Source of the DNA: Streptococcus suis
Lineage (GTDB): Bacteria; Bacillota; Bacilli; Lactobacillales; Streptococcaceae
Assembly (NCBI GenBank): GCA_024583055.1
Contig: CP102145.1
Span: forward strand, 1,736,001-1,800,000
Length of the DNA: 64,000 bases
Direction: 5' to 3'
Shown here: one piece after another, positions 1-64,000 of the stretch
Layout of the letters: every line of letters begins with the position of its first letter
How positions within the stretch are numbered: the first letter of the stretch is position 1
Notes under the pieces: model-generated
Seen by the model: the letters and a program-made list of their open reading frames with translations, nothing else
Told to the model about the DNA's origin: nothing
Database searches by the model: none
Made by a program: the position numbers and the translations under genes

Positions 1-1038
1 ATCAAGTTGGGTCCTGGTGTGCGTGAACTTGGCGGTCTTTGCGTTATCGGTACGGAGCGCCATGAGAGCCGCCGTATCGATAATCAGCTCCGCGGACGTT
101 CCGGTCGTCAAGGGGATCCAGGTGAATCACAATTCTACTTATCCTTGGAAGATGATTTGATGAAACGCTTTGGTTCAGAGCGAATCAAGGCCTTCATGGA
201 GCGGATGAACTTGTCTGAAGAAGAGTCTGTCATCAAGTCTGGCATGTTGACTCGTCAGGTTGAGGCGGCGCAGAAGCGTGTCGAAGGAAACAACTACGAT
301 TCTCGTAAACAGGTCCTTCAGTATGATGATGTTATGCGTGAACAGCGCGAGATTATCTACAGCCAACGCCATGATGTGATTACTGCTGAACGCGATTTGG
401 GTCCTGAAATTCGCTCTATGATTCAGCGGACAATTGAGCGCCTGATTGACTCCCATAAGAGCTTCAGTCGTGAAGAGGCCTTGGATTCAATTCTCAAATT
501 TGCTCATGCCAATTTGGTTGACGAGGAGAGTTTGCGCCTATCTGATTTGGAAGACCTCAGCTATGGGGAAATTGCAGATGAATTGTACGACAGAGCCATT
601 GCGGTTTATGATTCACAGCTTGCCAAATTAAAAGATGAGGACCGTATTCGCGAGTTCCAAAAAGTCTTGATTTTGCGTGTAGTGGATAATAAATGGACAG
701 ATCATATCGATGCTCTGGATCAATTGCGAAATGCAGTTAGTCTGCGTGGTTATGCTCAGAACAATCCGATTGTCGAGTACCAGTCAGAAGCCTTTACCAT
801 GTTCAATGACATGATTGGTTCGATTGAGTTTGATGTGACGCGTTTGATGATGAAGGCTCAGATTCACGACAATATTGAACGTGAACGTGCAGCCCATGAG
901 GCACATACAACAGCAGTTAAGAATATCATCCCACCGACTCGTGCAGTTCCGAAAGAGGCCTTTGAGGGTGTCGATCGCAATGCACCATGTCCATGTGCTT
1001 CAGGGAAGAAATTTAAAAACTGTCACGGAAGACAGTAA
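1..1038 (+). CDS. secA: SecA preprotein translocase ATPase, C-terminal part (truncated by window start)
   Basis: SecA is the ATPase motor that pushes preproteins through the SecYEG channel at the membrane. The frame is open from base 1, so the start lies upstream and about 345 C-terminal residues are seen. The first visible part contains the [15 protein letters not shown] segment, the helicase motif VI region of the second nucleotide-binding fold. Long helical scaffold and wing sequence follows. The tail ends in a SEC-C zinc motif, [14 protein letters not shown], typical of full-length SecA. An 88-bp gap with a probable terminator separates it from acpS. Identification is firm; only the N-terminal two thirds are missing. 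Confidence 0.97.
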
Positions 1039-1073
1039 CAGCTTTTCGAATAGATAAAGAATAAACAGAACAG

Positions 1074-1118
1074 GAGCGTGGTGGGGCAGGAATGAGTAGC
1101 CTCCCCGCTCTATTTTTT
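1074..1118 (+). terminator. Probable rho-independent terminator after secA
   Basis: GAGCG near the left end pairs with CGCTC, and a GGGG run pairs with CCCC across an imperfect stem with a small bulge. It is followed directly by a T-rich stretch (1113-1118). The acpS ribosome-binding site begins right after it, so acpS may rely partly on read-through or on a promoter not recognised here. Confidence 0.45.
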
Positions 1119-1126
1119 AGGTGAAA

Positions 1127-1489
1127 ATGATTATTGGTCACGGTATAGATTTACAGGAAATCGCAGCGATTGCGGCAGCAATGGAGGGCAAGCCCCGTTT
1201 TGTAGAAAAGGTGCTGACTGAATCAGAGAGAGAACGGTTTTCGAGCCTGTCTGGGCGCAGACAAGTTGAATTTTTGGCTGGTCGTTGGGCGGCAAAAGAA
1301 GCCTTTGTCAAGGCCATGGGAACGGGGATTGGAAAAATCGGTTTTCAGGATTTGGAGATTTTGCCGGATGAGAAGGGGCGTCCAGTGGTCACAAAATCGC
1401 CTGCAGCCTGTAAAGTTTGGCTGAGTATCAGTCATTCAGGGAATTTTGTCCAGGCCAGTGTCATTTTGGAGGAAGAGGATGAAAGCTAG
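1127..1489 (+). CDS. acpS: Holo-[acyl-carrier-protein] synthase
   Basis: Transfers 4'-phosphopantetheine from coenzyme A to the serine of apo-ACP, activating the carrier used by the fab enzymes at the other end of this window. The 120-residue length is normal for the family. Metal-binding Asp8 in GHGIDL and Glu58 in RWAAKEAF are present, and the SISHSG motif near the C-terminus fits the CoA-binding site. I prefer ATG at 1127 over the in-frame GTG at 1121 because AGGTG at 1119-1123 makes a suitable Shine-Dalgarno site for the later start. The gene overlaps alr by 11 bp, the usual streptococcal acpS-alr pair. Confidence 0.95.
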
Positions 1490-2585
1490 CATACATCGGC
1501 CCACAGTAGCTAAGGTGAAGGTGGGCAATATTGGTCACAACTTTGATAGGCTGACAGAGAATCTGCCAGCTCGAACGAAGAAGTTTGCGGTTGTTAAGGC
1601 CGGTGCCTATGGCCATGGGGCTGTGGAAGTGGCGCGTGAATTGTCATCCAAGGCAGATGGCTTCTGTGTTTCCAATATGGACGAGGCCTTGGAGCTCCGC
1701 CAGGCCGGTCTGGAACATCCAATTTTGATTCTTGGTGTGGTCCCAATCGACTGCATTCCTCTGGCCCGCCAGACAAATATTAGTCTGACAGTGTCTAGTC
1801 TGGATTGGTGGCACTTGGTGCAGGAGGCAGGATTGGAACTGGACGGCCTGTCTGTCCATATCAAGGTGGATACAGGTATGGGGCGTCTGGGTTTTCGGAA
1901 TGTTGAGGAAATCACTGAACTGATTGAAGAATTGGCAGCTGCTGATGTAGATTTTGAAGGTATCTTTACCCATTTTGCGGCTGCAGACCAGGCAGACGAT
2001 TGCTATTATCAGGAACAGTTGCAAAATTTCCGGAGCATTCTGGACCAATTGACAAGCCTGCCGGATTTGATTCATGCTAGTAATTCTGCGGCCAGTATCT
2101 GGCATCCAGATGCTGTTTTCAATATGATTCGCCTGGGGGATGCTCTCTATGGCCTCAACCCAAGCGGTCGGGAGTTAGAACTGCCCTATGCTCTTCTGCC
2201 GGCCCTGAGCTTGGAGTCCCAATTGGTACAGACGAAGCTCTTGGACGCGGGCCAAAAGATAGGTTATGGTATGACCTACGAGAGCCAGGGGGACGAGTAT
2301 ATCGGGACGGTGCCAATTGGCTATGCAGATGGCCTGTTGCGGGCTATGCAGGGATTCTCAGTTCTTGTTGATGGGGAGCCTTGTCCGATTGTTGGTCGTG
2401 TCTCCATGGATCAGATTACCATTCGTCTACCAAAACCTTATCCCCTGGGGACCAAGGTAACCTTGATTGGTCAGGATGGGGACCGAGAAATCACCGTCCA
2501 AGACTGGGCAGATTATGTGGGGACTATCAATTATGAGGTGGTTTGTCTGCTGTCTTCACGCATTTATCGACAATATATAGAATAG
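1479..2585 (+). CDS. alr: Alanine racemase (PLP-dependent)
   Basis: Interconverts L- and D-alanine in the cytoplasm and so supplies D-Ala for peptidoglycan and for D-alanylation of teichoic acids. It has 368 residues, the standard length. The PLP-binding lysine is Lys40 in [11 protein letters not shown]; the usual Asn two residues later is Gly here, a small departure from the common AVVKANAYGHG. The catalytic tyrosine region IGYGMTYES and the GRVSMDQ motif of the C-terminal beta-domain are present. Translation starts at the ATG at 1479, preceded by GGAGGAAGAGG that lies inside the end of acpS, suggesting translational coupling. Confidence 0.96.
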
Positions 2586-2591
2586 TTAGAT

Positions 2592-2618
2592 GGGCTGGGA
2601 ATATTCTCAGCTCTTTTT
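2592..2618 (+). terminator. Rho-independent terminator after alr
   Basis: A 10-bp stem (GGGCTGGGAA paired with TTCTCAGCTC, allowing two G-T pairs) is followed by TTTTT. It lies 7 bp after the alr stop codon. Confidence 0.8.
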
Positions 2619-2645
2619 GCTTGTTGTAAAATTTGGGAAAGAGGT

Positions 2646-2697
2646 AAATTCTCAAAGTAAGTTCTAGTTCCCGTCCTTCCAGAAGTTACTTTGAGAA
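2646..2697. repeat. Left end of the IS30-like element: strong subterminal hairpin
   Basis: The left inverted repeat is followed after a 15-base loop by its own near-perfect complement. TTCTCAAAGTAA pairs with TTACTTTGAGAA, then one G-G mismatch, then TTCT with AGAA. Further partial copies of the same motif lie at 2827-2844 (18 bp identical, TCTCAAAGTAAGTTCTAG) and 4101-4111. These could be transposase-binding sites or a structure that blocks transcription entering from alr. Confidence 0.6.
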
Positions 2698-2913
2698 AAC
2701 TGCATAACATCAACAGAATTTAGTCTCAGACTAAGTTCTTTTTTGACTAAAAATGTTGATAATAGTGAGTTTTAGGGTTGAAAAAGTTGAAAAAAAGAGT
2801 ACACTAAAGTTACTGGCTCTGAGACGTCTCAAAGTAAGTTCTAGCTATCTGGAATTTTGGATGGGACAAGTTCCTTTCTATTTTTGAAATTATTTTTTAA
2901 TAAAAACTAGCGA

Positions 2914-4077
2914 TTATTTATCCAATAATCGAGGTGATTGAATGACGTTCTCAGGGTCAATTTTAGAGATTCCCAAAAGTGTTGCCAATTCCTCACCGTA
3001 GGTAAATGTAAAGAGTTCATAGGCGGATTTTCCGTTGAAAGAAGCTCGTTTGATGCTGTTGACATGCGAACAAACCAGGTTGATGTCCTCCTGTGTCAAG
3101 TTGTCAAACGAACTTCCTTTAGGAAGAATATCTCTGATAAGTGTGTGATTCTTCTCAATTCTCCCTTTCTGGTCAGAACGATTGGGGTCACAGAAGAATA
3201 GCTTAGATTCTCCACGCACATCCATTTCGATGTCGTCCACTCTGGCGAATTCACCGCCATTATCAGTCAGAATGACAGGAAATATTTCGCAGAAGTCCAT
3301 CTCTTTCTGATGTAGGTCATTCTTGATAGCGTAGAGATGTTTAGCGACCTCATTAGCTGTTTTATTATCAAGTAATCGAGCGAAGATAAAGTTACAGAAG
3401 GAGAGGTTAAAGGTGAGAAGTACCTTTCCGCCGATCCGTCCAGTAACGGTGTCCATTTCCAGCCAATAGCTGATTCCTTTCTCTGTGAGAAAGCGTTGGA
3501 AGTCCTCGTAAGACCGTCCTTCTTTGGCAATTTTAGGAATGGGTTGTAGGTTTCTGGTTCTCCGCTTTCTGAATTTCACGACACGGGGGAAATCAATGGG
3601 CTTTGTGGACAGATAGCCTTTTTCAAGGTATCTGTAGATAGAAGCTCTGGATGCCGAAAGTTCGTTTGAGGCGATGATATGGTTGAGGTGTTGTCCCTTT
3701 TGGATGGCTGCAGAGACAATCTCGTCCATACGATAGAATTCTTCCTTGTTTAGGGCAACACCTGTTCTCGAGTCTGAGAGCTTAGCTTCGTAATCAAGCT
3801 GAGCTCTTTTTGCGTAGTAGAATTGTTTCTGGTATCCGCAATTGATTCTCTTTTTCGGACAGGCATTACAAACGTAGGGAGCCTTTTTGAGTAGAGGGCA
3901 AGAATCACAATTAGATGTCACAGAATTTTCTTTAACCACTCGATTTCTCCGAACTTCTTTTGAGATTGTAGAAGGATCTTTACCTAACTTAGCTGCTATA
4001 GCTGAGAAGGGCTTAAGTTGTTCAATTCCTATTTGAATATCGTTGCGATCAGAGAGAGTTAAGTGTTTGTTTTTCAT
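2914..4077 (-). CDS. IS30-family transposase
   Basis: A 387-residue DDE transposase that catalyses movement of its own element. The N-terminus has a helix-turn-helix (LSDRNDIQIGIEQ, then KLGKDPSTISKEVRRNR), typical of IS30 proteins. A cysteine-rich patch (CDSC, CNAC, NCGY, about residues 57-82) follows. The catalytic core carries Asp in EMDTVTG, Asp in ILTDNGGEFA and Glu in GRIEKNH. The frame is intact and the inverted repeats are nearly identical, so the element may still be mobile. It is transcribed away from nagA. No strong ribosome-binding site is visible before the start. Confidence 0.93.
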   Translation of the reverse strand: MKNKHLTLSDRNDIQIGIEQLKPFSAIAAKLGKDPSTISKEVRRNRVVKENSVTSNCDSCPLLKKAPYVCNACPKKRINCGYQKQFYYAKRAQLDYEAKLSDSRTGVALNKEEFYRMDEIVSAAIQKGQHLNHIIASNELSASRASIYRYLEKGYLSTKPIDFPRVVKFRKRRTRNLQPIPKIAKEGRSYEDFQRFLTEKGISYWLEMDTVTGRIGGKVLLTFNLSFCNFIFARLLDNKTANEVAKHLYAIKNDLHQKEMDFCEIFPVILTDNGGEFARVDDIEMDVRGESKLFFCDPNRSDQKGRIEKNHTLIRDILPKGSSFDNLTQEDINLVCSHVNSIKRASFNGKSAYELFTFTYGEELATLLGISKIDPENVIQSPRLLDK

Positions 4078-4216
4078 TGTCGATTGCCAACTTGTCCCAT
4101 AGTAAGTTCTACCTTATTTCCTTGTCTCAGTCTAATTTCCAGTTTTTAAGACAGACTAGAACTTACTTTGAGAATTTAGCAATTTGGGAAAGAATGACCG
4201 ATTTTTCGGTTTCTAC

Positions 4217-4245
4217 TTGACAAGTGAAGCATTATACAATATAAT
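4217..4245 (+). promoter_or_regulatory. Consensus sigma-70 type promoter of nagA
   Basis: TTGACA at 4217-4222, a 17-bp spacer and TATAAT at 4240-4245 match the vegetative consensus perfectly. The promoter begins 23 bp downstream of the IS30 target duplication, so the insertion left it intact. Confidence 0.9.
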
Positions 4246-4282
4246 AACAAGTGGATATAACCAGTTTAATAGGAGGAATACC

Positions 4283-5431
4283 ATGCCAACCTATATTAAA
4301 GCAAAATCAATTATTCTTGCTGAACAAGAGATAGAAAACGCTTACTTAGAAATTACAGAAAACGGTCAGTTCGGTCAAATCTTGACAGAAGAGCCGACGG
4401 GCGGTCAAATCATTGACCATTCAGCTTATCACCTTGCACCGGGATTGGTCGATACGCATATTCACGGCTACGCTTCTCACGATGTCATGGACAATGACTT
4501 TGAGGGGATTAAGACTATTTCAGAAGGTCTGTTAGCTTGCGGTGTGACCTCGTGGCTGCCAACGACCTTGACAGATTCCACAGAAAATCTGGATGCGGTC
4601 TGTGAAACCATTGGGCAACATGCTGGTGAGGAGACCGGTGCGAAAATTCAAGGAATCTTCCTCGAAGGACCATTTTTCACTGAAAAATACAAGGGTGCCC
4701 AAAATCCAAAATACATGAGTGACCCTTCGATAGAGAAATTGGACAAGTGGTACAGTCTTTCCAATGGCTTGGTCAATAAGATTGCCATTGCTCCAGAGCG
4801 CGAGGGCGTTAAGGAATTTATCGAATTTGCCAACAGCAAGCAAATCCATACAGCGCTAGCGCATTCGGATGCGACTTTTGCACAAGCGCAGGCAGCAGTT
4901 GATGCAGGTGCCAATATCTTTGTCCATGTCTACAACGGGATGAGCGGTCTCCATCATCGTGAACCGGGTATGGTGGGCGCTGCGCTTAGTCTCAAAGATG
5001 TCTACGCAGAAATGATCTGTGACGGCCATCATGTCCACCCTGCAGCAGCTGAAATTGTTGTCAAAGCCAGAGGAGCGCAGGAAACGGTCTTGATTACGGA
5101 CTGCATGCGGGCTGGTGGTATGGGCGAGGGCGAGTCTCGTCTGGGTGAATTTGAAGTCGTGGTCAAAGACGGCACAGCTCGCCTCAAAGACAGCGGTAGC
5201 TTGGCTGGTTCTATCTTGGAGCTTATCCAAGCGGTGCAAAATGTGGTCGAGTGGGACTTGGTCAGCCTGCCTGATGCCTTGAGAATGGCCTCTCTTGCAC
5301 CAGCACGGTCTGTCAACATTGACCATGTCTGCGGTCAAATCGCTCCAGGTCGCGCAGCAGATTTCATTGTCGTGGATGATCAAGGTCAGCTCAAAGCGAC
5401 CTATCTGGACGGTGTGAAGCGCTTCGGATAA
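4283..5431 (+). CDS. nagA: N-acetylglucosamine-6-phosphate deacetylase
   Basis: Removes the acetyl group from GlcNAc-6-phosphate, giving glucosamine-6-phosphate for glycolysis or cell-wall synthesis. It has 382 residues with the amidohydrolase fold: metal motif DTHIHG, the EGPFF glutamate, His in ALAHSDA, His in HVYNGMSGLHHR and catalytic Asp in LITDCMRAGG. The start is the ATG at 4283 because AGGAGG ends 6 bp upstream; the frame is open further upstream, but that stretch covers the promoter. lacD follows in the same direction. Together they could serve amino-sugar catabolism, including GalNAc if this enzyme also accepts GalNAc-6-phosphate (inference). Confidence 0.95.
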   Translation: MPTYIKAKSIILAEQEIENAYLEITENGQFGQILTEEPTGGQIIDHSAYHLAPGLVDTHIHGYASHDVMDNDFEGIKTISEGLLACGVTSWLPTTLTDSTENLDAVCETIGQHAGEETGAKIQGIFLEGPFFTEKYKGAQNPKYMSDPSIEKLDKWYSLSNGLVNKIAIAPEREGVKEFIEFANSKQIHTALAHSDATFAQAQAAVDAGANIFVHVYNGMSGLHHREPGMVGAALSLKDVYAEMICDGHHVHPAAAEIVVKARGAQETVLITDCMRAGGMGEGESRLGEFEVVVKDGTARLKDSGSLAGSILELIQAVQNVVEWDLVSLPDALRMASLAPARSVNIDHVCGQIAPGRAADFIVVDDQGQLKATYLDGVKRFG

Positions 5432-5483
5432 ATTTCGTCATTTCGTTTATCTTTTATTGCTTTGTTATTAATTTGTTAGGCAC

Positions 5484-5495
5484 TAGGCTAGCCTA
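5484..5495. promoter_or_regulatory. 12-bp perfect palindrome in the nagA-lacD gap
   Basis: TAGGCTAGCCTA lies about 40 bp before the lacD start, with TTAGGC just upstream. It could be an operator or part of a weak hairpin. No clear terminator or promoter was recognised in this 103-bp gap. Confidence 0.3.
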
Positions 5496-5534
5496 CTTAA
5501 CTTTGTTTATCTCATTTTCCTAAGGAGGATTCTA

Positions 5535-6536
5535 ATGACAAAACTACAACTTTCGCAAGCTAAGTTTGATCACATGACACGTTTGTCAAACAGTGATCAA
5601 GTCATTGCGGCTCTTGCTATTGACCAACGCGGTGCTTTGAAACGCCTTTTGGCGGCAGCTGCTGGTGGTGGTGAATTCGGCGACGATATTTTGATTGATT
5701 TCAAAAAAGTGATTTCAAGTGACCTGACACCTTATGCCAGCTCTATCCTTTTGGATGCAGAATATGGTGTACCTGCGTCAGAATTGCGCCATGCGGACTG
5801 TGGCTTTATCGCTGCCTATGAAAAAACTGGTTATGATGCTTCAACTCCGGGTCGTTTGCCAGATTTATTGCCAAACTGGTCAGCAAAACGGATCAAGGAA
5901 TTGGGCGCAGATGCCGTGAAAATCTTGCTCTACTATGATGTGGATGACAAGCCAGAAATCAACGACATCAAACACGCTTGGGTTGAACGCATCGGTAGCG
6001 AGTGTTTGGCAGAAGATATTCCTTACTTCGTGGAAATCTTGACTTACGATGCAAGCGATATGGACGTGACTTCTCGTGAATACGCAGCCCTCAAACCACA
6101 CAAGGTCAATGGCGCTATGCGTGAATTTAGCAAGCCACGCTACAATGCAGATGTGCTTAAGGTAGAAGTACCGGTTAACATGAACTTTGTAGAAGGCTAC
6201 ACAGATGAAGAGCCAGTCTACACTGCAGAAGAAGCAAAAGCCTACTTCAAAGAGCAGTCTGAAAGCACGCATTTGCCATATATCTACCTCAGTGCGGGTG
6301 TATCTGCAAAACTCTTCCAAGAAACTCTTGTTTTTGCCAAAGAGGCAGGCTCAGACTTCAACGGTGTTCTCTGCGGACGTGCAACTTGGAAAGATGCTGT
6401 GGCAATCTTTGCCAAAGAAGGTGAAGAGGCTGCTAAGGCATGGTTGGCAGACCAAGGTCGTCGTAACGTGGAAGAACTCAATGGAGTTCTAGCTACAACA
6501 GCCCGTCCTTGGACAGAAAAAGTAGAAGTGAAATAA
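5535..6536 (+). CDS. lacD: Tagatose-1,6-bisphosphate aldolase (class I, LacD family)
   Basis: Cleaves tagatose-1,6-bisphosphate to dihydroxyacetone phosphate and glyceraldehyde-3-phosphate, the last step of the tagatose-6-phosphate pathway for galactose, lactose or galactosamine. It has 333 residues, near the family norm. The predicted Schiff-base lysine is Lys209 in DVLKVEVP, with AIDQRGAL near residue 30 and VKILLYYDVDD near 130 as family motifs. TAAGGAGG precedes the ATG. No lacA, lacB or lacC lies beside it; its visible partner is nagA. In S. pyogenes one LacD paralogue also acts as a regulator of virulence genes; nothing here shows such a role. Confidence 0.92.
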   Translation: MTKLQLSQAKFDHMTRLSNSDQVIAALAIDQRGALKRLLAAAAGGGEFGDDILIDFKKVISSDLTPYASSILLDAEYGVPASELRHADCGFIAAYEKTGYDASTPGRLPDLLPNWSAKRIKELGADAVKILLYYDVDDKPEINDIKHAWVERIGSECLAEDIPYFVEILTYDASDMDVTSREYAALKPHKVNGAMREFSKPRYNADVLKVEVPVNMNFVEGYTDEEPVYTAEEAKAYFKEQSESTHLPYIYLSAGVSAKLFQETLVFAKEAGSDFNGVLCGRATWKDAVAIFAKEGEEAAKAWLADQGRRNVEELNGVLATTARPWTEKVEVK

Positions 6537-6549
6537 TCGTGAATTGCTA

Positions 6550-6585
6550 AGAGCCTGGGGTTTAATCCTAGGCTCGCTTTCTTTA
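6550..6585 (+). terminator. Rho-independent terminator after lacD
   Basis: GAGCCT and AGGCTC form a stem extended by GG/CC around a TTTAAT loop, followed by a CTTTCTTT tract. Confidence 0.7.
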
Positions 6586-6586
6586 G

Positions 6587-6935
6587 TTCGTGTTAACATC
6601 TTAGCGCAGGGTTGATTGGCTTTCACAGTTTGGGGAACTGTGAAAGGTGGGAAATTGGGATTGTGAAACAATCCTCAGCACTTCGCGTTTAACGCTCCAA
6701 ACCTGTCCTAATGAATGATACGAACTCTGTTCGTTCAATTTCCAACCTCCAAAGGTTTCCCAAACCTTTCTGATGCGAACAATGTTCGCCTTATCTCCAG
6801 CCTCCAACAGTCACTACTCCGACTGTTGGAGCTGTGCGGGGTGGGCTAAAACGGTCTGGGGATAGACCGTTTTAGGTCAACAACAAGAAATAAAGACTTG
6901 CTGACGAACTCTTCTTAGCTTTGTCGAGTTGAGCC
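6587..6935. repeat. Mosaic array of intergenic hairpins (copy 1)
   Basis: No gene is visible here. The stretch is a chain of short perfect hairpins. Stem CTTTCACAGTT with loop TGGGG is at 6620-6646. AAAGGTTT/AAACCTTT lies near 6750. GCGAAC/GTTCGC lies near 6777. Stem CTCCAACAGTC is at 6802-6831. Stem CTAAAACGGTCT with loop GGGGAT is at 6846-6875. The leader AGTTCGTGTTAACATC at the left end and the linker CTTATCTCCAGCCT before 6802 recur, with changes, at 9960-10086, 20706-21000 and 36960-37010. See findings. Confidence 0.75.
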
Positions 6936-6993
6936 CACTCCCTTTTTAAGTGGTTGAAAGCTCTAAAATCTCGATATGATCACTAAGTTAGGC

Positions 6994-7022
6994 TTAACAA
7001 TAAATCTGTTTTTTGCTATAAT
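6994..7022 (+). promoter_or_regulatory. Promoter of the flavin-fold gene
   Basis: TTAACA at 6994-6999, a 17-bp spacer and a perfect TATAAT at 7017-7022, 34 bp before the start codon. Confidence 0.75.
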
Positions 7023-7056
7023 CAAGGTATAGAATCCGTTTTCAAGAGGTGTCATC

Positions 7057-7506
7057 ATGGAACTAAAAGAAGTCATGCAATTATTGGAAGAGATGAAGTT
7101 GGGGGTTTTTGCGAGCTTGGATCAAGATGGAAATCCGCATGCCCGTCACATTCATATCACAGCGGCCACTGAGGATGGGATTTTCTTCATGACCAGTCCC
7201 GAAACTCATTTTTATAAGCAATTAATGGGGGATCCGCGTATCGCTTTGACAGCCATGTCAGAAGATGGTTATCTGCTTCAGGTCGTGCGGATTGAAGGCT
7301 TGGTTCGTCCGGTGGAAAATGATTATTTGAAGACCATTTTTGCGGACAATCCTTATTACCAGCATGTTTACAAGGATGAGGATAGCAATGACATGCAGGT
7401 CTTTCAATTGTATGAGGGGAAAGGCTTTTACCATAGTTTGACCCAGGGACATAAGTATGTCTTTTCAATCGGTAAGGGTGCATCTGGCACCATTCGGACC
7501 TTGTAA
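7057..7506 (+). CDS. Pyridoxamine-5'-phosphate-oxidase-like (split beta-barrel flavin/F420 fold) protein
   Basis: A 149-residue cytoplasmic protein of the split beta-barrel FMN-binding superfamily. It begins with an MELKEVMQLLEEM helix, then LGVFASLDQDGNPHARHI, the first strands of the barrel. IFFMTSPETHFYKQLMGDPRIAL follows, the region that usually contacts flavin phosphate. Relatives include general-stress and haem- or pyridoxamine-related proteins, and the substrate cannot be told from sequence. It has its own promoter and an AGAGGTG ribosome-binding site. The next gene, a DUF59 protein, follows in the same direction after 81 bp, so the two may be co-transcribed. Confidence 0.8.
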   Translation: MELKEVMQLLEEMKLGVFASLDQDGNPHARHIHITAATEDGIFFMTSPETHFYKQLMGDPRIALTAMSEDGYLLQVVRIEGLVRPVENDYLKTIFADNPYYQHVYKDEDSNDMQVFQLYEGKGFYHSLTQGHKYVFSIGKGASGTIRTL

Positions 7507-7587
7507 ACTAAACTAGCCAAGAGGTGTAGATTTCTTAAAATTGTGGTAGAATAACAATTATACTATCTAAACAATGGGAGAAGACTT

Positions 7588-7929
7588 GTGAGAGAGGATA
7601 TTAAACTCAACGAGAGAGCCGAGGTGCTGTCTGAGCAGCTAATTGCTGTTTTGGAAACCATTTATGATCCGGAAATTGAATTGGACATCTACAATCTTGG
7701 TTTGGTCTATGAAATCACTGTGGATGAGGCTGGTCTATGCAAGGTCATCATGACCTTCACGGATGCAGGTTGCTCCTGTGCAGATACCATGCCGGGTGAA
7801 TTGATTGCAGCCCTAAAAACCATTGACGGAATCGAAGATGCCCAGGTGGAAATCGTTTGGTCACCGGCCTGGAAAATGACCCGTATCAGCCGTTTGGGAC
7901 GCATTACACTGGGAATTAGCCCGAGATAA
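7588..7929 (+). CDS. DUF59/MIP18-family Fe-S maturation protein (SufT-like)
   Basis: A 113-residue protein of the MIP18/PaaD/SufT family, small cytoplasmic factors that help assemble or deliver iron-sulfur clusters. The family signature DPEIELDIYNLGLVYEI is at about residues 31-47. The conserved cysteine region is present as DAGCSCAD (about residues 59-66), with VWSPAW near the C-terminus. It starts at a GTG (7588) preceded by GGGAG. It sits away from the suf operon found at 31-37 kb but plausibly supports the same pathway (inference). A strong terminator follows. Confidence 0.85.
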   Translation: MREDIKLNERAEVLSEQLIAVLETIYDPEIELDIYNLGLVYEITVDEAGLCKVIMTFTDAGCSCADTMPGELIAALKTIDGIEDAQVEIVWSPAWKMTRISRLGRITLGISPR

Positions 7930-7934
7930 AGGAA

Positions 7935-7968
7935 AAAAGTTGAAGATGGAGTGTCTTCAACTTTTCTT
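7935..7968 (+). terminator. Rho-independent terminator; landing site of the group II intron
   Basis: A perfect 12-bp stem (AAAAGTTGAAGA with TCTTCAACTTTT) with a 7-base loop and T-rich tail. The group IIC intron begins immediately after the T tract, the insertion position typical of that intron class. Confidence 0.9.
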
Positions 7969-7969
7969 T

Positions 7970-8440
7970 ATACGACGGGCATGTCGTACATCTGAGGTGA
8001 AAGTCCTCTGCGGGCACCCGCTACCGGTGAACCCAATAGCGACTCCCAAGCCTGACTATCGTGAGGTAGTGGATTAAAACGGTCTGAGGAGAGACCGTTT
8101 TAAGTCTGACGCTAGAAACCAAGACCATCAGAGGAAGGGATGGTGAAATCGTTGCACTACGAACAGAAACGTGATACAAAGGCGTATATAGCGGATAAGG
8201 TGGCAAAGAACACCAAAGTCCAAAAAGGTAGTCGTATCAAATAGTGGCTCAGAGGTTGGTACTGAAACGTGCCATATCAAAACCAGTCCTCGCTAAACGT
8301 GGACTGGTTTCTTGCTAGATTATTATCTAAAACGACATGCGTTAAAAGTTAGTTGAACCGCTGTGTACCGAACGGCACGCACGGTGGTGTGAGAGGGAGT
8401 GGGAAAGACATCCATGATGGCTTCGCCCTCACCCACAGAA
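7970..8440 (+). ncRNA. ORF-less group IIC intron (bacterial, probably inactive)
   Basis: Domain V is clear at about 8354-8392: GAACCGCTGTGTACCG, then AACGGCACGCACGGTGGT and GTGAGAGG. This resembles the Oceanobacillus iheyensis group IIC ribozyme, with CGC instead of AGC at the catalytic triad. Upstream, GAGGTGAAAGTCCTCT and the GTCTGACGCTAGAAACC region match domain I layout. There is no reverse transcriptase/maturase frame: only a short stem (AAACCAGTCC/GGACTGGTTT, 8280-8310) stands between domain I and domain V. The 5' end reads ATACGAC where GTGCGAC-like sequence is expected, so splicing is doubtful. The 3' boundary is approximate. Confidence 0.8.
8074..8103. repeat. Mobile-looking hairpin inside the group II intron
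   Basis: TTAAAACGGTCT and AGACCGTTTTAA form a perfect 12-bp stem around GAGGAG. The core stem TAAAACGGTCT is identical to the one at 6846-6875, whose loop is GGGGAT. It interrupts domain I of the intron. Confidence 0.7.
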
Positions 8441-8454
8441 TAATGAAAACGAAC

Positions 8455-8494
8455 ATAAAGCCCTCACTAGGTGTATAATCTTAGTGAGGGCTTT
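8455..8494 (+). terminator. Terminator-like hairpin between intron and IS110 element
   Basis: AAAGCCCTCACTA and TTAGTGAGGGCTTT form a 13-bp stem around an 11-base loop. The T tract is only the three T's that close the stem, so it may work in either direction. Confidence 0.6.
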
Positions 8495-8640
8495 GTGGTT
8501 GACGAGTTAATGATGTTAGTCATCGCGGGAAAAACTAACCCACTCTACTGACGAGCACCCCAAAATATGCGATAGGCATGAGTATAAAAATACGACTAAA
8601 AATCAGTAGATAAGCTCTCTAATTTTTAGAAGGAGGGAAT
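8495..8640 (+). ncRNA. Candidate bridge RNA region of the IS110 element
   Basis: IS110-group elements carry a non-coding bridge RNA next to the recombinase gene, and this 145-bp gene-free stretch lies in the expected 5' place. It contains local complementarity, for example GAGTTAATGATG near GTCATC, and two copies of a TGACGAG motif. Fold and loops have not been verified, so this is a positional inference. Confidence 0.3.
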
Positions 8641-8644
8641 TGTC

Positions 8645-9817
8645 ATGGATGTTCTCTATCAATCTTGTGCAGGTATTGATATCCATCAAGCCAATATCGT
8701 TGTCTGTATCCTACATGGACCACTCACCTCAACTCGTCCAAAGCGTGAGACGGCTACGTTTGATACAACGACTAAAGGCCTACGTGCTTGCCACGATTTT
8801 CTCAGTCAATTTCATGTGGAAGCTGTTGGTATGGAAAGTACAGGTGTTTATTGGCGACCTGTCTGGCATGCTCTATGTGATGACTTCAAGTTGATACTCG
8901 CTCAACCAGCCCACATGAAGGCTATTCCAGGTCAGAAAACCGACAAGAAGGATGCTCACTGGATAGCCAAATTAACACGGATTGGGCTGCTTCCTCGGAG
9001 TTTCGTTCCCGATGAAACCATTCAAGAATTGAGGGAGTTGACCAGACAACGAAAACATTATGTGGAAAGTCGCAATCGAGAAACCAACCGTATCCATAAA
9101 ATTCTTCAGTCAGGTGGCATCAAGCTAACAACCTATATCGAAGATATTATGGGGCTATCTGGTCGCAATCTCCTTCAGCTACTGGTTGATGGGACGCCTA
9201 TTACACCTCGTATTGTCCATCAATCAGTTTACACCAGCTTGAAGAAGAAAGTGCCGCAGCTTCTGGAAGCCTTGGATGGCTATTTTTCTGACCATCACCG
9301 CTTCATGTTAAAGCAGTCCTTAGAGATTTATGATTTTTATCAGAAGCAGATTGAGTTGTTGGAAGAGCGAATGAATGTCTATCTATCACAATATGAAAAC
9401 CATGTAGAAATATTGGATTCCATCCCAGGCATTGATGTCATTACAGCCTCCGTTATTATTTCTGAGGTTGGTGTTGACATGAGTCAGTTTCCTACTGCTG
9501 GACATTTAGCTTCTTGGGCTGGACTTTGTCCAGGTAATAATGAGAGTGCTGGTAAAAAACGAAGTACCAAGATTCGACACGGAAATTCTTATTTGAAGAA
9601 ATGTTTATGCCAGGCCGCTTTCGCTGTCAAAAAACAAAAAGGAAGTCCTCTAGCAGACCGATTTTATCAGATTCAAAGTCGGCGTGGTTCACAAAAAGCA
9701 ACAATTGCACTCGCACATCAATTATTAAAAATAGCTTATATCCTTTTAAAAGAGCAGATAACGTATCCTGAATTTTTAGCACAGAAAAAGACTACTAGGG
9801 ACGAGCTAGTAGCCTAA
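8645..9817 (+). CDS. IS110-family transposase (DEDD/Tnp_20 serine recombinase)
   Basis: A 390-residue transposase that moves its own element. The N-terminal RuvC-like DEDD domain shows Asp12 (GIDIHQ), Glu64 (GMESTGVYW) and Asp100/Asp103 (KTDKKDAHW). The C-terminal Tnp_20 domain shows IPGIDVITAS, LASWAGLCPGNNES and the GKKRSTKIRHGNSYLKK segment, which carries the catalytic serine region. GAAGGAGGG lies just before the ATG. The frame is full length and undamaged, so the element may be active. Confidence 0.94.
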   Translation: MDVLYQSCAGIDIHQANIVVCILHGPLTSTRPKRETATFDTTTKGLRACHDFLSQFHVEAVGMESTGVYWRPVWHALCDDFKLILAQPAHMKAIPGQKTDKKDAHWIAKLTRIGLLPRSFVPDETIQELRELTRQRKHYVESRNRETNRIHKILQSGGIKLTTYIEDIMGLSGRNLLQLLVDGTPITPRIVHQSVYTSLKKKVPQLLEALDGYFSDHHRFMLKQSLEIYDFYQKQIELLEERMNVYLSQYENHVEILDSIPGIDVITASVIISEVGVDMSQFPTAGHLASWAGLCPGNNESAGKKRSTKIRHGNSYLKKCLCQAAFAVKKQKGSPLADRFYQIQSRRGSQKATIALAHQLLKIAYILLKEQITYPEFLAQKKTTRDELVA

Positions 9818-9822
9818 CATAA

Positions 9823-9950
9823 AAAATTTTTTCGCTTTGATTATATCATAGGGAGGGAGTTTTTGCATTCTTTTGAGTTTTCGTATAAAATTTTTTCGCT
9901 TTGATTATATCATAGGGAGGGAGTTTTTGCATTCTTTTGAGTTTTCGTAT
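9823..9950. repeat. Two exact 64-bp tandem direct repeats at the IS110 right end
   Basis: The 64-bp unit beginning AAAATTTTTTCGC and ending GAGTTTTCGTAT occurs at 9823-9886 and again, identically, at 9887-9950. It starts a few bases after the transposase stop codon. Exact tandem duplication of an IS110 end is not a usual part of the element. Confidence 0.9.
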
Positions 9951-9959
9951 AAGAACTCG

Positions 9960-10086
9960 ACTAGTTAAAAAAGAGTTCGTCTTCCCACCCCCGCATAGTT
10001 GATTAGGTCAGATTTGGAGTGTAGAACACGAACAAATCTGCCAATCAACCACTGCGCTGAGATGTTGACACGAACTCTGAAAAGTG
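9960..10086. repeat. Mosaic intergenic hairpins (copy 2, reversed)
   Basis: There is no gene in this stretch before the lipoprotein stop codon. Read on the minus strand it begins AGAGTTCGTGTCAACATC, then AGCGCAG, then GGTTGATTGGC. This is the same leader as at 6587-6620, but followed by a different hairpin (AGATTTG paired with CAAATCT, 10016-10038). GAACTC/GAGTTC pair across 9953-9979. It may also act as the end signal of the minus-strand operon. Confidence 0.65.
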
Positions 10087-10118
10087 GTGCTAGGCTTTTT
10101 TGCCCAGCCCCTACTCGA

Positions 10119-11285
10119 TTACCATCCACCGCGACCTCCAGGTGCGCCCCCCATTGCGCCGGGGCCGGTTTGGACAATTTCAGTTTGTATCTGGCCATTG
10201 ACTGTGACATCTCCACCTGTAAAGGAGACGGAACCGTCAAAGTCAAAGGCTGAAGTAGGTGCAGTTATGTCAATGGTGCCACCAGAAATGATCAAATCAC
10301 CATTGGAATCAAAGGCATCCGTATCGCCATTTCCGACAGCAACGGTCAAATCACCCCCGGTGACCTTGATGAAGATATCGCTGGCTGTATCGCTTGCAGC
10401 ATTGATGGCATCATCAGAACCATAAACATCCAAGTTTCCACCATTGATAGTGATATTGGTTCCTTCCAAGGCCTCGGTTGACTCAGTTACTTTAATCGAA
10501 CCATCTTCAATGGTCAAGGCAGATTCAGCTTTGATACCGTCGTCACCTGCTGTGACAGTGATGGTTCCGCCCGTGATAGTGGTATTTCCTTTCGTAGTAT
10601 CCTCGTCGTTTGTCGCCTTGATACCATCGCCACCTGCCATCACGTCAATCCTACCACCTGTGATGGTCAATGAATCCTTACCGCGAATACCGTCATCCTG
10701 AGCTGTTACCGTAATATTTCCAGCCTCGATGGTCAAGTCATCGGTAGAGACAATCCCGTCTTGGAAATTGCCTTCAACGGTCAGTTTACCATTGCCAGTG
10801 ATAACTAAATCCGACTCCGAATGAATAGCCCCTTCAATATCTGTATCGGAATGAGTGCTAGTGTCTGAGACAGTATTTTCGGTGCCATCTTGCAAGTTAA
10901 TTTCAAGATTATCAGCAGATAGGATATTGATAGCTGCGGTATCTGTGCTAGAAATGGTAGCTCCGGCCAAAATCAAACGCACATTTTCCTGAGTGTCAAT
11001 GGTTACACCTTTTGTAGTCGAACCGCTTAGAATATAGGTTCCGCCTTCAGTGATGGTCAAGCCCTCGTCAGACAAGGTAACTTCTTGACTAGGGAGTGAC
11101 GACCAATCAATGCTAGAAGTGCTTGCGGTGTTGCTCGTGCTTGAATTGGTCGTCATTACTTGGCTGCTGGTAATCGTCTTGCTGGTTTGGGTCTGTCCTT
11201 GGGCAGAAGAACAAGCAGCTAACGTAGCGATAGTGAGGAGGGCAATGCCAGAGGCGAGTAGTTTTTTCGTCTTAGTTTTCATCAT
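10119..11285 (-). CDS. Lipoprotein with Cthe_2159-type carbohydrate-binding beta-helix
   Basis: A 388-residue exported lipoprotein with a basic N-terminus, hydrophobic core and lipobox LAAC (Cys25). A Ser/Thr-rich linker (about 30-65) follows, then a long domain of repeated beta rungs. D/GDGIKA and DDGI-type turns recur about every 20-30 residues (ADDGIRGKD, GGDGIKATN, GDDGIKAES, SDDAINAAS, DTDAFDSNG), often with TITGG or TIEDG. This is the pattern of the Cthe_2159 family (PF14262), a parallel beta-helix with calcium and acidic-sugar binding in studied members. The tail is GGAPGGRGGW. It is the last gene of the VTC-DUF4956 operon, which suggests an exported partner of that module. Confidence 0.85.
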   Translation of the reverse strand: MMKTKTKKLLASGIALLTIATLAACSSAQGQTQTSKTITSSQVMTTNSSTSNTASTSSIDWSSLPSQEVTLSDEGLTITEGGTYILSGSTTKGVTIDTQENVRLILAGATISSTDTAAINILSADNLEINLQDGTENTVSDTSTHSDTDIEGAIHSESDLVITGNGKLTVEGNFQDGIVSTDDLTIEAGNITVTAQDDGIRGKDSLTITGGRIDVMAGGDGIKATNDEDTTKGNTTITGGTITVTAGDDGIKAESALTIEDGSIKVTESTEALEGTNITINGGNLDVYGSDDAINAASDTASDIFIKVTGGDLTVAVGNGDTDAFDSNGDLIISGGTIDITAPTSAFDFDGSVSFTGGDVTVNGQIQTEIVQTGPGAMGGAPGGRGGW

Positions 11286-11303
11286 AATGATTTCCGTCTT
11301 TCT

Positions 11304-11975
11304 TTATAAATATTTCTTTTTAGGTGTCTGTTTATTGACAATGAAATTGAGTGGATTGGCTTCGACAATGGATTTTGTCAAGGCTTGGTCTGAGATGCTT
11401 GATTCCAAAACCAGAGAATATTCGAGGACCAGTGCCTGCTTTTTCTTTTTGTAGCTAATGGATAGGATTTCTTCCTCCTTACAAGCTGCTTTGAAGACCT
11501 TCTTGAAAAAATGTTGGTAATCAAAATCCAAGGGAACAGTTAGGAGAATGTGTCGTCTCCTGTGATCGGTTTGACCATAATTCACAGTTTCAAAGAGGAG
11601 CATGGCGCCGCAGATGACGAGCGTCAGGAGGCTGGCCAGTCCCAGATAACCGGTTCCTGTTGCTAATCCGATGGCCATAGCCAGTAGGACTGCCAGCATT
11701 TCTTTGGAAGAGCCAGAGGCAGAGCGGAAACGAATGAGACTAAAGGTCCCAGCGACGGCTAAGCTAGTCCCTAGACTGCCGTTGACCAAGAAGATGATAA
11801 AGGCAATCAGGGTTGGCATCAGGGTCAAAGTTATGACAAATTCCTTGCTGTAGCTGGATTTGTGCTTGTAGGTCATTGCCAGTAGATAACCCAGCACCAA
11901 GCTGATCCCCATAATTAAACTGATTTGCAGGGCGATGGAGCTGGTGGTAGATAAGATACTATCGAATAGGTGCAT
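11304..11975 (-). CDS. DUF4956 integral membrane protein
   Basis: A 223-residue protein with about four membrane segments (roughly residues 15-35, 47-67, 68-86 and 93-129). A cytoplasmic-looking C-terminal domain of about 90 residues follows (VPLDFDYQHFFKKVFKAACKEE onward). The GTFSLIRFRSASGSSKE loop is the family's conserved stretch. The biochemical role of DUF4956 is not established. It overlaps the VTC-domain gene upstream by 17 bp and is followed within 18 bp by the lipoprotein, so the three form one operon. Fused to polymerases in eukaryotic VTC complexes, a membrane part translocates the polymer; by analogy this protein may do so here (inference). Confidence 0.82.
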   Translation of the reverse strand: MHLFDSILSTTSSIALQISLIMGISLVLGYLLAMTYKHKSSYSKEFVITLTLMPTLIAFIIFLVNGSLGTSLAVAGTFSLIRFRSASGSSKEMLAVLLAMAIGLATGTGYLGLASLLTLVICGAMLLFETVNYGQTDHRRRHILLTVPLDFDYQHFFKKVFKAACKEEEILSISYKKKKQALVLEYSLVLESSISDQALTKSIVEANPLNFIVNKQTPKKKYL

Positions 11976-12702
11976 AGGCTATCAACTCCTTTTCTGGGCT
12001 AGTCGCGAGGCGGTAAGCCGTTCCGTATTTGGAGAAGGATTTTCTCTCAATAGCGTGCTTTTCAAGGAGCGCGGATAGCCAATCTGGAATCGTCTCAGCT
12101 GCTTTGATTTCCATAATCATTAGGTCAGGGTCCAGCAGGACCTTTTCTTTTGCAGCTGATTTAAGCGCCGGATGTTTGTCTGAATAGGTAACGTTTTGGT
12201 CAATGGTCAAGCGGAGTTTTGGATCCTCTAGCCCCTTGAAGGACTGGCGTTCATAGCGAATGAGAATTTTCGGATAGAGATTGCCATACCGTTTCCGAAG
12301 CGATTGAATTTCTTGGCAGACAGGTTGGTCTGTCAGGCTGCTGTCGCGCAAACCTGTACGGAGGAAATATTGAATAATGTGCGGTGTTGATTCTAGTCGG
12401 TACTTGTAACCAATGCCATCGATTTTTTTCTTGATTTCCAAAAAGGCGGTGCTGTTGGCATGAGGCTGAGCATCGTAGAGCCGAATCCGAACCTTTTCAC
12501 GCTGATGCTTTTTGGCTAAGGCATCCTGCACCATGTCAAAATCCTCATTATCAAAATAAATGCTGGTAATGGTTGAATGAGCATAGTCATCTGCAAGGAG
12601 ATGGGGCTGGGCATCGCGGAGGAAGAGTCTCCAGGTCGCTTTGCTGAGGATGTATTTAGTTTCCCTACGTTTGAATTGTTTTTGGCTGATAGTGGTTTTC
12701 AT
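11959..12702 (-). CDS. VTC-domain polyphosphate polymerase
   Basis: A 247-residue protein of the VTC domain family (PF09359), which makes polyphosphate from ATP in a tunnel-shaped TTM fold. The residues expected for catalysis are all present: Lys16 in RRETKYIL, Arg72 and Arg74 in KVRIRLYD, Lys91 in FLEIKKK, Arg152 in IRYERQSF, Arg164 in KLRLTID, Glu198 and Lys200 in IMEIKAAE, and Lys225 in SFSKYG. The start is the ATG at 12702, placed 6 bp after GGAGAGG; the upstream in-frame TTG is less likely. It is first in a three-gene operon with a DUF4956 membrane protein and a lipoprotein. Bacterial VTC-only proteins remain little studied. Confidence 0.87.
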   Translation of the reverse strand: MKTTISQKQFKRRETKYILSKATWRLFLRDAQPHLLADDYAHSTITSIYFDNEDFDMVQDALAKKHQREKVRIRLYDAQPHANSTAFLEIKKKIDGIGYKYRLESTPHIIQYFLRTGLRDSSLTDQPVCQEIQSLRKRYGNLYPKILIRYERQSFKGLEDPKLRLTIDQNVTYSDKHPALKSAAKEKVLLDPDLMIMEIKAAETIPDWLSALLEKHAIERKSFSKYGTAYRLATSPEKELIAYAPIR

Positions 12703-12749
12703 ATAAGACCTCTCCAATCTATTGTGCTGATGCTTGTTAGTATAAAGGT

Positions 12750-12793
12750 CAAATATTAAACAAAACTGAAAGAAATATTAAAGAAAGCTTAAA
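12750..12793. promoter_or_regulatory. Four contiguous 11-bp direct repeats upstream of the VTC operon
   Basis: On the plus strand: CAAATATTAAA (12750-12760), CAAAACTGAAA (12761-12771), GAAATATTAAA (12772-12782) and GAAAGCTTAAA (12783-12793). Seen from the operon this is TTTAAG-N5-TTTAAT-N5-TTTCAG-N5-TTTAAT, an 11-bp period like OmpR-family response-regulator sites (the CiaR consensus is TTTAAG-N5-TTTAAG). A -10-like TATACT follows just downstream in the operon direction. Confidence 0.65.
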
Positions 12794-12854
12794 ATTCAAT
12801 TTTGGGCGAAAAAAATCCCCCATCACGAGGATAGGGAAAAATGGAGTAAATAGG

Positions 12855-14567
12855 TTATTTTCCTGAACGGTCGACATTCCAGAAATCTGTGACAGCGCCT
12901 TTGGATGCGGACGATACGGTATGGGCATATTTTCCGAGCACACCGCGGCTGTAGAGAGGTGGAATGACAGTTGTTTTCTTGCGGTCTTCGATTTCTTGGT
13001 CAGAAACGTGCATGGTGATTTCTTTGGTATCTTGGTCCACCGTTACCAAATCGCCTGTACGCAGGTAGGCAATTGGACCACCATCCTGAGCCTCAGGAGC
13101 GATGTGGCCGACAACCAGACCATAAGTACCACCAGAGAAGCGACCGTCTGTCAGAAGGGCTACCTTGTCGCCTTGGCCTTTTCCGACAATCATAGATGAA
13201 AGCGACAGCATTTCCGGCATACCAGGACCACCTTTTGGTCCAACATAGCGGACAACGACTACATCGCCATCTACAATTTCGTCAGTCAAGACTGCTTCGA
13301 TAGCTTCTTCTTCAGAATCAAAGACCTTGGCTGGACCTGTATGGTTGCGGACTTTCACACCAGAAACCTTGGCAACGGCACCTTCAGGAGCCAAATTACC
13401 CTTGAGGATAATCAACGGACCGTCGGCACGTTTTGGATTTTCAAGTGGCATGATGACATCTTGACCAGGTGTCAAATCAGCGAAATCTTCCAAGTTTTCT
13501 GCGATGGTTTTACCAGTACAAGTGATACGGTCGCCATGCAGGAAACCATTTTTTAGCAAGTATTTCATAACTGCTGGTACACCGCCGACATTGTAGAGGT
13601 CTTGGAAAACATACTTACCAGAAGGCTTGAGGTCAGCCAAGTGAGGTACTTTCTCTTGGAAATCATTGAAATCTTCCAAGGTCAAGTCAACGTTTGCAGC
13701 GTGAGCAATGGCTAGCAAGTGAAGAGTAGCGTTGGTGGAGCCGCCCAGTGCCATGGTAACAGTGATAGCATCTTCAAAGGCTTCGCGAGTCATTATGTCA
13801 GACGGCTTGATGCCCAGTTCTAACATGCGGACAACCGCACGTCCGGCTTCTTCAATGTCAGCCTTCTTCTCAGGAGATTCGGCAGGATGTGAAGATGAGC
13901 CTGGGATAGACATACCCAAGACTTCAATGGCAGAGGCCATGGTATTGGCTGTGTACATACCACCACATCCACCAGGTCCAGGGCAGGCATTACACTCCAA
14001 GCGACGGACATCTTCTTCGGTCATATCGCCGTTGTTCCATTTTCCGATTCCTTCAAACACTGAAACCAGGTCGATGTCTTTGCCGTCCAGATTTCCTGGA
14101 GCAATGGTGCCGCCATAGGCAAAAACAGCTGGAATGTCCATGTTGGCGATGGCAATCATGGAACCAGGCATGTTTTTATCACAGCCACCGATTGCGACAA
14201 AGGCATCGACGTTGTGCCCTCCCATAGCTGCCTCAATAGAGTCAGCAATGATATCACGTGAAGTCAAGGAGAACCGCATACCAGGAGTTCCCATAGCGAT
14301 TCCGTCTGCAACGGTGATGGTACCGAATTGAACTGGCCAAGCGCCAGCATCTTTGACCCCTTCTTTGGCTAATTTTCCGAAGTCGTGCAAGTGAATATTA
14401 CAAGGCGTATTTTCAGCCCAGGTCGAAATCACACCGACAATCGGCTTTTCAAAACTATCATCGGTCATGCCTGTGGCACGCAACATAGCGCGGTTGGGCG
14501 ATTTGACCATCGAATCGTAAACAGAGCTGCGATGACGGAGGCTTTTCAGTGTATCTTTATCAGTCAT
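12855..14567 (-). CDS. ilvD: Dihydroxy-acid dehydratase
   Basis: Fe-S cluster enzyme that dehydrates 2,3-dihydroxy-isovalerate and -methylvalerate in valine, leucine and isoleucine synthesis. It has 570 residues, full length. The cluster cysteines sit in [18 protein letters not shown] and [12 protein letters not shown], and GRFSGGTYG lies near the C-terminus. GGGAGAAGAG precedes the ATG. It is transcribed alone, away from the ilvB-ilvN-ilvC operon 3 kb further on. An extended -10 (TGG-TATAAT, 14605-14613) and a CodY-like box (14655-14669) lie upstream. Confidence 0.96.
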
Positions 14568-14604
14568 TTCTCTTCTCCCTATCTTTCTGGTGATTAGTTC
14601 CCTT

Positions 14605-14669
14605 ATTATACCATAGTTATGAGGGAAATGAAAAAGGATTTGTCAAATGATGTGAAATTTCTGAATTTT
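14605..14669 (-). promoter_or_regulatory. ilvD promoter and CodY-like box
   Basis: Read on the minus strand, TGG then TATAAT (14613-14605) is an extended -10 element. AAATTTCTGAATTTT at 14655-14669 matches the CodY consensus AATTTTCWGAAAATT at 12 of 15 positions. Confidence 0.5.
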
Positions 14670-14683
14670 GCAAAAATAAACAT

Positions 14684-14711
14684 AACAGCCTTGGATGTTC
14701 CAAAGGCTGTT
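14684..14711 (-). terminator. Terminator of the glycosyltransferase operon
   Basis: AACAGCC...GGCTGTT forms a strong stem with one bulged base and a short loop. On the minus strand it is followed by a T-rich tract (ATGTTTATTTTT). Confidence 0.75.
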
Positions 14712-14725
14712 CTAGTTTGTTTTTG

Positions 14726-15142
14726 TTACTGAGTAGTTGATTGGGGCTGTGCTTTCCTGTTTCCGGTAAAGAAGAGGCTAATCAAGGCAAGAACTAAGAA
14801 TCCTGCGCCGATAAACCAATAGGGTTGGTCCAAGGTGGTTGAACGACCAGACAGGTTGATGATACCACGGAGGAGAAAACCTGCTGTAATGGTTGCAACA
14901 CCTGAATTCCAGAGATTATAGGTCAGGCGAGAGAGTGTGCGATGGATGGTCATCAAGCCAAGTAGAAGACTTCCACCGATTAGGGTTACGCAGAACAGAT
15001 AGTGCATATGGAAAGCTGTTTCTCCATAACTGAGGCTTTCATAGACCCGACTGAAGATGAAGAGGAAGGATGTTAGTGCTAAATAAGTGATAAATGTGCG
15101 AATAGTGCGTTTGTTTTCTGTATTAGTAGCCGATGTAGACAA
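14726..15142 (-). CDS. Small four-helix membrane protein of unknown function
   Basis: A 138-residue protein that I do not recognise. A charged N-terminus (TENKRTIRTF) is followed by four hydrophobic segments at about 17-32, 47-66, 79-97 and 107-125, ending in a polar Gln/Ser tail (KAQPQSTTQ). It begins at a TTG codon (15142) inside the end of the phosphodiester glycosidase gene (20-bp overlap) with GGTGAG just upstream, so translation is probably coupled. Its place as the last gene after a GtrA-type glycosyltransferase and an exported glycosidase suggests a part in surface-glycan handling (inference from context only). Confidence 0.75.
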   Translation of the reverse strand: MSTSATNTENKRTIRTFITYLALTSFLFIFSRVYESLSYGETAFHMHYLFCVTLIGGSLLLGLMTIHRTLSRLTYNLWNSGVATITAGFLLRGIINLSGRSTTLDQPYWFIGAGFLVLALISLFFTGNRKAQPQSTTQ

Positions 15143-16061
15143 TGTCGCTCACCGCCCTTTCTGAGATAGTATTTCCGTTTGTTGTTGGGTTGTTAATCAC
15201 TTGACCGTTGAAGTAGAGGGTTGATGAACCACCGCCGTCTAGGTTGTAGGCAGTTGTTGCTCCGTATTGTTTCATAACTTCTGCCAGTTGATAGAGGGAT
15301 AGACCTTCACTTTCAGAAGTACGACCGTCTGCCACAACGATGATATAGTGGTTTTCATCGATGATACCAATGGCTGAACGAGGGTTGGAAGACATGGCCC
15401 GTCCAACTTCTGTTGATGTATCCACCACGATTTCACCATTTTCTACCAAGGTTGGCCCGAAGGCGAGCAAGTTGACAACGCCATTGTCAATTAACTCTTG
15501 AGCTGTTATTTCATTTTCATAGATAATTTCAAATGAGCCGTCAGCATAAATTGCCAAGTCACCATAAGAAGCATTGTCACGGACGGTATCACGGTAGAGG
15601 ACACCATTCTTGATGACGTAACCTGTTGAGTTGGCACCGTAGTAGTCGCCGTTGACCGCCAAGATGGCATTGTTGGCTGCAGCGGTTTCAGATGTTTTGG
15701 CTGTGACGTTGGTACCATAAGTATTTTGAGCTAAGGCTGTTTTCAAGTACTCAGGTGAGCTGACTTGGATATCCGCTACATTGACAGTTGTGTTGTTGGT
15801 TGTAATAGTTTCGAGTGTGATTTGGATGTTGTCATCAGCGTAAGAGGTATCAGTTGTTGTCACATTGGTTGAGGTTGTTGCAGCGGTGCTACTTGCTGCT
15901 GTACTGGAATTTGTCGTCGCTGCAGCGGTTGTCGTTGCGGATTCTACGGTTGTAATAGCTTCAGAGAGGACAAAGGTTTTGAGCATGGAGTAGGTGAAAC
16001 CACCAGTGAGTAATGTACCGAATAGTGATGCGTATATGAAGGGTTTTTTAAGCAATTTCAT
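15123..16061 (-). CDS. Membrane-anchored phosphodiester glycosidase (NAGPA/DUF2233 family)
   Basis: A 312-residue protein with a single N-terminal membrane anchor (about residues 8-28), a long Ser/Thr/Ala linker (about 40-80) and a NAGPA-type domain to the end. The domain shows NNAILAVNGDYYG, SNPRSAIGI, VVADGRTSESEGLSLYQLA and the hallmark YNLDGGGSSTLYF. Family members cleave sugar phosphodiester bonds; the substrate here is unknown but should be outside the cell. The start is the ATG at 16061 (AAGGAAGG about 9 bp upstream). It overlaps the glycosyltransferase gene by 14 bp, so the two are coupled. The linker is of low complexity and probably spans wall material. Confidence 0.85.
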   Translation of the reverse strand: MKLLKKPFIYASLFGTLLTGGFTYSMLKTFVLSEAITTVESATTTAAATTNSSTAASSTAATTSTNVTTTDTSYADDNIQITLETITTNNTTVNVADIQVSSPEYLKTALAQNTYGTNVTAKTSETAAANNAILAVNGDYYGANSTGYVIKNGVLYRDTVRDNASYGDLAIYADGSFEIIYENEITAQELIDNGVVNLLAFGPTLVENGEIVVDTSTEVGRAMSSNPRSAIGIIDENHYIIVVADGRTSESEGLSLYQLAEVMKQYGATTAYNLDGGGSSTLYFNGQVINNPTTNGNTISERAVSDIVYIGY

Positions 16062-17100
16062 GGGCAAGTGCCTTCCTTTCATTGAAAATAATATGTTTTT
16101 GAATATACCAAGAGAAGAAAAAGAGGGAGAGGCCAACTGTGATTTTCACCAAATAAAGATTCAATCCAAACAGTTGGTGGAAAATATAAATCAGAGAGGT
16201 GTCGCAGATGAAGAGGGCCAAAGCTAGGGTCAAATAACCGAGGCCAGTAGTTTGGACGCTCTGCTCGTTTTGAAAGACCAGCTTTTTATTGAGGTAATAA
16301 TTGGACAGAGAGCTGGTAACACGAGCCAAGCCATTGGCAATGAGGATATGAATACCCGAGGGCAGAGCAGTCAAACTTGCGATAAGCAGAGCATAGGCAC
16401 CGTAGTCTACCAGAAAACCGCCCAGTGAGGCCAGGGCAAATTTGAAGAGGTTTTTGTAGATGAGTAAGCCGTCCTTGATAGGACGGAAATGCGAGCTAGC
16501 ATTATCATCTATATAAATGGTCTGAATGGGAACCTCGGTAATGGGAAACTCTTGGCTAGCTTGGGTCAGCATATTCATTTCGTACTCATAACGGTGGCCT
16601 TTGATTTTCAGCATAAAGGGCAGGAGCTTGGAATGAAAGGCGCGTAGACCAGTCTGGGTATCGCTAACCTTGACACCAGTTTGAAGGCGGAAGAGTAGAC
16701 GGGTCAGCTTATTACCAAAACGACTGCGGAAAGGCACATCATTGCTAAATTGACGGACTCCCAGAACTAAGTGATTGGGCAAATTCATAGCAGCCCGCGC
16801 CACTCTATCCATATCGTTGACGGAGTGCTGGCCGTCCGCATCAGCTGTTACGATGACAGAATTGGAGTCACGTTCTTGAATATATTGAAAAGCAGTTTTC
16901 AAGGCCTGGCCTTTTCCTAAATTACGCTCGTGGTGAAGAACGGTTGCGTAAGAACTAGCTTGCTCGATGATGGCTTTCGAAGCTTCAGTGCTTCCGTCGT
17001 TAACTACAATAATCTTGCAATTGAGCCGATGCTTCAAAGCGTTCAATAGCTCCAGTAATTTCTGATCTGGCTGATAGGCGGGGATGATGACATAATACAT
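16048..17100 (-). CDS. GT2 glycosyltransferase fused to a GtrA-type membrane domain
   Basis: A 350-residue two-domain protein. Residues 1-220 are a dolichol-phosphate-mannose-synthase-like GT2 catalytic domain: IIPAYQP, VVNDGSTE, ADADGQH metal site and DTQTGLRAF. Residues 225-345 are a GtrA domain with four membrane helices. Such proteins load a sugar onto undecaprenyl phosphate and flip or hand it on for decoration of surface polymers. It is the first gene of an operon with an exported phosphodiester glycosidase and a small membrane protein. GAGGT precedes the ATG at 17100. Confidence 0.87.
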   Translation of the reverse strand: MYYVIIPAYQPDQKLLELLNALKHRLNCKIIVVNDGSTEASKAIIEQASSYATVLHHERNLGKGQALKTAFQYIQERDSNSVIVTADADGQHSVNDMDRVARAAMNLPNHLVLGVRQFSNDVPFRSRFGNKLTRLLFRLQTGVKVSDTQTGLRAFHSKLLPFMLKIKGHRYEYEMNMLTQASQEFPITEVPIQTIYIDDNASSHFRPIKDGLLIYKNLFKFALASLGGFLVDYGAYALLIASLTALPSGIHILIANGLARVTSSLSNYYLNKKLVFQNEQSVQTTGLGYLTLALALFICDTSLIYIFHQLFGLNLYLVKITVGLSLFFFSWYIQKHIIFNERKALAHEIA

Positions 17101-17145
17101 GGGAATACCTCGTTTCGTTTTTTGCTATACACCCACTATAGAGGA

Positions 17146-17167
17146 GTTTTCTGAAAGAAATCTGAAA
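17146..17167. promoter_or_regulatory. Paired 11-bp direct repeats upstream of the glycosyltransferase operon
   Basis: GTTTTCTGAAA (17146-17156) and GAAATCTGAAA (17157-17167) are contiguous. In the operon direction this is TTTCAG-N5-TTTCAG. It resembles the repeats before the VTC operon, which include CAAAACTGAAA. A -10-like TATAGT lies just downstream in the operon direction. Confidence 0.5.
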
Positions 17168-17188
17168 ACAACCTACATATTGATTTGA

Positions 17189-17205
17189 CTTAAGTTTGGT
17201 TTAAG
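17189..17205 (+). promoter_or_regulatory. Perfect CiaR-type direct repeat
   Basis: CTTAAG-TTTGG-TTTAAG fits the CiaR consensus NTTAAG-N5-WTTAAG. It lies between the divergent glycosyltransferase and ilvB promoters. No -10 box stands at the usual distance downstream on the plus strand, so which gene it serves is unclear. Confidence 0.45.
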
Positions 17206-17242
17206 ATTTCGGCTTGAAATAAGGAAAACGAACAAATGTAGG

Positions 17243-17287
17243 AATTTTCAGAATATTCCTTGACATTTAAGTTCCATGTGTTATGAT
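17243..17287 (+). promoter_or_regulatory. CodY box and promoter of ilvB-ilvN-ilvC
   Basis: AATTTTCAGAATATT at 17243-17257 matches the CodY consensus AATTTTCWGAAAATT at 14 of 15 positions. It sits directly against TTGACA (17260-17265), with TATGAT at 17282-17287 after a 16-bp spacer. CodY with bound branched-chain amino acids should repress here. Confidence 0.8.
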
Positions 17288-17321
17288 AGTAGATACAACA
17301 TTGCAGAGAGGAGGAATACAT

Positions 17322-19025
17322 GTGCAAGAAATCCAATTAGATCAACCGCGTTCAGGTTCCTATTTAATCTTAGATAGCTTGCATCAATTGGGTGTGGACC
17401 TGGTCTTTGGCTATCCAGGCGGGGCAGTCCTCCCCTTATATGATGCTATCTATCAATACGAGGGGATTCAGCACGTCTTGGCTCGTCACGAACAAGGAGC
17501 GGTCCACGAGGCGGAAGGTTATGCCAAATCATCAGGAAAGGTGGGCGTAGCCATCGTCACATCTGGACCAGGGGCAACTAATGCCATTACAGGGATAGCG
17601 GATGCCATGGGCGACAGCGTGCCTCTTCTGGTTTTCACAGGACAGGTTGCGACGCGCGGTATCGGTAAGGATGCCTTCCAGGAGGCCGATGTCATTGGTA
17701 TGACCATGCCAATCACCAAATACAATTACCAGATTCGGGACACAGCAGATATTCCTCGAGTGATTACAGAAGCCTATCATATTGCGACCACAGGCCGTCC
17801 AGGTCCAGTAGTCATCGATGTGCCAAAGGATATCCAGGAAAGAATTGTTGAAGCCTATCACGATCCGACGGTTCATTTGCCAAGCTACCAACCAACGGTA
17901 GAGCCAAATGGTTTGCAGGTCAAGAAAATTCTCCAGCAGCTCAGTCGGGCCAAAAAGCCAGTGATTTTGGCTGGTGGTGGGGTCAACTATGCAGAAGCCC
18001 AGGAAGAATTGATTGCTTTTGCAGAGAAATACCGCTTGCCTGTTGTTTCAACCCTGCTTGGGTTAGGAGCCATGCCGATTGAACACGAATTAGCCCTAGC
18101 GATGGGTGGCATGCACGGAACTTACTCAGCCAATATGGCCATGAATGATGCAGATTATATTATCAACATCGGTGCCCGCTTTGATGATCGCCTGACGGGA
18201 AATCCGACAACCTATGCGCCTAATGCGACTATTGCGCACGTGGACATTGACCCAGCAGAGATTGGCAAGGTCATGAAGACGGCAATTCCAGTAGTCGGAG
18301 ATGCCAAAGCGACCTTACAAGCCCTGTTGAAATGCGAAACCGTTGAGACAGACTATGCTGACTGGACGGAGCAGGTATTGGACAACAAGCGTCGAGCACC
18401 TTTCTGGTATGAGGAAGATGCCAACTTTATCAAGCCACAAGCAGCTATCGAGCTGATTGGTCAATTGACAAATGGCGATGCTATCATCGTGACAGATGTG
18501 GGACAACACCAGATGTGGGCGGCTCAATTCTATCCTTACAAGCACCAGCGCCAGCTGATTACTTCGGGCGGCATGGGGACTATGGGATTCGGAATTCCAG
18601 CAGCAATCGGCGCTAAACTAGCCAATCCAGACAAGGAAGTTGTAGTCTTTGTCGGTGACGGTGGTTTCCAGATGACCAACCAGGAATTGGCTATCCTCAA
18701 TGGCTATGGTGTGCCCATCAAGGTTGTCTTGATTAATAACCATTCCCTGGGTATGGTTCGTCAGTGGCAAGAATCCTTCTATGAAGAACGTCGCAGTCAG
18801 TCAGTATTTGATGCAGAGCCAAACTTCCAGCTCCTAGCGGAAGCCTATGGTATCAGCCATTACAGTTTTGACAATTCGGCGACCTTGGCAGAAGATATGA
18901 AGGTCATCTTGGAAAACAAACCAATGCTGATTGAGGTCCATATCTCCAAGGCCGAACATGTGGTGCCAATGGTACCAGCCGGCAAGAGCAATGCGGAAAT
19001 GTTGGGGGTGAAGTTCAATGCGTAG
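17322..19025 (+). CDS. ilvB: Acetolactate synthase, large catalytic subunit
   Basis: Condenses pyruvate with pyruvate or 2-oxobutyrate, the first shared step of valine, leucine and isoleucine synthesis. It has 567 residues with the three ThDP-enzyme domains. Catalytic Glu lies in ARHEQGAVHEAEG and the SGPGATN motif follows. The FAD/middle domain is at about 190-330. The ThDP pyrophosphate motif runs from GDGGFQMTNQELA to INN. The start is GTG at 17322 preceded by AGAGGAGG; an earlier in-frame ATG at 17283 falls inside the -10 box and cannot be used. It overlaps ilvN by 8 bp. Confidence 0.95.
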   Translation: MQEIQLDQPRSGSYLILDSLHQLGVDLVFGYPGGAVLPLYDAIYQYEGIQHVLARHEQGAVHEAEGYAKSSGKVGVAIVTSGPGATNAITGIADAMGDSVPLLVFTGQVATRGIGKDAFQEADVIGMTMPITKYNYQIRDTADIPRVITEAYHIATTGRPGPVVIDVPKDIQERIVEAYHDPTVHLPSYQPTVEPNGLQVKKILQQLSRAKKPVILAGGGVNYAEAQEELIAFAEKYRLPVVSTLLGLGAMPIEHELALAMGGMHGTYSANMAMNDADYIINIGARFDDRLTGNPTTYAPNATIAHVDIDPAEIGKVMKTAIPVVGDAKATLQALLKCETVETDYADWTEQVLDNKRRAPFWYEEDANFIKPQAAIELIGQLTNGDAIIVTDVGQHQMWAAQFYPYKHQRQLITSGGMGTMGFGIPAAIGAKLANPDKEVVVFVGDGGFQMTNQELAILNGYGVPIKVVLINNHSLGMVRQWQESFYEERRSQSVFDAEPNFQLLAEAYGISHYSFDNSATLAEDMKVILENKPMLIEVHISKAEHVVPMVPAGKSNAEMLGVKFNA

Positions 19026-19494
19026 AATGTTAACAGCAAAATTACGAAATTCTTCAGGTGTCCTCAACCGCTTTACAGGTGTCCTATCCCGGCGCCAAAT
19101 CAATATTGAATCCATTTCAGTCGGCCCGACCGAAGTTGCAGGTATTTCTCGGGTAACGGTCATCGTTGATGTTGCGACCATGGACGAAGTGGAACAAATT
19201 ATCAAGCAACTCAATCGCTTGATTGATGTGGTCCGTGTCCGCGATTTGACAGACATTCCGCACTTGGAACGGGAAGTGATTCTGATTAAAATCGTTGCTC
19301 CGCCAGCTAAGCGGGCAGAAATTTTAGCCATTATCCAACCCTTCCGTGCCAGCGTTGTCGATGTGGCACCTCACTCCATTACCATTCAGATGACTGGTGA
19401 CGGAGACAAGATTGACGCCCTCCTGCGTGTGATTCAGCCTTATGGCATTAAGAACATTGCTAGGACAGGGGCAACTGGTTTCAGTCGTGACTAA
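19018..19494 (+). CDS. ilvN: Acetolactate synthase, small regulatory subunit
   Basis: Binds valine and confers feedback control on IlvB. It has 158 residues: an N-terminal ACT domain (LTAKLRNSSGVLNRFTGV, then INIESISVGPTE) and a C-terminal IlvN-type domain (REVILIKIVAPPAKRAEIL). Translation starts inside the end of ilvB, so stoichiometry is probably set by coupling. A 192-bp gap holding a BOX-like repeat separates it from ilvC. Confidence 0.95.
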   Translation: MRRMLTAKLRNSSGVLNRFTGVLSRRQINIESISVGPTEVAGISRVTVIVDVATMDEVEQIIKQLNRLIDVVRVRDLTDIPHLEREVILIKIVAPPAKRAEILAIIQPFRASVVDVAPHSITIQMTGDGDKIDALLRVIQPYGIKNIARTGATGFSRD

Positions 19495-19498
19495 CCTA

Positions 19499-19583
19499 GT
19501 CACTCACTTGTCTTTTGCTTCGTCGTTAGCTCGGCTTGGCATACCTCAGTATAGCCTTCGCCTCACTGCCTAGAATTAAAAGA
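19499..19583 (-). repeat. BOX-like intergenic repeat between ilvN and ilvC
   Basis: On the minus strand: CTTTTAATTCTAGGCA, then GTGAGGCGAAGGC, a central palindrome-like TACTGAGGTA, and GCTAACGACGAAGCAAAAG. Its left end matches the element at 54767-54896 (CTAGGCA, GAG-CGAAGGC) and both end in GAAGCAA-AAAG. The arms are partly complementary, so transcripts would fold. It resembles BOX elements of pneumococcus and S. suis. Further downstream, ATGTTCA/TGAACAT (near 19626-19646) forms another hairpin before ilvC. Confidence 0.6.
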
Positions 19584-19683
19584 AAGTTGAGCAACTAGGG
19601 ATGCACATGATAGACAAAATTACAGAATGTTCATTTTCTTTGAACATCCGAATTTATAAGTAAAAAAATAGAAAAGAGATTAA

Positions 19684-21000
<1,317 letters not shown>

Positions 21001-21052
21001 TTAGGTAGCTCTACTTGAATTAGAAGTCTCGGGGTTCTGGTCAAAGAATAGT

Positions 21053-21077
21053 AAAGAGCTGGCTTGCCAGCTCTTTT
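21053..21077 (+). terminator. Terminator-like hairpin before ilvA
   Basis: AAAGAGCTGGC and GCCAGCTCTTT form an 11-bp stem with a 2-base loop and a short T run. It could end the ilvB-ilvN-ilvC transcript after the hairpin array. Confidence 0.65.
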
Positions 21078-21146
21078 GACCATTCTGAGAAAATAAAAAA
21101 TATTTGTGAATTTTGATTATAAATCCTATGTTTATTTCAGGATTTT

Positions 21147-21164
21147 TGGTACAATATTTATAAT
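21147..21164 (+). promoter_or_regulatory. Likely ilvA promoter region
   Basis: TGG-TACAAT (21147-21155) is an extended -10 element, and a second candidate, TATAAT, lies at 21159-21164. No good -35 is seen for either. Confidence 0.5.
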
Positions 21165-21183
21165 AGAAAGAAATAAGTGCAAT

Positions 21184-22434
21184 ATGATTTCAGCAAAGAA
21201 CATTGAGCAGGCCTATTCTGTTCTCAAAAATGTGGTGGTTAAGACACCGCTAGATTATAATCGTTACCTGTCAGAGCGTTATGGAGCCGATATTTATATC
21301 AAACGGGAAAACGAGCAGCGGGTCCGTTCCTTCAAGATTCGAGGGGCTTATTACGCTATTTCCCAATTGACGGATGCGGAAAAAGAGCGAGGGGTTGTCT
21401 GTGCTTCAGCGGGCAACCATGCCCAGGGAGTAGCCTATACCTGCCAGGAAATGCAGATTCCTGCTACAATTTTCATGCCCATTACAACGCCGCAGCAGAA
21501 GATCGGTCAGGTCAAGTTCTTTGGTGGGGAATTTGTGGACATTCGCTTGGTGGGTGATACTTTTGATGAATCGGCTCAGGCTGCTCAAGACTATACCCAG
21601 GAAAGTGGAAAAACCTTCATCGATCCCTTTAATGATGATAATGTTCAGGCAGGTCAGGGGACTGTTGCCTACGAAATCTTGGACGAGGCCCAGGAACAAT
21701 CGATTGATTTTGATCAGATTTTGGTTCCCGTTGGTGGTGGTGGTCTGATTGCAGGTGTTTCGGCTTATTTGAAGGAACAGGCACCAGGCATCAAGATTGT
21801 AGGTGTTGAGGCTAGCGGAGCACGTTCGATGAAAGCTGCTTTTGATAAGGGAAGACCTGTTAAGCTGGCTGAAATTGACAAGTTTGCGGACGGAATTGCT
21901 GTTCAAAAAGTCGGTGCAAGCACCTACGAAGTTGCTCGTAAACATGTAGACAAGCTGATTGGTGTTGATGAAGGTTGGATTTCAGAAACCATTTTGGACC
22001 TTTATTCTAAATTGGGAATTGTCGCTGAACCGGCTGGTGCTGCGACTATTGCTGCACTTGAGGTTGTCAAGGACCAAATCAAGGGGCAGACCATCTGTTG
22101 TATCATTTCAGGTGGTAACAACGACATCAACCGCATGCCAGAAATGGAAGAGCGAGCTCTGATTTACGAGGGAATCAAGCATTATTTCGTCGTCAATTTC
22201 CCCCAACGGCCGGGTGCCCTGCGCGAATTTGTAAACCATATTCTCGGACCGAATGATGATATTACACGGTTTGAGTATATCAAGCGGGCCAATAAGGGAA
22301 CAGGTCCAGTTCTCATCGGGATTGCTTTGGGCGATAAGAATGACTATGCGGACTTTATTCAGCGCTTGGAAGATTTTGACCCACAATATATCAATTTGCA
22401 CGAAAATGACTCACTCTATAAAATGTTGGTGTAA
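21184..22434 (+). CDS. ilvA: Threonine dehydratase (threonine ammonia-lyase)
   Basis: PLP enzyme making 2-oxobutyrate from threonine, the committed step to isoleucine. It has 416 residues, the shorter Gram-positive form with one C-terminal ACT-like regulatory domain. The PLP lysine lies in RVRSFKIRGAYYA. The phosphate-binding loop is PVGGGGLIAG, and SGGNNDINRMP closes the catalytic domain. The ACT-like domain starts near residue 327 (HYFVVNFPQRPGALREF). The start is the ATG at 21184; an upstream in-frame start would overlap the promoter. The ribosome-binding site is weak. Confidence 0.95.
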   Translation: MISAKNIEQAYSVLKNVVVKTPLDYNRYLSERYGADIYIKRENEQRVRSFKIRGAYYAISQLTDAEKERGVVCASAGNHAQGVAYTCQEMQIPATIFMPITTPQQKIGQVKFFGGEFVDIRLVGDTFDESAQAAQDYTQESGKTFIDPFNDDNVQAGQGTVAYEILDEAQEQSIDFDQILVPVGGGGLIAGVSAYLKEQAPGIKIVGVEASGARSMKAAFDKGRPVKLAEIDKFADGIAVQKVGASTYEVARKHVDKLIGVDEGWISETILDLYSKLGIVAEPAGAATIAALEVVKDQIKGQTICCIISGGNNDINRMPEMEERALIYEGIKHYFVVNFPQRPGALREFVNHILGPNDDITRFEYIKRANKGTGPVLIGIALGDKNDYADFIQRLEDFDPQYINLHENDSLYKMLV

Positions 22435-22456
22435 GATGTTAGCTTAGGAGGTTATT

Positions 22457-23353
22457 ATGGCACCTATATTGTTTATGTTTACTCTCTTATTCGTCCTGCT
22501 TCTGGCCTTGATTTTGATTATTTCTGGCCTCTATGTGGTCAAGCAGCAGACGGTGGCTATTGTCGAGCGGTTTGGTAAGTACCAAAAAACGTCTACCTCA
22601 GGGATTAACTTTAAAATTCCTTTCGGTGTGGATGTCATTGCGGCTCGTATTCAGCTTCGGATGTTGCAAAGTGAAATCGTGGTTGAGACAAAGACCCAGG
22701 ATAACGTATTTGTGACCATGAATGTGGCGACCCAATACCGGGTCAATGAAAATAACGTCACAGATGCCTACTACAAGCTCATGCACCCAGAGGCTCAAAT
22801 CAAGTCCTATATTGAGGATGCCCTGCGCTCATCTGTGCCTAAATTGACTCTGGATGAATTGTTTGAGAAAAAAGATGAGATCGCCCTGGAAGTGCAGAAG
22901 CAGGTGGCAGAAGAGATGTCCACCTACGGCTACGTCATTGTCAAGACCCTGATTACCAAGGTTGAGCCAGATGCAGAGGTTAAGCAATCCATGAACGAAA
23001 TCAACGCAGCCCAGCGGAAACGGGTTGCGGCCCAAGAATTGGCAGAGGCAGACAAGATAAAAATTGTCACTGCTGCAGAGGCAGAAGCTGAAAAAGACCG
23101 CCTGCACGGTGTGGGTATTGCCCAACAGCGTAAGGCTATTGTTGACGGCTTGGCAGATTCTATCCGTGAATTGAAAGATTCCAACGTCAGTATGTCAGAA
23201 GAGCAGATTATGTCTATCTTGTTGACCAACCAATACTTGGATACCTTAAATAATTTTGCACAAGGAGGTAATAATACAATCTTCTTACCGGGCAATCCGG
23301 AGGGTGTTGAAGACATTCGCACTCAAATATTGTCAGCTCTTTCTGTCAAATAA
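22457..23353 (+). CDS. SPFH/Band 7 membrane protein (stomatin/QmcA-like)
   Basis: A 298-residue protein with one N-terminal membrane segment (about 4-26), an SPFH domain (about 27-190) and a coiled-coil Ala/Glu-rich stretch (RKRVAAQELAEADKIKIVTAAEAEAEKD). It has the VKQQTVAIVERFGKY opening typical of stomatin/QmcA proteins. These proteins oligomerise in membrane microdomains and often act on proteases such as FtsH; the exact role here is unknown. AGGAGG lies before the ATG. It follows ilvA by 22 bp and may be co-transcribed, though the two functions are unrelated. Confidence 0.9.
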   Translation: MAPILFMFTLLFVLLLALILIISGLYVVKQQTVAIVERFGKYQKTSTSGINFKIPFGVDVIAARIQLRMLQSEIVVETKTQDNVFVTMNVATQYRVNENNVTDAYYKLMHPEAQIKSYIEDALRSSVPKLTLDELFEKKDEIALEVQKQVAEEMSTYGYVIVKTLITKVEPDAEVKQSMNEINAAQRKRVAAQELAEADKIKIVTAAEAEAEKDRLHGVGIAQQRKAIVDGLADSIRELKDSNVSMSEEQIMSILLTNQYLDTLNNFAQGGNNTIFLPGNPEGVEDIRTQILSALSVK

Positions 23354-23376
23354 TTGGTAAAAACCGAATACTTTAC

Positions 23377-23406
23377 TTGACAAAATGAGCATAGCTGTAT
23401 TATACT
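23377..23406 (+). promoter_or_regulatory. Promoter of the 69-residue gene
   Basis: TTGACA at 23377-23382, an 18-bp spacer and TATACT at 23401-23406. Confidence 0.7.
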
Positions 23407-23439
23407 TAATTGCACGAATAAAAAGGAAAGGGGTTTCTC

Positions 23440-23649
23440 ATGACTAGTTACGAAAAAGTTGCCGCAGTTGTAAACTGGGTACGTGAAAAGAAAATCACTG
23501 GTTACCGTATCAGTAAAGAGACCAACGCTCGTGAAATGTCAGTTATCGCTCTTGCACAAGGACGTGCAAAAATCGACAACATCTCATTCGCGACAGCTTT
23601 GGGCTTGATTGATTTTTACGACAAAAACCACAAAAAATTTGAAAACTAA
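23440..23649 (+). CDS. Small conserved protein, possible helix-turn-helix
   Basis: A 69-residue protein without a function I can name. The sequence ITGYRISKETN, then LAQGRAKIDNISFATALGLIDFY, has the rhythm of a minimal Cro/CI-type helix-turn-helix, with a polar C-terminus (KNHKKFEN). It has its own good promoter and an AAAGG ribosome-binding site. Its original terminator was AAAGAGAGG-TCTATG-CCTCTCTTTTTT, and an IS3-family element has inserted inside the loop of that hairpin. Confidence 0.75.
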   Translation: MTSYEKVAAVVNWVREKKITGYRISKETNAREMSVIALAQGRAKIDNISFATALGLIDFYDKNHKKFEN

Positions 23650-23746
23650 TCTAGGTAAACTTACCTAGAAAAACAAGAAAGAGAGGTCTATGTGAACTGC
23701 ACCCCAAAAGTTAGACACAAAATCTAACGATTGGGGTGTTTTTCTT

Positions 23747-24283
23747 ATGAAATTAAGTTATGAAGATAAACTAGAAATATATGAGCTTAGAAAGAGTGGC
23801 GTGTCGTGGGTCAACCTTAGCCAGATATACAAAGTCACTATTGCCAATCTCACATACATGATAAAACTCATGGATCGATATGGCGTGGAAATCGTTGAAA
23901 AAGGTAAAAATAGGTACTATTCACCTGAATTAAAGCAAGAAATAATGGATAAGGTCTTGATTCATGGGTGTTCTCAACTCTCGGTTTCCCTTGATTATGC
24001 CTTGCCAAATCGAGGAATGCTTCCCAATTGGATAGCACAATACAAGAAAAACGGGTATACTATTCTTGAAAAAACAAGAGGGAGACCGAGCAAGATGGGA
24101 CGTAAACGCAAGAAAACCTGGGAAGAAATGACGGAATTAGAGCGCCTTCAAGAGGAAAATGAACGTCTTAGAACTGAGGTGGCCTTCCTAAAAAAGTTGA
24201 GAGAACTTCGCTTGAGGGACGAAGCACTAGTGCGCGAACAGCAGAAACAATTAGAGATATGGTCCAAGGAGGATTCCGACTAG
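23747..24283 (+). CDS. IS3-family transposase OrfA (DNA-binding subunit)
   Basis: A 178-residue product with two helix-turn-helix-like regions ([20 protein letters not shown] and [17 protein letters not shown]), a basic [13 protein letters not shown] patch and a C-terminal leucine-zipper segment ([20 protein letters not shown]). A canonical slippery heptamer A-AAA-AAG lies in frame at 24190-24196. A -1 shift there opens the orfB frame and yields the fused transposase. Confidence 0.92.
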
Positions 24284-25092
24284 ACCTCCTACTTGCGACA
24301 GCTAAAATGCCTCGCTCAACTTATTATTATCAAGTCAAACAACTGGATAAACCCGAAAAGAACAAAGCAATTAAGGCTGAAATTCAAGCCATATATGATG
24401 ACCATAAAGGTAATTACGGCTATCGTCGGATATATTTAGAACTCAGAAATCGAGGTTTCTTCATCAACCACAAAAAGGTGCAGCGCTTGATGACAGTAAT
24501 GGGCTTAGCGGCTCGTATTCGTCGTAAGCGCAAGTATGCTTCTTACAAAGGTGAGGTGGGTAAGAAGGCTGATAATCTGATTAAACGTCAGTTTGAGGGA
24601 TCTAAGCCTTATGAAAAATGTTATACCGATGTGACGGAGTTTGCTTTGCCTGAAGGGAAACTCTACTTATCGCCTGTTCTTGACGGCTATAATAGTGAGA
24701 TTATTGATTTTACCCTGTCTCGGTCACCTGACTTGAAACAGGTTCAAACCATGCTTGCGAAGGCTTTTCCAGCAGATTTATACAGTGGGACTATTCTCCA
24801 CAGCGATCAAGGTTGGCAATACCAGCACCAGTCTTACCATTACTTTTTGGAAACCAAAGGCATTCGCCCATCCATGTCTCGCAAAGGGAATAGCCCAGAT
24901 AATGGGATGATGGAGTCTTTCTTTGGCATTCTCAAATCTGAAATGTTTTATGGACTCGAGACATCTTATCAATCACTTGACGAGCTTGAAGAAGCTATTA
25001 CAGATTATATTTTTTACTACAACAACAAACGAATCAAAGCAAAATTAAAAGGACTTAGTCCTGTCCAATACAGAACTAAATCCTTTCAATAA
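24199..25092 (+). CDS. IS3-family transposase OrfB (DDE catalytic part, made by -1 frameshift)
   Basis: Retroviral-integrase-type catalytic domain. Read independently it would start at ATG 24259 (277 residues), but the frame is open back to the slippery site, so the working product is probably the OrfAB fusion. It has an HTH_21 segment ([22 protein letters not shown]) and then DDE residues: Asp in KCYTDVTEF, Asp in HSDQGWQYQ and Glu in [14 protein letters not shown]. The frame is intact, so the element is potentially active. Confidence 0.9.
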
Positions 25093-25210
25093 TTATTTGT
25101 CCAACTTTTTGGGGTCAGTACATATGCCTCTCTTTTTTATTTGAAAAATAGTAAAAAAGCGCAAAAAATCACTACCTGTACTATACTGTAATTGAAATTT
25201 TTAAAGTTTA

Positions 25211-25252
25211 GGTGCTAGAACTGTTGCCTCAGTCCTAGCGCCTTTTCTTTTT
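25211..25252 (+). terminator. Stand-alone strong terminator hairpin in the IS3-glnQ gap
   Basis: GGTGCTAGAACTG and CAGTCCTAGCGCC pair at 12 of 13 positions around a 6-base loop, followed by TTTTCTTTTT. A TATACT at 25182-25187 lies just upstream but lacks a -35. The hairpin may end a short RNA or catch read-through from the IS. The rest of 25253-25399 holds no gene that I recognise. Confidence 0.7.
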
Positions 25253-25399
25253 GATTTTAGTTGAGTATAATACCGCAATCGGGGGAATAGAGTAGGATGG
25301 AAAAAGGGGGCCAACAAGATGTGTCCTGAAGGCAGTGACTCCCAGGCTTCATACTGTGGCAACAGGGACCTGGTTTGCTTTTGAAGTGTATTGGAGCCC

Positions 25400-25425
25400 A
25401 AAAAAATACCAGCTAGAGCTGGTAT
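25400..25425 (-). terminator. Rho-independent terminator of glnQ
   Basis: On the minus strand ATACCAGCT and AGCTGGTAT form a perfect 9-bp stem with a 2-base loop, followed by a run of T's. Confidence 0.88.
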
Positions 25426-25431
25426 CAAGGC

Positions 25432-26172
25432 TTAACCGAGGAAACGTTTCAAGAATTCTTTGGTTCGCTCTTCTTTTGGATTTTCGAAGATTTGTTGAGG
25501 TGTGCCTTCTTCGGCGATGACGCCCTTGTCCATGAAGATGACACGGTCTGAAACGTCGCGGGCAAATTCCATTTCGTGGGTCACGATGACCATGGTCAAG
25601 CCAGACTCGGCCAATTCTTTCATGGTTTTGAGAACTTCACCCACCATTTCTGGGTCAAGGGCAGAAGTTGGTTCGTCGAAGAGAATAACTTCTGGATCGA
25701 CTGATAGGGCGCGTGCAATGGCTACCCGTTGCTTTTGTCCACCAGAGAGCTGGCTTGGTTTAGCGGCCCAGTATTGCTCGGTCATGCCGACCTTGTTGAG
25801 GTTGGCTTTGGCAATTTTCTCTGCTTCAGCGCGGTCACGTTTGAGAACGGTCGTTTGGGCCACGATAGCATTTTCCAAAACATTGAGGTTGTTGAAGAGA
25901 TTAAAGGATTGGAAAACCATGCCTAATTTCTCACGGTAGGTGGTCAGGTCATAGCCCTTGGCCAAAACGTCTTGACCGTGGTATAGGATGGTGCCTTCCG
26001 TCGGTGTTTCCAAAAGGTTGATAGAACGGAGGAAGGTTGATTTTCCAGAACCGGAAGAGCCGATAATGGAGATAACCTCGCCTTTTTCAACGGTTACTGA
26101 AATGTCCTTGAGGACTTGGTTTTGACCGTAGGATTTTTTCAGATTCTTGATTTCCAGGATGGTATTAGACAT
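25432..26172 (-). CDS. glnQ: Polar amino-acid (glutamine-type) ABC transporter ATPase
   Basis: ATP-hydrolysing subunit that powers the substrate-binding/permease protein encoded just upstream. It has 246 residues. Walker A is GSSGSGKST, the Q-loop is MVFQSFNLF, the signature is LSGGQKQR, Walker B is [11 protein letters not shown] and the H-loop is VTHE. The start is the ATG at 26172 ([11 protein letters not shown]); an earlier in-frame ATG lies inside the upstream gene. It overlaps the permease gene by 8 bp. The symbol reflects family; substrate range (glutamine, glutamate or others) is inferred. Confidence 0.9.
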
Positions 26173-27730
26173 GTGGAACCTCCTCGATTTGCATTTGGTT
26201 GGCACCTGTCGTGTAATTGTCCATATCGAAACGTTTTTCGACAGAACGCAGGATGCGGGTTACAGTGAAGGTCAAGATGAAGTAGATAATGGCAATCACA
26301 GTGAAGGTTTGGAAATATTGGTAAGTCTGGGTCGCGACAGTATTTCCTGAGAAATAAAGCTCAACCACAGAGATAACGTTGAGGACAGATGTATCCTTGA
26401 TATTTATGACAAATTCGTTACCAGTTGCTGGAAGAATGTTGCGGATAACCTGTGGCAAGACAATCTTACGCATGGTTTGATTGTGGGTAAATCCAAGCGC
26501 AGTTGCTGCTTCAAATTGCCCCTTGTCAACAGCGAAGATACCACCGCGGACAATTTCACTCATGTAGGCACCAGTGTTGATAGAAACGATGAAAATAGCT
26601 GCCAGAGTGCGGTCTAGGTTAAGCCCAAAGGCCTGGGCGGTACCGTAGTAGATAACCATAGATTGTACAATCATTGGGGTACCACGGAATACCTCAATGT
26701 AGATATTAATCAGCCAACCGAGAACTTTTTGTCCCATAGCAGCGACCTTGTTTTCAGCTTTTGGAGCAGTGCGGAAGACACCAATCAAAAGACCAATTAG
26801 CGTACCGATGATGGTACCCAAGATGGAAATCAAGAGGGTCATACCAGTTCCGCGTAGGAGTTGTTGCCAGTTGTTGACGATGATATTCCAGACCTGTGTA
26901 AAGAAGCTTGGTTGCGCGTCGGTTGCTTCTTCGACCGGCTGATTTTCAATCATATTGTCCATCAATGCAACTTGGTCGTCTTCAGAAATGGTCGCAAGGA
27001 CTTGGTTGACCTGTGCAAGTCGTGCATCATCCTTACGCATACCGACTGCAATGGTCACGTCCTCGGCATTGGTTTCAAAACCTTCTGAAAGCTCGACCAT
27101 CTTGAAAGCCTTATTAGCAGCCTCAGCGGTACGGCCTTCCGGACGCTCAGACACGTAGGCATCAATAATACCAGCCTCCAGGGCCTGACGAATTTGCGAG
27201 AAATCCCCCATGGCTGTCTGCTTGTTTGCGCCTTCGATCTGGTCAATCAGGTCGTAGAGGTAGACACCTTGTTGCGCAGTGATTTTTGCACCTGCAAAGT
27301 CAGCCAGTTTGCTGGCTGTTGCATATTGACTATCTGCACGAACTACCAATGTCGGAATGGAAGTGTAGTAGCTGTCAGAAAAGGCGATTTCTTTCTTGCG
27401 CTCTTCTGTTGGGCTCATCCCGGCGATGATCATGTCAATCTTACCAGAAGTCAATGCTGGAACCAGACCTTCCCACTTGGTTTTGACCACCAAGAGTTCC
27501 TTGTCCATGGATTCTGCAATTTTTTTGGCGATTTGCACGTCGTATCCGTTAGCGTATTGGTTGGTCCCTTCGATAGGGGCAGCACCATTACTGTCGTCTT
27601 CCTGGGTCCAGTTGAAAGGTGCATAGGCAGCTTCCATCCCGACACGCAGGTATTCATCTGCACGAACGCCTGTAGTGACTGAGAAAACAGTCAGCAGGGT
27701 CAGCAGGAAAATACTGAGTTTATGTTTCAT
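26165..27730 (-). CDS. Glutamine-type ABC transporter, substrate-binding domain fused to permease
   Basis: A 521-residue fusion. A signal peptide (about 1-24, ending GVRA) is followed by a periplasmic-type binding domain (about 25-265; [40 protein letters not shown]). The rest is an integral permease of the His/Glu/Gln family (about 295-505) with the EAA-type loop [21 protein letters not shown]. Fusion of receptor and channel is the normal arrangement in Gram-positive GlnP/GlnHP systems. GGAG lies before the ATG at 27730. The promoter contains a CodY-like box, in line with nitrogen control. Confidence 0.92.
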
Positions 27731-27758
27731 AATATCTCCTAATAAAATGTATTGTACC

Positions 27759-27787
27759 ATTGTATAAAAAATTCTGAAAAATTTCAA
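27759..27787 (-). promoter_or_regulatory. glnHP promoter with CodY-like box
   Basis: On the minus strand TTGAAA (27787-27782), a 17-bp spacer and TACAAT (27764-27759). AAAATTCTGAAAAAT at 27768-27782 in the spacer matches the CodY consensus at 12 of 15 positions, so CodY binding there would block RNA polymerase. Confidence 0.65.
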
Positions 27788-27889
27788 TACGATTGCTTTT
27801 TTATTCACAATTATTGTATAAATGTTCTTTGAGCGATAGCATCAAACTATATTTGGCTCTTTGTTTCTCTCATCTTTCGTGGTATAATG

Positions 27890-27898
27890 TCTAAAGTA
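27890..27898 (+). promoter_or_regulatory. Extended -10 promoter of uppP
   Basis: TGG followed by a perfect TATAAT (27893-27898), without a clear -35. About 120 bp of untranslated leader with no recognised riboswitch separates it from the uppP start. Confidence 0.6.
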
Positions 27899-28022
27899 TC
27901 TAGAGCATGATTGGTTTTAAAGAATTAAAAGTATCTTTTATAAAAAAGTCCCTGGTGAGCAAGTTATCTCTTTCCTATGGTATCGCTCGCTGGTCAATGC
28001 AGGTTCTTAAAAGGAGTATCCT

Positions 28023-28859
28023 ATGTTTATCGAATTATTGAAAGCCATTTTCTTAGGCATTGTTGAAGGAATTACGGAATGGTTGCCAGTTTCCTCTACT
28101 GGTCATTTGATTTTGGTCCAGGAATTTATTCAGTTCAACCAGTCGAATAGCTTTGTGGAGATGTTCAACATTGTTATCCAGTTGGGGGCGATTTTGGCTG
28201 TTATGACCATCTATTTCAATCGCCTTAATCCTTTTCAGCCTGGCAAAAGCAAGCGTGAGATTCAGTTAACCTGGCAGCTATGGGCCAAGGTTGTCATTGC
28301 TTGTATTCCATCCATCTTGGTGGCCCTGCCCTTTGATAGCTGGTTTGAGGCCCACTTCAACTTTATGGTGCCCATCGCCATTGCCTTGATTGTCTATGGT
28401 ATTGCCTTTATCTGGATTGAAGAGCGCAATAAGAGAGTCCAGCCTACAGTGACGGACTTGGCGTCCATGCCTTATAAGACGGCTCTGTTTATCGGTCTCT
28501 TCCAGGTTTTGGCCATTATTCCAGGGACTAGCCGTTCTGGGGCGACGATTTTGGGGGCCATTATTCTTGGGACCAGTCGTTCGGTGGCGGCCGACTTTAC
28601 CTTCTTCTTGGCTATTCCTACCATGTTTGGCTATAGCGGGCTCAAGGCGGTCAAGTATTTTATCGACGGCAATACGCTCAACTTTGAACAGGTCCTGATT
28701 CTCTTGGTCGCATCGGTAACGGCCTATCTTGTTTCTGTCGTTGTCATTCGGATGCTGACAGATTATGTGAAGAAACATGATTTTACAGTGTTTGGTTACT
28801 ATCGGATTATCCTGGGGGCCATTCTATTGGTTTATTCTTTCTTGAAGTTTATTTCCTAA
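28023..28859 (+). CDS. uppP: Undecaprenyl-diphosphate phosphatase
   Basis: Membrane enzyme (BacA family) that dephosphorylates undecaprenyl diphosphate, recycling the lipid carrier for peptidoglycan and surface polysaccharides; it also confers bacitracin tolerance. It has 278 residues with about eight membrane segments. The two active-site motifs are present: [15 protein letters not shown] near residue 15 and [10 protein letters not shown] near residue 165. AAAAGGAG precedes the ATG. It lies upstream of mecA and a lipid-linked sugar transferase gene, but with its own promoter. Confidence 0.96.
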
Positions 28860-28977
28860 AAGCAGGCTGTCCTGCTTTTCTTTTGTTTTTCCGACGGCAA
28901 TTTAGTATAATGGTGAGAGATTTGTATGAGAATGTGGCCTATTTGTTGGAAAATCTAGGCAGATGTATGAGGTAAGT

Positions 28978-29685
28978 ATGAAAGTAAAACAAATTAGTGA
29001 TTCGACCTTGAAAATCACTATTCTATTAGATGATTTGGAAGAAAGAGGCATGGAGATTGCGGATTTTCTTATGCCCCATGAGAAGACGGAGGAATTCTTT
29101 TATTCTGTTTTAGATGAATTGGAGTTGCCCCTGACATTTCGAGAAAGTGGCATGCTCAGTTTTCGCGTAACGCCCAAGCCTGACAAGGTCGATATTTTTG
29201 TAACCAAGTCAGAGATTGATAAGCACATCAACTTTGAGGACTTGGCTGACTTTGATAATCTCGATGAGGTCAGTCAGATGACGCCGGCGGATTTTCTTCA
29301 GTCTTTGGAGAAAACCCTGAAAGATAAGAGCGCCTATGACAAGGATGCGGTACAGCGTCTGGCAGATATAGAGGCTGAAGAAGAGGCAGAGCCCTATATC
29401 TACTACGTTCTGCACTTTGATCATTTGCACGAAGTGGTTCAATTCGCCCAGGCCATCGATGTGGATTTTGAAGAATCAGAGCTCTACAAGATGAACGATG
29501 ACTACTTTATGACTGTCCTCTTGGATGTGAGTGACCGTTCCGCAGATTATCCAGATTACCTCCTGTCTAGAATGTTGGAATACACGGACGACTCTACCGT
29601 GACCCGTCCTGTTCTGCAGGAACATGGCCAAGTCTTGTTGCCTCTAGCCGCTGTTGAGGAATTGAAGAAGGTAAGTCTTGCATGA
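28978..29685 (+). CDS. mecA: Adaptor protein MecA
   Basis: Adaptor that delivers substrates such as competence sigma factor ComX to the ClpC-ClpP protease. It has 235 residues with the N-terminal substrate-binding part (MKVKQISDSTLKITI), an acidic linker (EAEEEAEPY) and the C-terminal ClpC-binding domain. The start is the ATG at 28978 because GAGG sits just upstream; an in-frame ATG at 28963 is less likely. Its last codons overlap the next gene (ATGA), so the two are coupled, a neighbourhood conserved in streptococci. Confidence 0.93.
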   Translation: MKVKQISDSTLKITILLDDLEERGMEIADFLMPHEKTEEFFYSVLDELELPLTFRESGMLSFRVTPKPDKVDIFVTKSEIDKHINFEDLADFDNLDEVSQMTPADFLQSLEKTLKDKSAYDKDAVQRLADIEAEEEAEPYIYYVLHFDHLHEVVQFAQAIDVDFEESELYKMNDDYFMTVLLDVSDRSADYPDYLLSRMLEYTDDSTVTRPVLQEHGQVLLPLAAVEELKKVSLA

Positions 29686-30863
29686 TGCCTTTTGCTTTGA
29701 AATATGTCCTCATCCTGATTGGAACCTTGATTACCTCGGTCATTCTGACGCCTCTGATCCGTTTTCTGGCTTTTAAAATTGGGGCGGTGGACCATCCAAA
29801 TGCCCGCAGAATTAATAAGGTACCCATGCCAACGGCTGGTGGCCTAGCTATTTTTATCACCTTTTCGGCTGCGGTTCTCTTCTTTCTACCGCAAATCGTT
29901 ACCTATGTGAGCCATAAGGGAACCTATTTTGACTACGTTCTTCCCTTGGTTCTGGCGAGTGGTATGGTGGTGGTGACAGGCTTGGTGGATGATATCAAGG
30001 AGCTCAGTCCTTTGCCCAAATTCCTTGGGATAACAGCTGCGGCCCTAGTCATTTGGTTCTTCACGGATTTCCATTTTGATGCCTTTAAACTGCCTTTTGG
30101 TGGCCCCTATATTGAGTTTCCGACCTGGTTGTCCTTTTTCCTCACCATGCTCTGGATTGTAGCCATTACCAATGCGGTTAATTTGATTGACGGCTTGGAC
30201 GGGCTGGTTTCAGGGGTATCGATTATTTCGCTGACCACCATGGGCCTGGTTTCCTATTTCTTCCTGGTGGAGAGCGAGATTTATTTGACCTTGACCTTAT
30301 TTGTCTTGGTTGTTGCGATTGTTGGGTTTCTGCCCTATAATTACAATCCGGCCATTATTTATCTTGGTGATACGGGAGCCCTCTTTATTGGCTTCATGAT
30401 TGGTGTTTTGTCCCTCCAAGGTCTGAAAAATTCGACCGCTGTAGCTGTTGTGACGCCTATGATTATTCTTGGAGTACCGATTACAGATACGGTTGTGGCC
30501 ATTATTCGTCGAACCCTGTCGGGCAAGAAAATTTATGAAGCAGACCGGATGCATCTCCACCATCGCCTCCTGTCCCTGGGTTTGACCCATCGGGGAACAG
30601 TCTTGGTTATCTATGGGATTTCCTTTTTATTCTCATTGATTTCCCTCTTGTTCAATGTGTCCAGTCGTGTCGGCGGTGTATTGTTGATCTTATCTGCAGG
30701 ATTCGGCCTGGTTCTCTTTTGTGAACTCATCGGTATTTTCGGTGAAAATCGAACGCCCCTCCTCAATCTTCTACGCTTTATTGGCAACAGCGGCTATCGA
30801 CAAGAACGGATAGCAGACTGGAAAGAAAGACGAATTATTCGGAGAAATCAGAAGAAAGATTAA
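29682..30863 (+). CDS. Undecaprenyl-phosphate GlcNAc-1-phosphate transferase (RgpG/TagO/WecA family)
   Basis: A polytopic membrane enzyme of 393 residues that starts polysaccharide or teichoic-acid synthesis by placing a GlcNAc-phosphate on undecaprenyl phosphate. Family motifs in order: DHPNARRINKVPMPTAGG, TGLVDDIKELSP, NAVNLIDGLDGLVSG, IIYLGDTGALFIGF and the HLHHRLLSLG loop. The mecA-rgpG arrangement is known in streptococci, where the product initiates the rhamnose-glucose cell-wall polymer. The choice between RgpG and TagO names cannot be made from sequence alone. Confidence 0.92.
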   Translation: MMPFALKYVLILIGTLITSVILTPLIRFLAFKIGAVDHPNARRINKVPMPTAGGLAIFITFSAAVLFFLPQIVTYVSHKGTYFDYVLPLVLASGMVVVTGLVDDIKELSPLPKFLGITAAALVIWFFTDFHFDAFKLPFGGPYIEFPTWLSFFLTMLWIVAITNAVNLIDGLDGLVSGVSIISLTTMGLVSYFFLVESEIYLTLTLFVLVVAIVGFLPYNYNPAIIYLGDTGALFIGFMIGVLSLQGLKNSTAVAVVTPMIILGVPITDTVVAIIRRTLSGKKIYEADRMHLHHRLLSLGLTHRGTVLVIYGISFLFSLISLLFNVSSRVGGVLLILSAGFGLVLFCELIGIFGENRTPLLNLLRFIGNSGYRQERIADWKERRIIRRNQKKD

Positions 30864-30877
30864 GTCTAGAAACATGG

Positions 30878-30901
30878 AAAGAGCCGATTGGCTCTTTTTT
30901 T
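30878..30901 (+). terminator. Rho-independent terminator after the RgpG/TagO gene
   Basis: AAAGAGCC-GATT-GGCTCTTT with a continuing T run. Confidence 0.9.
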
Positions 30902-31033
30902 GATATACTATGATAGATACTGTTCATTAAAATTTCCAGACAATGAGATTTTATGTGCGTCAAGGGGGGAGCTGCCTGGGCAGTTTTTCCCAGCATGTAT
31001 AAGGGACAGGACAGAAAAATAAAGGAGCATACC

Positions 31034-31807
31034 ATGTCAGTATTAGAAATCAAAGACCTTCATGTGGAAATTGAAGGCAAGGAAATCCTCAAGGGTGTCA
31101 ATTTGACCCTCAAAACAGGTGAAATTGCAGCCATCATGGGACCAAACGGTACCGGTAAATCAACCCTTTCAGCAGCCATCATGGGCAATCCAAGCTACGA
31201 AGTGACGCAAGGGGAAGTCCTCTTTGACGGTGTCAATATCTTGGAATTGGAAGTGGATGAGCGCGCTCGTATGGGTCTTTTCTTGGCCATGCAGTACCCA
31301 TCTGAAATTCCGGGTATTACCAATGCAGAATTCCTCCGTGCAGCTATGAATGCTGGCAAGGAAGACGAGGACAAAATCAACGTCCGCGACTTCATCACCA
31401 AGTTGGACGAGAAAATGGAACTCCTCAATATGAAAGAGGAAATGGCTGAGCGTTACCTCAACGAAGGTTTCTCTGGTGGTGAGAAAAAACGCAACGAAAT
31501 CCTGCAATTGCTCATGTTGGAGCCAACTTTTGCCCTTCTGGACGAAATTGACTCAGGTTTGGACATTGACGCCCTCAAGGTCGTATCAAAAGGCATCAAC
31601 GCTATGCGTGGCGAAGGTTTTGGTGCCATGATTATCACCCACTACCAACGCCTGCTTAACTACATCACGCCTGATGTGGTCCATGTCATGATGGAAGGTC
31701 GTGTCGTCCTGTCAGGCGGCCCTGAATTGGCGCAACGCTTGGAAAAAGAAGGCTATGTTAAGGTAGCTGCTGAGCTTGGCATCGACTACAAAGAAGATGA
31801 CATTTAA
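31034..31807 (+). CDS. sufC: Fe-S cluster assembly ATPase SufC
   Basis: Soluble ABC-type ATPase of the SUF machinery; with SufB and SufD it forms the scaffold complex on which iron-sulfur clusters are built. It has 257 residues with Walker A GPNGTGKST, the SufC-type signature EGFSGGEKKRNEI, Walker B ALLDEIDSGLD and an H-loop in IITHYQR. The start is the ATG at 31034 with AAAGGAG upstream. It is the first gene of sufC-sufD-(GNAT)-sufS-sufU-sufB. Upstream, a short CTGCC/GGCAG hairpin followed by TTTTT (30972-30988) could attenuate transcription (weak). Confidence 0.96.
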   Translation: MSVLEIKDLHVEIEGKEILKGVNLTLKTGEIAAIMGPNGTGKSTLSAAIMGNPSYEVTQGEVLFDGVNILELEVDERARMGLFLAMQYPSEIPGITNAEFLRAAMNAGKEDEDKINVRDFITKLDEKMELLNMKEEMAERYLNEGFSGGEKKRNEILQLLMLEPTFALLDEIDSGLDIDALKVVSKGINAMRGEGFGAMIITHYQRLLNYITPDVVHVMMEGRVVLSGGPELAQRLEKEGYVKVAAELGIDYKEDDI

Positions 31808-31823
31808 GTCTTTGGAGGAACCT

Positions 31824-33086
31824 ATGACCAAAGAATTGATACAAGAATTTTCACTCCAACAGGCCGAGCCAACATGGTTGACAGACCTACGTTTGGCGGC
31901 TTTTGGGAAAATAGCAGAGCTGGACTTGCCAGTTATCGAGCGGGTAAAATTTCACCGTTGGAATTTGGGTGACGGCAGTTTAGCCATCAACGATGCAGTA
32001 GGAAACGTACCGGATTTCACAGCTCTAGGTGACAATCCTATGCTGGTGCAAGTCGGTAGCCAGACGCTTTTGGAACAATTACCAGCAGACCTTGTCGAAA
32101 AAGGAGTAGTCTTTTCAGACTTCACTTCGGCTTTGGAAGTCATTCCGGATGTCATCGAGGAATACTTGGGCTCAGCAGTAGCCTACGACGAGCACAAATT
32201 GGCTGCCTACAATACAGCCTATTTCAACTCGACAGCCGTTCTTTACATTCCGGATAATGTTGAAATTGACCAGCCTGTCGAAGGTATTTTCTACCAAGAC
32301 GCGACAAGTGGCGTGGCTTTTAACAAGCGCGTACTGATTATCGCAGGCAAGAACACCAAGCTCAATTATTTAGAACGATTTGAGAGCCTTGGTGACGACG
32401 CGGTGAAAACCTCTGCCAACATTGTGGTCGAAGTGATTGCCCAGGCAGGAAGCCAGATTAAGTTCTCAGCCATTGACCGCTTGGGGCAGCACCTGGATAC
32501 CTATTTGACTCGCCGTGCGACCATTGGCAACGATGCCAGCGTGGACTGGGCCATTGGCCTCCTTAACAAAGGAAATGTCGTCGCTGACTTGGATGCAGAC
32601 CTCAAGGGAAATGGTAGCCATGCTAATCTCAAGGTGGTCGGCCTGTCAGCTGGTCGTCAGGTTCAGGGTGTCGATACCCGCGTGACTAACTACGGCAATA
32701 ATTCGGTCGGTCATATCCTGCAACACGGGGTTATTTTGGAAAGTGGTACTCTTACCTTCAACGGCATTGGACACATTATTCGTGGTGCCAAGGGAGCAGA
32801 TGCCCAGCAGGAAAGCCGCGTCCTTATGCTGTCTGACAAGGCGCGTTCCGACGCTAACCCAATCCTTCTCATTGATGAGAATGAAGTCACGGCCGGTCAC
32901 GCAGCTTCTATCGGTCAGGTGGACCCAGAGGATATGTATTATCTCATGAGCCGTGGTTTGGATCGCGCGACAGCCGAGCGTCTGGTCATCCGTGGGTTCT
33001 TGGGAGCTGTTATCACAGAAATCCCAGTCAAGGAAGTCCGCGACCAGATGATTGATGTGATTGAAGATAGCTTGTCAAAACGCTAA
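31824..33086 (+). CDS. sufD: Fe-S cluster assembly protein SufD
   Basis: Scaffold partner of SufB and SufC. It has 420 residues. A helical N-terminal part (PTWLTDLRLAAFGKI) leads into the right-handed beta-helix common to SufB and SufD, ending with LLIDENEVTAGHAASIGQVD and [17 protein letters not shown], the conserved C-terminal helical motif containing the family's key histidine. The start is the ATG at 31824 preceded by TTTGGAGGA, 16 bp after sufC. Confidence 0.95.
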   Translation: MTKELIQEFSLQQAEPTWLTDLRLAAFGKIAELDLPVIERVKFHRWNLGDGSLAINDAVGNVPDFTALGDNPMLVQVGSQTLLEQLPADLVEKGVVFSDFTSALEVIPDVIEEYLGSAVAYDEHKLAAYNTAYFNSTAVLYIPDNVEIDQPVEGIFYQDATSGVAFNKRVLIIAGKNTKLNYLERFESLGDDAVKTSANIVVEVIAQAGSQIKFSAIDRLGQHLDTYLTRRATIGNDASVDWAIGLLNKGNVVADLDADLKGNGSHANLKVVGLSAGRQVQGVDTRVTNYGNNSVGHILQHGVILESGTLTFNGIGHIIRGAKGADAQQESRVLMLSDKARSDANPILLIDENEVTAGHAASIGQVDPEDMYYLMSRGLDRATAERLVIRGFLGAVITEIPVKEVRDQMIDVIEDSLSKR

Positions 33087-33087
33087 G

Positions 33088-33636
33088 ATGAAACAAGGAG
33101 AGATTCAAGTTACATTAGAATCCCTTGCCAAGTCGGATTGGGATGCGTTTATCCTGGCAAATCAAGTATCGTTTAACTTCGGAGCTTTGGAAGAATTAGG
33201 AGAACGCCATACCTTCTTTGAGGAGGAAGGCCAGGTCATAGCGCGTGAAACGGTTCTCATGTCTTTGGAACATGGACAAGCCTACTGGATAGTACTGGAA
33301 AATCAGCGAGTAGGCGGCCTTGTTCTCGTCTTAGATGGTGAACAGGGAGAACTAGAAACCCTGTTTACTTCACCAGAAGTCCATGGCCGAGGCATTGGAT
33401 TTGCGACCTGGCAAGTGGTGGAAGCGACCTTTCCACAGGTCAAGGTTTGGCAAACCATCACACCTTACTATGACCAACGCAATATCCATTTCTATGTCAA
33501 TCGATGCGGTTTTCGCATTGTTGAATACTTCAATGCCTTCCATAAAGTAATGTTTTTGGAAGGGAAAGAGGAACAGGATATGCTGGAACAATTTCCGCAG
33601 GGAGTTTTCCGCTTTGAAAAAAGGATAAAGAAGTGA
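33088..33636 (+). CDS. GNAT-family N-acetyltransferase inside the suf operon
   Basis: A 182-residue protein with the acetyl-CoA binding fold: GGLVLVLDGEQGELETLFTSPEVHGRGIGFATW contains the beta4 strand and the R/Q-G-x-G-x-A loop (HGRGIGFA). CGFRIVEYFNAF at about residues 136-147 is the usual late strand of the fold. The target is unknown. It starts one base after the sufD stop with no clear ribosome-binding site, so it is probably translated by re-initiation, and it is followed 9 bp later by sufS. A GNAT gene here is not a core SUF function; it may be an accessory passenger. Confidence 0.8.
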   Translation: MKQGEIQVTLESLAKSDWDAFILANQVSFNFGALEELGERHTFFEEEGQVIARETVLMSLEHGQAYWIVLENQRVGGLVLVLDGEQGELETLFTSPEVHGRGIGFATWQVVEATFPQVKVWQTITPYYDQRNIHFYVNRCGFRIVEYFNAFHKVMFLEGKEEQDMLEQFPQGVFRFEKRIKK

Positions 33637-35287
<1,651 letters not shown>

Positions 35288-35380
35288 GAATAAACAAATA
35301 ATACAGAAAGGATTGTTTGGTTTAGTTAAGTAAACTGAACTGAACAGGCCCAAGATTTATAGGGCTTAGTATCTTATATT

Positions 35381-36796
35381 ATGTCAGAAGAAAGAATTGA
35401 ACCAACCCCGATTGATCTTGGGGAATATAAATTCGGTTTCCATGATGAAAACGTGGAACTGGTAGCTTCGACTGGTAAGGGGTTGAACGAAGAAGTTATT
35501 CGTGAAATGTCCCGTATCAAAGGCGAGCCTGAATGGATGCTGGAATTCCGTCTCAAGTCCTATGAGACCTTCAAGAAAATGCCTATGCAGACTTGGGGTG
35601 CAGACCTATCTGAACTGGATTTTGATGATATTGTTTACTATCAAAAACCATCGGATAAACCGGCACGTAGCTGGGATGATGTACCAGACAAAATCAAGGA
35701 AACCTTTGAACGCATCGGTATCCCAGAAGCTGAGCGTGCTTACCTGGCAGGTGCTTCTGCCCAGTACGAATCAGAAGTGGTTTACCACAACATGAAGGAA
35801 GAGTACGACAAGCACGGCATTATCTTTACAGATACTGACACGGCTCTCAAGGAACATCCAGAGCTCTTCAAAAAATACTTTGGAAAACTCGTTCCGCCAT
35901 CAGACAATAAACTGGCCGCCCTCAACTCAGCCGTTTGGTCAGGTGGTACCTTTATCTACGTGCCAAAAGGCGTCAAGTTAGATATTCCATTGCAGACTTA
36001 TTTTCGTATCAACAACGAAGGAACAGGTCAGTTTGAGCGGACGCTGATTATTGTGGATGAGGGAGCAAGTGTTCACTACGTCGAAGGCTGTACAGCGCCG
36101 ACCTATTCGACTGCTAGCCTGCACGCTGCCATCGTGGAAATCATTGCCCACGAAGGTGCCTACATGCGCTACACGACCATCCAGAACTGGTCTGACAATG
36201 TCTATAACCTCGTAACCAAGCGTGCTCGCGCAGAGAAAAATGCTACGGTCGAGTGGATTGACGGAAACCTCGGTGCCAAGACGACCATGAAATACCCGGC
36301 CGTTTATCTGGAAGGAGAAGGCGCGCGTGGAACCATGTTGTCCATTGCCTTTGCTAACAAGGGTCAGGTACAGGATACCGGTGCCAAGATGATTCACAAT
36401 GCACCACGGACCTCCTCGTCTATCGTATCCAAATCTATTGCCCGTGGCGGTGGAGAAGTTAACTACCGTGGTCAAGTAACTTTTGCCAAAAACTCGGCAA
36501 AATCAATCAGCCACATCGAGTGTGATACCATCATCATGGACGACATTTCCAAGTCGGACACTATCCCGTTCAACGAAATCCACAACTCACAAGTGGCCCT
36601 GGAACACGAAGCCAAAGTATCAAAAATCTCAGAGGAACAACTCTATTACCTCATGAGCCGCGGCCTATCTGAATCTGAAGCCACAGAGATGATTGTCATG
36701 GGCTTTGTCGAACCATTCACCAAAGAACTCCCAATGGAATACGCAGTCGAACTCAACAGACTGATTGCCTATGAGATGGAGGGGAGTGTTGGCTAA
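35381..36796 (+). CDS. sufB: Fe-S cluster assembly protein SufB
   Basis: Core scaffold subunit of the SufBCD complex. It has 471 residues with the expected blocks: [58 protein letters not shown] (conserved cysteine) and [11 protein letters not shown]. The last block, [21 protein letters not shown], contains the conserved Glu-rich C-terminal helix. The ribosome-binding site is weak. The stop codon runs straight into a very stable hairpin (36796-36842). Confidence 0.96.
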
Positions 36797-37043
36797 TTTG
36801 TGTAGCTCCACATAGCTAAGAAGCTATTTGGAGCACACAAATGCCAACGCTCGTTGGAAATAGAGAGCGACGGCAGTCGCTCTTCTTTGTAATCTTATAA
36901 TAATTCCGTGCCTTCCACGTTCGTCGTTTTCTGTAAGAAAACGATATGTAGCTAGGAGTTCCGCAGGAACTCTCACCAACTGAAGTTGGAGATAAGGACT
37001 TGCGGTAGCGAGTTAAAATTATAATAAAGTATACAACACATCC
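36796..37043. repeat. Mosaic array of intergenic hairpins (copy 4) after sufB
   Basis: A gene-free stretch. The first hairpin, 36796-36842, pairs ATTTGTGT, GCTCCA and ATAGCT with their complements around an AAGA loop (21 bp, two irregularities). Then come GAGCGAC/GTCGCTC (near 36866), CGTTTTC/GAAAACG (near 36927), GAGTTCC/GGAACTC (near 36956) and CCAAC/GTTGG (near 36977). On the minus strand the linker CCTTATCTCCAAC matches those at 6790 and 20941, which marks it as the same family in reverse orientation. Confidence 0.7.
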
Positions 37044-37067
37044 AAAGTAGCTTTAGGGCTACTTTTT
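37044..37067 (+). terminator. Rho-independent terminator of the suf operon
   Basis: AAAGTAGC and GCTACTTT around TTTAGG with a T tail, 248 bp after sufB. Confidence 0.85.
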
Positions 37068-37129
37068 GCATTGGTACTCCCACCAAGGATTCTTAAAATA
37101 GGGAATCCTATCTAGCAACCATTAAAATT

Positions 37130-37190
37130 CAAAAAGCGAACAAGTTAGTATTCTGATAGTCAGAAAATCTAATCTTGATCGCTTTTTATT
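37130..37190. terminator. Bidirectional terminator between suf and hisK
   Basis: AAAAAGCGA and TCGCTTTTT enclose an inner stem (TTAG-ATTCTGA with TCAGAAAATCTAA). It has a T run on either strand and can serve the convergent hisK gene. Confidence 0.6.
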
Positions 37191-37238
37191 CTATATATGA
37201 TTGAGACAGGCTTTTTCTCAGCCGAGGTTTGCCAATAA

Positions 37239-37979
37239 TTATAAATTTATAATCTCTTCTTCTGGAATTCCGTAGTCTTCTAGCATCTGCAACATCTTCT
37301 CGAAGCCCAGTTGAAAATGTTCCAAGACATGTCCGTCGGAGCCCAGAGAATAGCGGTGGCAACCTAGTTCTTTGACCAATTGAAGAGCGTAACGGTACAG
37401 TTCTTCGTGGTGATAGAGGTAGATGCTCTTGGCATTGAGTTCAAAGGCTAAATCATGCGCTATCATTTTCTTGAAAATGCGGATGAGCTGGGGCTCAAAA
37501 GTCTCTAGTTCTTGAACAGTCACATCAAAGAGGCGGAAACCGTAGTCAAAATGCGCCAAGACGTCAGCTGGAACCCGTCCGACGGCATATTCCAAGCGGT
37601 CCAAATAATCGGTCATGACCGCCATCTTGTCCATATCTGCCACTTCTTCGTCTAGATAATCGTTAACTCCGTTGTGATGGACGGATAATAATTTGAGGTC
37701 GAAGTCTTTGTCTGCTAAGTAGGCTAGAATATCGGTTTCCCGCGGTTGGAAATAGCCGATTTCAATGCCTTTCTTGATGCGCTTACCATAGTCTTCATTA
37801 AGCACAGCAATTTCTTGGGAATAGGCCTCATAATCAGGAATATCATCCTGCTTGCTATAGGGATTGGACAAATCAAAATGCTCCGTCGTCACGATTTCGC
37901 CGCTGTAATGCTCAAGATAATCTTGAAATCGCACCTTGGAATCGTAGGAGTGGTGGGTATGCAGGTGGTTGTCTCTCAT
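37239..37979 (-). CDS. hisK: Histidinol-phosphatase, PHP family
   Basis: A 246-residue PHP-domain phosphoesterase, most like the HisJ/HisK histidinol-phosphatases that perform the eighth step of histidine synthesis. Metal-binding residues are in RDNHLHTHHSYDS, TTEHFD, GIEIGYF, LLSVHHNG, AHFDYGF and SLGSDGH. The his operon next door has no hisN or bifunctional hisB, so this gene fills that gap. It is divergent from the T-box leader and has its own GAAAGGAG ribosome-binding site. Confidence 0.88.
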   Translation of the reverse strand: MRDNHLHTHHSYDSKVRFQDYLEHYSGEIVTTEHFDLSNPYSKQDDIPDYEAYSQEIAVLNEDYGKRIKKGIEIGYFQPRETDILAYLADKDFDLKLLSVHHNGVNDYLDEEVADMDKMAVMTDYLDRLEYAVGRVPADVLAHFDYGFRLFDVTVQELETFEPQLIRIFKKMIAHDLAFELNAKSIYLYHHEELYRYALQLVKELGCHRYSLGSDGHVLEHFQLGFEKMLQMLEDYGIPEEEIINL

Positions 37980-38072
37980 GGTAATTCTCCTTTCTTTCTA
38001 TTGTAACAAAATCGCTTTTGAGCGACAAGTTCGGAAATCAAGGGAAATGGAATAAAAAAAATCTGATAATTC

Positions 38073-38100
38073 TTGCAATTTATCAAAAATTTGGTAAAAT
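38073..38100 (+). promoter_or_regulatory. Promoter of the his operon
   Basis: TTGCAA at 38073-38078, a 16-bp spacer, and TAAAAT at 38095-38100 with an extended -10 TGG. Confidence 0.65.
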
Positions 38101-38106
38101 AGTACA

Positions 38107-38358
38107 AAATAAAAAGCGATGAGAGAAACAATCCCAGACCATTCTTCAGAGAGTATCTAGTTGCTGAAAGGATACATCGGTTTGGGCACACATTCTTGAG
38201 TGCAATTGCCAACGGTGTTGAACCTAGTAGTGATTGACGTCTGTCTACGTTACGGACTGAAGTCTTTGACTTCCTGAGGGATATACGGCGACGTATGTCT
38301 GAATGAAGGTGGAACCACGTGTAAGCGTCCTGAAACAAGGACCTTGCGCGTGGTTTTT
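38107..38358 (+). promoter_or_regulatory. T-box leader (tRNA-His sensing) before hisC
   Basis: An untranslated leader of about 250 nt ending in a T-box: GAAGGTGGAACCACG at 38305-38319 is the conserved sequence that pairs with the uncharged tRNA 3' end. Stem I spans about 38113-38210 (CCCAGACC pairs with GGTTTGGG). A CAC triplet (histidine) lies on its 3' side as the likely specifier. The terminator arms, ACCACG...CGTGGT with GTCC/GGAC inside, are followed by TTTTT (38314-38358). Low charged tRNA-His should cause read-through into the operon. Confidence 0.9.
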
Positions 38359-38378
38359 ATCGTTTGAGAGGTAATGAC

Positions 38379-39431
38379 ATGAAAATAAAAGGGCTTAGAA
38401 AGATTACGCCTTATGTGGCTGGAGCGCAACCACAGGTGGCCAATATGATTAAACTTAATACCAACGAGAATGCCTATGGACCAAGTCCAGCGGTAGTTGC
38501 AGCTTTGGCTGATTTTGATGCGACAAACCTACGTCGCTATTCGAGTCTGGATCAGGCGGAACTTCGTCAGGCCTTGGCGGAGCAACATGGTTTGGAGGCA
38601 GACCAATTTGTCATTGGCAATGGTTCGGATGACGTCTTGTCTATGGCTTTTCTGTCCTTCTTTCAAACGGAGCAACCGATTTTGTTTCCAGATTTGACCT
38701 ACGGCTTTTACAAGGTCTGGGCTAATTTGTATCAGGTACCTTTTAAAGAGATACCGCTGGCGGAGGATTTTAGCTGGCGAGTGGCAGATTATCAGAGAGA
38801 ATGTGGGGGAGTGATTTTGACCAATCCCAACGCTCCGACGGGATGCTTCCAGTCTCTGGGCGATATTGAGGAGGTTCTGAAGGCTAATCCGCAGGTCGTT
38901 GTCATCGTTGATGAGGCTTATGTCAATTTCGGCGGGCAGACAGCTATTCCGCTTTTGGACAAATACCCCAATCTCTTCATTACGCGGACCTTCTCCAAGG
39001 ATGCATCACTAGCGGGTTTGCGTGTCGGATACGGCATAGGTTCCAAGGAGCTGATAGGTGTTATTCAAGCGGTGCGCAATGCCATCAATCCTTACAATGT
39101 GGATGCCATTTCGGAAGCTTTGGCTTTGGCTGCGGTCAAGGATTGGGCCAATTACGAAGAGACCTGCCGGAAGATTATGGCAACGCGCGATTGGTTTGCG
39201 GAAGAATTGACCAGACTTGGCTTTGACGTTTTGCCGTCAGCAACCAATTTCCTCCTAGTGCGACCATCTCGTGTTAGTGCGGGAGAACTGTTCAAGCACT
39301 TGGAAGAGGAGCAGATTTATGTCCGGTATTTTCCAAACCAAGAACGCATAAAAGATAGACTACGCATCTCCATCGGCACACAAGAGGAGATGGAGCAGGT
39401 CTTAGCAAGGATAAAGGAAGGGTGCCTATGA
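38379..39431 (+). CDS. hisC: Histidinol-phosphate aminotransferase
   Basis: PLP aminotransferase that makes L-histidinol phosphate. It has 350 residues. It contains [12 protein letters not shown] near the N-terminus, IVDEAYVNF, the PLP lysine in [17 protein letters not shown], and an RISIGT tail. The start is the ATG at 38379 with GAGAGG upstream. First gene of the operon, directly under the T-box, and it overlaps hisZ by 4 bp. Confidence 0.95.
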
Positions 39432-40402
39432 ACAATCGAACATTGCCACAAGGACTGCACGACAAGCTTTTCAAACGCGCTCGTACCACCTATGAAATTG
39501 AGCGGACGGTCAGCGACCTATTGATAGAGCGCGGTTTTCATCGGATTGAAACGCCGACCTTGGAGCATTTTGAAGTCTTTTCAGATACTGTCGATACCAA
39601 TAATTATCACCTTTTTGACAAGAGAGGCCATCTTCTGAGCTTGCGGCCGGATATTACTAGCCAAGTAGCCCGTGTCATTGCTTCAACTCGGGTGCAGACG
39701 CCTATTAAATTTTCTTATTCGGGCAAGGTCTTTCGCAGTCAAGAAGCCATGCGGGGCTTGGAAAATGAACGCACTCAAGCCGGGATTGAAATCATTGGCT
39801 ACCCTGTACAGGAGGCCTATGCTGAAGCCATTTCTAGTGCCAAACAAGCCTTGGAACGTTCGGGGTTGAAAGACTACAAATTTGAGTTTTCGCATGCAGC
39901 CATCCTCAAGACGATTTTTCAGCAATTGGAACTAACTTATGAGGTGGCGGATGATTTGTCCCTCCATATTCGGGATAAAAATATTACCAAGCTCCACGAA
40001 TTTACCAAGCAGCATCCGAGTGAATTTGATGGTTTCATCAGTCGTTTGCCTTACTTGTTTGGAGAGGCAGAGGCGGTCTTGGCAGAAGCCCGGCAGGTGT
40101 CGCAGAACGCGCAATTATTGCAGGCTTTTGACCAATTAGAAGCATTTATCGCCATGGCAGAAATTGATTTGGGGCCTGTCACAGTGGATTTGGCCCAACT
40201 TCCGACGGTTCCATACTATACAGGTATGATGTTCAAGGTTTTTGACCAGCAATTGCCAGACGCCTTTTTATCAGGTGGGCGGTATGACAAGCTCTTTGAG
40301 CAGTTTGGAGCCAAGGAGCTGACGGCTATCGGTTGGGCCTTGGAAATTGATGCCATTTACCAAGCCATTCGACAGGATTTAGACTATCAAGGAGGGAAGT
40401 AA
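39428..40402 (+). CDS. hisZ: ATP phosphoribosyltransferase regulatory subunit HisZ
   Basis: A class II histidyl-tRNA-synthetase paralogue that activates the short HisG and makes it sensitive to histidine. It has 324 residues. It shows class II motifs ([43 protein letters not shown]) but lacks the C-terminal anticodon-binding domain, which separates it from a true HisRS. It starts at 39428 preceded by AAGGAAGGG. The next gene is hisG. Confidence 0.93.
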
Positions 40403-41050
40403 ATGGGTGATCAGATTACCATTGCCTTGACCAAGGGGCGGATTGAGAAGGAAACCTTGGCTCTTCTGGAAAAGGCGGGTTTTGATATGTCTTTCATGGC
40501 CGATAAGGGGCGGAATTTGATTTTTGAAAGCCCTGATGGGCAGTTTCGCTTTTTACTGGTCAAGGCTCCGGATGTAACGACCTATGTTCGCCACGGAGTG
40601 GCAGATATGGGCGTTGTCGGCAAGGATGTCTTGATTGAGCATTCTGCAGGATTTTTGGAAATGTTGGATTTGAACTTTGGCTTGTGTAAATTCTCGGTTG
40701 CCTCTGTTCCAACTTACAATCCCAGTGATCACAAGCGGAAGCGGATTGCGACCAAGTATCCAACAGTTGCCCTGGAACATTTTAAGCAAAAGGGCGAGGA
40801 TGTCGAGATTATTTCTATTCAAGGTAGTGTGGAAATTGCTCCTGTTCTGGGACTGGCCGATGCCATCGTCGATATTGTGGAGACGGGCAATACCTTGGTG
40901 GCCAATGGTTTAGTGGTCTTTGAAGATATTTGTCGGATTTCCTCGCGTTTGATTGTCAATAAAGCCAGCATCAAGAATAAGCCTCAAGTGCTATCATTTA
41001 TCAAGAAATTAGAAGACATTGTCGGAAATGAGGAGGTACCTTTTAGATGA
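40403..41050 (+). CDS. hisG: ATP phosphoribosyltransferase, short catalytic subunit
   Basis: First enzyme of histidine synthesis, joining ATP and PRPP. It has 215 residues, the short form that needs HisZ. It contains [29 protein letters not shown], and the PRPP-binding loop [22 protein letters not shown] lies before the ATG. It overlaps hisD by 4 bp. Confidence 0.96.
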
Positions 41051-42330
41051 AACGCTTAAGTGGAACAAGTCAAGACATTGCGGCCTTGCTCTATCAAGAA
41101 CAAGTGGCGCTGAATGCAGAAACGGTCTCCGTAGAAGAGACCGTCAAGGAAATCATGGAACGGGTCGCTCGTGAAGGAGATGCAGCTCTGAAAGCCTACA
41201 ATCTCCAGTTTGACGGGATCGAGCTCGATGACTTAGAAGTCAGTCAAGCGCAAATAGATGCAGCTTTTGAGCAGATTGAACCAGACATTCTCTCAGCCTT
41301 AGAAGGTGCCAAAGCCAATATCGCTTCCTACCACCAGCAACAGGTGGAAGTAGGTTTTGAGGACCAACCGTCTGAAGGCGTCCTTCGTGGGCAACTCATT
41401 CGTCCCCTAGAGCGAGTGGGTGTCTATGTTCCGGGAGGAACAGCCGCCTATCCTTCTTCGGTCTTGATGAATGTCATCCCTGCAAAAATTGCTGGTGTGG
41501 AGGAAATCATCATGATTACCCCGCCACAAGAGACCTACAATCCAGCGATTTTGGTGGCAGCAAGATTGGCTGGAGTGGATAAGATTTATCAGGTTGGCGG
41601 AGCCCACGGGATAGCCGCGCTAGCTTATGGAACGCAGTCCATTCCCAAGGTGGATAAAATTACCGGGCCAGGCAATATCTATGTTGCAACGGCCAAGAAA
41701 TTGGTCTATGGCTTGGTTGGAATTGATATGATTGCTGGTCCATCTGAGATTGGTATTATCGCAGACGAGACGGCAAATCCTGTTTTTGTAGCGGCGGATT
41801 TGTTGTCACAGGCGGAGCACGATCGCTTGGCGCGTGCGATTTTGGTGACCAATTCGGAAGTCTTGGCTGAGCAAGTCGAGCTAGAAATCGAGCGGCAATT
41901 GCAGACCTTGCCGCGTGAGGAAATTGCGCGGGCATCCATTGAGCAGAACGGACGCATTATCGTGACAGACACAGTAGAAGCCATGTTTGACTTGATGAAT
42001 TTGGTGGCGCCTGAACATTTGGAAATTGCTATGGAAGATGCCTATGAGTATCTCTCCTTGGTCAAGCATGCGGGGTCCATTTTCTTGGGTCATTATACCA
42101 GTGAGCCGATTGGGGATTATTATGCAGGGACCAATCATGTTCTGCCAACTTCAGGCACCAGCCGTTTCTATTCAGCGTTGGGTGTCTATGATTTTATCAA
42201 ACGAATACAATACACACAATATAGTAAAAAAGCCGTGCAAGAGGCTGGTCAGGCCATTACAAATTTGGCCTATTCAGAAGGATTGGCTGCTCATGCACGG
42301 GCCATTGAGGTGAGAAATGAAGAAAGTTAA
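41047..42330 (+). CDS. hisD: Histidinol dehydrogenase
   Basis: Zn-dependent enzyme that oxidises histidinol to histidine in two NAD-linked steps. It has 427 residues, full length. Conserved motifs are [54 protein letters not shown] and AEHD, plus [10 protein letters not shown] near the end. It is translationally coupled to hisG upstream and overlaps the phosphatase gene downstream by 14 bp. Confidence 0.97.
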
Positions 42331-42964
42331 GGGATTATTGGTCATGGATGTGGACAGCACCCTGATCATGGAAGAAGGTATTGACCTGCTGGGCGAAGAA
42401 GCTGGTCTCGGTCAGCGAGTCGCGGACATTACCGAGCGCGCCATGCGAGGGGAATTGGATTTTGAAGAAGCCTTGCGTGAACGCGTTGGTTTGCTGGCGG
42501 GCTTGTCCGAAACGGTTTTGGACCGCATTTTAGGGCGCATTCATTTCACACCGGGAGCAGAAGAACTGGTAGCAGAGCTCCACAAGCGGGGTTACAAGGT
42601 AGCCGTCGTGTCAGGTGGTTTTCATCAGACGGTCAATGTGTTGGCGGAACGGCTCAATTTGGACTATGTTAAGGCTAATACGCTAGAAATTGTCAACGGA
42701 GTTTTGACAGGACGCGTGACCGGCGACATTGTGACCAAGGATGTTAAGGAAACCATGCTCAGAACTTGGGCGGCAGAAAATGGTCTCGACATGCAAGATA
42801 CGATTGCAGTGGGCGATGGTGCCAACGATCTGCCCATGATTCAGGCAGCTGGTATCGGCATCGCCTTCTGCGCCAAACCCATTGTGCAGGAACAGGCTCC
42901 TTATCAAATCAATGAGAAAAATTTGTATCAGGTGATTGAGATTTTGGATAGAGTGAAGAAATAA
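42317..42964 (+). CDS. SerB-like HAD phosphatase within the his operon
   Basis: A 215-residue HAD-family phosphatase annotated as phosphoserine phosphatase in similar streptococcal his operons. Motif I is VMDVDSTLIMEEG, motif II VVSGGF, motif III lysine in TKDVKETM, and motif IV GDGANDLPMI. The SerB-typical EEGIDLLGEEAG cap region is present. Its place between hisD and hisB raises the possibility that it acts on histidinol phosphate, but the PHP enzyme next door already covers that step. Serine synthesis remains the simplest assignment. Confidence 0.85.
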   Translation: MKKVKGLLVMDVDSTLIMEEGIDLLGEEAGLGQRVADITERAMRGELDFEEALRERVGLLAGLSETVLDRILGRIHFTPGAEELVAELHKRGYKVAVVSGGFHQTVNVLAERLNLDYVKANTLEIVNGVLTGRVTGDIVTKDVKETMLRTWAAENGLDMQDTIAVGDGANDLPMIQAAGIGIAFCAKPIVQEQAPYQINEKNLYQVIEILDRVKK

Positions 42965-43035
42965 GAGACAGTATTCACACGTCAGGTACCGATCTGCGAA
43001 TACAGCTTCTAATATAGTAAAGAAAGAAGAACATC

Positions 43036-43620
43036 ATGAGAACAGCAAGCATTGAACGCAATACCTTTGAAACAAAAATTAAGTTGACGGTTAATTTGGA
43101 TGTGCAGGAACCGGTTGAGATTGTGACGGGTGTGGGCTTTTTTGACCACATGTTGACCCTTTTTGCCCGCCACAGCCGCATGTCTCTAGTTGTCCATGTA
43201 GACGGCGATACGTGGGTGGACAGCCATCATACGGTTGAGGATGTCGGGATTGTTCTTGGACAAGCCATCAAGGAAGCTCTGGGCGACAAGGTCGGTATCA
43301 ATCGTTACGGGACTTCTTTTGTGCCTATGGATGAGACGCTGGGAATGTCTAGTCTAGACTTGTCTGGACGCTCTTATTTGGTCTTCGATGCGACTTTTGA
43401 CAATCCAAAATTAGGCGATTTTGATACGGAATTGGTCGAAGAATTCTTCCAAGCCTTGGCTTTCAACCTGCAGATGAATCTGCATTTGAAGATTTTGCAC
43501 GGGCAAAATAGTCACCATAAGGCTGAAAGTCTCTTCAAGGCAACAGGTCGAGCTCTTCGCGAAGCCATTACCATCAACCCTGATATTAAGGGTGTCAATT
43601 CAACAAAAGGACTCTTGTAA
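43036..43620 (+). CDS. hisB: Imidazoleglycerol-phosphate dehydratase
   Basis: Mn-dependent dehydratase, the sixth step of histidine synthesis. It has 194 residues and is monofunctional, without the phosphatase domain found in enterobacteria. Metal-binding motifs are [25 protein letters not shown], and [18 protein letters not shown] 71-bp gap with a GTATTC/GAATAC hairpin precedes it. Confidence 0.97.
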
Positions 43621-43621
43621 T

Positions 43622-44230
43622 ATGATACGAGTGATTGATTACGATGCTGGAAATACAGCCAATGTCCTGCGGGCCTTGGAAAAAATCGGTGTAGCTGCGG
43701 AATTGACGGCGGATCCTGAGAAAATTTTGTCGGCTACAGGTTTGATTTTACCGGGAGTCGGTGCCTTTCCGTCGGCTATGGCTGAATTAGAAAAACGCCA
43801 ACTGCTCCCAGCTATTCAGACAGCTGTGGCGGCTGGCAAGCCTTTTTTGGGCATTTGTTTAGGCATGCAGTTGCTCTTAGACCAAGGTTTGGAACACCAG
43901 CCGACCAAGGGTTTGGGCCTCATTCCCGGTGTTTGTCGTCCTATTCCAGCTAAAGAGGGCTATCCTGTGCCCCACATGGGCTGGAATCAGTTGGAAGTCA
44001 AGCAGAAAAATCCACTGACAGATGGGCTTGATGACCAGTCGGTTTACTTTGTTCACAGTTATTTTACCGATGTAGCGCCTGAATATATCGACGCAACAGC
44101 GGATTATAGCAGGGAAATTCCAGCAATGATTTCAAAAGGAAATGTCTTTGGGGCGCAGTTTCACCCTGAAAAATCAGGTCAGGTTGGGCTTGGCATTTTG
44201 ACAAAGTTTGCGGCATTATGTCAGAAATAG
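43622..44230 (+). CDS. hisH: Imidazole glycerol phosphate synthase, glutaminase subunit
   Basis: Class I glutamine amidotransferase that feeds ammonia to HisF. It has 202 residues. The nucleophile Cys lies in [10 protein letters not shown], the oxyanion region in [11 protein letters not shown], and the His-Glu pair in QFHPEKS. The start is the ATG at 43622, right after the hisB stop. It ends just before hisA, whose ATG is at 44242. Confidence 0.96.
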
Positions 44231-44241
44231 TGAGGGAAGAT

Positions 44242-44961
44242 ATGCAGATTTATCCAGCGATTGATATTCGAAATGGGAAGGCAGTGCGTCTCTTTAAAGG
44301 AGACTTTAATCAGGAGACCGTTGTTAACCCAGATGTATTAGACCAAGCCAAAACATTTGCGGCTGCGGGGATTGACTTTATTCACGTGGTAGATTTGGAC
44401 GGTGCTTTAGAGGGACATGCGACCAATAGGGATTTGATTGCCAGTTTGAAAAGCGAGACCGGTCTCCGCATTCAAGTTGGAGGTGGCGTTCGCACCTTGG
44501 ACCAGATTGCGGACTATCTGGATGCGGGCATTGACCGTGTCATTATTGGGTCTATGGCTGTTAAAAACCCAGATTTTGTCAAGCAAGCCTTGAAGCGTTT
44601 TGGGAGTCAGGCCATTGTCGTGGGCATCGATGCCAAAAATGGCTTTGTCGCAACAGAAGGTTGGCTAGAAACCAGTCAAGTAGATTATATGAGCTTGGCC
44701 AAGGAGATGGAAAAGATTGGTGTGCGGCTTTTTGTCTACACCGATGTGGACCGCGACGGTACCTTGACAGGTCCTAATTTTGACCATTACAGAAAATTGA
44801 AGGCGACCTTGACAGAGGCAGATGTCATTGCTTCTGGTGGTATCCATTCCATGAGCGACTTGGTGGAGCTGGCGCAAATCGGTGTTTCTGGAACCATTGT
44901 CGGCAAGGCCTATTACAGCGGCAAGGTTAGCTTGGACGACTTGCAGCAATTTGGAGGTTAA
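44242..44961 (+). CDS. hisA: ProFAR isomerase HisA
   Basis: TIM-barrel isomerase of the fourth histidine step. It has 239 residues. Catalytic Asp8 is in [17 protein letters not shown], the second catalytic Asp is near [15 protein letters not shown], and phosphate loops lie in VGGGVRT and ASGGIHSM. The start at 44242 is chosen for GAGGGAAG just upstream. Confidence 0.96.
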
Positions 44962-44963
44962 TC

Positions 44964-45728
44964 ATGTTAGCAAAACGCATTATCCCCTGTCTGGACGTCA
45001 AGAACGGTCGGGTAGTCAAGGGGGTCAATTTTGTCAACTTGACGGATGTGGGAGACCCTGTGGACACAGCAAAAGCCTACTACGAGGCAGGCTGTGATGA
45101 ATTGGTTTTTCTTGATATTACTGCGACGCATGAAGAACGCGAAACGACTGTGGACATGGTGCGGCGCGTGGCAGACCAAGTCTTTATTCCTTTTACCGTT
45201 GGCGGTGGCATTCGTTCCGTCGATGATATGAACAAGATGCTCAAGGCAGGGGCTGACAAGGTATCGGTCAATTCATCGGCGGTGGCCAATCCATCCTTGA
45301 TCAAAGAATGTGCTGAAAAATTCGGCAGCCAATGTGTTGTGGTCGCTATTGATGCGCGCAAGGAGGTAGATGGAACTTGGCATGTCTACGTGGCTGGTGG
45401 TCGCAAGGATACCGGTCTAGATTTACTATATTGGGCCAAAAAGGTCGTCGAGCTCGGAGCTGGCGAAATCCTTTTGACCAGCATGGACAAAGACGGGACC
45501 AAGTCAGGCTTTGATGTGGACATGCTCAATGCTGTGGCGAGCGTGGTGACGGTTCCCATCATTGCATCGGGTGGCGCTGGTAATACGAACCATATCCTTG
45601 AGGTATTTGAACAGACACCGGCGACTGGAGCACTGGCAGCATCCATCTTTCATTATGGCCAAGTCAGTATTGCTGAAACCAAATCAGCTATGCGCCAGAA
45701 TGGAATTGAGGTGCGATTAAATGATTAG
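44964..45728 (+). CDS. hisF: Imidazole glycerol phosphate synthase, cyclase subunit
   Basis: TIM-barrel cyclase that uses HisH-derived ammonia and makes AICAR, which returns to purine synthesis. It has 254 residues. It shows [16 protein letters not shown], the phosphate loop [11 protein letters not shown], the catalytic Asp in [13 protein letters not shown] and ASGGAGN. GGAGG lies in the hisA end. It overlaps hisI by 8 bp. Confidence 0.97.
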
Positions 45729-46035
45729 TATTGATTTTGCCAAGCAAGACGGACTGGTGCCTGTGATTGTCACTGACCATGAGACAGGTCTGGTCTTGAT
45801 GCTGGCTTATATGAATGAAGAATCCTATCAAAAGACCTTGGAAACCAAACAGATGCATTACTGGAGCCGGTCGCGTCAGGAATTGTGGCACAAGGGTGCA
45901 ACCAGTGGGCATTTTCAGACGGTTAAATCCATCAAAACAGATTGTGACCGCGACACCCTGCTCATTTCCGTCGAGCAAGTAGGGGCTGCCTGCCATACGG
46001 GTGCCTATAGTTGCTTTTTTGAAAACATACTCTAA
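45721..46035 (+). CDS. hisI: Phosphoribosyl-AMP cyclohydrolase
   Basis: Zn-dependent third-step enzyme. It has 104 residues and is monofunctional. The pattern [28 protein letters not shown] and the metal site [21 protein letters not shown] is complete. HisE is a separate gene 13 bp downstream. Confidence 0.96.
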
Positions 46036-46048
46036 GAAAGGAGCAGAT

Positions 46049-46363
46049 ATGCTAGAAACCTTGTACCATGAAGCCCTGAACCGTAAGCGTAATCCAAAAG
46101 AAGGGTCCTATACTAACTACTTGTACGGCAAAGGCTTGGATAAAATTCTCAAGAAAGTTGGGGAAGAGGCGACAGAAGTTGTGATTGCCGCCAAAAACGC
46201 CGACAAGGAAGAAATTGCCAATGAAACAGCTGATTTGCTCTATCATATGGCTGTTCTGCTGGTGGAAACTGGCGTGAGCTTGGAAGAAATCGAAGCTGTT
46301 TTGCAAGTTCGTCAAGGAAAAGTCAGTAAAACCAGCGACCGCCGAGAAATTAGTGACTACTAA
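46049..46363 (+). CDS. hisE: Phosphoribosyl-ATP pyrophosphatase
   Basis: All-alpha MazG-like hydrolase of the second histidine step. It has 104 residues. The metal-binding glutamates are in KKVGEEATEVVIAAKN and ANETADLLYHM. The start is the ATG at 46049 with AAGGAGC upstream. It is the last gene of the operon and ends against a terminator. Confidence 0.95.
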   Translation: MLETLYHEALNRKRNPKEGSYTNYLYGKGLDKILKKVGEEATEVVIAAKNADKEEIANETADLLYHMAVLLVETGVSLEEIEAVLQVRQGKVSKTSDRREISDY

Positions 46364-46386
46364 AAAAAGCTCATCACGAGCTTTTT
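46364..46386. terminator. Bidirectional terminator at the end of the his operon
   Basis: AAAAAGCTC-ATCAC-GAGCTTTTT; a T run follows on each strand, so it can serve hisE and the convergent HAD gene. Confidence 0.85.
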
Positions 46387-46414
46387 AGTTTGTGAAAAAA
46401 TCCGAAAAAAGTAT

Positions 46415-47056
46415 CTACCCCAACAAATCTTCCAGTTCTTCCACCGTTTGGACAATGTGGCTGGCACCAGCAGTTGTCAATTCCTCTCGGTCACCATAGC
46501 CATACAGGACACCGATACTGTCGAGCTGGTGTTGCTTGGCACCGCTGACATCATGTTTACGGTCACCAATCATGACAGCTTTGCCATTGATTTTTTCCAG
46601 TTGGTCCAGCGCATAGGCAATAATCTGCCCCTTATTGGTGCGCGTGTCATCCAAACTTGCGCCTGCAATGACTGTAAAATAGCGGTCCAATTCAAAATGG
46701 GCCAATATTTGTTTGGCAAAGATTTCTGGTTTTGAAGTGGCGATGAGGAGTGTTTTTCCTTGCTCTTGCAATTTGCCCAACAATTCCGGAATACCGGGAT
46801 AGGGATGGTTTTCAAACATTCCCTTGCTGGTAAAATATTCCCGAAAATAATCGACTGCCTGCTGGGTTTCTGTCGCATTCAGTCCATAAAACTGGGCAAA
46901 TGATTCGTAAAGAGGTGGTCCGATAAAGCGAGACAAGTGACTGGAATTGTCATCAGCAATGCCCATTTTTTCCAAGGCATAGGCAGCCGAATGGATAATG
47001 CCGGGACCAGAATCGGTCAATGTTCCGTCTAAGTCGAAGAGAAGCGTTTGGTACAT
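46415..47056 (-). CDS. HAD-superfamily phosphatase (phosphoglycolate phosphatase-like)
   Basis: A 213-residue HAD subfamily IA hydrolase. Motif I is LLFDLDGTLTDSGPGI, motif II LIATSKPE, motif III Lys in TNKGQII and motif IV MIGDRKHDVSGA. A helical cap domain sits between I and II. The Gph/PpaX-like substrate is not defined. The start is the ATG at 47056 (TGGAGG upstream). It follows ansA in the same direction after 36 bp. Confidence 0.88.
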   Translation of the reverse strand: MYQTLLFDLDGTLTDSGPGIIHSAAYALEKMGIADDNSSHLSRFIGPPLYESFAQFYGLNATETQQAVDYFREYFTSKGMFENHPYPGIPELLGKLQEQGKTLLIATSKPEIFAKQILAHFELDRYFTVIAGASLDDTRTNKGQIIAYALDQLEKINGKAVMIGDRKHDVSGAKQHQLDSIGVLYGYGDREELTTAGASHIVQTVEELEDLLG

Positions 47057-47092
47057 AGGAACCTCCATTTTTATTGGTCCGTAAGACAAGTG

Positions 47093-48052
47093 TTATCCCT
47101 GTATATAGTCAGTCAATTCCTGATCCTTCAGACCTGCATTTAAGGCAATCAAGAGCTTGATTCTGGCTTTTTGAGCATTCAGCTCCTTGACAAAGAGGAT
47201 ACCTTCTTGCTCTAGTTGGATACCGCCTCCCTGGTAGGCGTAGACAGGCTCGGCAATACCGTTAAAGCAACGAGAAACCAGCACAATCGGAATTCCTGCT
47301 GCCAGCAAGCGGTGGATTGCTGGCAAGATAGATGGAGGCAGATTTCCAGCTCCAAGGGCCTCAATCACAAGGCCGGAAAGTTTACCAGGGTCTAGAGAAT
47401 CAAGGAGAATGGTCTCCATATCTGCAAAAGCTTTGATGATAGGAATGGTTCCTGCAATTTCTGACAAATCAAAGCGAACACGTGGCTCAGCAGTTTTGAA
47501 AAAGAGGATTTCCCGTTTGGTTACAAGCCCCAGAGGACCGTGGGTCGGAGTCTGGAAAGTAGAAACATTTGTCGTATGGGTCTTGGTCACATATTTTGCG
47601 GCATGGATTTCATCGTTCATGACCAGCAGAACCCCCTTATCTGCCGCCTTTTCATCTGCGGCGACACGCAGGGCTGTCAGATAATTATAGACACCATCAC
47701 TACCCAAATCATTGGAAGAGCGCATGGCTCCTGTGATAACAATTGGCTTTTGAGGAATGGCCATGGTATCCAAGAAATAGGCTGTCTCTTCCAAGGTATC
47801 GGTGCCATGAGTGATGACAAAGCCGTCAAATTCATCCGCCTGTCGCTTGATTTCTTGGTAGAGCGCCATCATGTGTTCCAATCGAATATGGGGACTTGGC
47901 AGGTTCAAAAAATCAACAGACACTACCTGAATAGTGTCCAAGGGAGTAGAAAGACTGGCCATAGGATTGTGGGAACTAGAAGAGACGCTCCCCTGATTGT
48001 CGGTCTGCATAGAAATGGTTCCTCCAGTGTGGAGGGCCAGAATTTTTTTCAT
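47093..48052 (-). CDS. ansA: L-asparaginase, type I (cytoplasmic)
   Basis: Hydrolyses asparagine to aspartate and ammonia. It has 319 residues and no signal peptide, hence the cytoplasmic type. The two catalytic threonines lie in LHTGGTISM and THGTDTLEETA, with ITGAMRSSNDLGSDG and the catalytic Lys of the second motif region downstream. It faces the plus-strand HAD gene; the promoter lies between 48053 and 48122. Confidence 0.93.
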   Translation of the reverse strand: MKKILALHTGGTISMQTDNQGSVSSSSHNPMASLSTPLDTIQVVSVDFLNLPSPHIRLEHMMALYQEIKRQADEFDGFVITHGTDTLEETAYFLDTMAIPQKPIVITGAMRSSNDLGSDGVYNYLTALRVAADEKAADKGVLLVMNDEIHAAKYVTKTHTTNVSTFQTPTHGPLGLVTKREILFFKTAEPRVRFDLSEIAGTIPIIKAFADMETILLDSLDPGKLSGLVIEALGAGNLPPSILPAIHRLLAAGIPIVLVSRCFNGIAEPVYAYQGGGIQLEQEGILFVKELNAQKARIKLLIALNAGLKDQELTDYIQG

Positions 48053-48122
48053 AAGTTTTCAGTTTCTTTCAAATCTGTGATATACTAATTGTAACATAAT
48101 TCCAGGGAAGTAGGTGAGCTAG

Positions 48123-48980
48123 ATGGCGGTAAAGGCAGTGTTTTTTGATATTGACGGAACCCTTCTGACCGATAATCGAACAGTCAGCAAATCCACCATC
48201 CAGGCTATCAATGCCCTCAAGAAAAATGGCGTTCTCGTGGGCTTGGCAACAGGCAGAGACCCCAACTTTGTCCTGAAATACATGGCCGGCCTATCGCTGG
48301 ATCTGGCCATCACCTACAATGGCCAATATATTTTTTCAAGAGACCAAGTCCACTTTGCCCAAGCCTTGGATAGGGGAATATTGGAGATCTTTCTTGATTT
48401 GGTGGAGAGCAATCAGTGGGACTACTCACTTGGGCTGGGGACAGGAGTTGTAGGCAGTGGTATTATGAACGTAGGCACTGGTCACCTGGTCTACAGATTG
48501 ACACGCATGATACCGAGCGCCTGGGCTGGTGGCATCAACTTCCTGATTAACCGCCTGGTTCGCAAATTCCGTCCTAAGGACACAGACAAGATTCGTTCCT
48601 ATCTGGATCAACCGGTTTATCAAGTCTTATTGTTGGCTACTGAGTCAGTGACCCAGCGCCTGGCCCTTCAATTCCCAACTCTTGGTTTTACCAGGTCCAG
48701 TGCCTATGCGGCAGATGTCATCAGCAAGGGCAATTCCAAACTGCAAGGCATCCAAAAATTGGGAGAAATCTATGGCTTTAATACGGAAGAAGTGATGGTT
48801 TTTGGGGATTCAAACAATGATTTGGAAATGTTAGCCGGTGTTCAGTATGCCATTGCCATGGGAAATGCTACCCAACAGGCCAAAGGGACGGCGACCTATG
48901 TGACAGATACCAATAATAAGGATGGTATTTATAAGGCCTTGGTGCACTTTGGTCTCGTGGAGGAGAAGAATGTTGACTAG
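48123..48980 (+). CDS. Cof-type HAD phosphatase
   Basis: A 285-residue HAD IIB hydrolase (Cof/YidA group). Motif I is VFFDIDGTLLTDN, motif II GLATGRD, motif III Lys in SKGNSKL and motif IV VFGDSNNDLEML. The cap domain between II and III is large. Substrates in this group are sugar phosphates or flavin/nucleotide phosphates. It overlaps the next gene by 11 bp. Confidence 0.9.
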   Translation: MAVKAVFFDIDGTLLTDNRTVSKSTIQAINALKKNGVLVGLATGRDPNFVLKYMAGLSLDLAITYNGQYIFSRDQVHFAQALDRGILEIFLDLVESNQWDYSLGLGTGVVGSGIMNVGTGHLVYRLTRMIPSAWAGGINFLINRLVRKFRPKDTDKIRSYLDQPVYQVLLLATESVTQRLALQFPTLGFTRSSAYAADVISKGNSKLQGIQKLGEIYGFNTEEVMVFGDSNNDLEMLAGVQYAIAMGNATQQAKGTATYVTDTNNKDGIYKALVHFGLVEEKNVD

Positions 48981-49485
48981 TAAGGATGCCAATGTTAATG
49001 CTGTTCGTGACTTTCACAAGGCTATGGATGGCACACTTCAGGAAATTCCCCAGGCATTTGATGGGAATACGGCCTTTTACAGGGCTAGTTTCAAGTTGGA
49101 GGAGCTAGTCGAATTTTTACAGGCAGCCTCATCGGACCAGGCAGATTTTGACCGTAAGGTCCAGGGCCTGCACCAGCAACTCGACAAGGCAGTGGCAAAA
49201 GTTACCAGTAAAGGCAGTCCAGGTCTCTCCTTGGTTGGTCAGGTCGATGCCCTGATGGACTTGCTCTATTTTACTTACGGTTCCTTTGTTTTGGTAGGAG
49301 TTGACCCCAAACCCATTTTCGATATTGTCCACCAGGCTAATATGGGTAAGCTTTTTCCGGATGGTAAGGCCCATTACGACCCTGTTTCCCACAAAATATT
49401 GAAGCCAGAGGGCTGGGAGGAGCGTTTTGCACCAGAAGGGAAAATTCAAGACGAACTAGACAGACAAAAAGGCAGAAAATCCTAA
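48970..49485 (+). CDS. MazG/PRA-PH-like all-alpha NTP pyrophosphohydrolase
   Basis: A 171-residue protein of the all-alpha NTP-pyrophosphatase superfamily. The metal-binding pattern is seen as FKLEELVEFLQA near residue 40 and VDALMDLLYFTYGSFVLVGVD near residue 95. DIVHQANMGKLFPDGKAHYD and LKPEGWEERFAPE follow, which mark a streptococcal/phage-like house-cleaning subgroup. Probable role: removal of unusual or damaged nucleotides. The start at 48970 has GGAGGAGAAG upstream, inside the HAD gene, implying coupling. Confidence 0.83.
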   Translation: MLTSKDANVNAVRDFHKAMDGTLQEIPQAFDGNTAFYRASFKLEELVEFLQAASSDQADFDRKVQGLHQQLDKAVAKVTSKGSPGLSLVGQVDALMDLLYFTYGSFVLVGVDPKPIFDIVHQANMGKLFPDGKAHYDPVSHKILKPEGWEERFAPEGKIQDELDRQKGRKS

Positions 49486-49502
49486 TGCGATTCTCTGCCT
49501 TT
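49468..49502. terminator. Bidirectional terminator between the MazG-like gene and usp
   Basis: AAAGGCAGA and TCTGCCTTT form the stem around a 17-base loop that contains the MazG-like gene stop codon. T runs are short. Confidence 0.6.
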
Positions 49503-49518
49503 CAATTTATCTAGATGT

Positions 49519-49971
49519 TTATAGACTTTTTTCTGGATTGCGCACAATCAAGATGTCAATGTCTGTGTGGCGCATGATGTATTCAGAAGAAGAGCCGATG
49601 AGCAGTCGCTCGAAGGTGTTGAGACCAGTCGCTCCCAGTAGCATCAAATCGGCACCAGCCTCTTGTGGAATGTCTGTGGAGAGTAAGGTCTTGGGATTGC
49701 CAAACTCAACGATAGTGGCAATGTCTGTCAAGCCTGCATCGGTAGCCCACTTTTTATAATTTCCTAAAAGAGTTTCGGCCTCTTTTTCAAGAGATTCGTA
49801 GATGGATGCGTCAAAAGCCACGACATTATGTAGGGCTCTGGTGTCGATGACATGGGCAATGGTCAATTTTGCCTGATTGCGTTTAGCAACTTGAATGGCT
49901 TTTTGCAAAGCAACTTCGGCATTTGTTGAACCATCAACAGCAACTAAAATAGATTGATAGGTTTGTAACAT
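49519..49971 (-). CDS. Universal stress protein (UspA family)
   Basis: A 150-residue single-domain Usp. It opens with YQSILVAVDGSTNAEVAL and ends with the ATP-binding pattern G-2x-G-9x-G-S seen in LGATGLNTFERLLIGSSSEYI. The closing strand is DILIVR. Such proteins bind ATP and are made under stress; the partner is unknown. A promoter lies at 50023-50052 on the minus strand. Confidence 0.9.
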   Translation of the reverse strand: MLQTYQSILVAVDGSTNAEVALQKAIQVAKRNQAKLTIAHVIDTRALHNVVAFDASIYESLEKEAETLLGNYKKWATDAGLTDIATIVEFGNPKTLLSTDIPQEAGADLMLLGATGLNTFERLLIGSSSEYIMRHTDIDILIVRNPEKSL

Positions 49972-50022
49972 GATTCTTACCTCCTTTTAGACGATTTTTG
50001 TAAGGGAATATTATACATTTAT

Positions 50023-50052
50023 ATTATAAGGTATTTTGCAAAAAATGTAAAG
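50023..50052 (-). promoter_or_regulatory. Promoter of usp
   Basis: On the minus strand TTTACA (50052-50047), an 18-bp spacer and TATAAT (50028-50023). Confidence 0.6.
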
Positions 50053-50212
50053 TATTTATTGATAGATGGAGAAAAATAATATAAGCAACCGTAATGATAG
50101 TCAGATTGCAGTGTCCAGAGACAGATAGAGTGTTCATGTCATTCTAGTAGTATCATTTCCCTACATTTCCTGCGATTTATAACATTTAGTGATAGATTTA
50201 CTATGAAAATGA

Positions 50213-50241
50213 TTGCTAAAATGACCAAATTCCATTATGAT
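50213..50241 (+). promoter_or_regulatory. Promoter of the aminotransferase gene
   Basis: TTGCTA at 50213-50218, a 17-bp spacer and TATGAT at 50236-50241. The rest of the divergent gap (50053-50212) shows nothing that I recognise. Confidence 0.55.
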
Positions 50242-50282
50242 AGTAGTATTCATAGACTCAAGAAAGTTGAGGAGGTATAGTT

Positions 50283-51497
50283 ATGAGACAATTTGAAAAG
50301 TCAACAAAGCTCGAACATGTTGCATACGATATCCGTGGTCCAGTCTTGGAGGAAGCTATGCGCATGCGGGCAAATGGTGAGAAGATTCTCCGCTTGAACA
50401 CAGGAAATCCAGCTGAATTTGGTTTTACGGCGCCAGATGAGGTTATTCACGACTTGATTCACAATGCCCGTAAATCAGAAGGCTATTCCGACAGTAAGGG
50501 GATTTTTTCTGCCCGTAAGGCCATCATGCAGTATTGCCAGGTCAAGAAGTTTCCAAATGTTGACATCGATGACATTTACATCGGAAATGGAGTTAGTGAA
50601 CTGATTACCATGTCTATGCAGGGCTTGCTAGATAATGGAGACCAGGTCCTGGTGCCAATGCCCGACTATCCACTTTGGACAGCGGCAGTTAGCCTGGCAG
50701 GTGGCGATGCGGTCCATTATCTCTGTGACGAGGGGGCAGATTGGTATCCAGATTTGGACGATATTCGTTCAAAAATCACCAGCCGCACCAAGGCGATTGT
50801 CCTGATTAACCCCAATAACCCAACAGGTGCTCTTTATCCTAAAGAATTATTGTTGGAGATTGTAGAGATTGCCCGCCAGCATGAGCTCATCATTTTCTCG
50901 GATGAAATCTATGACCGCATGGTTTTTGACGGCGCAGTCCATATCCCAATTGCTTCATTGGCCCCAGATGTTTTTGTCGTGACTATGAATGGTCTGTCCA
51001 AATCCCATCGTATCTGTGGCTTCCGTGTGGGCTGGATGGTCCTATCAGGTCCTAAAAAGCATGTGAAAGGCTATATCGAGGGTCTCAATATGTTGTCCAA
51101 CATGCGGCTCTGTTCCAATGTCCTGGCCCAGCAAGTTGTCCAAACTTCGCTTGGAGGCTACCAATCAGTCGATGAATTGTTGGTACCTGGTGGCCGACTT
51201 TATGAGCAGAGAGAATTCATCACCAAGGCTATCCAAGATATTCCAGGGCTTTCAGCTGTCAAGCCTAAGGCAGGTCTCTATATCTTCCCGAAAATTGACC
51301 GTGAAATGTACCGGATTGATGATGACGAGCAGTTTGTATTGGACTTCCTCAAGCAAGAAAAGGTTCTCTTGGTCCATGGTCGTGGATTTAACTGGAAGGA
51401 CCCAGACCACTTCCGTATTGTCTACCTTCCACGTGTAGACGAGCTAGCAGAAATCCAAGAAAAAATGACCCGCTTCTTGGCCCAATATCGTAGATAA
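50283..51497 (+). CDS. Alanine aminotransferase-like class I/II aminotransferase (AlaA type)
   Basis: A 404-residue fold-type I PLP enzyme. LRLNTGNPAEFGF, GYSDSKGIFSARKAI and IGNGVSELI lie in the N-terminal half. VLINPNNPTGALY precedes DEIYDRM, and the PLP lysine is in MNGLSKSHRICGFRVGW. This is the AlaA subgroup, which makes alanine from pyruvate and glutamate. AGGAGG lies before the ATG, and a terminator follows the gene. The exact substrate is inferred from family. Confidence 0.88.
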   Translation: MRQFEKSTKLEHVAYDIRGPVLEEAMRMRANGEKILRLNTGNPAEFGFTAPDEVIHDLIHNARKSEGYSDSKGIFSARKAIMQYCQVKKFPNVDIDDIYIGNGVSELITMSMQGLLDNGDQVLVPMPDYPLWTAAVSLAGGDAVHYLCDEGADWYPDLDDIRSKITSRTKAIVLINPNNPTGALYPKELLLEIVEIARQHELIIFSDEIYDRMVFDGAVHIPIASLAPDVFVVTMNGLSKSHRICGFRVGWMVLSGPKKHVKGYIEGLNMLSNMRLCSNVLAQQVVQTSLGGYQSVDELLVPGGRLYEQREFITKAIQDIPGLSAVKPKAGLYIFPKIDREMYRIDDDEQFVLDFLKQEKVLLVHGRGFNWKDPDHFRIVYLPRVDELAEIQEKMTRFLAQYRR

Positions 51498-51535
51498 AAA
51501 ATAAGCTCAAACCGTTTAGGTGAGAGCTTATTTTT
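51497..51535 (+). terminator. Rho-independent terminator after the aminotransferase gene
   Basis: AAAAATAAGCTC and GAGCTTATTTTT pair perfectly over 12 bp. Confidence 0.85.
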
Positions 51536-51644
51536 GTGGGATGATGTGAGAGGGATTAGGTAGAATCCTTGCGGCGACTAAAATAAATTTGATTTATACA
51601 CTACCTGTTTCATTTGTATGTCCAGTATGGAACTGAAAAAATTC

Positions 51645-53000
51645 TTATTTACCCTCAAAAAATGCTGTGTAAAGTGCCTGTAGGGCCTGCTCTTTTTGTT
51701 CCGTTTTGACAACAAACATGACAGAAACTTCGCTGGCACCTTGTGAAATCATGGCCAGGTTGACATTCTGGTTAGATAGGGCAGTCGTTGCCGTGGCTGT
51801 TACACCGACATGGCTCTTCATGTTCTCACCAACGATCATGATGGTGGATAGGCCACGCTCGATTTCAGCCTTATCAACCTCCAGCTGCGTTTTGAGCTGG
51901 CGAAGGATTTCAGCTTCCTTGATAGGGGTCAATTCGCGGCCACGGAGTACGATGGACAGGTCGTCGATACCAGTCGGCATGTGCTCGAAACGAATATTCA
52001 AGTCTTCTAAAATTTGTAGGACCTTGCGACCAAAACCAACTTCACGGTTCATCAGGTACTTGGAAATGTTGATACTTGTGAAATCATCATCTGCTGCAAT
52101 TCCGACAACAGGCAGGGTCTGGTCAGTATGCTCCAGGACGATTTGGGTGCCTGGGTGGCTAGGGTTATTCGTGTTTTTGATAACCAAAGGAATGCGTCCA
52201 CGGTAGGCAGGTAGGAGGGCTTCGTCATGAAGGACGGAGAAGCCTGCATAGGCCAATTCACGCATCTCACGGTAAGTTAATTCCTTGATAGAATGTGGAT
52301 TTTTGATGATACCAGGATGGGCAGCAAAAATGCCGTCAACATCGGTAAAGTTCTCGTAGAGGTCAGCTTTGACACCGGCCGCTACGATAGAGCCTGTAAT
52401 ATCCGAACCACCACGGGAGAAGGTACAGATTTGATTGTCGATGGTCACACCGAAAAAGCCAGGGATAATCAAGACCTCATCCGCATCGCGCAATTCTTCA
52501 ATCTTATCATAGCTAGACGGTAGGATACGGGCATTTCCAGGTTCTGAGCTGACAATGATACCAGTTTTCTTAGGGTGAACATAGCGGGCAGGCAGTCCTT
52601 TTTGGGTAAAATATTCTGCAATCAGCTTGGCATTGTTGTCCTCGCCGGCCGCTAGGAATGCGTCGTAAAGAAATTCATTATTTTCAATCGGCAGGGTCGC
52701 CAGGGCCTTGATGCTGTCAGCAATCTTCGCCATGCTTTTAGCTATAAAACCAAGCTCGTCAACCATAGCCTGGTAACGATTGATAATCCATTCTTGGCTG
52801 GCTGTCACATCCTTGCCGCTTGTATATTCCTTGTAGTATTTAATCAGAGCGTCTGTCACTTTCGTATCTTCGGCATTACGTTTACCTGGTGCTGATACGA
52901 CAACAAAACGGCGCTCAGGGTCCGATTGAACGATGCTAAATACTTTTTCTAATTGGCTGGCAGACGCGAGCGAGCTACCTCCAAATTTGGTTACTTTCAT
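51645..53000 (-). CDS. Aspartate kinase (aspartokinase)
   Basis: First enzyme of the aspartate family pathway to lysine, threonine, methionine and diaminopimelate. It has 451 residues: an amino-acid kinase domain (KFGGSSLASASQLEK; FSRGGSDITGSIVA) and two C-terminal ACT domains (about 300-380 and 385-450). This long monofunctional form is the usual streptococcal one. Paired CodY-like boxes upstream suggest nitrogen control. The gene is divergent from the HAD gene at 53146. Symbol (lysC/thrA/yclM in different species) is left open. Confidence 0.92.
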   Translation of the reverse strand: MKVTKFGGSSLASASQLEKVFSIVQSDPERRFVVVSAPGKRNAEDTKVTDALIKYYKEYTSGKDVTASQEWIINRYQAMVDELGFIAKSMAKIADSIKALATLPIENNEFLYDAFLAAGEDNNAKLIAEYFTQKGLPARYVHPKKTGIIVSSEPGNARILPSSYDKIEELRDADEVLIIPGFFGVTIDNQICTFSRGGSDITGSIVAAGVKADLYENFTDVDGIFAAHPGIIKNPHSIKELTYREMRELAYAGFSVLHDEALLPAYRGRIPLVIKNTNNPSHPGTQIVLEHTDQTLPVVGIAADDDFTSINISKYLMNREVGFGRKVLQILEDLNIRFEHMPTGIDDLSIVLRGRELTPIKEAEILRQLKTQLEVDKAEIERGLSTIMIVGENMKSHVGVTATATTALSNQNVNLAMISQGASEVSVMFVVKTEQKEQALQALYTAFFEGK

Positions 53001-53053
53001 AAGAATCTCCTCAGATATTTTTTACTATTATAGCAGAAGATGGGGGCTTTGTC

Positions 53054-53086
53054 AGTATTTTCTGGGAAATTTTCAGAATTTATTGA
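53054..53086. promoter_or_regulatory. Overlapping CodY-like boxes between lysC-type and HAD genes
   Basis: TATTTTCTGGGAAAT and, a few bases on, AATTTTCAGAATTTA match the CodY consensus at 11 and 12 of 15 positions. Overlapping degenerate boxes are common at CodY targets. Confidence 0.45.
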
Positions 53087-53145
53087 AAATTACATTCATG
53101 AAACTTTCTGGGAATTGTGGTAAACTAGTGGAAAGAGGAGAAAGC

Positions 53146-53790
53146 ATGGTAAAAGCAATTATTTTTGATATGGATGGAGTCCTGTTTGATACAGAGACCT
53201 TTTATTTCCAGAGACGCATCGATTTTTTAGCGACCAAGGGACTGTCGGTCGATCACCTGGACCCAAGTATTTTTGTGGGTGGCAGGGCCAGTCAAATGTG
53301 GCGTCGGATTTTGGCGAATGACTTTGACAAGTGGGATGTGCCTGCCTTGGAAAAGGAGTACCGTATATATAAGGAAAACCGGCCGACACCCTATGGTCAG
53401 CGGCTTTTTCCTGATGTCAAACAAGTCTTGCAGGCTTTGACAGACAAGAGCGTACCTCTGGTATTGGCCTCCAATACGGACAGGGAAGAAATCGAACGTG
53501 CCTTGGAAGAAGCTGGAATTAGACCTTATTTTAAACAGGTCTTTTCAGCCATGGAATGCGGAGCGCCCAAGCCAGCTCCGGATGTCTACAATCTCGCAGC
53601 CCAGGCGACTGGGGTGGACAAATCAGAGATTGTGGTCTTTGAAGACAGCGCAAAAGGCATCGCGGCAGCAAAAGCAGCAGGCTTGATGGTCTGGGCCATC
53701 CGAGACCAGCATTATGGCATTGACCAGAGTCAAGCAGATCACTTGGTGGACAATTTGAGCCAAGGATTGAGAGAATTGGACAAGATGTAA
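53146..53790 (+). CDS. HAD hydrolase, beta-phosphoglucomutase-like
   Basis: A 214-residue HAD subfamily IA protein. Motif I is IIFDMDGVLFDTE, motif II LASNTDR, motif III Lys in GAPKPAPDVYN and motif IV VVFEDSAKGIAAA. The pattern fits phosphatase or phosphomutase members; the substrate is unknown. The start is the ATG at 53146 with GAGGAG upstream, and a terminator follows. Confidence 0.88.
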   Translation: MVKAIIFDMDGVLFDTETFYFQRRIDFLATKGLSVDHLDPSIFVGGRASQMWRRILANDFDKWDVPALEKEYRIYKENRPTPYGQRLFPDVKQVLQALTDKSVPLVLASNTDREEIERALEEAGIRPYFKQVFSAMECGAPKPAPDVYNLAAQATGVDKSEIVVFEDSAKGIAAAKAAGLMVWAIRDQHYGIDQSQADHLVDNLSQGLRELDKM

Positions 53791-53793
53791 GAG

Positions 53794-53816
53794 GGTTGGC
53801 GAGAGCCAGCCTTTTT
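53794..53816 (+). terminator. Rho-independent terminator after the HAD gene
   Basis: GGTTGGC-GAGA-GCCAGCC followed by TTTTT. Confidence 0.9.
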
Positions 53817-53846
53817 CCGATGTCACACTTCTTTTCTGGTAAGGAC

Positions 53847-53874
53847 GTGACAAAATGATTTTCTGTGCTAGAAT
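53847..53874 (+). promoter_or_regulatory. Promoter of fabM
   Basis: GTGACA at 53847-53852, a 16-bp spacer, and TAGAAT at 53869-53874. A FabT-like half-palindrome (GTTTG...CAAAC, near 53896-53910) lies downstream, with one mismatch to the TTTGA-N3-TCAAA pattern. Confidence 0.5.
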
Positions 53875-53939
53875 GGATAACAAGAAAGATGTGGTTTGCT
53901 TTTCAAACTATTTCATCTTCAAATGAAGTGGAGCAGGCG

Positions 53940-54731
53940 ATGACCTATCAAACAATTACCTATGATGTTCGGGACGGAATAGCGCTTCTGACCCTCAATC
54001 GTCCAAATGTGGCCAATGGCTTTAACATTCTCATGTGTGAGGAAATTTTGGCAGCGATTGACGCAGTTGATCGAGATGCTACTGTGAAAATCCTGCAAAT
54101 TCAGGCCCAGGGCTCTGTTTTCTCGGTCGGTGGCGACTTGGTCGAGATGAAGCGGGCAGTGGATGAGGATGATATTCCTTCTCTTGTAAAAATAGCAGAG
54201 CTGGTCAATGATATCTCATTCGCTATCAAGAAATTGCCAAAGATTGTCATCATGGTGACCGATGGAGCTGTCGCTGGTGCGGCGGCCAACATGTCAGTAG
54301 CAGCAGATTTCGTGATTGCCTCTACTAAAACAAAATTTATCCAGGCCTTTGTCGGAGTGGGTCTGGCACCTGATGCCGGCGGGCTCTTTCTCCTCAGTCG
54401 GGCAATTGGTGCCAATCGGGCTAGCCAATTAGCCATGACAGGCCAAGGCTTGTCTGCTGATAAGGCCCTGGACTATGGCATCGTTTACAAATTGTCCGAA
54501 CCTGAAAAGCTGGAAAAAACAGTCGCTCAGGTCATCAAAAAACTGTTACGAGGCTCTGTTAACTCTTACGCCGCCATCAAGCAGCTGGTCTGGGAAAGCC
54601 AGTTCAAGGACTGGGAGACCTATCGCAAGTTAGAATTGCAGTTGCAGGAGGAATTGGCCTTCAAGGAAGATTTCAAGGAAGGTGTCCGAGCCCATGCCGA
54701 ACGCCGAAGACCAGTATTTACCGGTCAATGA
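53940..54731 (+). CDS. fabM: trans-2, cis-3-decenoyl-ACP isomerase (FabM), crotonase family
   Basis: Isomerises trans-2- to cis-3-decenoyl-ACP, the branch point that gives streptococci unsaturated fatty acids. It has 263 residues with the crotonase fold: [14 protein letters not shown], the oxyanion loop [13 protein letters not shown] and [16 protein letters not shown]. The start is the ATG at 53940 with GTGGAGC upstream. It stands at the head of the fab cluster, and a BOX-like repeat lies between it and fabT, so the two may be separately transcribed. Confidence 0.9.
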
Positions 54732-54766
54732 GCTAAAATTTATTACCGAGTACGTCTATTTGTTTT

Positions 54767-54896
54767 CTTTTAGTACTAGGCAACGAGCCGAAGGCAGAAC
54801 TTAAGTTAGGCGAGGTGTGTTCAAATAATATTGATTGTCTGATGTTCGAAATTCAGAAACGAGGTTTCCTCGGTCGTCGAAGCAATAAAAGAAAAA
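54767..54896 (+). repeat. BOX-like repeat between fabM and fabT
   Basis: CTTTTAGTACTAGGCAAC and GAGCCGAAGGC at the left, ACTTAAGT near the centre, TTTCCTCGGTCGTCGAAGC at the right. TTTGTTTTCTTTTA and TAAAAGAAAAACAAA form imperfect terminal inverted repeats. It is homologous to the element at 19499-19583 but about 45 bp longer in the middle, where TCTGA/TTCAGA pair. Confidence 0.6.
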
Positions 54897-54913
54897 CAAA
54901 ATGACAAAAAATA

Positions 54914-54956
54914 TTTGACAATCAAAGTTTTTTGCTCTATACTTTGACTATCAAAG
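54914..54956 (+). promoter_or_regulatory. fabT promoter with two FabT operators
   Basis: TTGACA (54915-54920), a 17-bp spacer and TATACT (54938-54943). TTTGA-CAA-TCAAA (54914-54926) covers the -35. CTTTGA-CTA-TCAAAG (54942-54956) covers the end of the -10. Both are FabT palindromes, so FabT represses its own synthesis. Confidence 0.88.
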
Positions 54957-54971
54957 TTAAGGAGGCCTGTT

Positions 54972-55406
54972 TTGGAAGATCAAAAAGTAAATGATTACCT
55001 AACAGCTATATTTAATAATGTACTGGTGATTGAAGAAACAAGTCTACGGGGGAGCCGATTTAAGGATATTTCTATCAAGGAGATGCACACCATTGATGTG
55101 ATTGGAAGTAAACCGGATGCGACACCCACAGATGTCTCCCGCGCTTTGATGGTGACCTTGGGAACTGTCACAACCAGTCTGAATAATCTGGAGCGAAAGG
55201 GCTACGTGGAGCGTGTGCGTTCGACCAGAGACAGGCGGATCATTCATCTCTACTTAACCAAAAAGGGACGCTTGGTCTATCGGCTGCATCAGCGTTTCCA
55301 CAATGAAATGGTCAAGCAGATTACGGATGGCATGGATGAGACGGAATACCAGGTCATGAAGAAAGGGCTCATGAAACTCTATCACTTTTTGGAGGATTTG
55401 AAATGA
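54972..55406 (+). CDS. fabT: MarR-family regulator of fatty-acid synthesis, FabT
   Basis: Repressor of the fab operon that binds DNA better when bound to acyl-ACP. It has 144 residues: a winged helix-turn-helix MarR fold ([12 protein letters not shown], then [38 protein letters not shown]). It starts at TTG 54972, 6 bp after AGGAGG. It overlaps fabH by 4 bp. Confidence 0.94.
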
Positions 55407-56380
55407 GAACCCATGCTAAAATAAGTCAGGTGGCCCACTATCTTCCAGAAAAGATTGTGACCAATGACGATTTGGCTCAGATAATGGATACCAGTGATGA
55501 TTGGGTCCGCAGTCGGACAGGAATTGGTCAACGACATGTTGTCACAGACCAGACGACAAGTGATTTGGCCACTGCCGTGGCGCAGGACTTGCTGGAGAAG
55601 GCGCAGATTGGTGCGGAGGAGATTGATTTTATCATCCTGGCCACCATGACACCCGATTCGGTGATGCCATCCACAGCAGCTTTGGTTCAAGCTAAAATCG
55701 GAGCGACCAAGGCTTTTGCCTACGACTTGGTGGCGGCCTGTTCGGGCTTTGTCTATGCCTTGTCGACAGCAGAAAAGTTGATTGCATCGGGCCGTTACCA
55801 GAAAGGGATGGTCATCGGTGCGGAGACCTTGTCGCGCGTGGTCGATTGGTCGGATCGCTCGACAGCAGTGCTCTTTGGAGACGGTGCCGGCGGCGTCTTA
55901 CTTGAAGCTTGCGTTCAGCCTAGCTTTCTGGGGGAAATTCTCCGGACTGATGGCAGTCGTGGAGCGAGTTTGACTGCAGGTATTGACCAGAAATGCACCC
56001 CATTTTCTGATACTACTTGTTCCCAACCCTACATCCAGATGGAGGGGCGCGCGATTTTTGAATTTGCGACTCGGGATGTGACGGGAACCATAGCAGAGCT
56101 GCTCAGTCAGCAAGGTCTGCTAGCAGACCGGATTGATTTCTACCTGCTTCACCAAGCCAATAGTCGAATCTTGGATAAGATGGCTAGAAAGATGGGTGTG
56201 GCATCGGAAAAGTTCCCAGCCAATATGGACAAATATGGCAATACCAGTGCAGCCAGTCTGCCCATTCTCCTATCAGAATGCGTGGCGGACGGCCGGATAA
56301 AGCTGGACGGTAGCCAGACAGTCGTTCTGGCAGGCTTTGGTGGCGGGCTGACTTGGGGTACGCTACTACTGAAACTTTAG
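55403..56380 (+). CDS. fabH: 3-oxoacyl-ACP synthase III
   Basis: Initiates fatty-acid synthesis by condensing acetyl-CoA with malonyl-ACP. It has 325 residues. The catalytic triad is Cys in DLVAACSGF, His in LLHQANSRI and Asn in [12 protein letters not shown]-terminal GFGGGLTWG follows. Translational coupling to fabT (ATGA). Confidence 0.96.
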
Positions 56381-56436
56381 TTAATTCCTTGCCTCTGGCA
56401 AGATTAAAATATTTTTTTATAAAAAGGAGCACTATC

Positions 56437-56661
56437 ATGGCAGTATTTGAAAAAGTACAAGAAATCATCGTTGAAGAATTGGGTAAGGATGCTGAAGAAG
56501 TAACCCTTACAACAACTTTTGAAGATTTGGACGCAGATTCATTGGATCTTTTCCAAGTAATCTCTGAAATCGAAGATGCATTCGACATCCAAATCGACAC
56601 AGAAGAAGGATTGACAACTGTAGGTGAATTGGTTGCTTACGTTGAAGAAAAAACTAAATAA
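56437..56661 (+). CDS. acpP: Acyl carrier protein
   Basis: Carrier of growing acyl chains. It has 74 residues, acidic, and the phosphopantetheine serine in DADSLDLFQ. The start is the ATG at 56437 with AAAGGAGC upstream. A terminator-like hairpin follows, so acpP can be made in excess of the genes downstream. Confidence 0.96.
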
Positions 56662-56668
56662 GACGTTT

Positions 56669-56698
56669 AAAGAAAAGTGCTAGTGAGCATTTTTCTTT
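56669..56698 (+). terminator. Terminator after acpP
   Basis: AAAGAAAA-g-TGCT pairs with AGCA-t-TTTTCTTT around AGTG, with a T-rich end. A weaker GAGGGC/GCCCCTC hairpin follows at about 56752-56766. Confidence 0.7.
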
Positions 56699-56708
56699 AG
56701 GTTAATAG

Positions 56709-56806
56709 TTTGATATTCAAAACATTGAAGATTCAAATTAAATTTCAAGTGAGGGCTTGCCCCTCTCTTGTTTAGCTAATTGTTTGATGTTCAAATGATT
56801 AGCTAA
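56709..56806 (+). promoter_or_regulatory. FabT operators upstream of fabK
   Basis: TTTGA-TAT-TCAAA at 56709-56721 and TTTGA-TGT-TCAAA at 56783-56795. The second is nested inside a larger palindrome, TTAGCTAAT...ATTAGCTAA (56772-56806), 22 bp before the fabK start. Confidence 0.8.
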
Positions 56807-56828
56807 GCAAATAAAGATTGAGGGAACT

Positions 56829-57794
56829 ATGAAAACAAAGATTACAGAATTATTGAACATTAATTATCCGATTTTCCAAGGTGGAATGGCTTGGGTGGCT
56901 GACGGTGACTTGGCTGGTGCGGTTTCAAATGCTGGTGGTTTAGGCATTATCGGCGGAGGCAATGCTCCAAAAGAAGTCGTTAAGGCGAATATTGACAAGG
57001 TGAAGTCTATCACAGACAAGCCTTTCGGTGTCAATATCATGCTCCTGTCGCCTTTTGCAGATGACATTGTTGACCTAGTTATCGAAGAAGGTGTCAAGGT
57101 GGTGACAACGGGAGCTGGGAACCCTGGAAAATACATGGAACGCTTGCACGCAGCTGGTATTACGGTTATTCCAGTGGTTCCAAGTGTCGCTTTGGCCAAA
57201 CGCATGGAAAAATTGGGTGTGGATGCCGTCATTGCAGAAGGTATGGAAGCAGGTGGTCACATCGGTAAATTGACAACCATGACCTTGGTTCGTCAGGTTG
57301 TTGAAGCTGTATCCATTCCTGTTATCGCAGCAGGTGGTATCGCAGACGGTGCTGGTGCAGCTGCGGCCTTTATGTTGGGGGCAGAGGCGATTCAGGTAGG
57401 AACGCGTTTTGTCGTTGCCAAAGAGTCAAATGCCCACCCAGCTTACAAGGAAAAGGTCCTCAAGGCTAAGGATATTGACACGACTGTTTCTGCCTCAGTG
57501 GTAGGACACTCGGTGCGTGCGATTAAGAACAAGCTTTCGACAGCCTATGCGGCTGCGGAAAAAGACTTCCTTGCTGGGAAAATTTCAGCAGAATCCATTG
57601 AGGAACTGGGTGCAGGTGCCCTTCGCAATGCCGTTGTTGATGGTGATGTGATCAATGGTTCGGTCATGGCGGGCCAGATTGCTGGCTTGGTGACTAAAGA
57701 AGAAACCTGTGAAGAAATTTTGAAAGATTTATATTTTGGAGCTGCTAAGGTGATTCGTGAGGAAGCGAAGCGCTGGGCTTCTGTTGGAGAATAA
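56829..57794 (+). CDS. fabK: Enoyl-ACP reductase II, FMN-dependent
   Basis: The NADH/FMN enoyl reductase used by streptococci instead of FabI. It has 321 residues with the nitronate-monooxygenase-like TIM barrel. FQGGMAWVADG is near the N-terminus. GAGNPGKYMERL and EGMEAGGHIG follow, with the phosphate-binding AAGGIADG and QVGTRFV behind them. The resulting triclosan tolerance is a known trait of the family. It begins the FabT-controlled part fabK-fabD-fabG-fabF. Confidence 0.95.
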   Translation: MKTKITELLNINYPIFQGGMAWVADGDLAGAVSNAGGLGIIGGGNAPKEVVKANIDKVKSITDKPFGVNIMLLSPFADDIVDLVIEEGVKVVTTGAGNPGKYMERLHAAGITVIPVVPSVALAKRMEKLGVDAVIAEGMEAGGHIGKLTTMTLVRQVVEAVSIPVIAAGGIADGAGAAAAFMLGAEAIQVGTRFVVAKESNAHPAYKEKVLKAKDIDTTVSASVVGHSVRAIKNKLSTAYAAAEKDFLAGKISAESIEELGAGALRNAVVDGDVINGSVMAGQIAGLVTKEETCEEILKDLYFGAAKVIREEAKRWASVGE

Positions 57795-57795
57795 G

Positions 57796-58716
57796 ATGAC
57801 AAAAACAGCCTTTCTATTTGCAGGTCAAGGGGCTCAGACACTTGGTATGGCCCGTGACCTCTATGACACCTATCCCATTGTCAAGGAAACTTACGACCAG
57901 GCTAGTCAAATTCTGGGCTATGATGTGCGGGACTTGATTGACCATCAGGAAGATAAGCTCAACCAGACCCGCTATACCCAGCCTGCGATTTTGACAACCT
58001 CACTTGCCATTTATCGTTTGTTGGCTGAAAAAGGGATTAAACCCGACATGGTGGCTGGTTTGTCCTTGGGAGAATACGCAGCCTTAGTGGCTTCAGGTGC
58101 TCTGGCCTTTGAAGATGCCATTGCCTTGATTGCCAAACGAGGTGAGTTTATGGAAACGGCTGCACCAGCAGGGACTGGTAAGATGGTCGCAGTCCTCAAT
58201 GCAGATGTCAGCTTGATCGAAGAGGTCTGTTCATCAGTTACCTCTGGGATTGTTTCCCCTGCCAACTACAACACACCAGCCCAAATCGTTATCGGTGGCG
58301 AGGTGGCAGCTGTGGATGAGGCGGTGGAAGCCTTGAAGGTGGCGGGTGTCAAACGCATGATTCCCCTCAATGTGTCGGGGCCTTTTCACACGGCTCTTCT
58401 GCGGCCAGCGTCGGAGCAATTAGCTCAGGCTCTGGAAGAGGTGGAGTTTTCGGATTTCCAAGTAGACTTGGTTGGGAATACGGAAGCCAAGGTCATGAAC
58501 CAAGAGGATATCAAGTCCCTCTTGACCCGTCAGGTCATGGAGCCTGTTCGTTTTTACGAGTCCATTGCGACCATGCAGGCGGCTGGTGTGACCAAGTTTA
58601 TCGAAATCGGTCCAGGCAAAGTCTTGGCAAGCTTTATCAAGAAAATTGATAAGACAGCTGAGGTTGTGACAGTAGAAGATGTGGCAAGTCTAGAAGGCTT
58701 ATTGACTAGCCAATAA
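57796..58716 (+). CDS. fabD: Malonyl-CoA:ACP transacylase
   Basis: Loads malonyl groups onto ACP. It has 306 residues. The nucleophile Ser lies in GLSLGEYAALV, the first motif is FAGQGAQ, and the catalytic His is in VSGPFHTALL. The start is the ATG at 57796, 1 bp after the fabK stop; an earlier in-frame start would lie inside fabK. Confidence 0.96.
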   Translation: MTKTAFLFAGQGAQTLGMARDLYDTYPIVKETYDQASQILGYDVRDLIDHQEDKLNQTRYTQPAILTTSLAIYRLLAEKGIKPDMVAGLSLGEYAALVASGALAFEDAIALIAKRGEFMETAAPAGTGKMVAVLNADVSLIEEVCSSVTSGIVSPANYNTPAQIVIGGEVAAVDEAVEALKVAGVKRMIPLNVSGPFHTALLRPASEQLAQALEEVEFSDFQVDLVGNTEAKVMNQEDIKSLLTRQVMEPVRFYESIATMQAAGVTKFIEIGPGKVLASFIKKIDKTAEVVTVEDVASLEGLLTSQ

Positions 58717-58725
58717 GGAGAAAAC

Positions 58726-59460
58726 ATGGAACTTACCAATAAAAATGTGTTTGTGACAGGTTCAAGTCGTGGAATCGGCTTGGCCATTGCCCATAAGTTT
58801 GCCAGTCTTGGTGCCAATGTGGTGCTGAATGGTCGTGGTCAGCTGGGGCAGGACTTGCTAGATAGTTTTTCAAGCTATGGTGTCAAAGTAGTGGCGATCT
58901 CAGGCGATATTTCCAGCTCGGTAGATGCCAAACGGATGGTGGCTGAGGCAGTTGAGGCACTCGGTAGCGTCGATATCTTGGTCAATAATGCAGGAATTAC
59001 CAAGGATGGTATGACCTTGCGAATGACGGAAGAAGATTTCGAGAGCGTTTTGAGTATCAATCTAACAGGGACCTTCAACATGACCCAGGCTGTCTTGAAG
59101 CCGATGACCAAGGCACGTGAAGGGGCTATTATCAACCTTTCCAGTGTGGTCGGTTTGACAGGGAATGCTGGTCAGGCCAACTATGCCGCTTCTAAGGCAG
59201 GTGTTATCGGCTTTACAAAATCCATTGCTCGTGAAGTCGCTGGTCGAAATGTCCGTGTCAATGCCATCGCACCAGGCTTTATCCAGTCAGATATGACAGA
59301 TGTCTTGTCTGATAAAATCAAGGATGCCATGTTGGGGCAAATTCCTATGAAACGCTTTGGCTTGACGGAAGAAGTAGCGGATGTCGCTGTCTTCTTGGCT
59401 AAGCAAGAATATCTAACTGGACAAGTGATCGCCATTGATGGCGGTTTGACCATGCAATAA
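58726..59460 (+). CDS. fabG: 3-oxoacyl-ACP reductase
   Basis: NADPH-dependent short-chain dehydrogenase that reduces beta-ketoacyl-ACP. It has 244 residues. The cofactor motif is TGSSRGIGLAIA, then NNAGITKD. The catalytic Ser-Tyr-Lys appears as LSSVVGLTGNAGQANYAASK. AAGGAG lies before the ATG. Confidence 0.96.
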   Translation: MELTNKNVFVTGSSRGIGLAIAHKFASLGANVVLNGRGQLGQDLLDSFSSYGVKVVAISGDISSSVDAKRMVAEAVEALGSVDILVNNAGITKDGMTLRMTEEDFESVLSINLTGTFNMTQAVLKPMTKAREGAIINLSSVVGLTGNAGQANYAASKAGVIGFTKSIAREVAGRNVRVNAIAPGFIQSDMTDVLSDKIKDAMLGQIPMKRFGLTEEVADVAVFLAKQEYLTGQVIAIDGGLTMQ

Positions 59461-59473
59461 GAGAGGTTTGAAA

Positions 59474-60709
59474 ATGACAAAATTAAATCGTGTAGTAGTG
59501 ACAGGCTACGGTCTGACATCTCCAATTGGAAATACACCAGAAGAATTCTGGGATAGCTTGGTCAATGGCAAGATTGGTATCGGAAAGATTACCAAATTTG
59601 ACACTAGCCAATACACTGTCCATAATGCAGCGGAAATCAAGGATTTTCCATTTGACAAATACTTCGTTAAGAAAGATACCAACCGCTACGACAACTACTC
59701 CCTCTATGCTCTTTATGCGGCTCAAGAGGCAGTAGCCAATGCCAATCTTGATACAGAAGCAGTTGACAGCGATCGTTTCGGTGTTATCTTGTCAACAGGG
59801 ATCGGTGGGATTTTGGAAATCGAAGAGCAGGTTGCTCGTATGAACGAAAAAGGCCCAAAACGGATTCGTCCTATGGCACTTCCGAAGGCTTTGCCAAACA
59901 TGGCGGCTGGAAATATTGCCATGCAGGTCGGTGCCAATGGTGTCTGCAAGTGTGTCATCACAGCCTGTGCTTCGTCTAACGATGCCTTGGGTGAAGCCTT
60001 CCGTGAAATCAAGTTTGGTTTCCAAGATGTTATGTTGGCAGGTGGTTCAGAAGCGGCTATTACACCTTTTGCAATTGGTGGCTTCCAGGCCTTGACAGCT
60101 ATGTCGACGACTGAGGACCCAGAACGTGCGTCTATTCCCTTTGACAAGGACCGCAATGGTTTTGTCATGGGAGAGGGTGCTGCGGTCTTGGTCTTGGAAA
60201 GTTTGGAGCATGCAGAGGCGCGTGGGGCAACCATCTTGGCTGAAATCGTCGGCTATGGAAATACCTGTGATGCCCACCACATGACCTCTCCGCACCCAGA
60301 AGGTTTGGGTGCTATCAAGGCCATGAAGTTGGCCATTTCAGAAGCAGGTCTGGAGCCAGCTGATATTGACTACATCAATGCCCATGGGACTTCGACACCG
60401 GCTAATGAAAAAGGAGAAAGTCAAGCTATCGTATCCGTCTTCGGCAAGAACACGCCAGTTTCTTCCACTAAGTCCTTCACAGGTCATTTGTTGGGGGCAG
60501 CGGGTGCCGTTGAAGCGGCGGCTGTTATTGAGGCCATGCGTCATTCTCATGCACCTAAGACAGCAGGTACGACGGAGTTGTCTGACTACATCGAGGCAGA
60601 TGTCATCTATGGTCAAGGTCGTGACATGGAAATCCGTCATGCCATTTCAAATACATTTGGCTTTGGTGGGCATAATTCAGTCATCGCTTTCAAACGTTGG
60701 GAGGCCTAA
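59474..60709 (+). CDS. fabF: 3-oxoacyl-ACP synthase II
   Basis: Elongating condensing enzyme. It has 411 residues. Nucleophile Cys lies in ITACASSNDAL, and the two catalytic histidines in INAHGTSTPAN and SFTGHLLGAAG. NTFGFGGHN is at the C-terminus. The start is the ATG at 59474 (GAGAGG upstream) rather than the TTG two codons earlier. The accB GTG follows directly. Confidence 0.97.
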   Translation: MTKLNRVVVTGYGLTSPIGNTPEEFWDSLVNGKIGIGKITKFDTSQYTVHNAAEIKDFPFDKYFVKKDTNRYDNYSLYALYAAQEAVANANLDTEAVDSDRFGVILSTGIGGILEIEEQVARMNEKGPKRIRPMALPKALPNMAAGNIAMQVGANGVCKCVITACASSNDALGEAFREIKFGFQDVMLAGGSEAAITPFAIGGFQALTAMSTTEDPERASIPFDKDRNGFVMGEGAAVLVLESLEHAEARGATILAEIVGYGNTCDAHHMTSPHPEGLGAIKAMKLAISEAGLEPADIDYINAHGTSTPANEKGESQAIVSVFGKNTPVSSTKSFTGHLLGAAGAVEAAAVIEAMRHSHAPKTAGTTELSDYIEADVIYGQGRDMEIRHAISNTFGFGGHNSVIAFKRWEA

Positions 60710-61186
60710 GTGAATATTACAGAAATTAAGGACCTGATGAGTCAGTTTGACCAGTCAAGTTTGCGAGAATTTTCATATAGCAATGCTGGGGAAACCTTGC
60801 ATTTCAGTAAAAACCAGCAGGCGACAGTGGCTCCAAGTCCAATCGTAGAAGCTCCGCTTGCTCCAGTAGCTCCTGCAAGCCCAGCCCCTGTGCCAGCAGT
60901 TGAAACCAGTGAGCCAGCTCCAGTAGAAGCCAGCTCAGCCCTTGCGGCAGAGGGGGCGGTAGTGGAAAGTCCACTTGTTGGTGTGGCCTATTTGTCACCA
61001 GCCCCAGACAAGCCAGCCTTTGTAGCAGTTGGTGATACGGTCAAAAAGGGGCAGACCCTCATGATTATCGAAGCCATGAAGGTCATGAATGAAGTGCCTG
61101 CTGATCGTGATGGTGTGGTCACAGAGATTTTGGTGGCCAACCAGGATGTTGTAGAATTTGGACAAGGATTGGTACGCATCAAATGA
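60710..61186 (+). CDS. accB: Biotin carboxyl carrier protein of acetyl-CoA carboxylase
   Basis: Carries CO2 on biotin for malonyl-CoA synthesis. It has 158 residues: a short N-terminal helix, a Pro/Ala-rich linker (about 45-80) and a biotinyl domain with the target Lys in [11 protein letters not shown]. It starts at GTG 60710, immediately after the fabF stop, with GGGAGG in the fabF end. Confidence 0.95.
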
Positions 61187-61605
61187 TTGATATTTTGAAA
61201 ATTAAAGAGGCTCTTCCTCATCGCTACCCTATGCTCCTGGTCGATCGTGTCCTTGAAGTATCAGAAGATGAGATTGTCGCCCTTAAAAATGTGACCATTA
61301 ACGAGCCCTTCTTCAACGGGCATTTTCCAGACTATCCTGTTATGCCAGGAGTTCTCATCATGGAGGCTTTGGCTCAAACCGCAGGTGTCTTGGAGTTATC
61401 CAAGGAAGAAAACAAGGGCAAGCTGGTCTTTTATGCCGGCATGGATAAGGTTAAATTTAAGAAGCAAGTTGTACCTGGTGACCAGTTGATCATGACAGCT
61501 AAATTTGTCAAACGCCGTGGAACCATTGCGGTTGTTGAAGCAAAGGCAGAGGTGGACGGAAAACTGGCTGCGTCGGGGGTATTAACCTTTGCCATTGGGA
61601 AATAG
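61183..61605 (+). CDS. fabZ: 3-hydroxyacyl-ACP dehydratase
   Basis: Hot-dog fold dehydratase. It has 140 residues. The catalytic His lies in [12 protein letters not shown], and the catalytic Glu in [18 protein letters not shown]. It overlaps accB by 4 bp. In streptococci it competes with FabM for the C10 intermediate. Confidence 0.96.
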
Positions 61606-61629
61606 TATCTAAAGGAGATAGGATTCATC

Positions 61630-63003
61630 ATGTTTGAGAAGATTTTGATTGCCAATCGTGGTGAGATTGCGGTGCGGCTCATTCGTGCGGCCAGAGAGCT
61701 AGGAATTGTGACGGTGGCTGTCTATTCAGAAGCGGACAAGGAAGCTCTCCATACCATGTTGGCAGATGAGGCTGTCTGTATCGGCCCGGCCCGTTCGACA
61801 GACTCCTATCTCAATATGCAGGCGGTCATCTCGGCGGCTGTTGTGACAGGTGCCCAGGCCATTCATCCTGGCTTTGGATTTTTGAGTGAAAACTCTAAAT
61901 TCGCCACCCTATGTGAAGAGGTTGGTATCAAATTTATCGGCCCTTCTGGGACAGTTATGGATACCATGGGCGATAAAATCAATGCACGGGCAGAGATGAT
62001 TAAGGCTCAAGTGCCTGTCATTCCAGGCTCAGACGGCGAGGTCTTGACCAGCCAAGAAGCCCTTGAAATCGCTGAAAAGATTGGCTATCCTGTCATGCTC
62101 AAGGCATCGGCAGGTGGTGGCGGTAAGGGGATTCGTAAGGTTGAAAAAGCCGAAGACTTAGTACCAGCCTTCGAATCAGCTTCCAGCGAAGCCAAGGCAG
62201 CTTTTGGCAACGGTGCCATGTATATGGAGCGTGTCGTCTATCCAGCCCGCCACATTGAAGTACAGATTTTGGCAGACCAAAATGGTCATATCATCCATCT
62301 GGGAGAACGGGACTGTTCCCTTCAACGCAACAAGCAGAAAGTCTTGGAAGAAGCTCCGTCGATTGCTATCGGCCAGACCATGCGGGATCGTATCGGTCAA
62401 GCAGCAGTGCGGGCTGCCCAGTCAGTTGGCTATGAAAATGCAGGAACCATTGAATTCCTATTGGATGAAGCCAAGGGCGAATTTTACTTCATGGAAATGA
62501 ACACACGGGTGCAGGTGGAACATCCAGTAACTGAATTTGTAACTGGTGTGGATATTGTCAAGGAGCAAATCAAGATTGCGGCTGGTCAGGAACTCAGTGT
62601 CCGCCAAGAAGATGTGAAGATTACAGGTCATGCCATTGAATGCCGGATCAATGCTGAAAATCCAGCCTTTAACTTTGCCCCAAGTCCAGGTAAGATTTCC
62701 AACCTCTACCTGCCAAGCGGAGGCGTTGGTTTGCGTGTGGATTCGGCAGTTTATCCAGGCTACATGATTCCACCCTACTATGATTCTATGATTGCTAAGG
62801 TTATTGTGCATGGAGAAAACCGATTCGAAGCTCTGATGAAAATGCAACGTGCGCTTTATGAATTGGAAATTGACGGAGTGGTGACCAATACAGACTTCCA
62901 GCTGGACTTGATTTCCGACAATCGAGTCGTGGCAGGTGACTATGATACTGCTTATCTTATGGAAGAATTTTTACCTCGCTATCAGGATGAATTAAAAAAG
63001 TAA
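61630..63003 (+). CDS. accC: Biotin carboxylase subunit of acetyl-CoA carboxylase
   Basis: ATP-grasp enzyme that carboxylates biotin on AccB. It has 457 residues. It starts with KILIANRGEIAVRLIRA, and the ATP-grasp loop is LKASAGGGGKGIRK. MEMNTRVQVEHPVTE is the active-site signature, and AECRIN-type HAIECRINAENP follows. AAAGGAG lies before the ATG. Confidence 0.97.
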   Translation: MFEKILIANRGEIAVRLIRAARELGIVTVAVYSEADKEALHTMLADEAVCIGPARSTDSYLNMQAVISAAVVTGAQAIHPGFGFLSENSKFATLCEEVGIKFIGPSGTVMDTMGDKINARAEMIKAQVPVIPGSDGEVLTSQEALEIAEKIGYPVMLKASAGGGGKGIRKVEKAEDLVPAFESASSEAKAAFGNGAMYMERVVYPARHIEVQILADQNGHIIHLGERDCSLQRNKQKVLEEAPSIAIGQTMRDRIGQAAVRAAQSVGYENAGTIEFLLDEAKGEFYFMEMNTRVQVEHPVTEFVTGVDIVKEQIKIAAGQELSVRQEDVKITGHAIECRINAENPAFNFAPSPGKISNLYLPSGGVGLRVDSAVYPGYMIPPYYDSMIAKVIVHGENRFEALMKMQRALYELEIDGVVTNTDFQLDLISDNRVVAGDYDTAYLMEEFLPRYQDELKK

Positions 63004-63008
63004 ACTAG

Positions 63009-64000
<992 letters not shown>

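Follow-up and report, generated by a model that had tools for sequence, protein, structure and literature searches.

Three closely packed genes of Streptococcus suis raise the question of whether a bacterium can make polyphosphate with a VTC-type enzyme and hand it through a separate membrane protein to a lipoprotein outside. The genes lie in a window of 64,000 nucleotides (the whole stretch analysed; contig CP102145.1, positions 1,736,001 to 1,800,000), in which a first-pass annotation had described three tightly spaced minus-strand genes as a candidate module of this kind. All three open reading frames are present at the coordinates it gave, each scores above its Pfam cut-off, and the locus is laid out as follows.

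11959..12702, minus strand: VTC-domain protein, 247 aa (PF09359, E 3.2e-47); a Vtc4-like triphosphate-tunnel enzyme and candidate polyphosphate polymerase
11304..11975, minus strand: DUF4956 membrane protein, 223 aa (PF16316, E 1.2e-16)
11586..11936, minus strand: predicted membrane part of the DUF4956 protein, residues 14-130, with R84, G76 and G103 invariant
11328..11567, minus strand: ferredoxin/ACT-like domain of the DUF4956 protein, about residues 137-216, interpreted as cytosolic
10119..11285, minus strand: Cthe_2159-family beta-helix lipoprotein, 388 aa (PF14262, E 7.3e-71)
11211..11285, minus strand: signal peptide and lipobox (LAAC, Cys25) of the lipoprotein, a direct sequence reading
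12816..12838, minus strand: terminator-like hairpin between ilvD and the VTC gene, from a consensus scan only

The close spacing is borne out, with VTC and DUF4956 overlapping by 17 bp and a gap of 18 bp between DUF4956 and the lipoprotein gene. The ATG at 12702 looks better as the VTC start than a longer TTG open reading frame, since GGAGAGG directly precedes it. A Pfam scan of the neighbours places ilvD upstream of the three-gene unit and an IS110 transposase downstream; an operon shared with ilvD is disfavoured by a 152-bp gap and the terminator-like hairpin, itself only a consensus match. The IS110-family RNA-guided transposase occupies window positions 8645-9817 (plus strand), its end and that of the lipoprotein gene being some 300 bp apart, and the ilvB-ilvD interval (14726-17100, minus strand) encodes a GT2-GtrA glycosyltransferase, a NAGPA phosphodiester glycosidase, and a 138-aa open reading frame with no Pfam match. 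Defence-system models matched none of the three proteins of the unit.

The VTC-domain protein scores 161.5 bits against PF09359 (cut-off 23), its sole Pfam domain, and carries neither an SPX nor a fused membrane domain; its closest relative among the matches listed, a protein labelled Streptococcus suis, shares 98% identity with it. Its predicted structure is a VTC-type tunnel fold, nearer to Vtc4 than to the other TTM enzymes and triphosphatases compared, and the tunnel residues agree with a Vtc4-like assignment. The nine residues expected for catalysis (K16, R72, R74, K91, R152, R164, E198, K200, and K225) had been named correctly and are invariant in 120 of 120 aligned VTC sequences (K16 in all 117 that extend to that column); this alignment includes the window sequence and holds at least one place twice, and the invariance of K225 is partly a selection effect because 80 loci were collected with a pattern containing SKYG. 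The Vtc4 tunnel residues K200, R264, R266, K281, R361, R373, E426, and K458 all align and are invariant where reached, the alignment around E426 and K458 being weak on sequence alone. Vtc4 is the catalytic subunit among the VTC chains; since Vtc2 and Vtc3 score on par with it in the fold comparison, the fold cannot separate the catalytic subunit from the others.

As read from the alignment, the bacterial active site is not identical to that of Vtc4: K70 (120/120 bacterial sequences) stands where Vtc4 has A262, and E14 (116/116 sequences covering the position) where it has T198. Hydrolytic tunnel enzymes have an ExExK hydrolase motif, and E14 would match them, as expected if the VTC-like enzyme makes no free polyphosphate and instead hydrolyses (poly)phosphate or phosphorylates a surface polymer or its precursor, the module tailoring an exopolymer as with Pel. 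We regard such a role as distinctly unlikely, the residues and fold of the VTC protein being nearer to Vtc4 than to the triphosphatases compared.

Linkage between VTC and DUF4956 was followed in two evenly drawn samples, each including the S. suis genome itself: 199 genomes of the phylum and 98 of the genus. The same 25 phylum genomes carry both families, at 31 copies each, and 30 of the 31 VTC copies have a same-strand DUF4956 within 2 kb; the one exception has VTC at the end of one contig and DUF4956 close to the end of a different one. VTC occurs in 56 of the genus genomes and DUF4956 in 57, with 56 common to both, and DUF4956 lies directly downstream of 67 of the 75 VTC copies. Every genome with one of the eight copies lacking an adjacent DUF4956 by Pfam has a complete pair elsewhere. 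In seven (G009, G035, G046, G047 [locus L205], G048, G063, and G070), VTC is followed by Cthe_2159 with no DUF4956 between; in the eighth (L025), the VTC gene has an internal stop and is adjoined by a DUF4956-like open reading frame detected with our own profile. One genome, G062, has a DUF4956 with a 151-aa open frame and no VTC. We also assembled 120 VTC loci, a biased set to which a single search with a Cthe-type pattern contributed the larger part (80 loci, kept from at least 590 relatives) and which contains at least one place twice (L090 and L198); in this set DUF4956 lies within 4.5 kb of 115 VTC genes and three of the five exceptions are at contig ends. Among 14 control genomes, both families match in the same three: Bacteroides ihuae, Corynebacterium glutamicum, and Methanosarcina acetivorans. 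The counts in the phylum and genus samples argue that the association is not due to chance; VTC and DUF4956 form a real, conserved, near-obligate two-gene unit, and the linkage extends outside this strain, so that the absence of linkage elsewhere, named in the first-pass annotation as refuting its reading, is not seen.

A VTC-DUF4956 fusion with a shortened DUF4956 (P0086) was considered as proof of interaction and set aside as a deletion or assembly product, since it lies on a single 1.7-kb contig and unfused clusters 95-97% identical to it exist; it is the only such fusion in the best 120 of 176 matches and in the best 120 of 747. The distance correlation, which we count against the reading preferred below, also contains shared descent.

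No match to PPK1, PPK2, or Ppx-GppA was found in this S. suis genome; the three families match in 7, 8, and 10 of the 14 control genomes, respectively. With PPK1 and PPK2 giving no match, VTC alone emerged from the searches as a candidate for making polyphosphate in this genome, and a polymer that escapes cytosolic recycling would be consistent with the missing Ppx-GppA. The searches for PPK2 and Ppx-GppA covered this genome; PPK1, sought throughout the genus sample, occurs in just 2 of 98 genomes (G021 and G078), of which G021 also has VTC. VTC and DUF4956 occur together in 56, and any polyphosphate in most of the sampled streptococci would need a route other than PPK1. A 2023 review of polyphosphate evolution traces VTC across the eukaryotes and gives PPK1 as the principal enzyme of bacteria.

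Related gene sets have been reported at pel clusters, where CotH-PPP-DUF4956-DUF4832 accessory genes were described in 2020 (PMC7112168) and deleted singly in Streptococcus intermedius in 2025 (SIR_1594-SIR_1591; PMC12345266). The suggestion that the bacterial module is largely uncharacterised thus holds in part: our literature search, mostly outside subscription journals, found no paper on a tested bacterial VTC enzyme and none on a link of Cthe_2159 with VTC and DUF4956, but the CotH-PPP-DUF4956 genes have been both described and deleted. In the accessible sections of the 2025 study (PMC12345266), loss of the DUF4956 homologue SIR_1592 increased Pel and decreased aggregation, the CotH mutant was altered in both, and no Pel or aggregation effect is stated for loss of the VTC homologue SIR_1593. 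Because these deletions differ in stated outcome, SIR_1592 and SIR_1593 would not act as one linear chain in S. intermedius.

The same sections state that the CotH-PPP-DUF4956 arrangement is absent outside Pel loci. We searched by BLAST (E<=1e-5) for PelF and PelG in the flanks (at most about 8 kb; less than 16 kb of sequence in all for eight of the loci) of 22 loci with CotH, VTC, and DUF4956, comprising all 19 of the phylum sample and 3 of the 7 in the genus sample (G020, G021, G056, and G069 being left out). PelF and PelG relatives are present in 2 of the 22, and the flanks of the other 20 have no match, which qualifies the published statement (PMC12345266). The usual order is VTC-DUF4956-CotH, not the CotH-VTC-DUF4956 of Pel; CotH is upstream in 4 of the 7 genus loci, of which the Pel-linked G054 (L200) is the one examined for PelF and PelG. 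The reports of Pel association and the two Pel-linked loci speak for the exopolymer-tailoring role, as does the Pfam naming of Cthe_2159 as a carbohydrate-binding domain, and the 20 loci with no PelF or PelG match speak against it. In S. suis, CotH has no match in the whole genome, and there are no pel genes among the scanned neighbours of the unit, from ilvD on one side to the IS110 transposase on the other. A 2024 Clostridium perfringens survey lists, within a single locus, a CotH kinase together with two proteins that have a polyphosphate polymerase domain.

The DUF4956 protein scores 61.3 bits against PF16316 (cut-off 30.6) and had been taken for a four-helix protein through which the polymer passes; its model has instead five membrane-length helices followed by the ferredoxin/ACT-like domain (pLDDT 79.8). 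Weak matches to the MgtC family PF02308 occur in 44 of 63 DUF4956 proteins (E<=10, best 1.5e-05), and the C-terminal fold is ACT-like, with 2lqj, the C-terminal domain of MgtC, ranking among the best matches. A comparison of DUF4956 by sequence with solved structures gave nothing useful (best E 1), nor did Foldseek return any structure at E<=0.001; the structural comparison barely covered the membrane part, and the fold is therefore not called new. With the same slight coverage, no relation to the VTC membrane domain was found. A polymer passage is not supported as originally put; the protein looks MgtC/ACT-like, and these features raise a competing account in which VTC makes polyphosphate and DUF4956, with an MgtC-like membrane part and an ACT-like ligand domain, is a sensor or regulator of the enzyme or of membrane energetics rather than a conduit. 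The differing phenotypes stated for the S. intermedius DUF4956 and VTC deletions are in keeping with it. Yet the window's own DUF4956 protein has no PF02308 match, numerous ferredoxin folds rank level with the ACT-like ones, and near one-to-one pairing with matching copy number in the phylum is no less suited to a structural complex; we consider a regulator unlikely, if a serious contender. DUF4956 may share with MgtC a weak sequence relation and the ACT-like C-terminal domain but is a separate Pfam family and a near-obligate partner of VTC.

The third protein belongs to the Cthe_2159 family (PF14262, 238.9 bits, cut-off 25.8), carries the LAAC lipobox as an export signal, and matches 4peu and 4phb (phmmer E 1.1e-36), structures of Cthe_2159 of Clostridium thermocellum; family and beta-helix are what the two have in common. 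Members of this family can bind calcium and acidic polymers. The mature chain has 54 D/E against 13 K/R residues, for a net charge of about -41, and since it is so acidic, the proposal that it holds polyphosphate directly appears unlikely without bridging cations.

Nor do the three genes constitute the fixed set that had been envisaged; the partner varies between Cthe_2159 and CotH, and VTC copies often have neither of them alongside. CotH and/or Cthe_2159 occur in 25 of 25 VTC genomes of the phylum sample against 8 of 174 VTC-less genomes (Fisher 3.5e-25), with three of those eight (G273, G206, and G177) falling below the family cut-off. Within 6 kb of the 31 VTC copies there are 19 CotH and 7 Cthe_2159 partners, 5 copies having neither and none having both. 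Across the genus, Cthe_2159 is found in 54 of 56 VTC genomes and 12 of 42 others (Fisher 2.6e-13), and the remaining two VTC genomes have CotH beside VTC. Around the 75 VTC copies, Cthe_2159 is downstream on the same strand in 16, divergent in 24, and upstream in 1; CotH lies within 3 kb of 7, and 27 have neither partner within that distance. Strict mutual exclusion of CotH and Cthe_2159 was rejected, as 10 of 25 genomes have both and three tree rows have both nearby. A hydrophobic N-terminal segment was found by a crude scan in 23 of 24 CotH and 67 of 71 Cthe_2159 proteins, and median net charges are -32 (range -82 to +18) and -51 (-113 to -11), respectively.

A tree of 119 VTC rows divides largely by partner family. 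One side has 26 rows (22 with CotH, 4 without partner) and the other 93 (53 with Cthe_2159 downstream, 11 divergent, 3 with both, 1 with CotH, and 25 without), separated with support of 100/99 by a long branch, a kind of join that the program warns may be false; the window's VTC falls on the Cthe side. CotH counts in the 120-gene set are low, the five-seed CotH profile having missed at least two Pfam-known CotH genes (L200 and L176). Streptococci G012 and G091 share a CotH-type VTC clade with G260, of another family (L199, L202, and L194; starred support), which may reflect transfer. Two-component regulation was discarded as a defining trait: BLAST with one seed each finds a regulator or kinase within three genes upstream in only 31 of 119 loci (24 divergent response regulators, 7 same-direction kinases). 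A divergent response regulator is seen at L092:6925-8840 and at other clostridial loci.

In this genome, the lipoprotein might nevertheless be an unrelated neighbour of a working VTC-DUF4956 pair. The window protein is 64-72% identical to Cthe_2159 of ten streptococci with related VTC genes, around which no VTC or DUF4956 match was found in the stretch examined, and 39-51% identical to four VTC-adjacent Cthe_2159 proteins (L201, L204, L205, and L207). This greater identity to unlinked proteins suggests that it may have come to lie beside VTC when separated parts were joined again; an ancestral VTC-Cthe_2159 linkage, lost elsewhere, is also conceivable. The 27 genus copies with neither partner point towards an unrelated neighbour too. 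Against it stand the enrichment of Cthe_2159 in VTC genomes, with CotH in the two remaining, the division of the VTC tree by partner, and the recurrence of the order VTC-DUF4956-Cthe (50/120 in the Cthe-biased set and 7/31 in the phylum sample), and we hold a chance neighbour to be very improbable.

We tentatively prefer, with rather less than even confidence, to read the locus as a Cthe_2159-type bacterial VTC-DUF4956 unit by which polyphosphate is made inside, exported, and handled outside. VTC, docked on DUF4956, would turn ATP into polyphosphate on the inner side of the membrane, and DUF4956 would receive the growing chain and let it out, or gate that step, its invariant R84 and basic ACT-like domain being placed at the cytosolic side. 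Outside, a strongly acidic and probably calcium-binding Cthe_2159 lipoprotein, or CotH, would handle the polymer, with Cthe_2159 contacting it through calcium bridges rather than directly. Polyphosphate is our best guess for the chemistry and the export route through DUF4956 is plausible; of the steps proposed, retention by the lipoprotein is the least secure.

Compared with the eukaryotic VTC complex (Vtc1/Vtc3/Vtc4, a polymerase and translocase), the bacterial unit has in common the tunnel fold, the catalytic residues, and a membrane component linked to the polymerase, but it lacks SPX and a fused membrane domain, having a separate DUF4956 of apparent MgtC/ACT character, and it adds a partner lipoprotein. 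With the Pel accessory genes (PMC7112168, PMC12345266) it shares VTC beside DUF4956 plus an exported protein; the window has Cthe_2159 in place of CotH, and its VTC lies across the well-supported tree split. PPK1 and PPK2 have the same proposed product and are different families from VTC. A bolder and quite improbable extension would have the unit join PPK1 and PPK2 as a third, independent polyphosphate system of bacteria, whose external chain acts as a donor of phosphate, or as a scaffold bridged by cations, for exported partners: acidic beta-helix lipoproteins in one branch and, in the other, CotH-type kinases, for which ATP would be scarce outside the cell.

Under the preferred reading, the unit would be the sole route to polyphosphate identified in this S. 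suis genome, and it may be a route of polyphosphate synthesis and export in some bacteria without the usual enzyme. DUF4956, and Cthe_2159 and CotH in this setting, are poorly known families that would gain a testable job.
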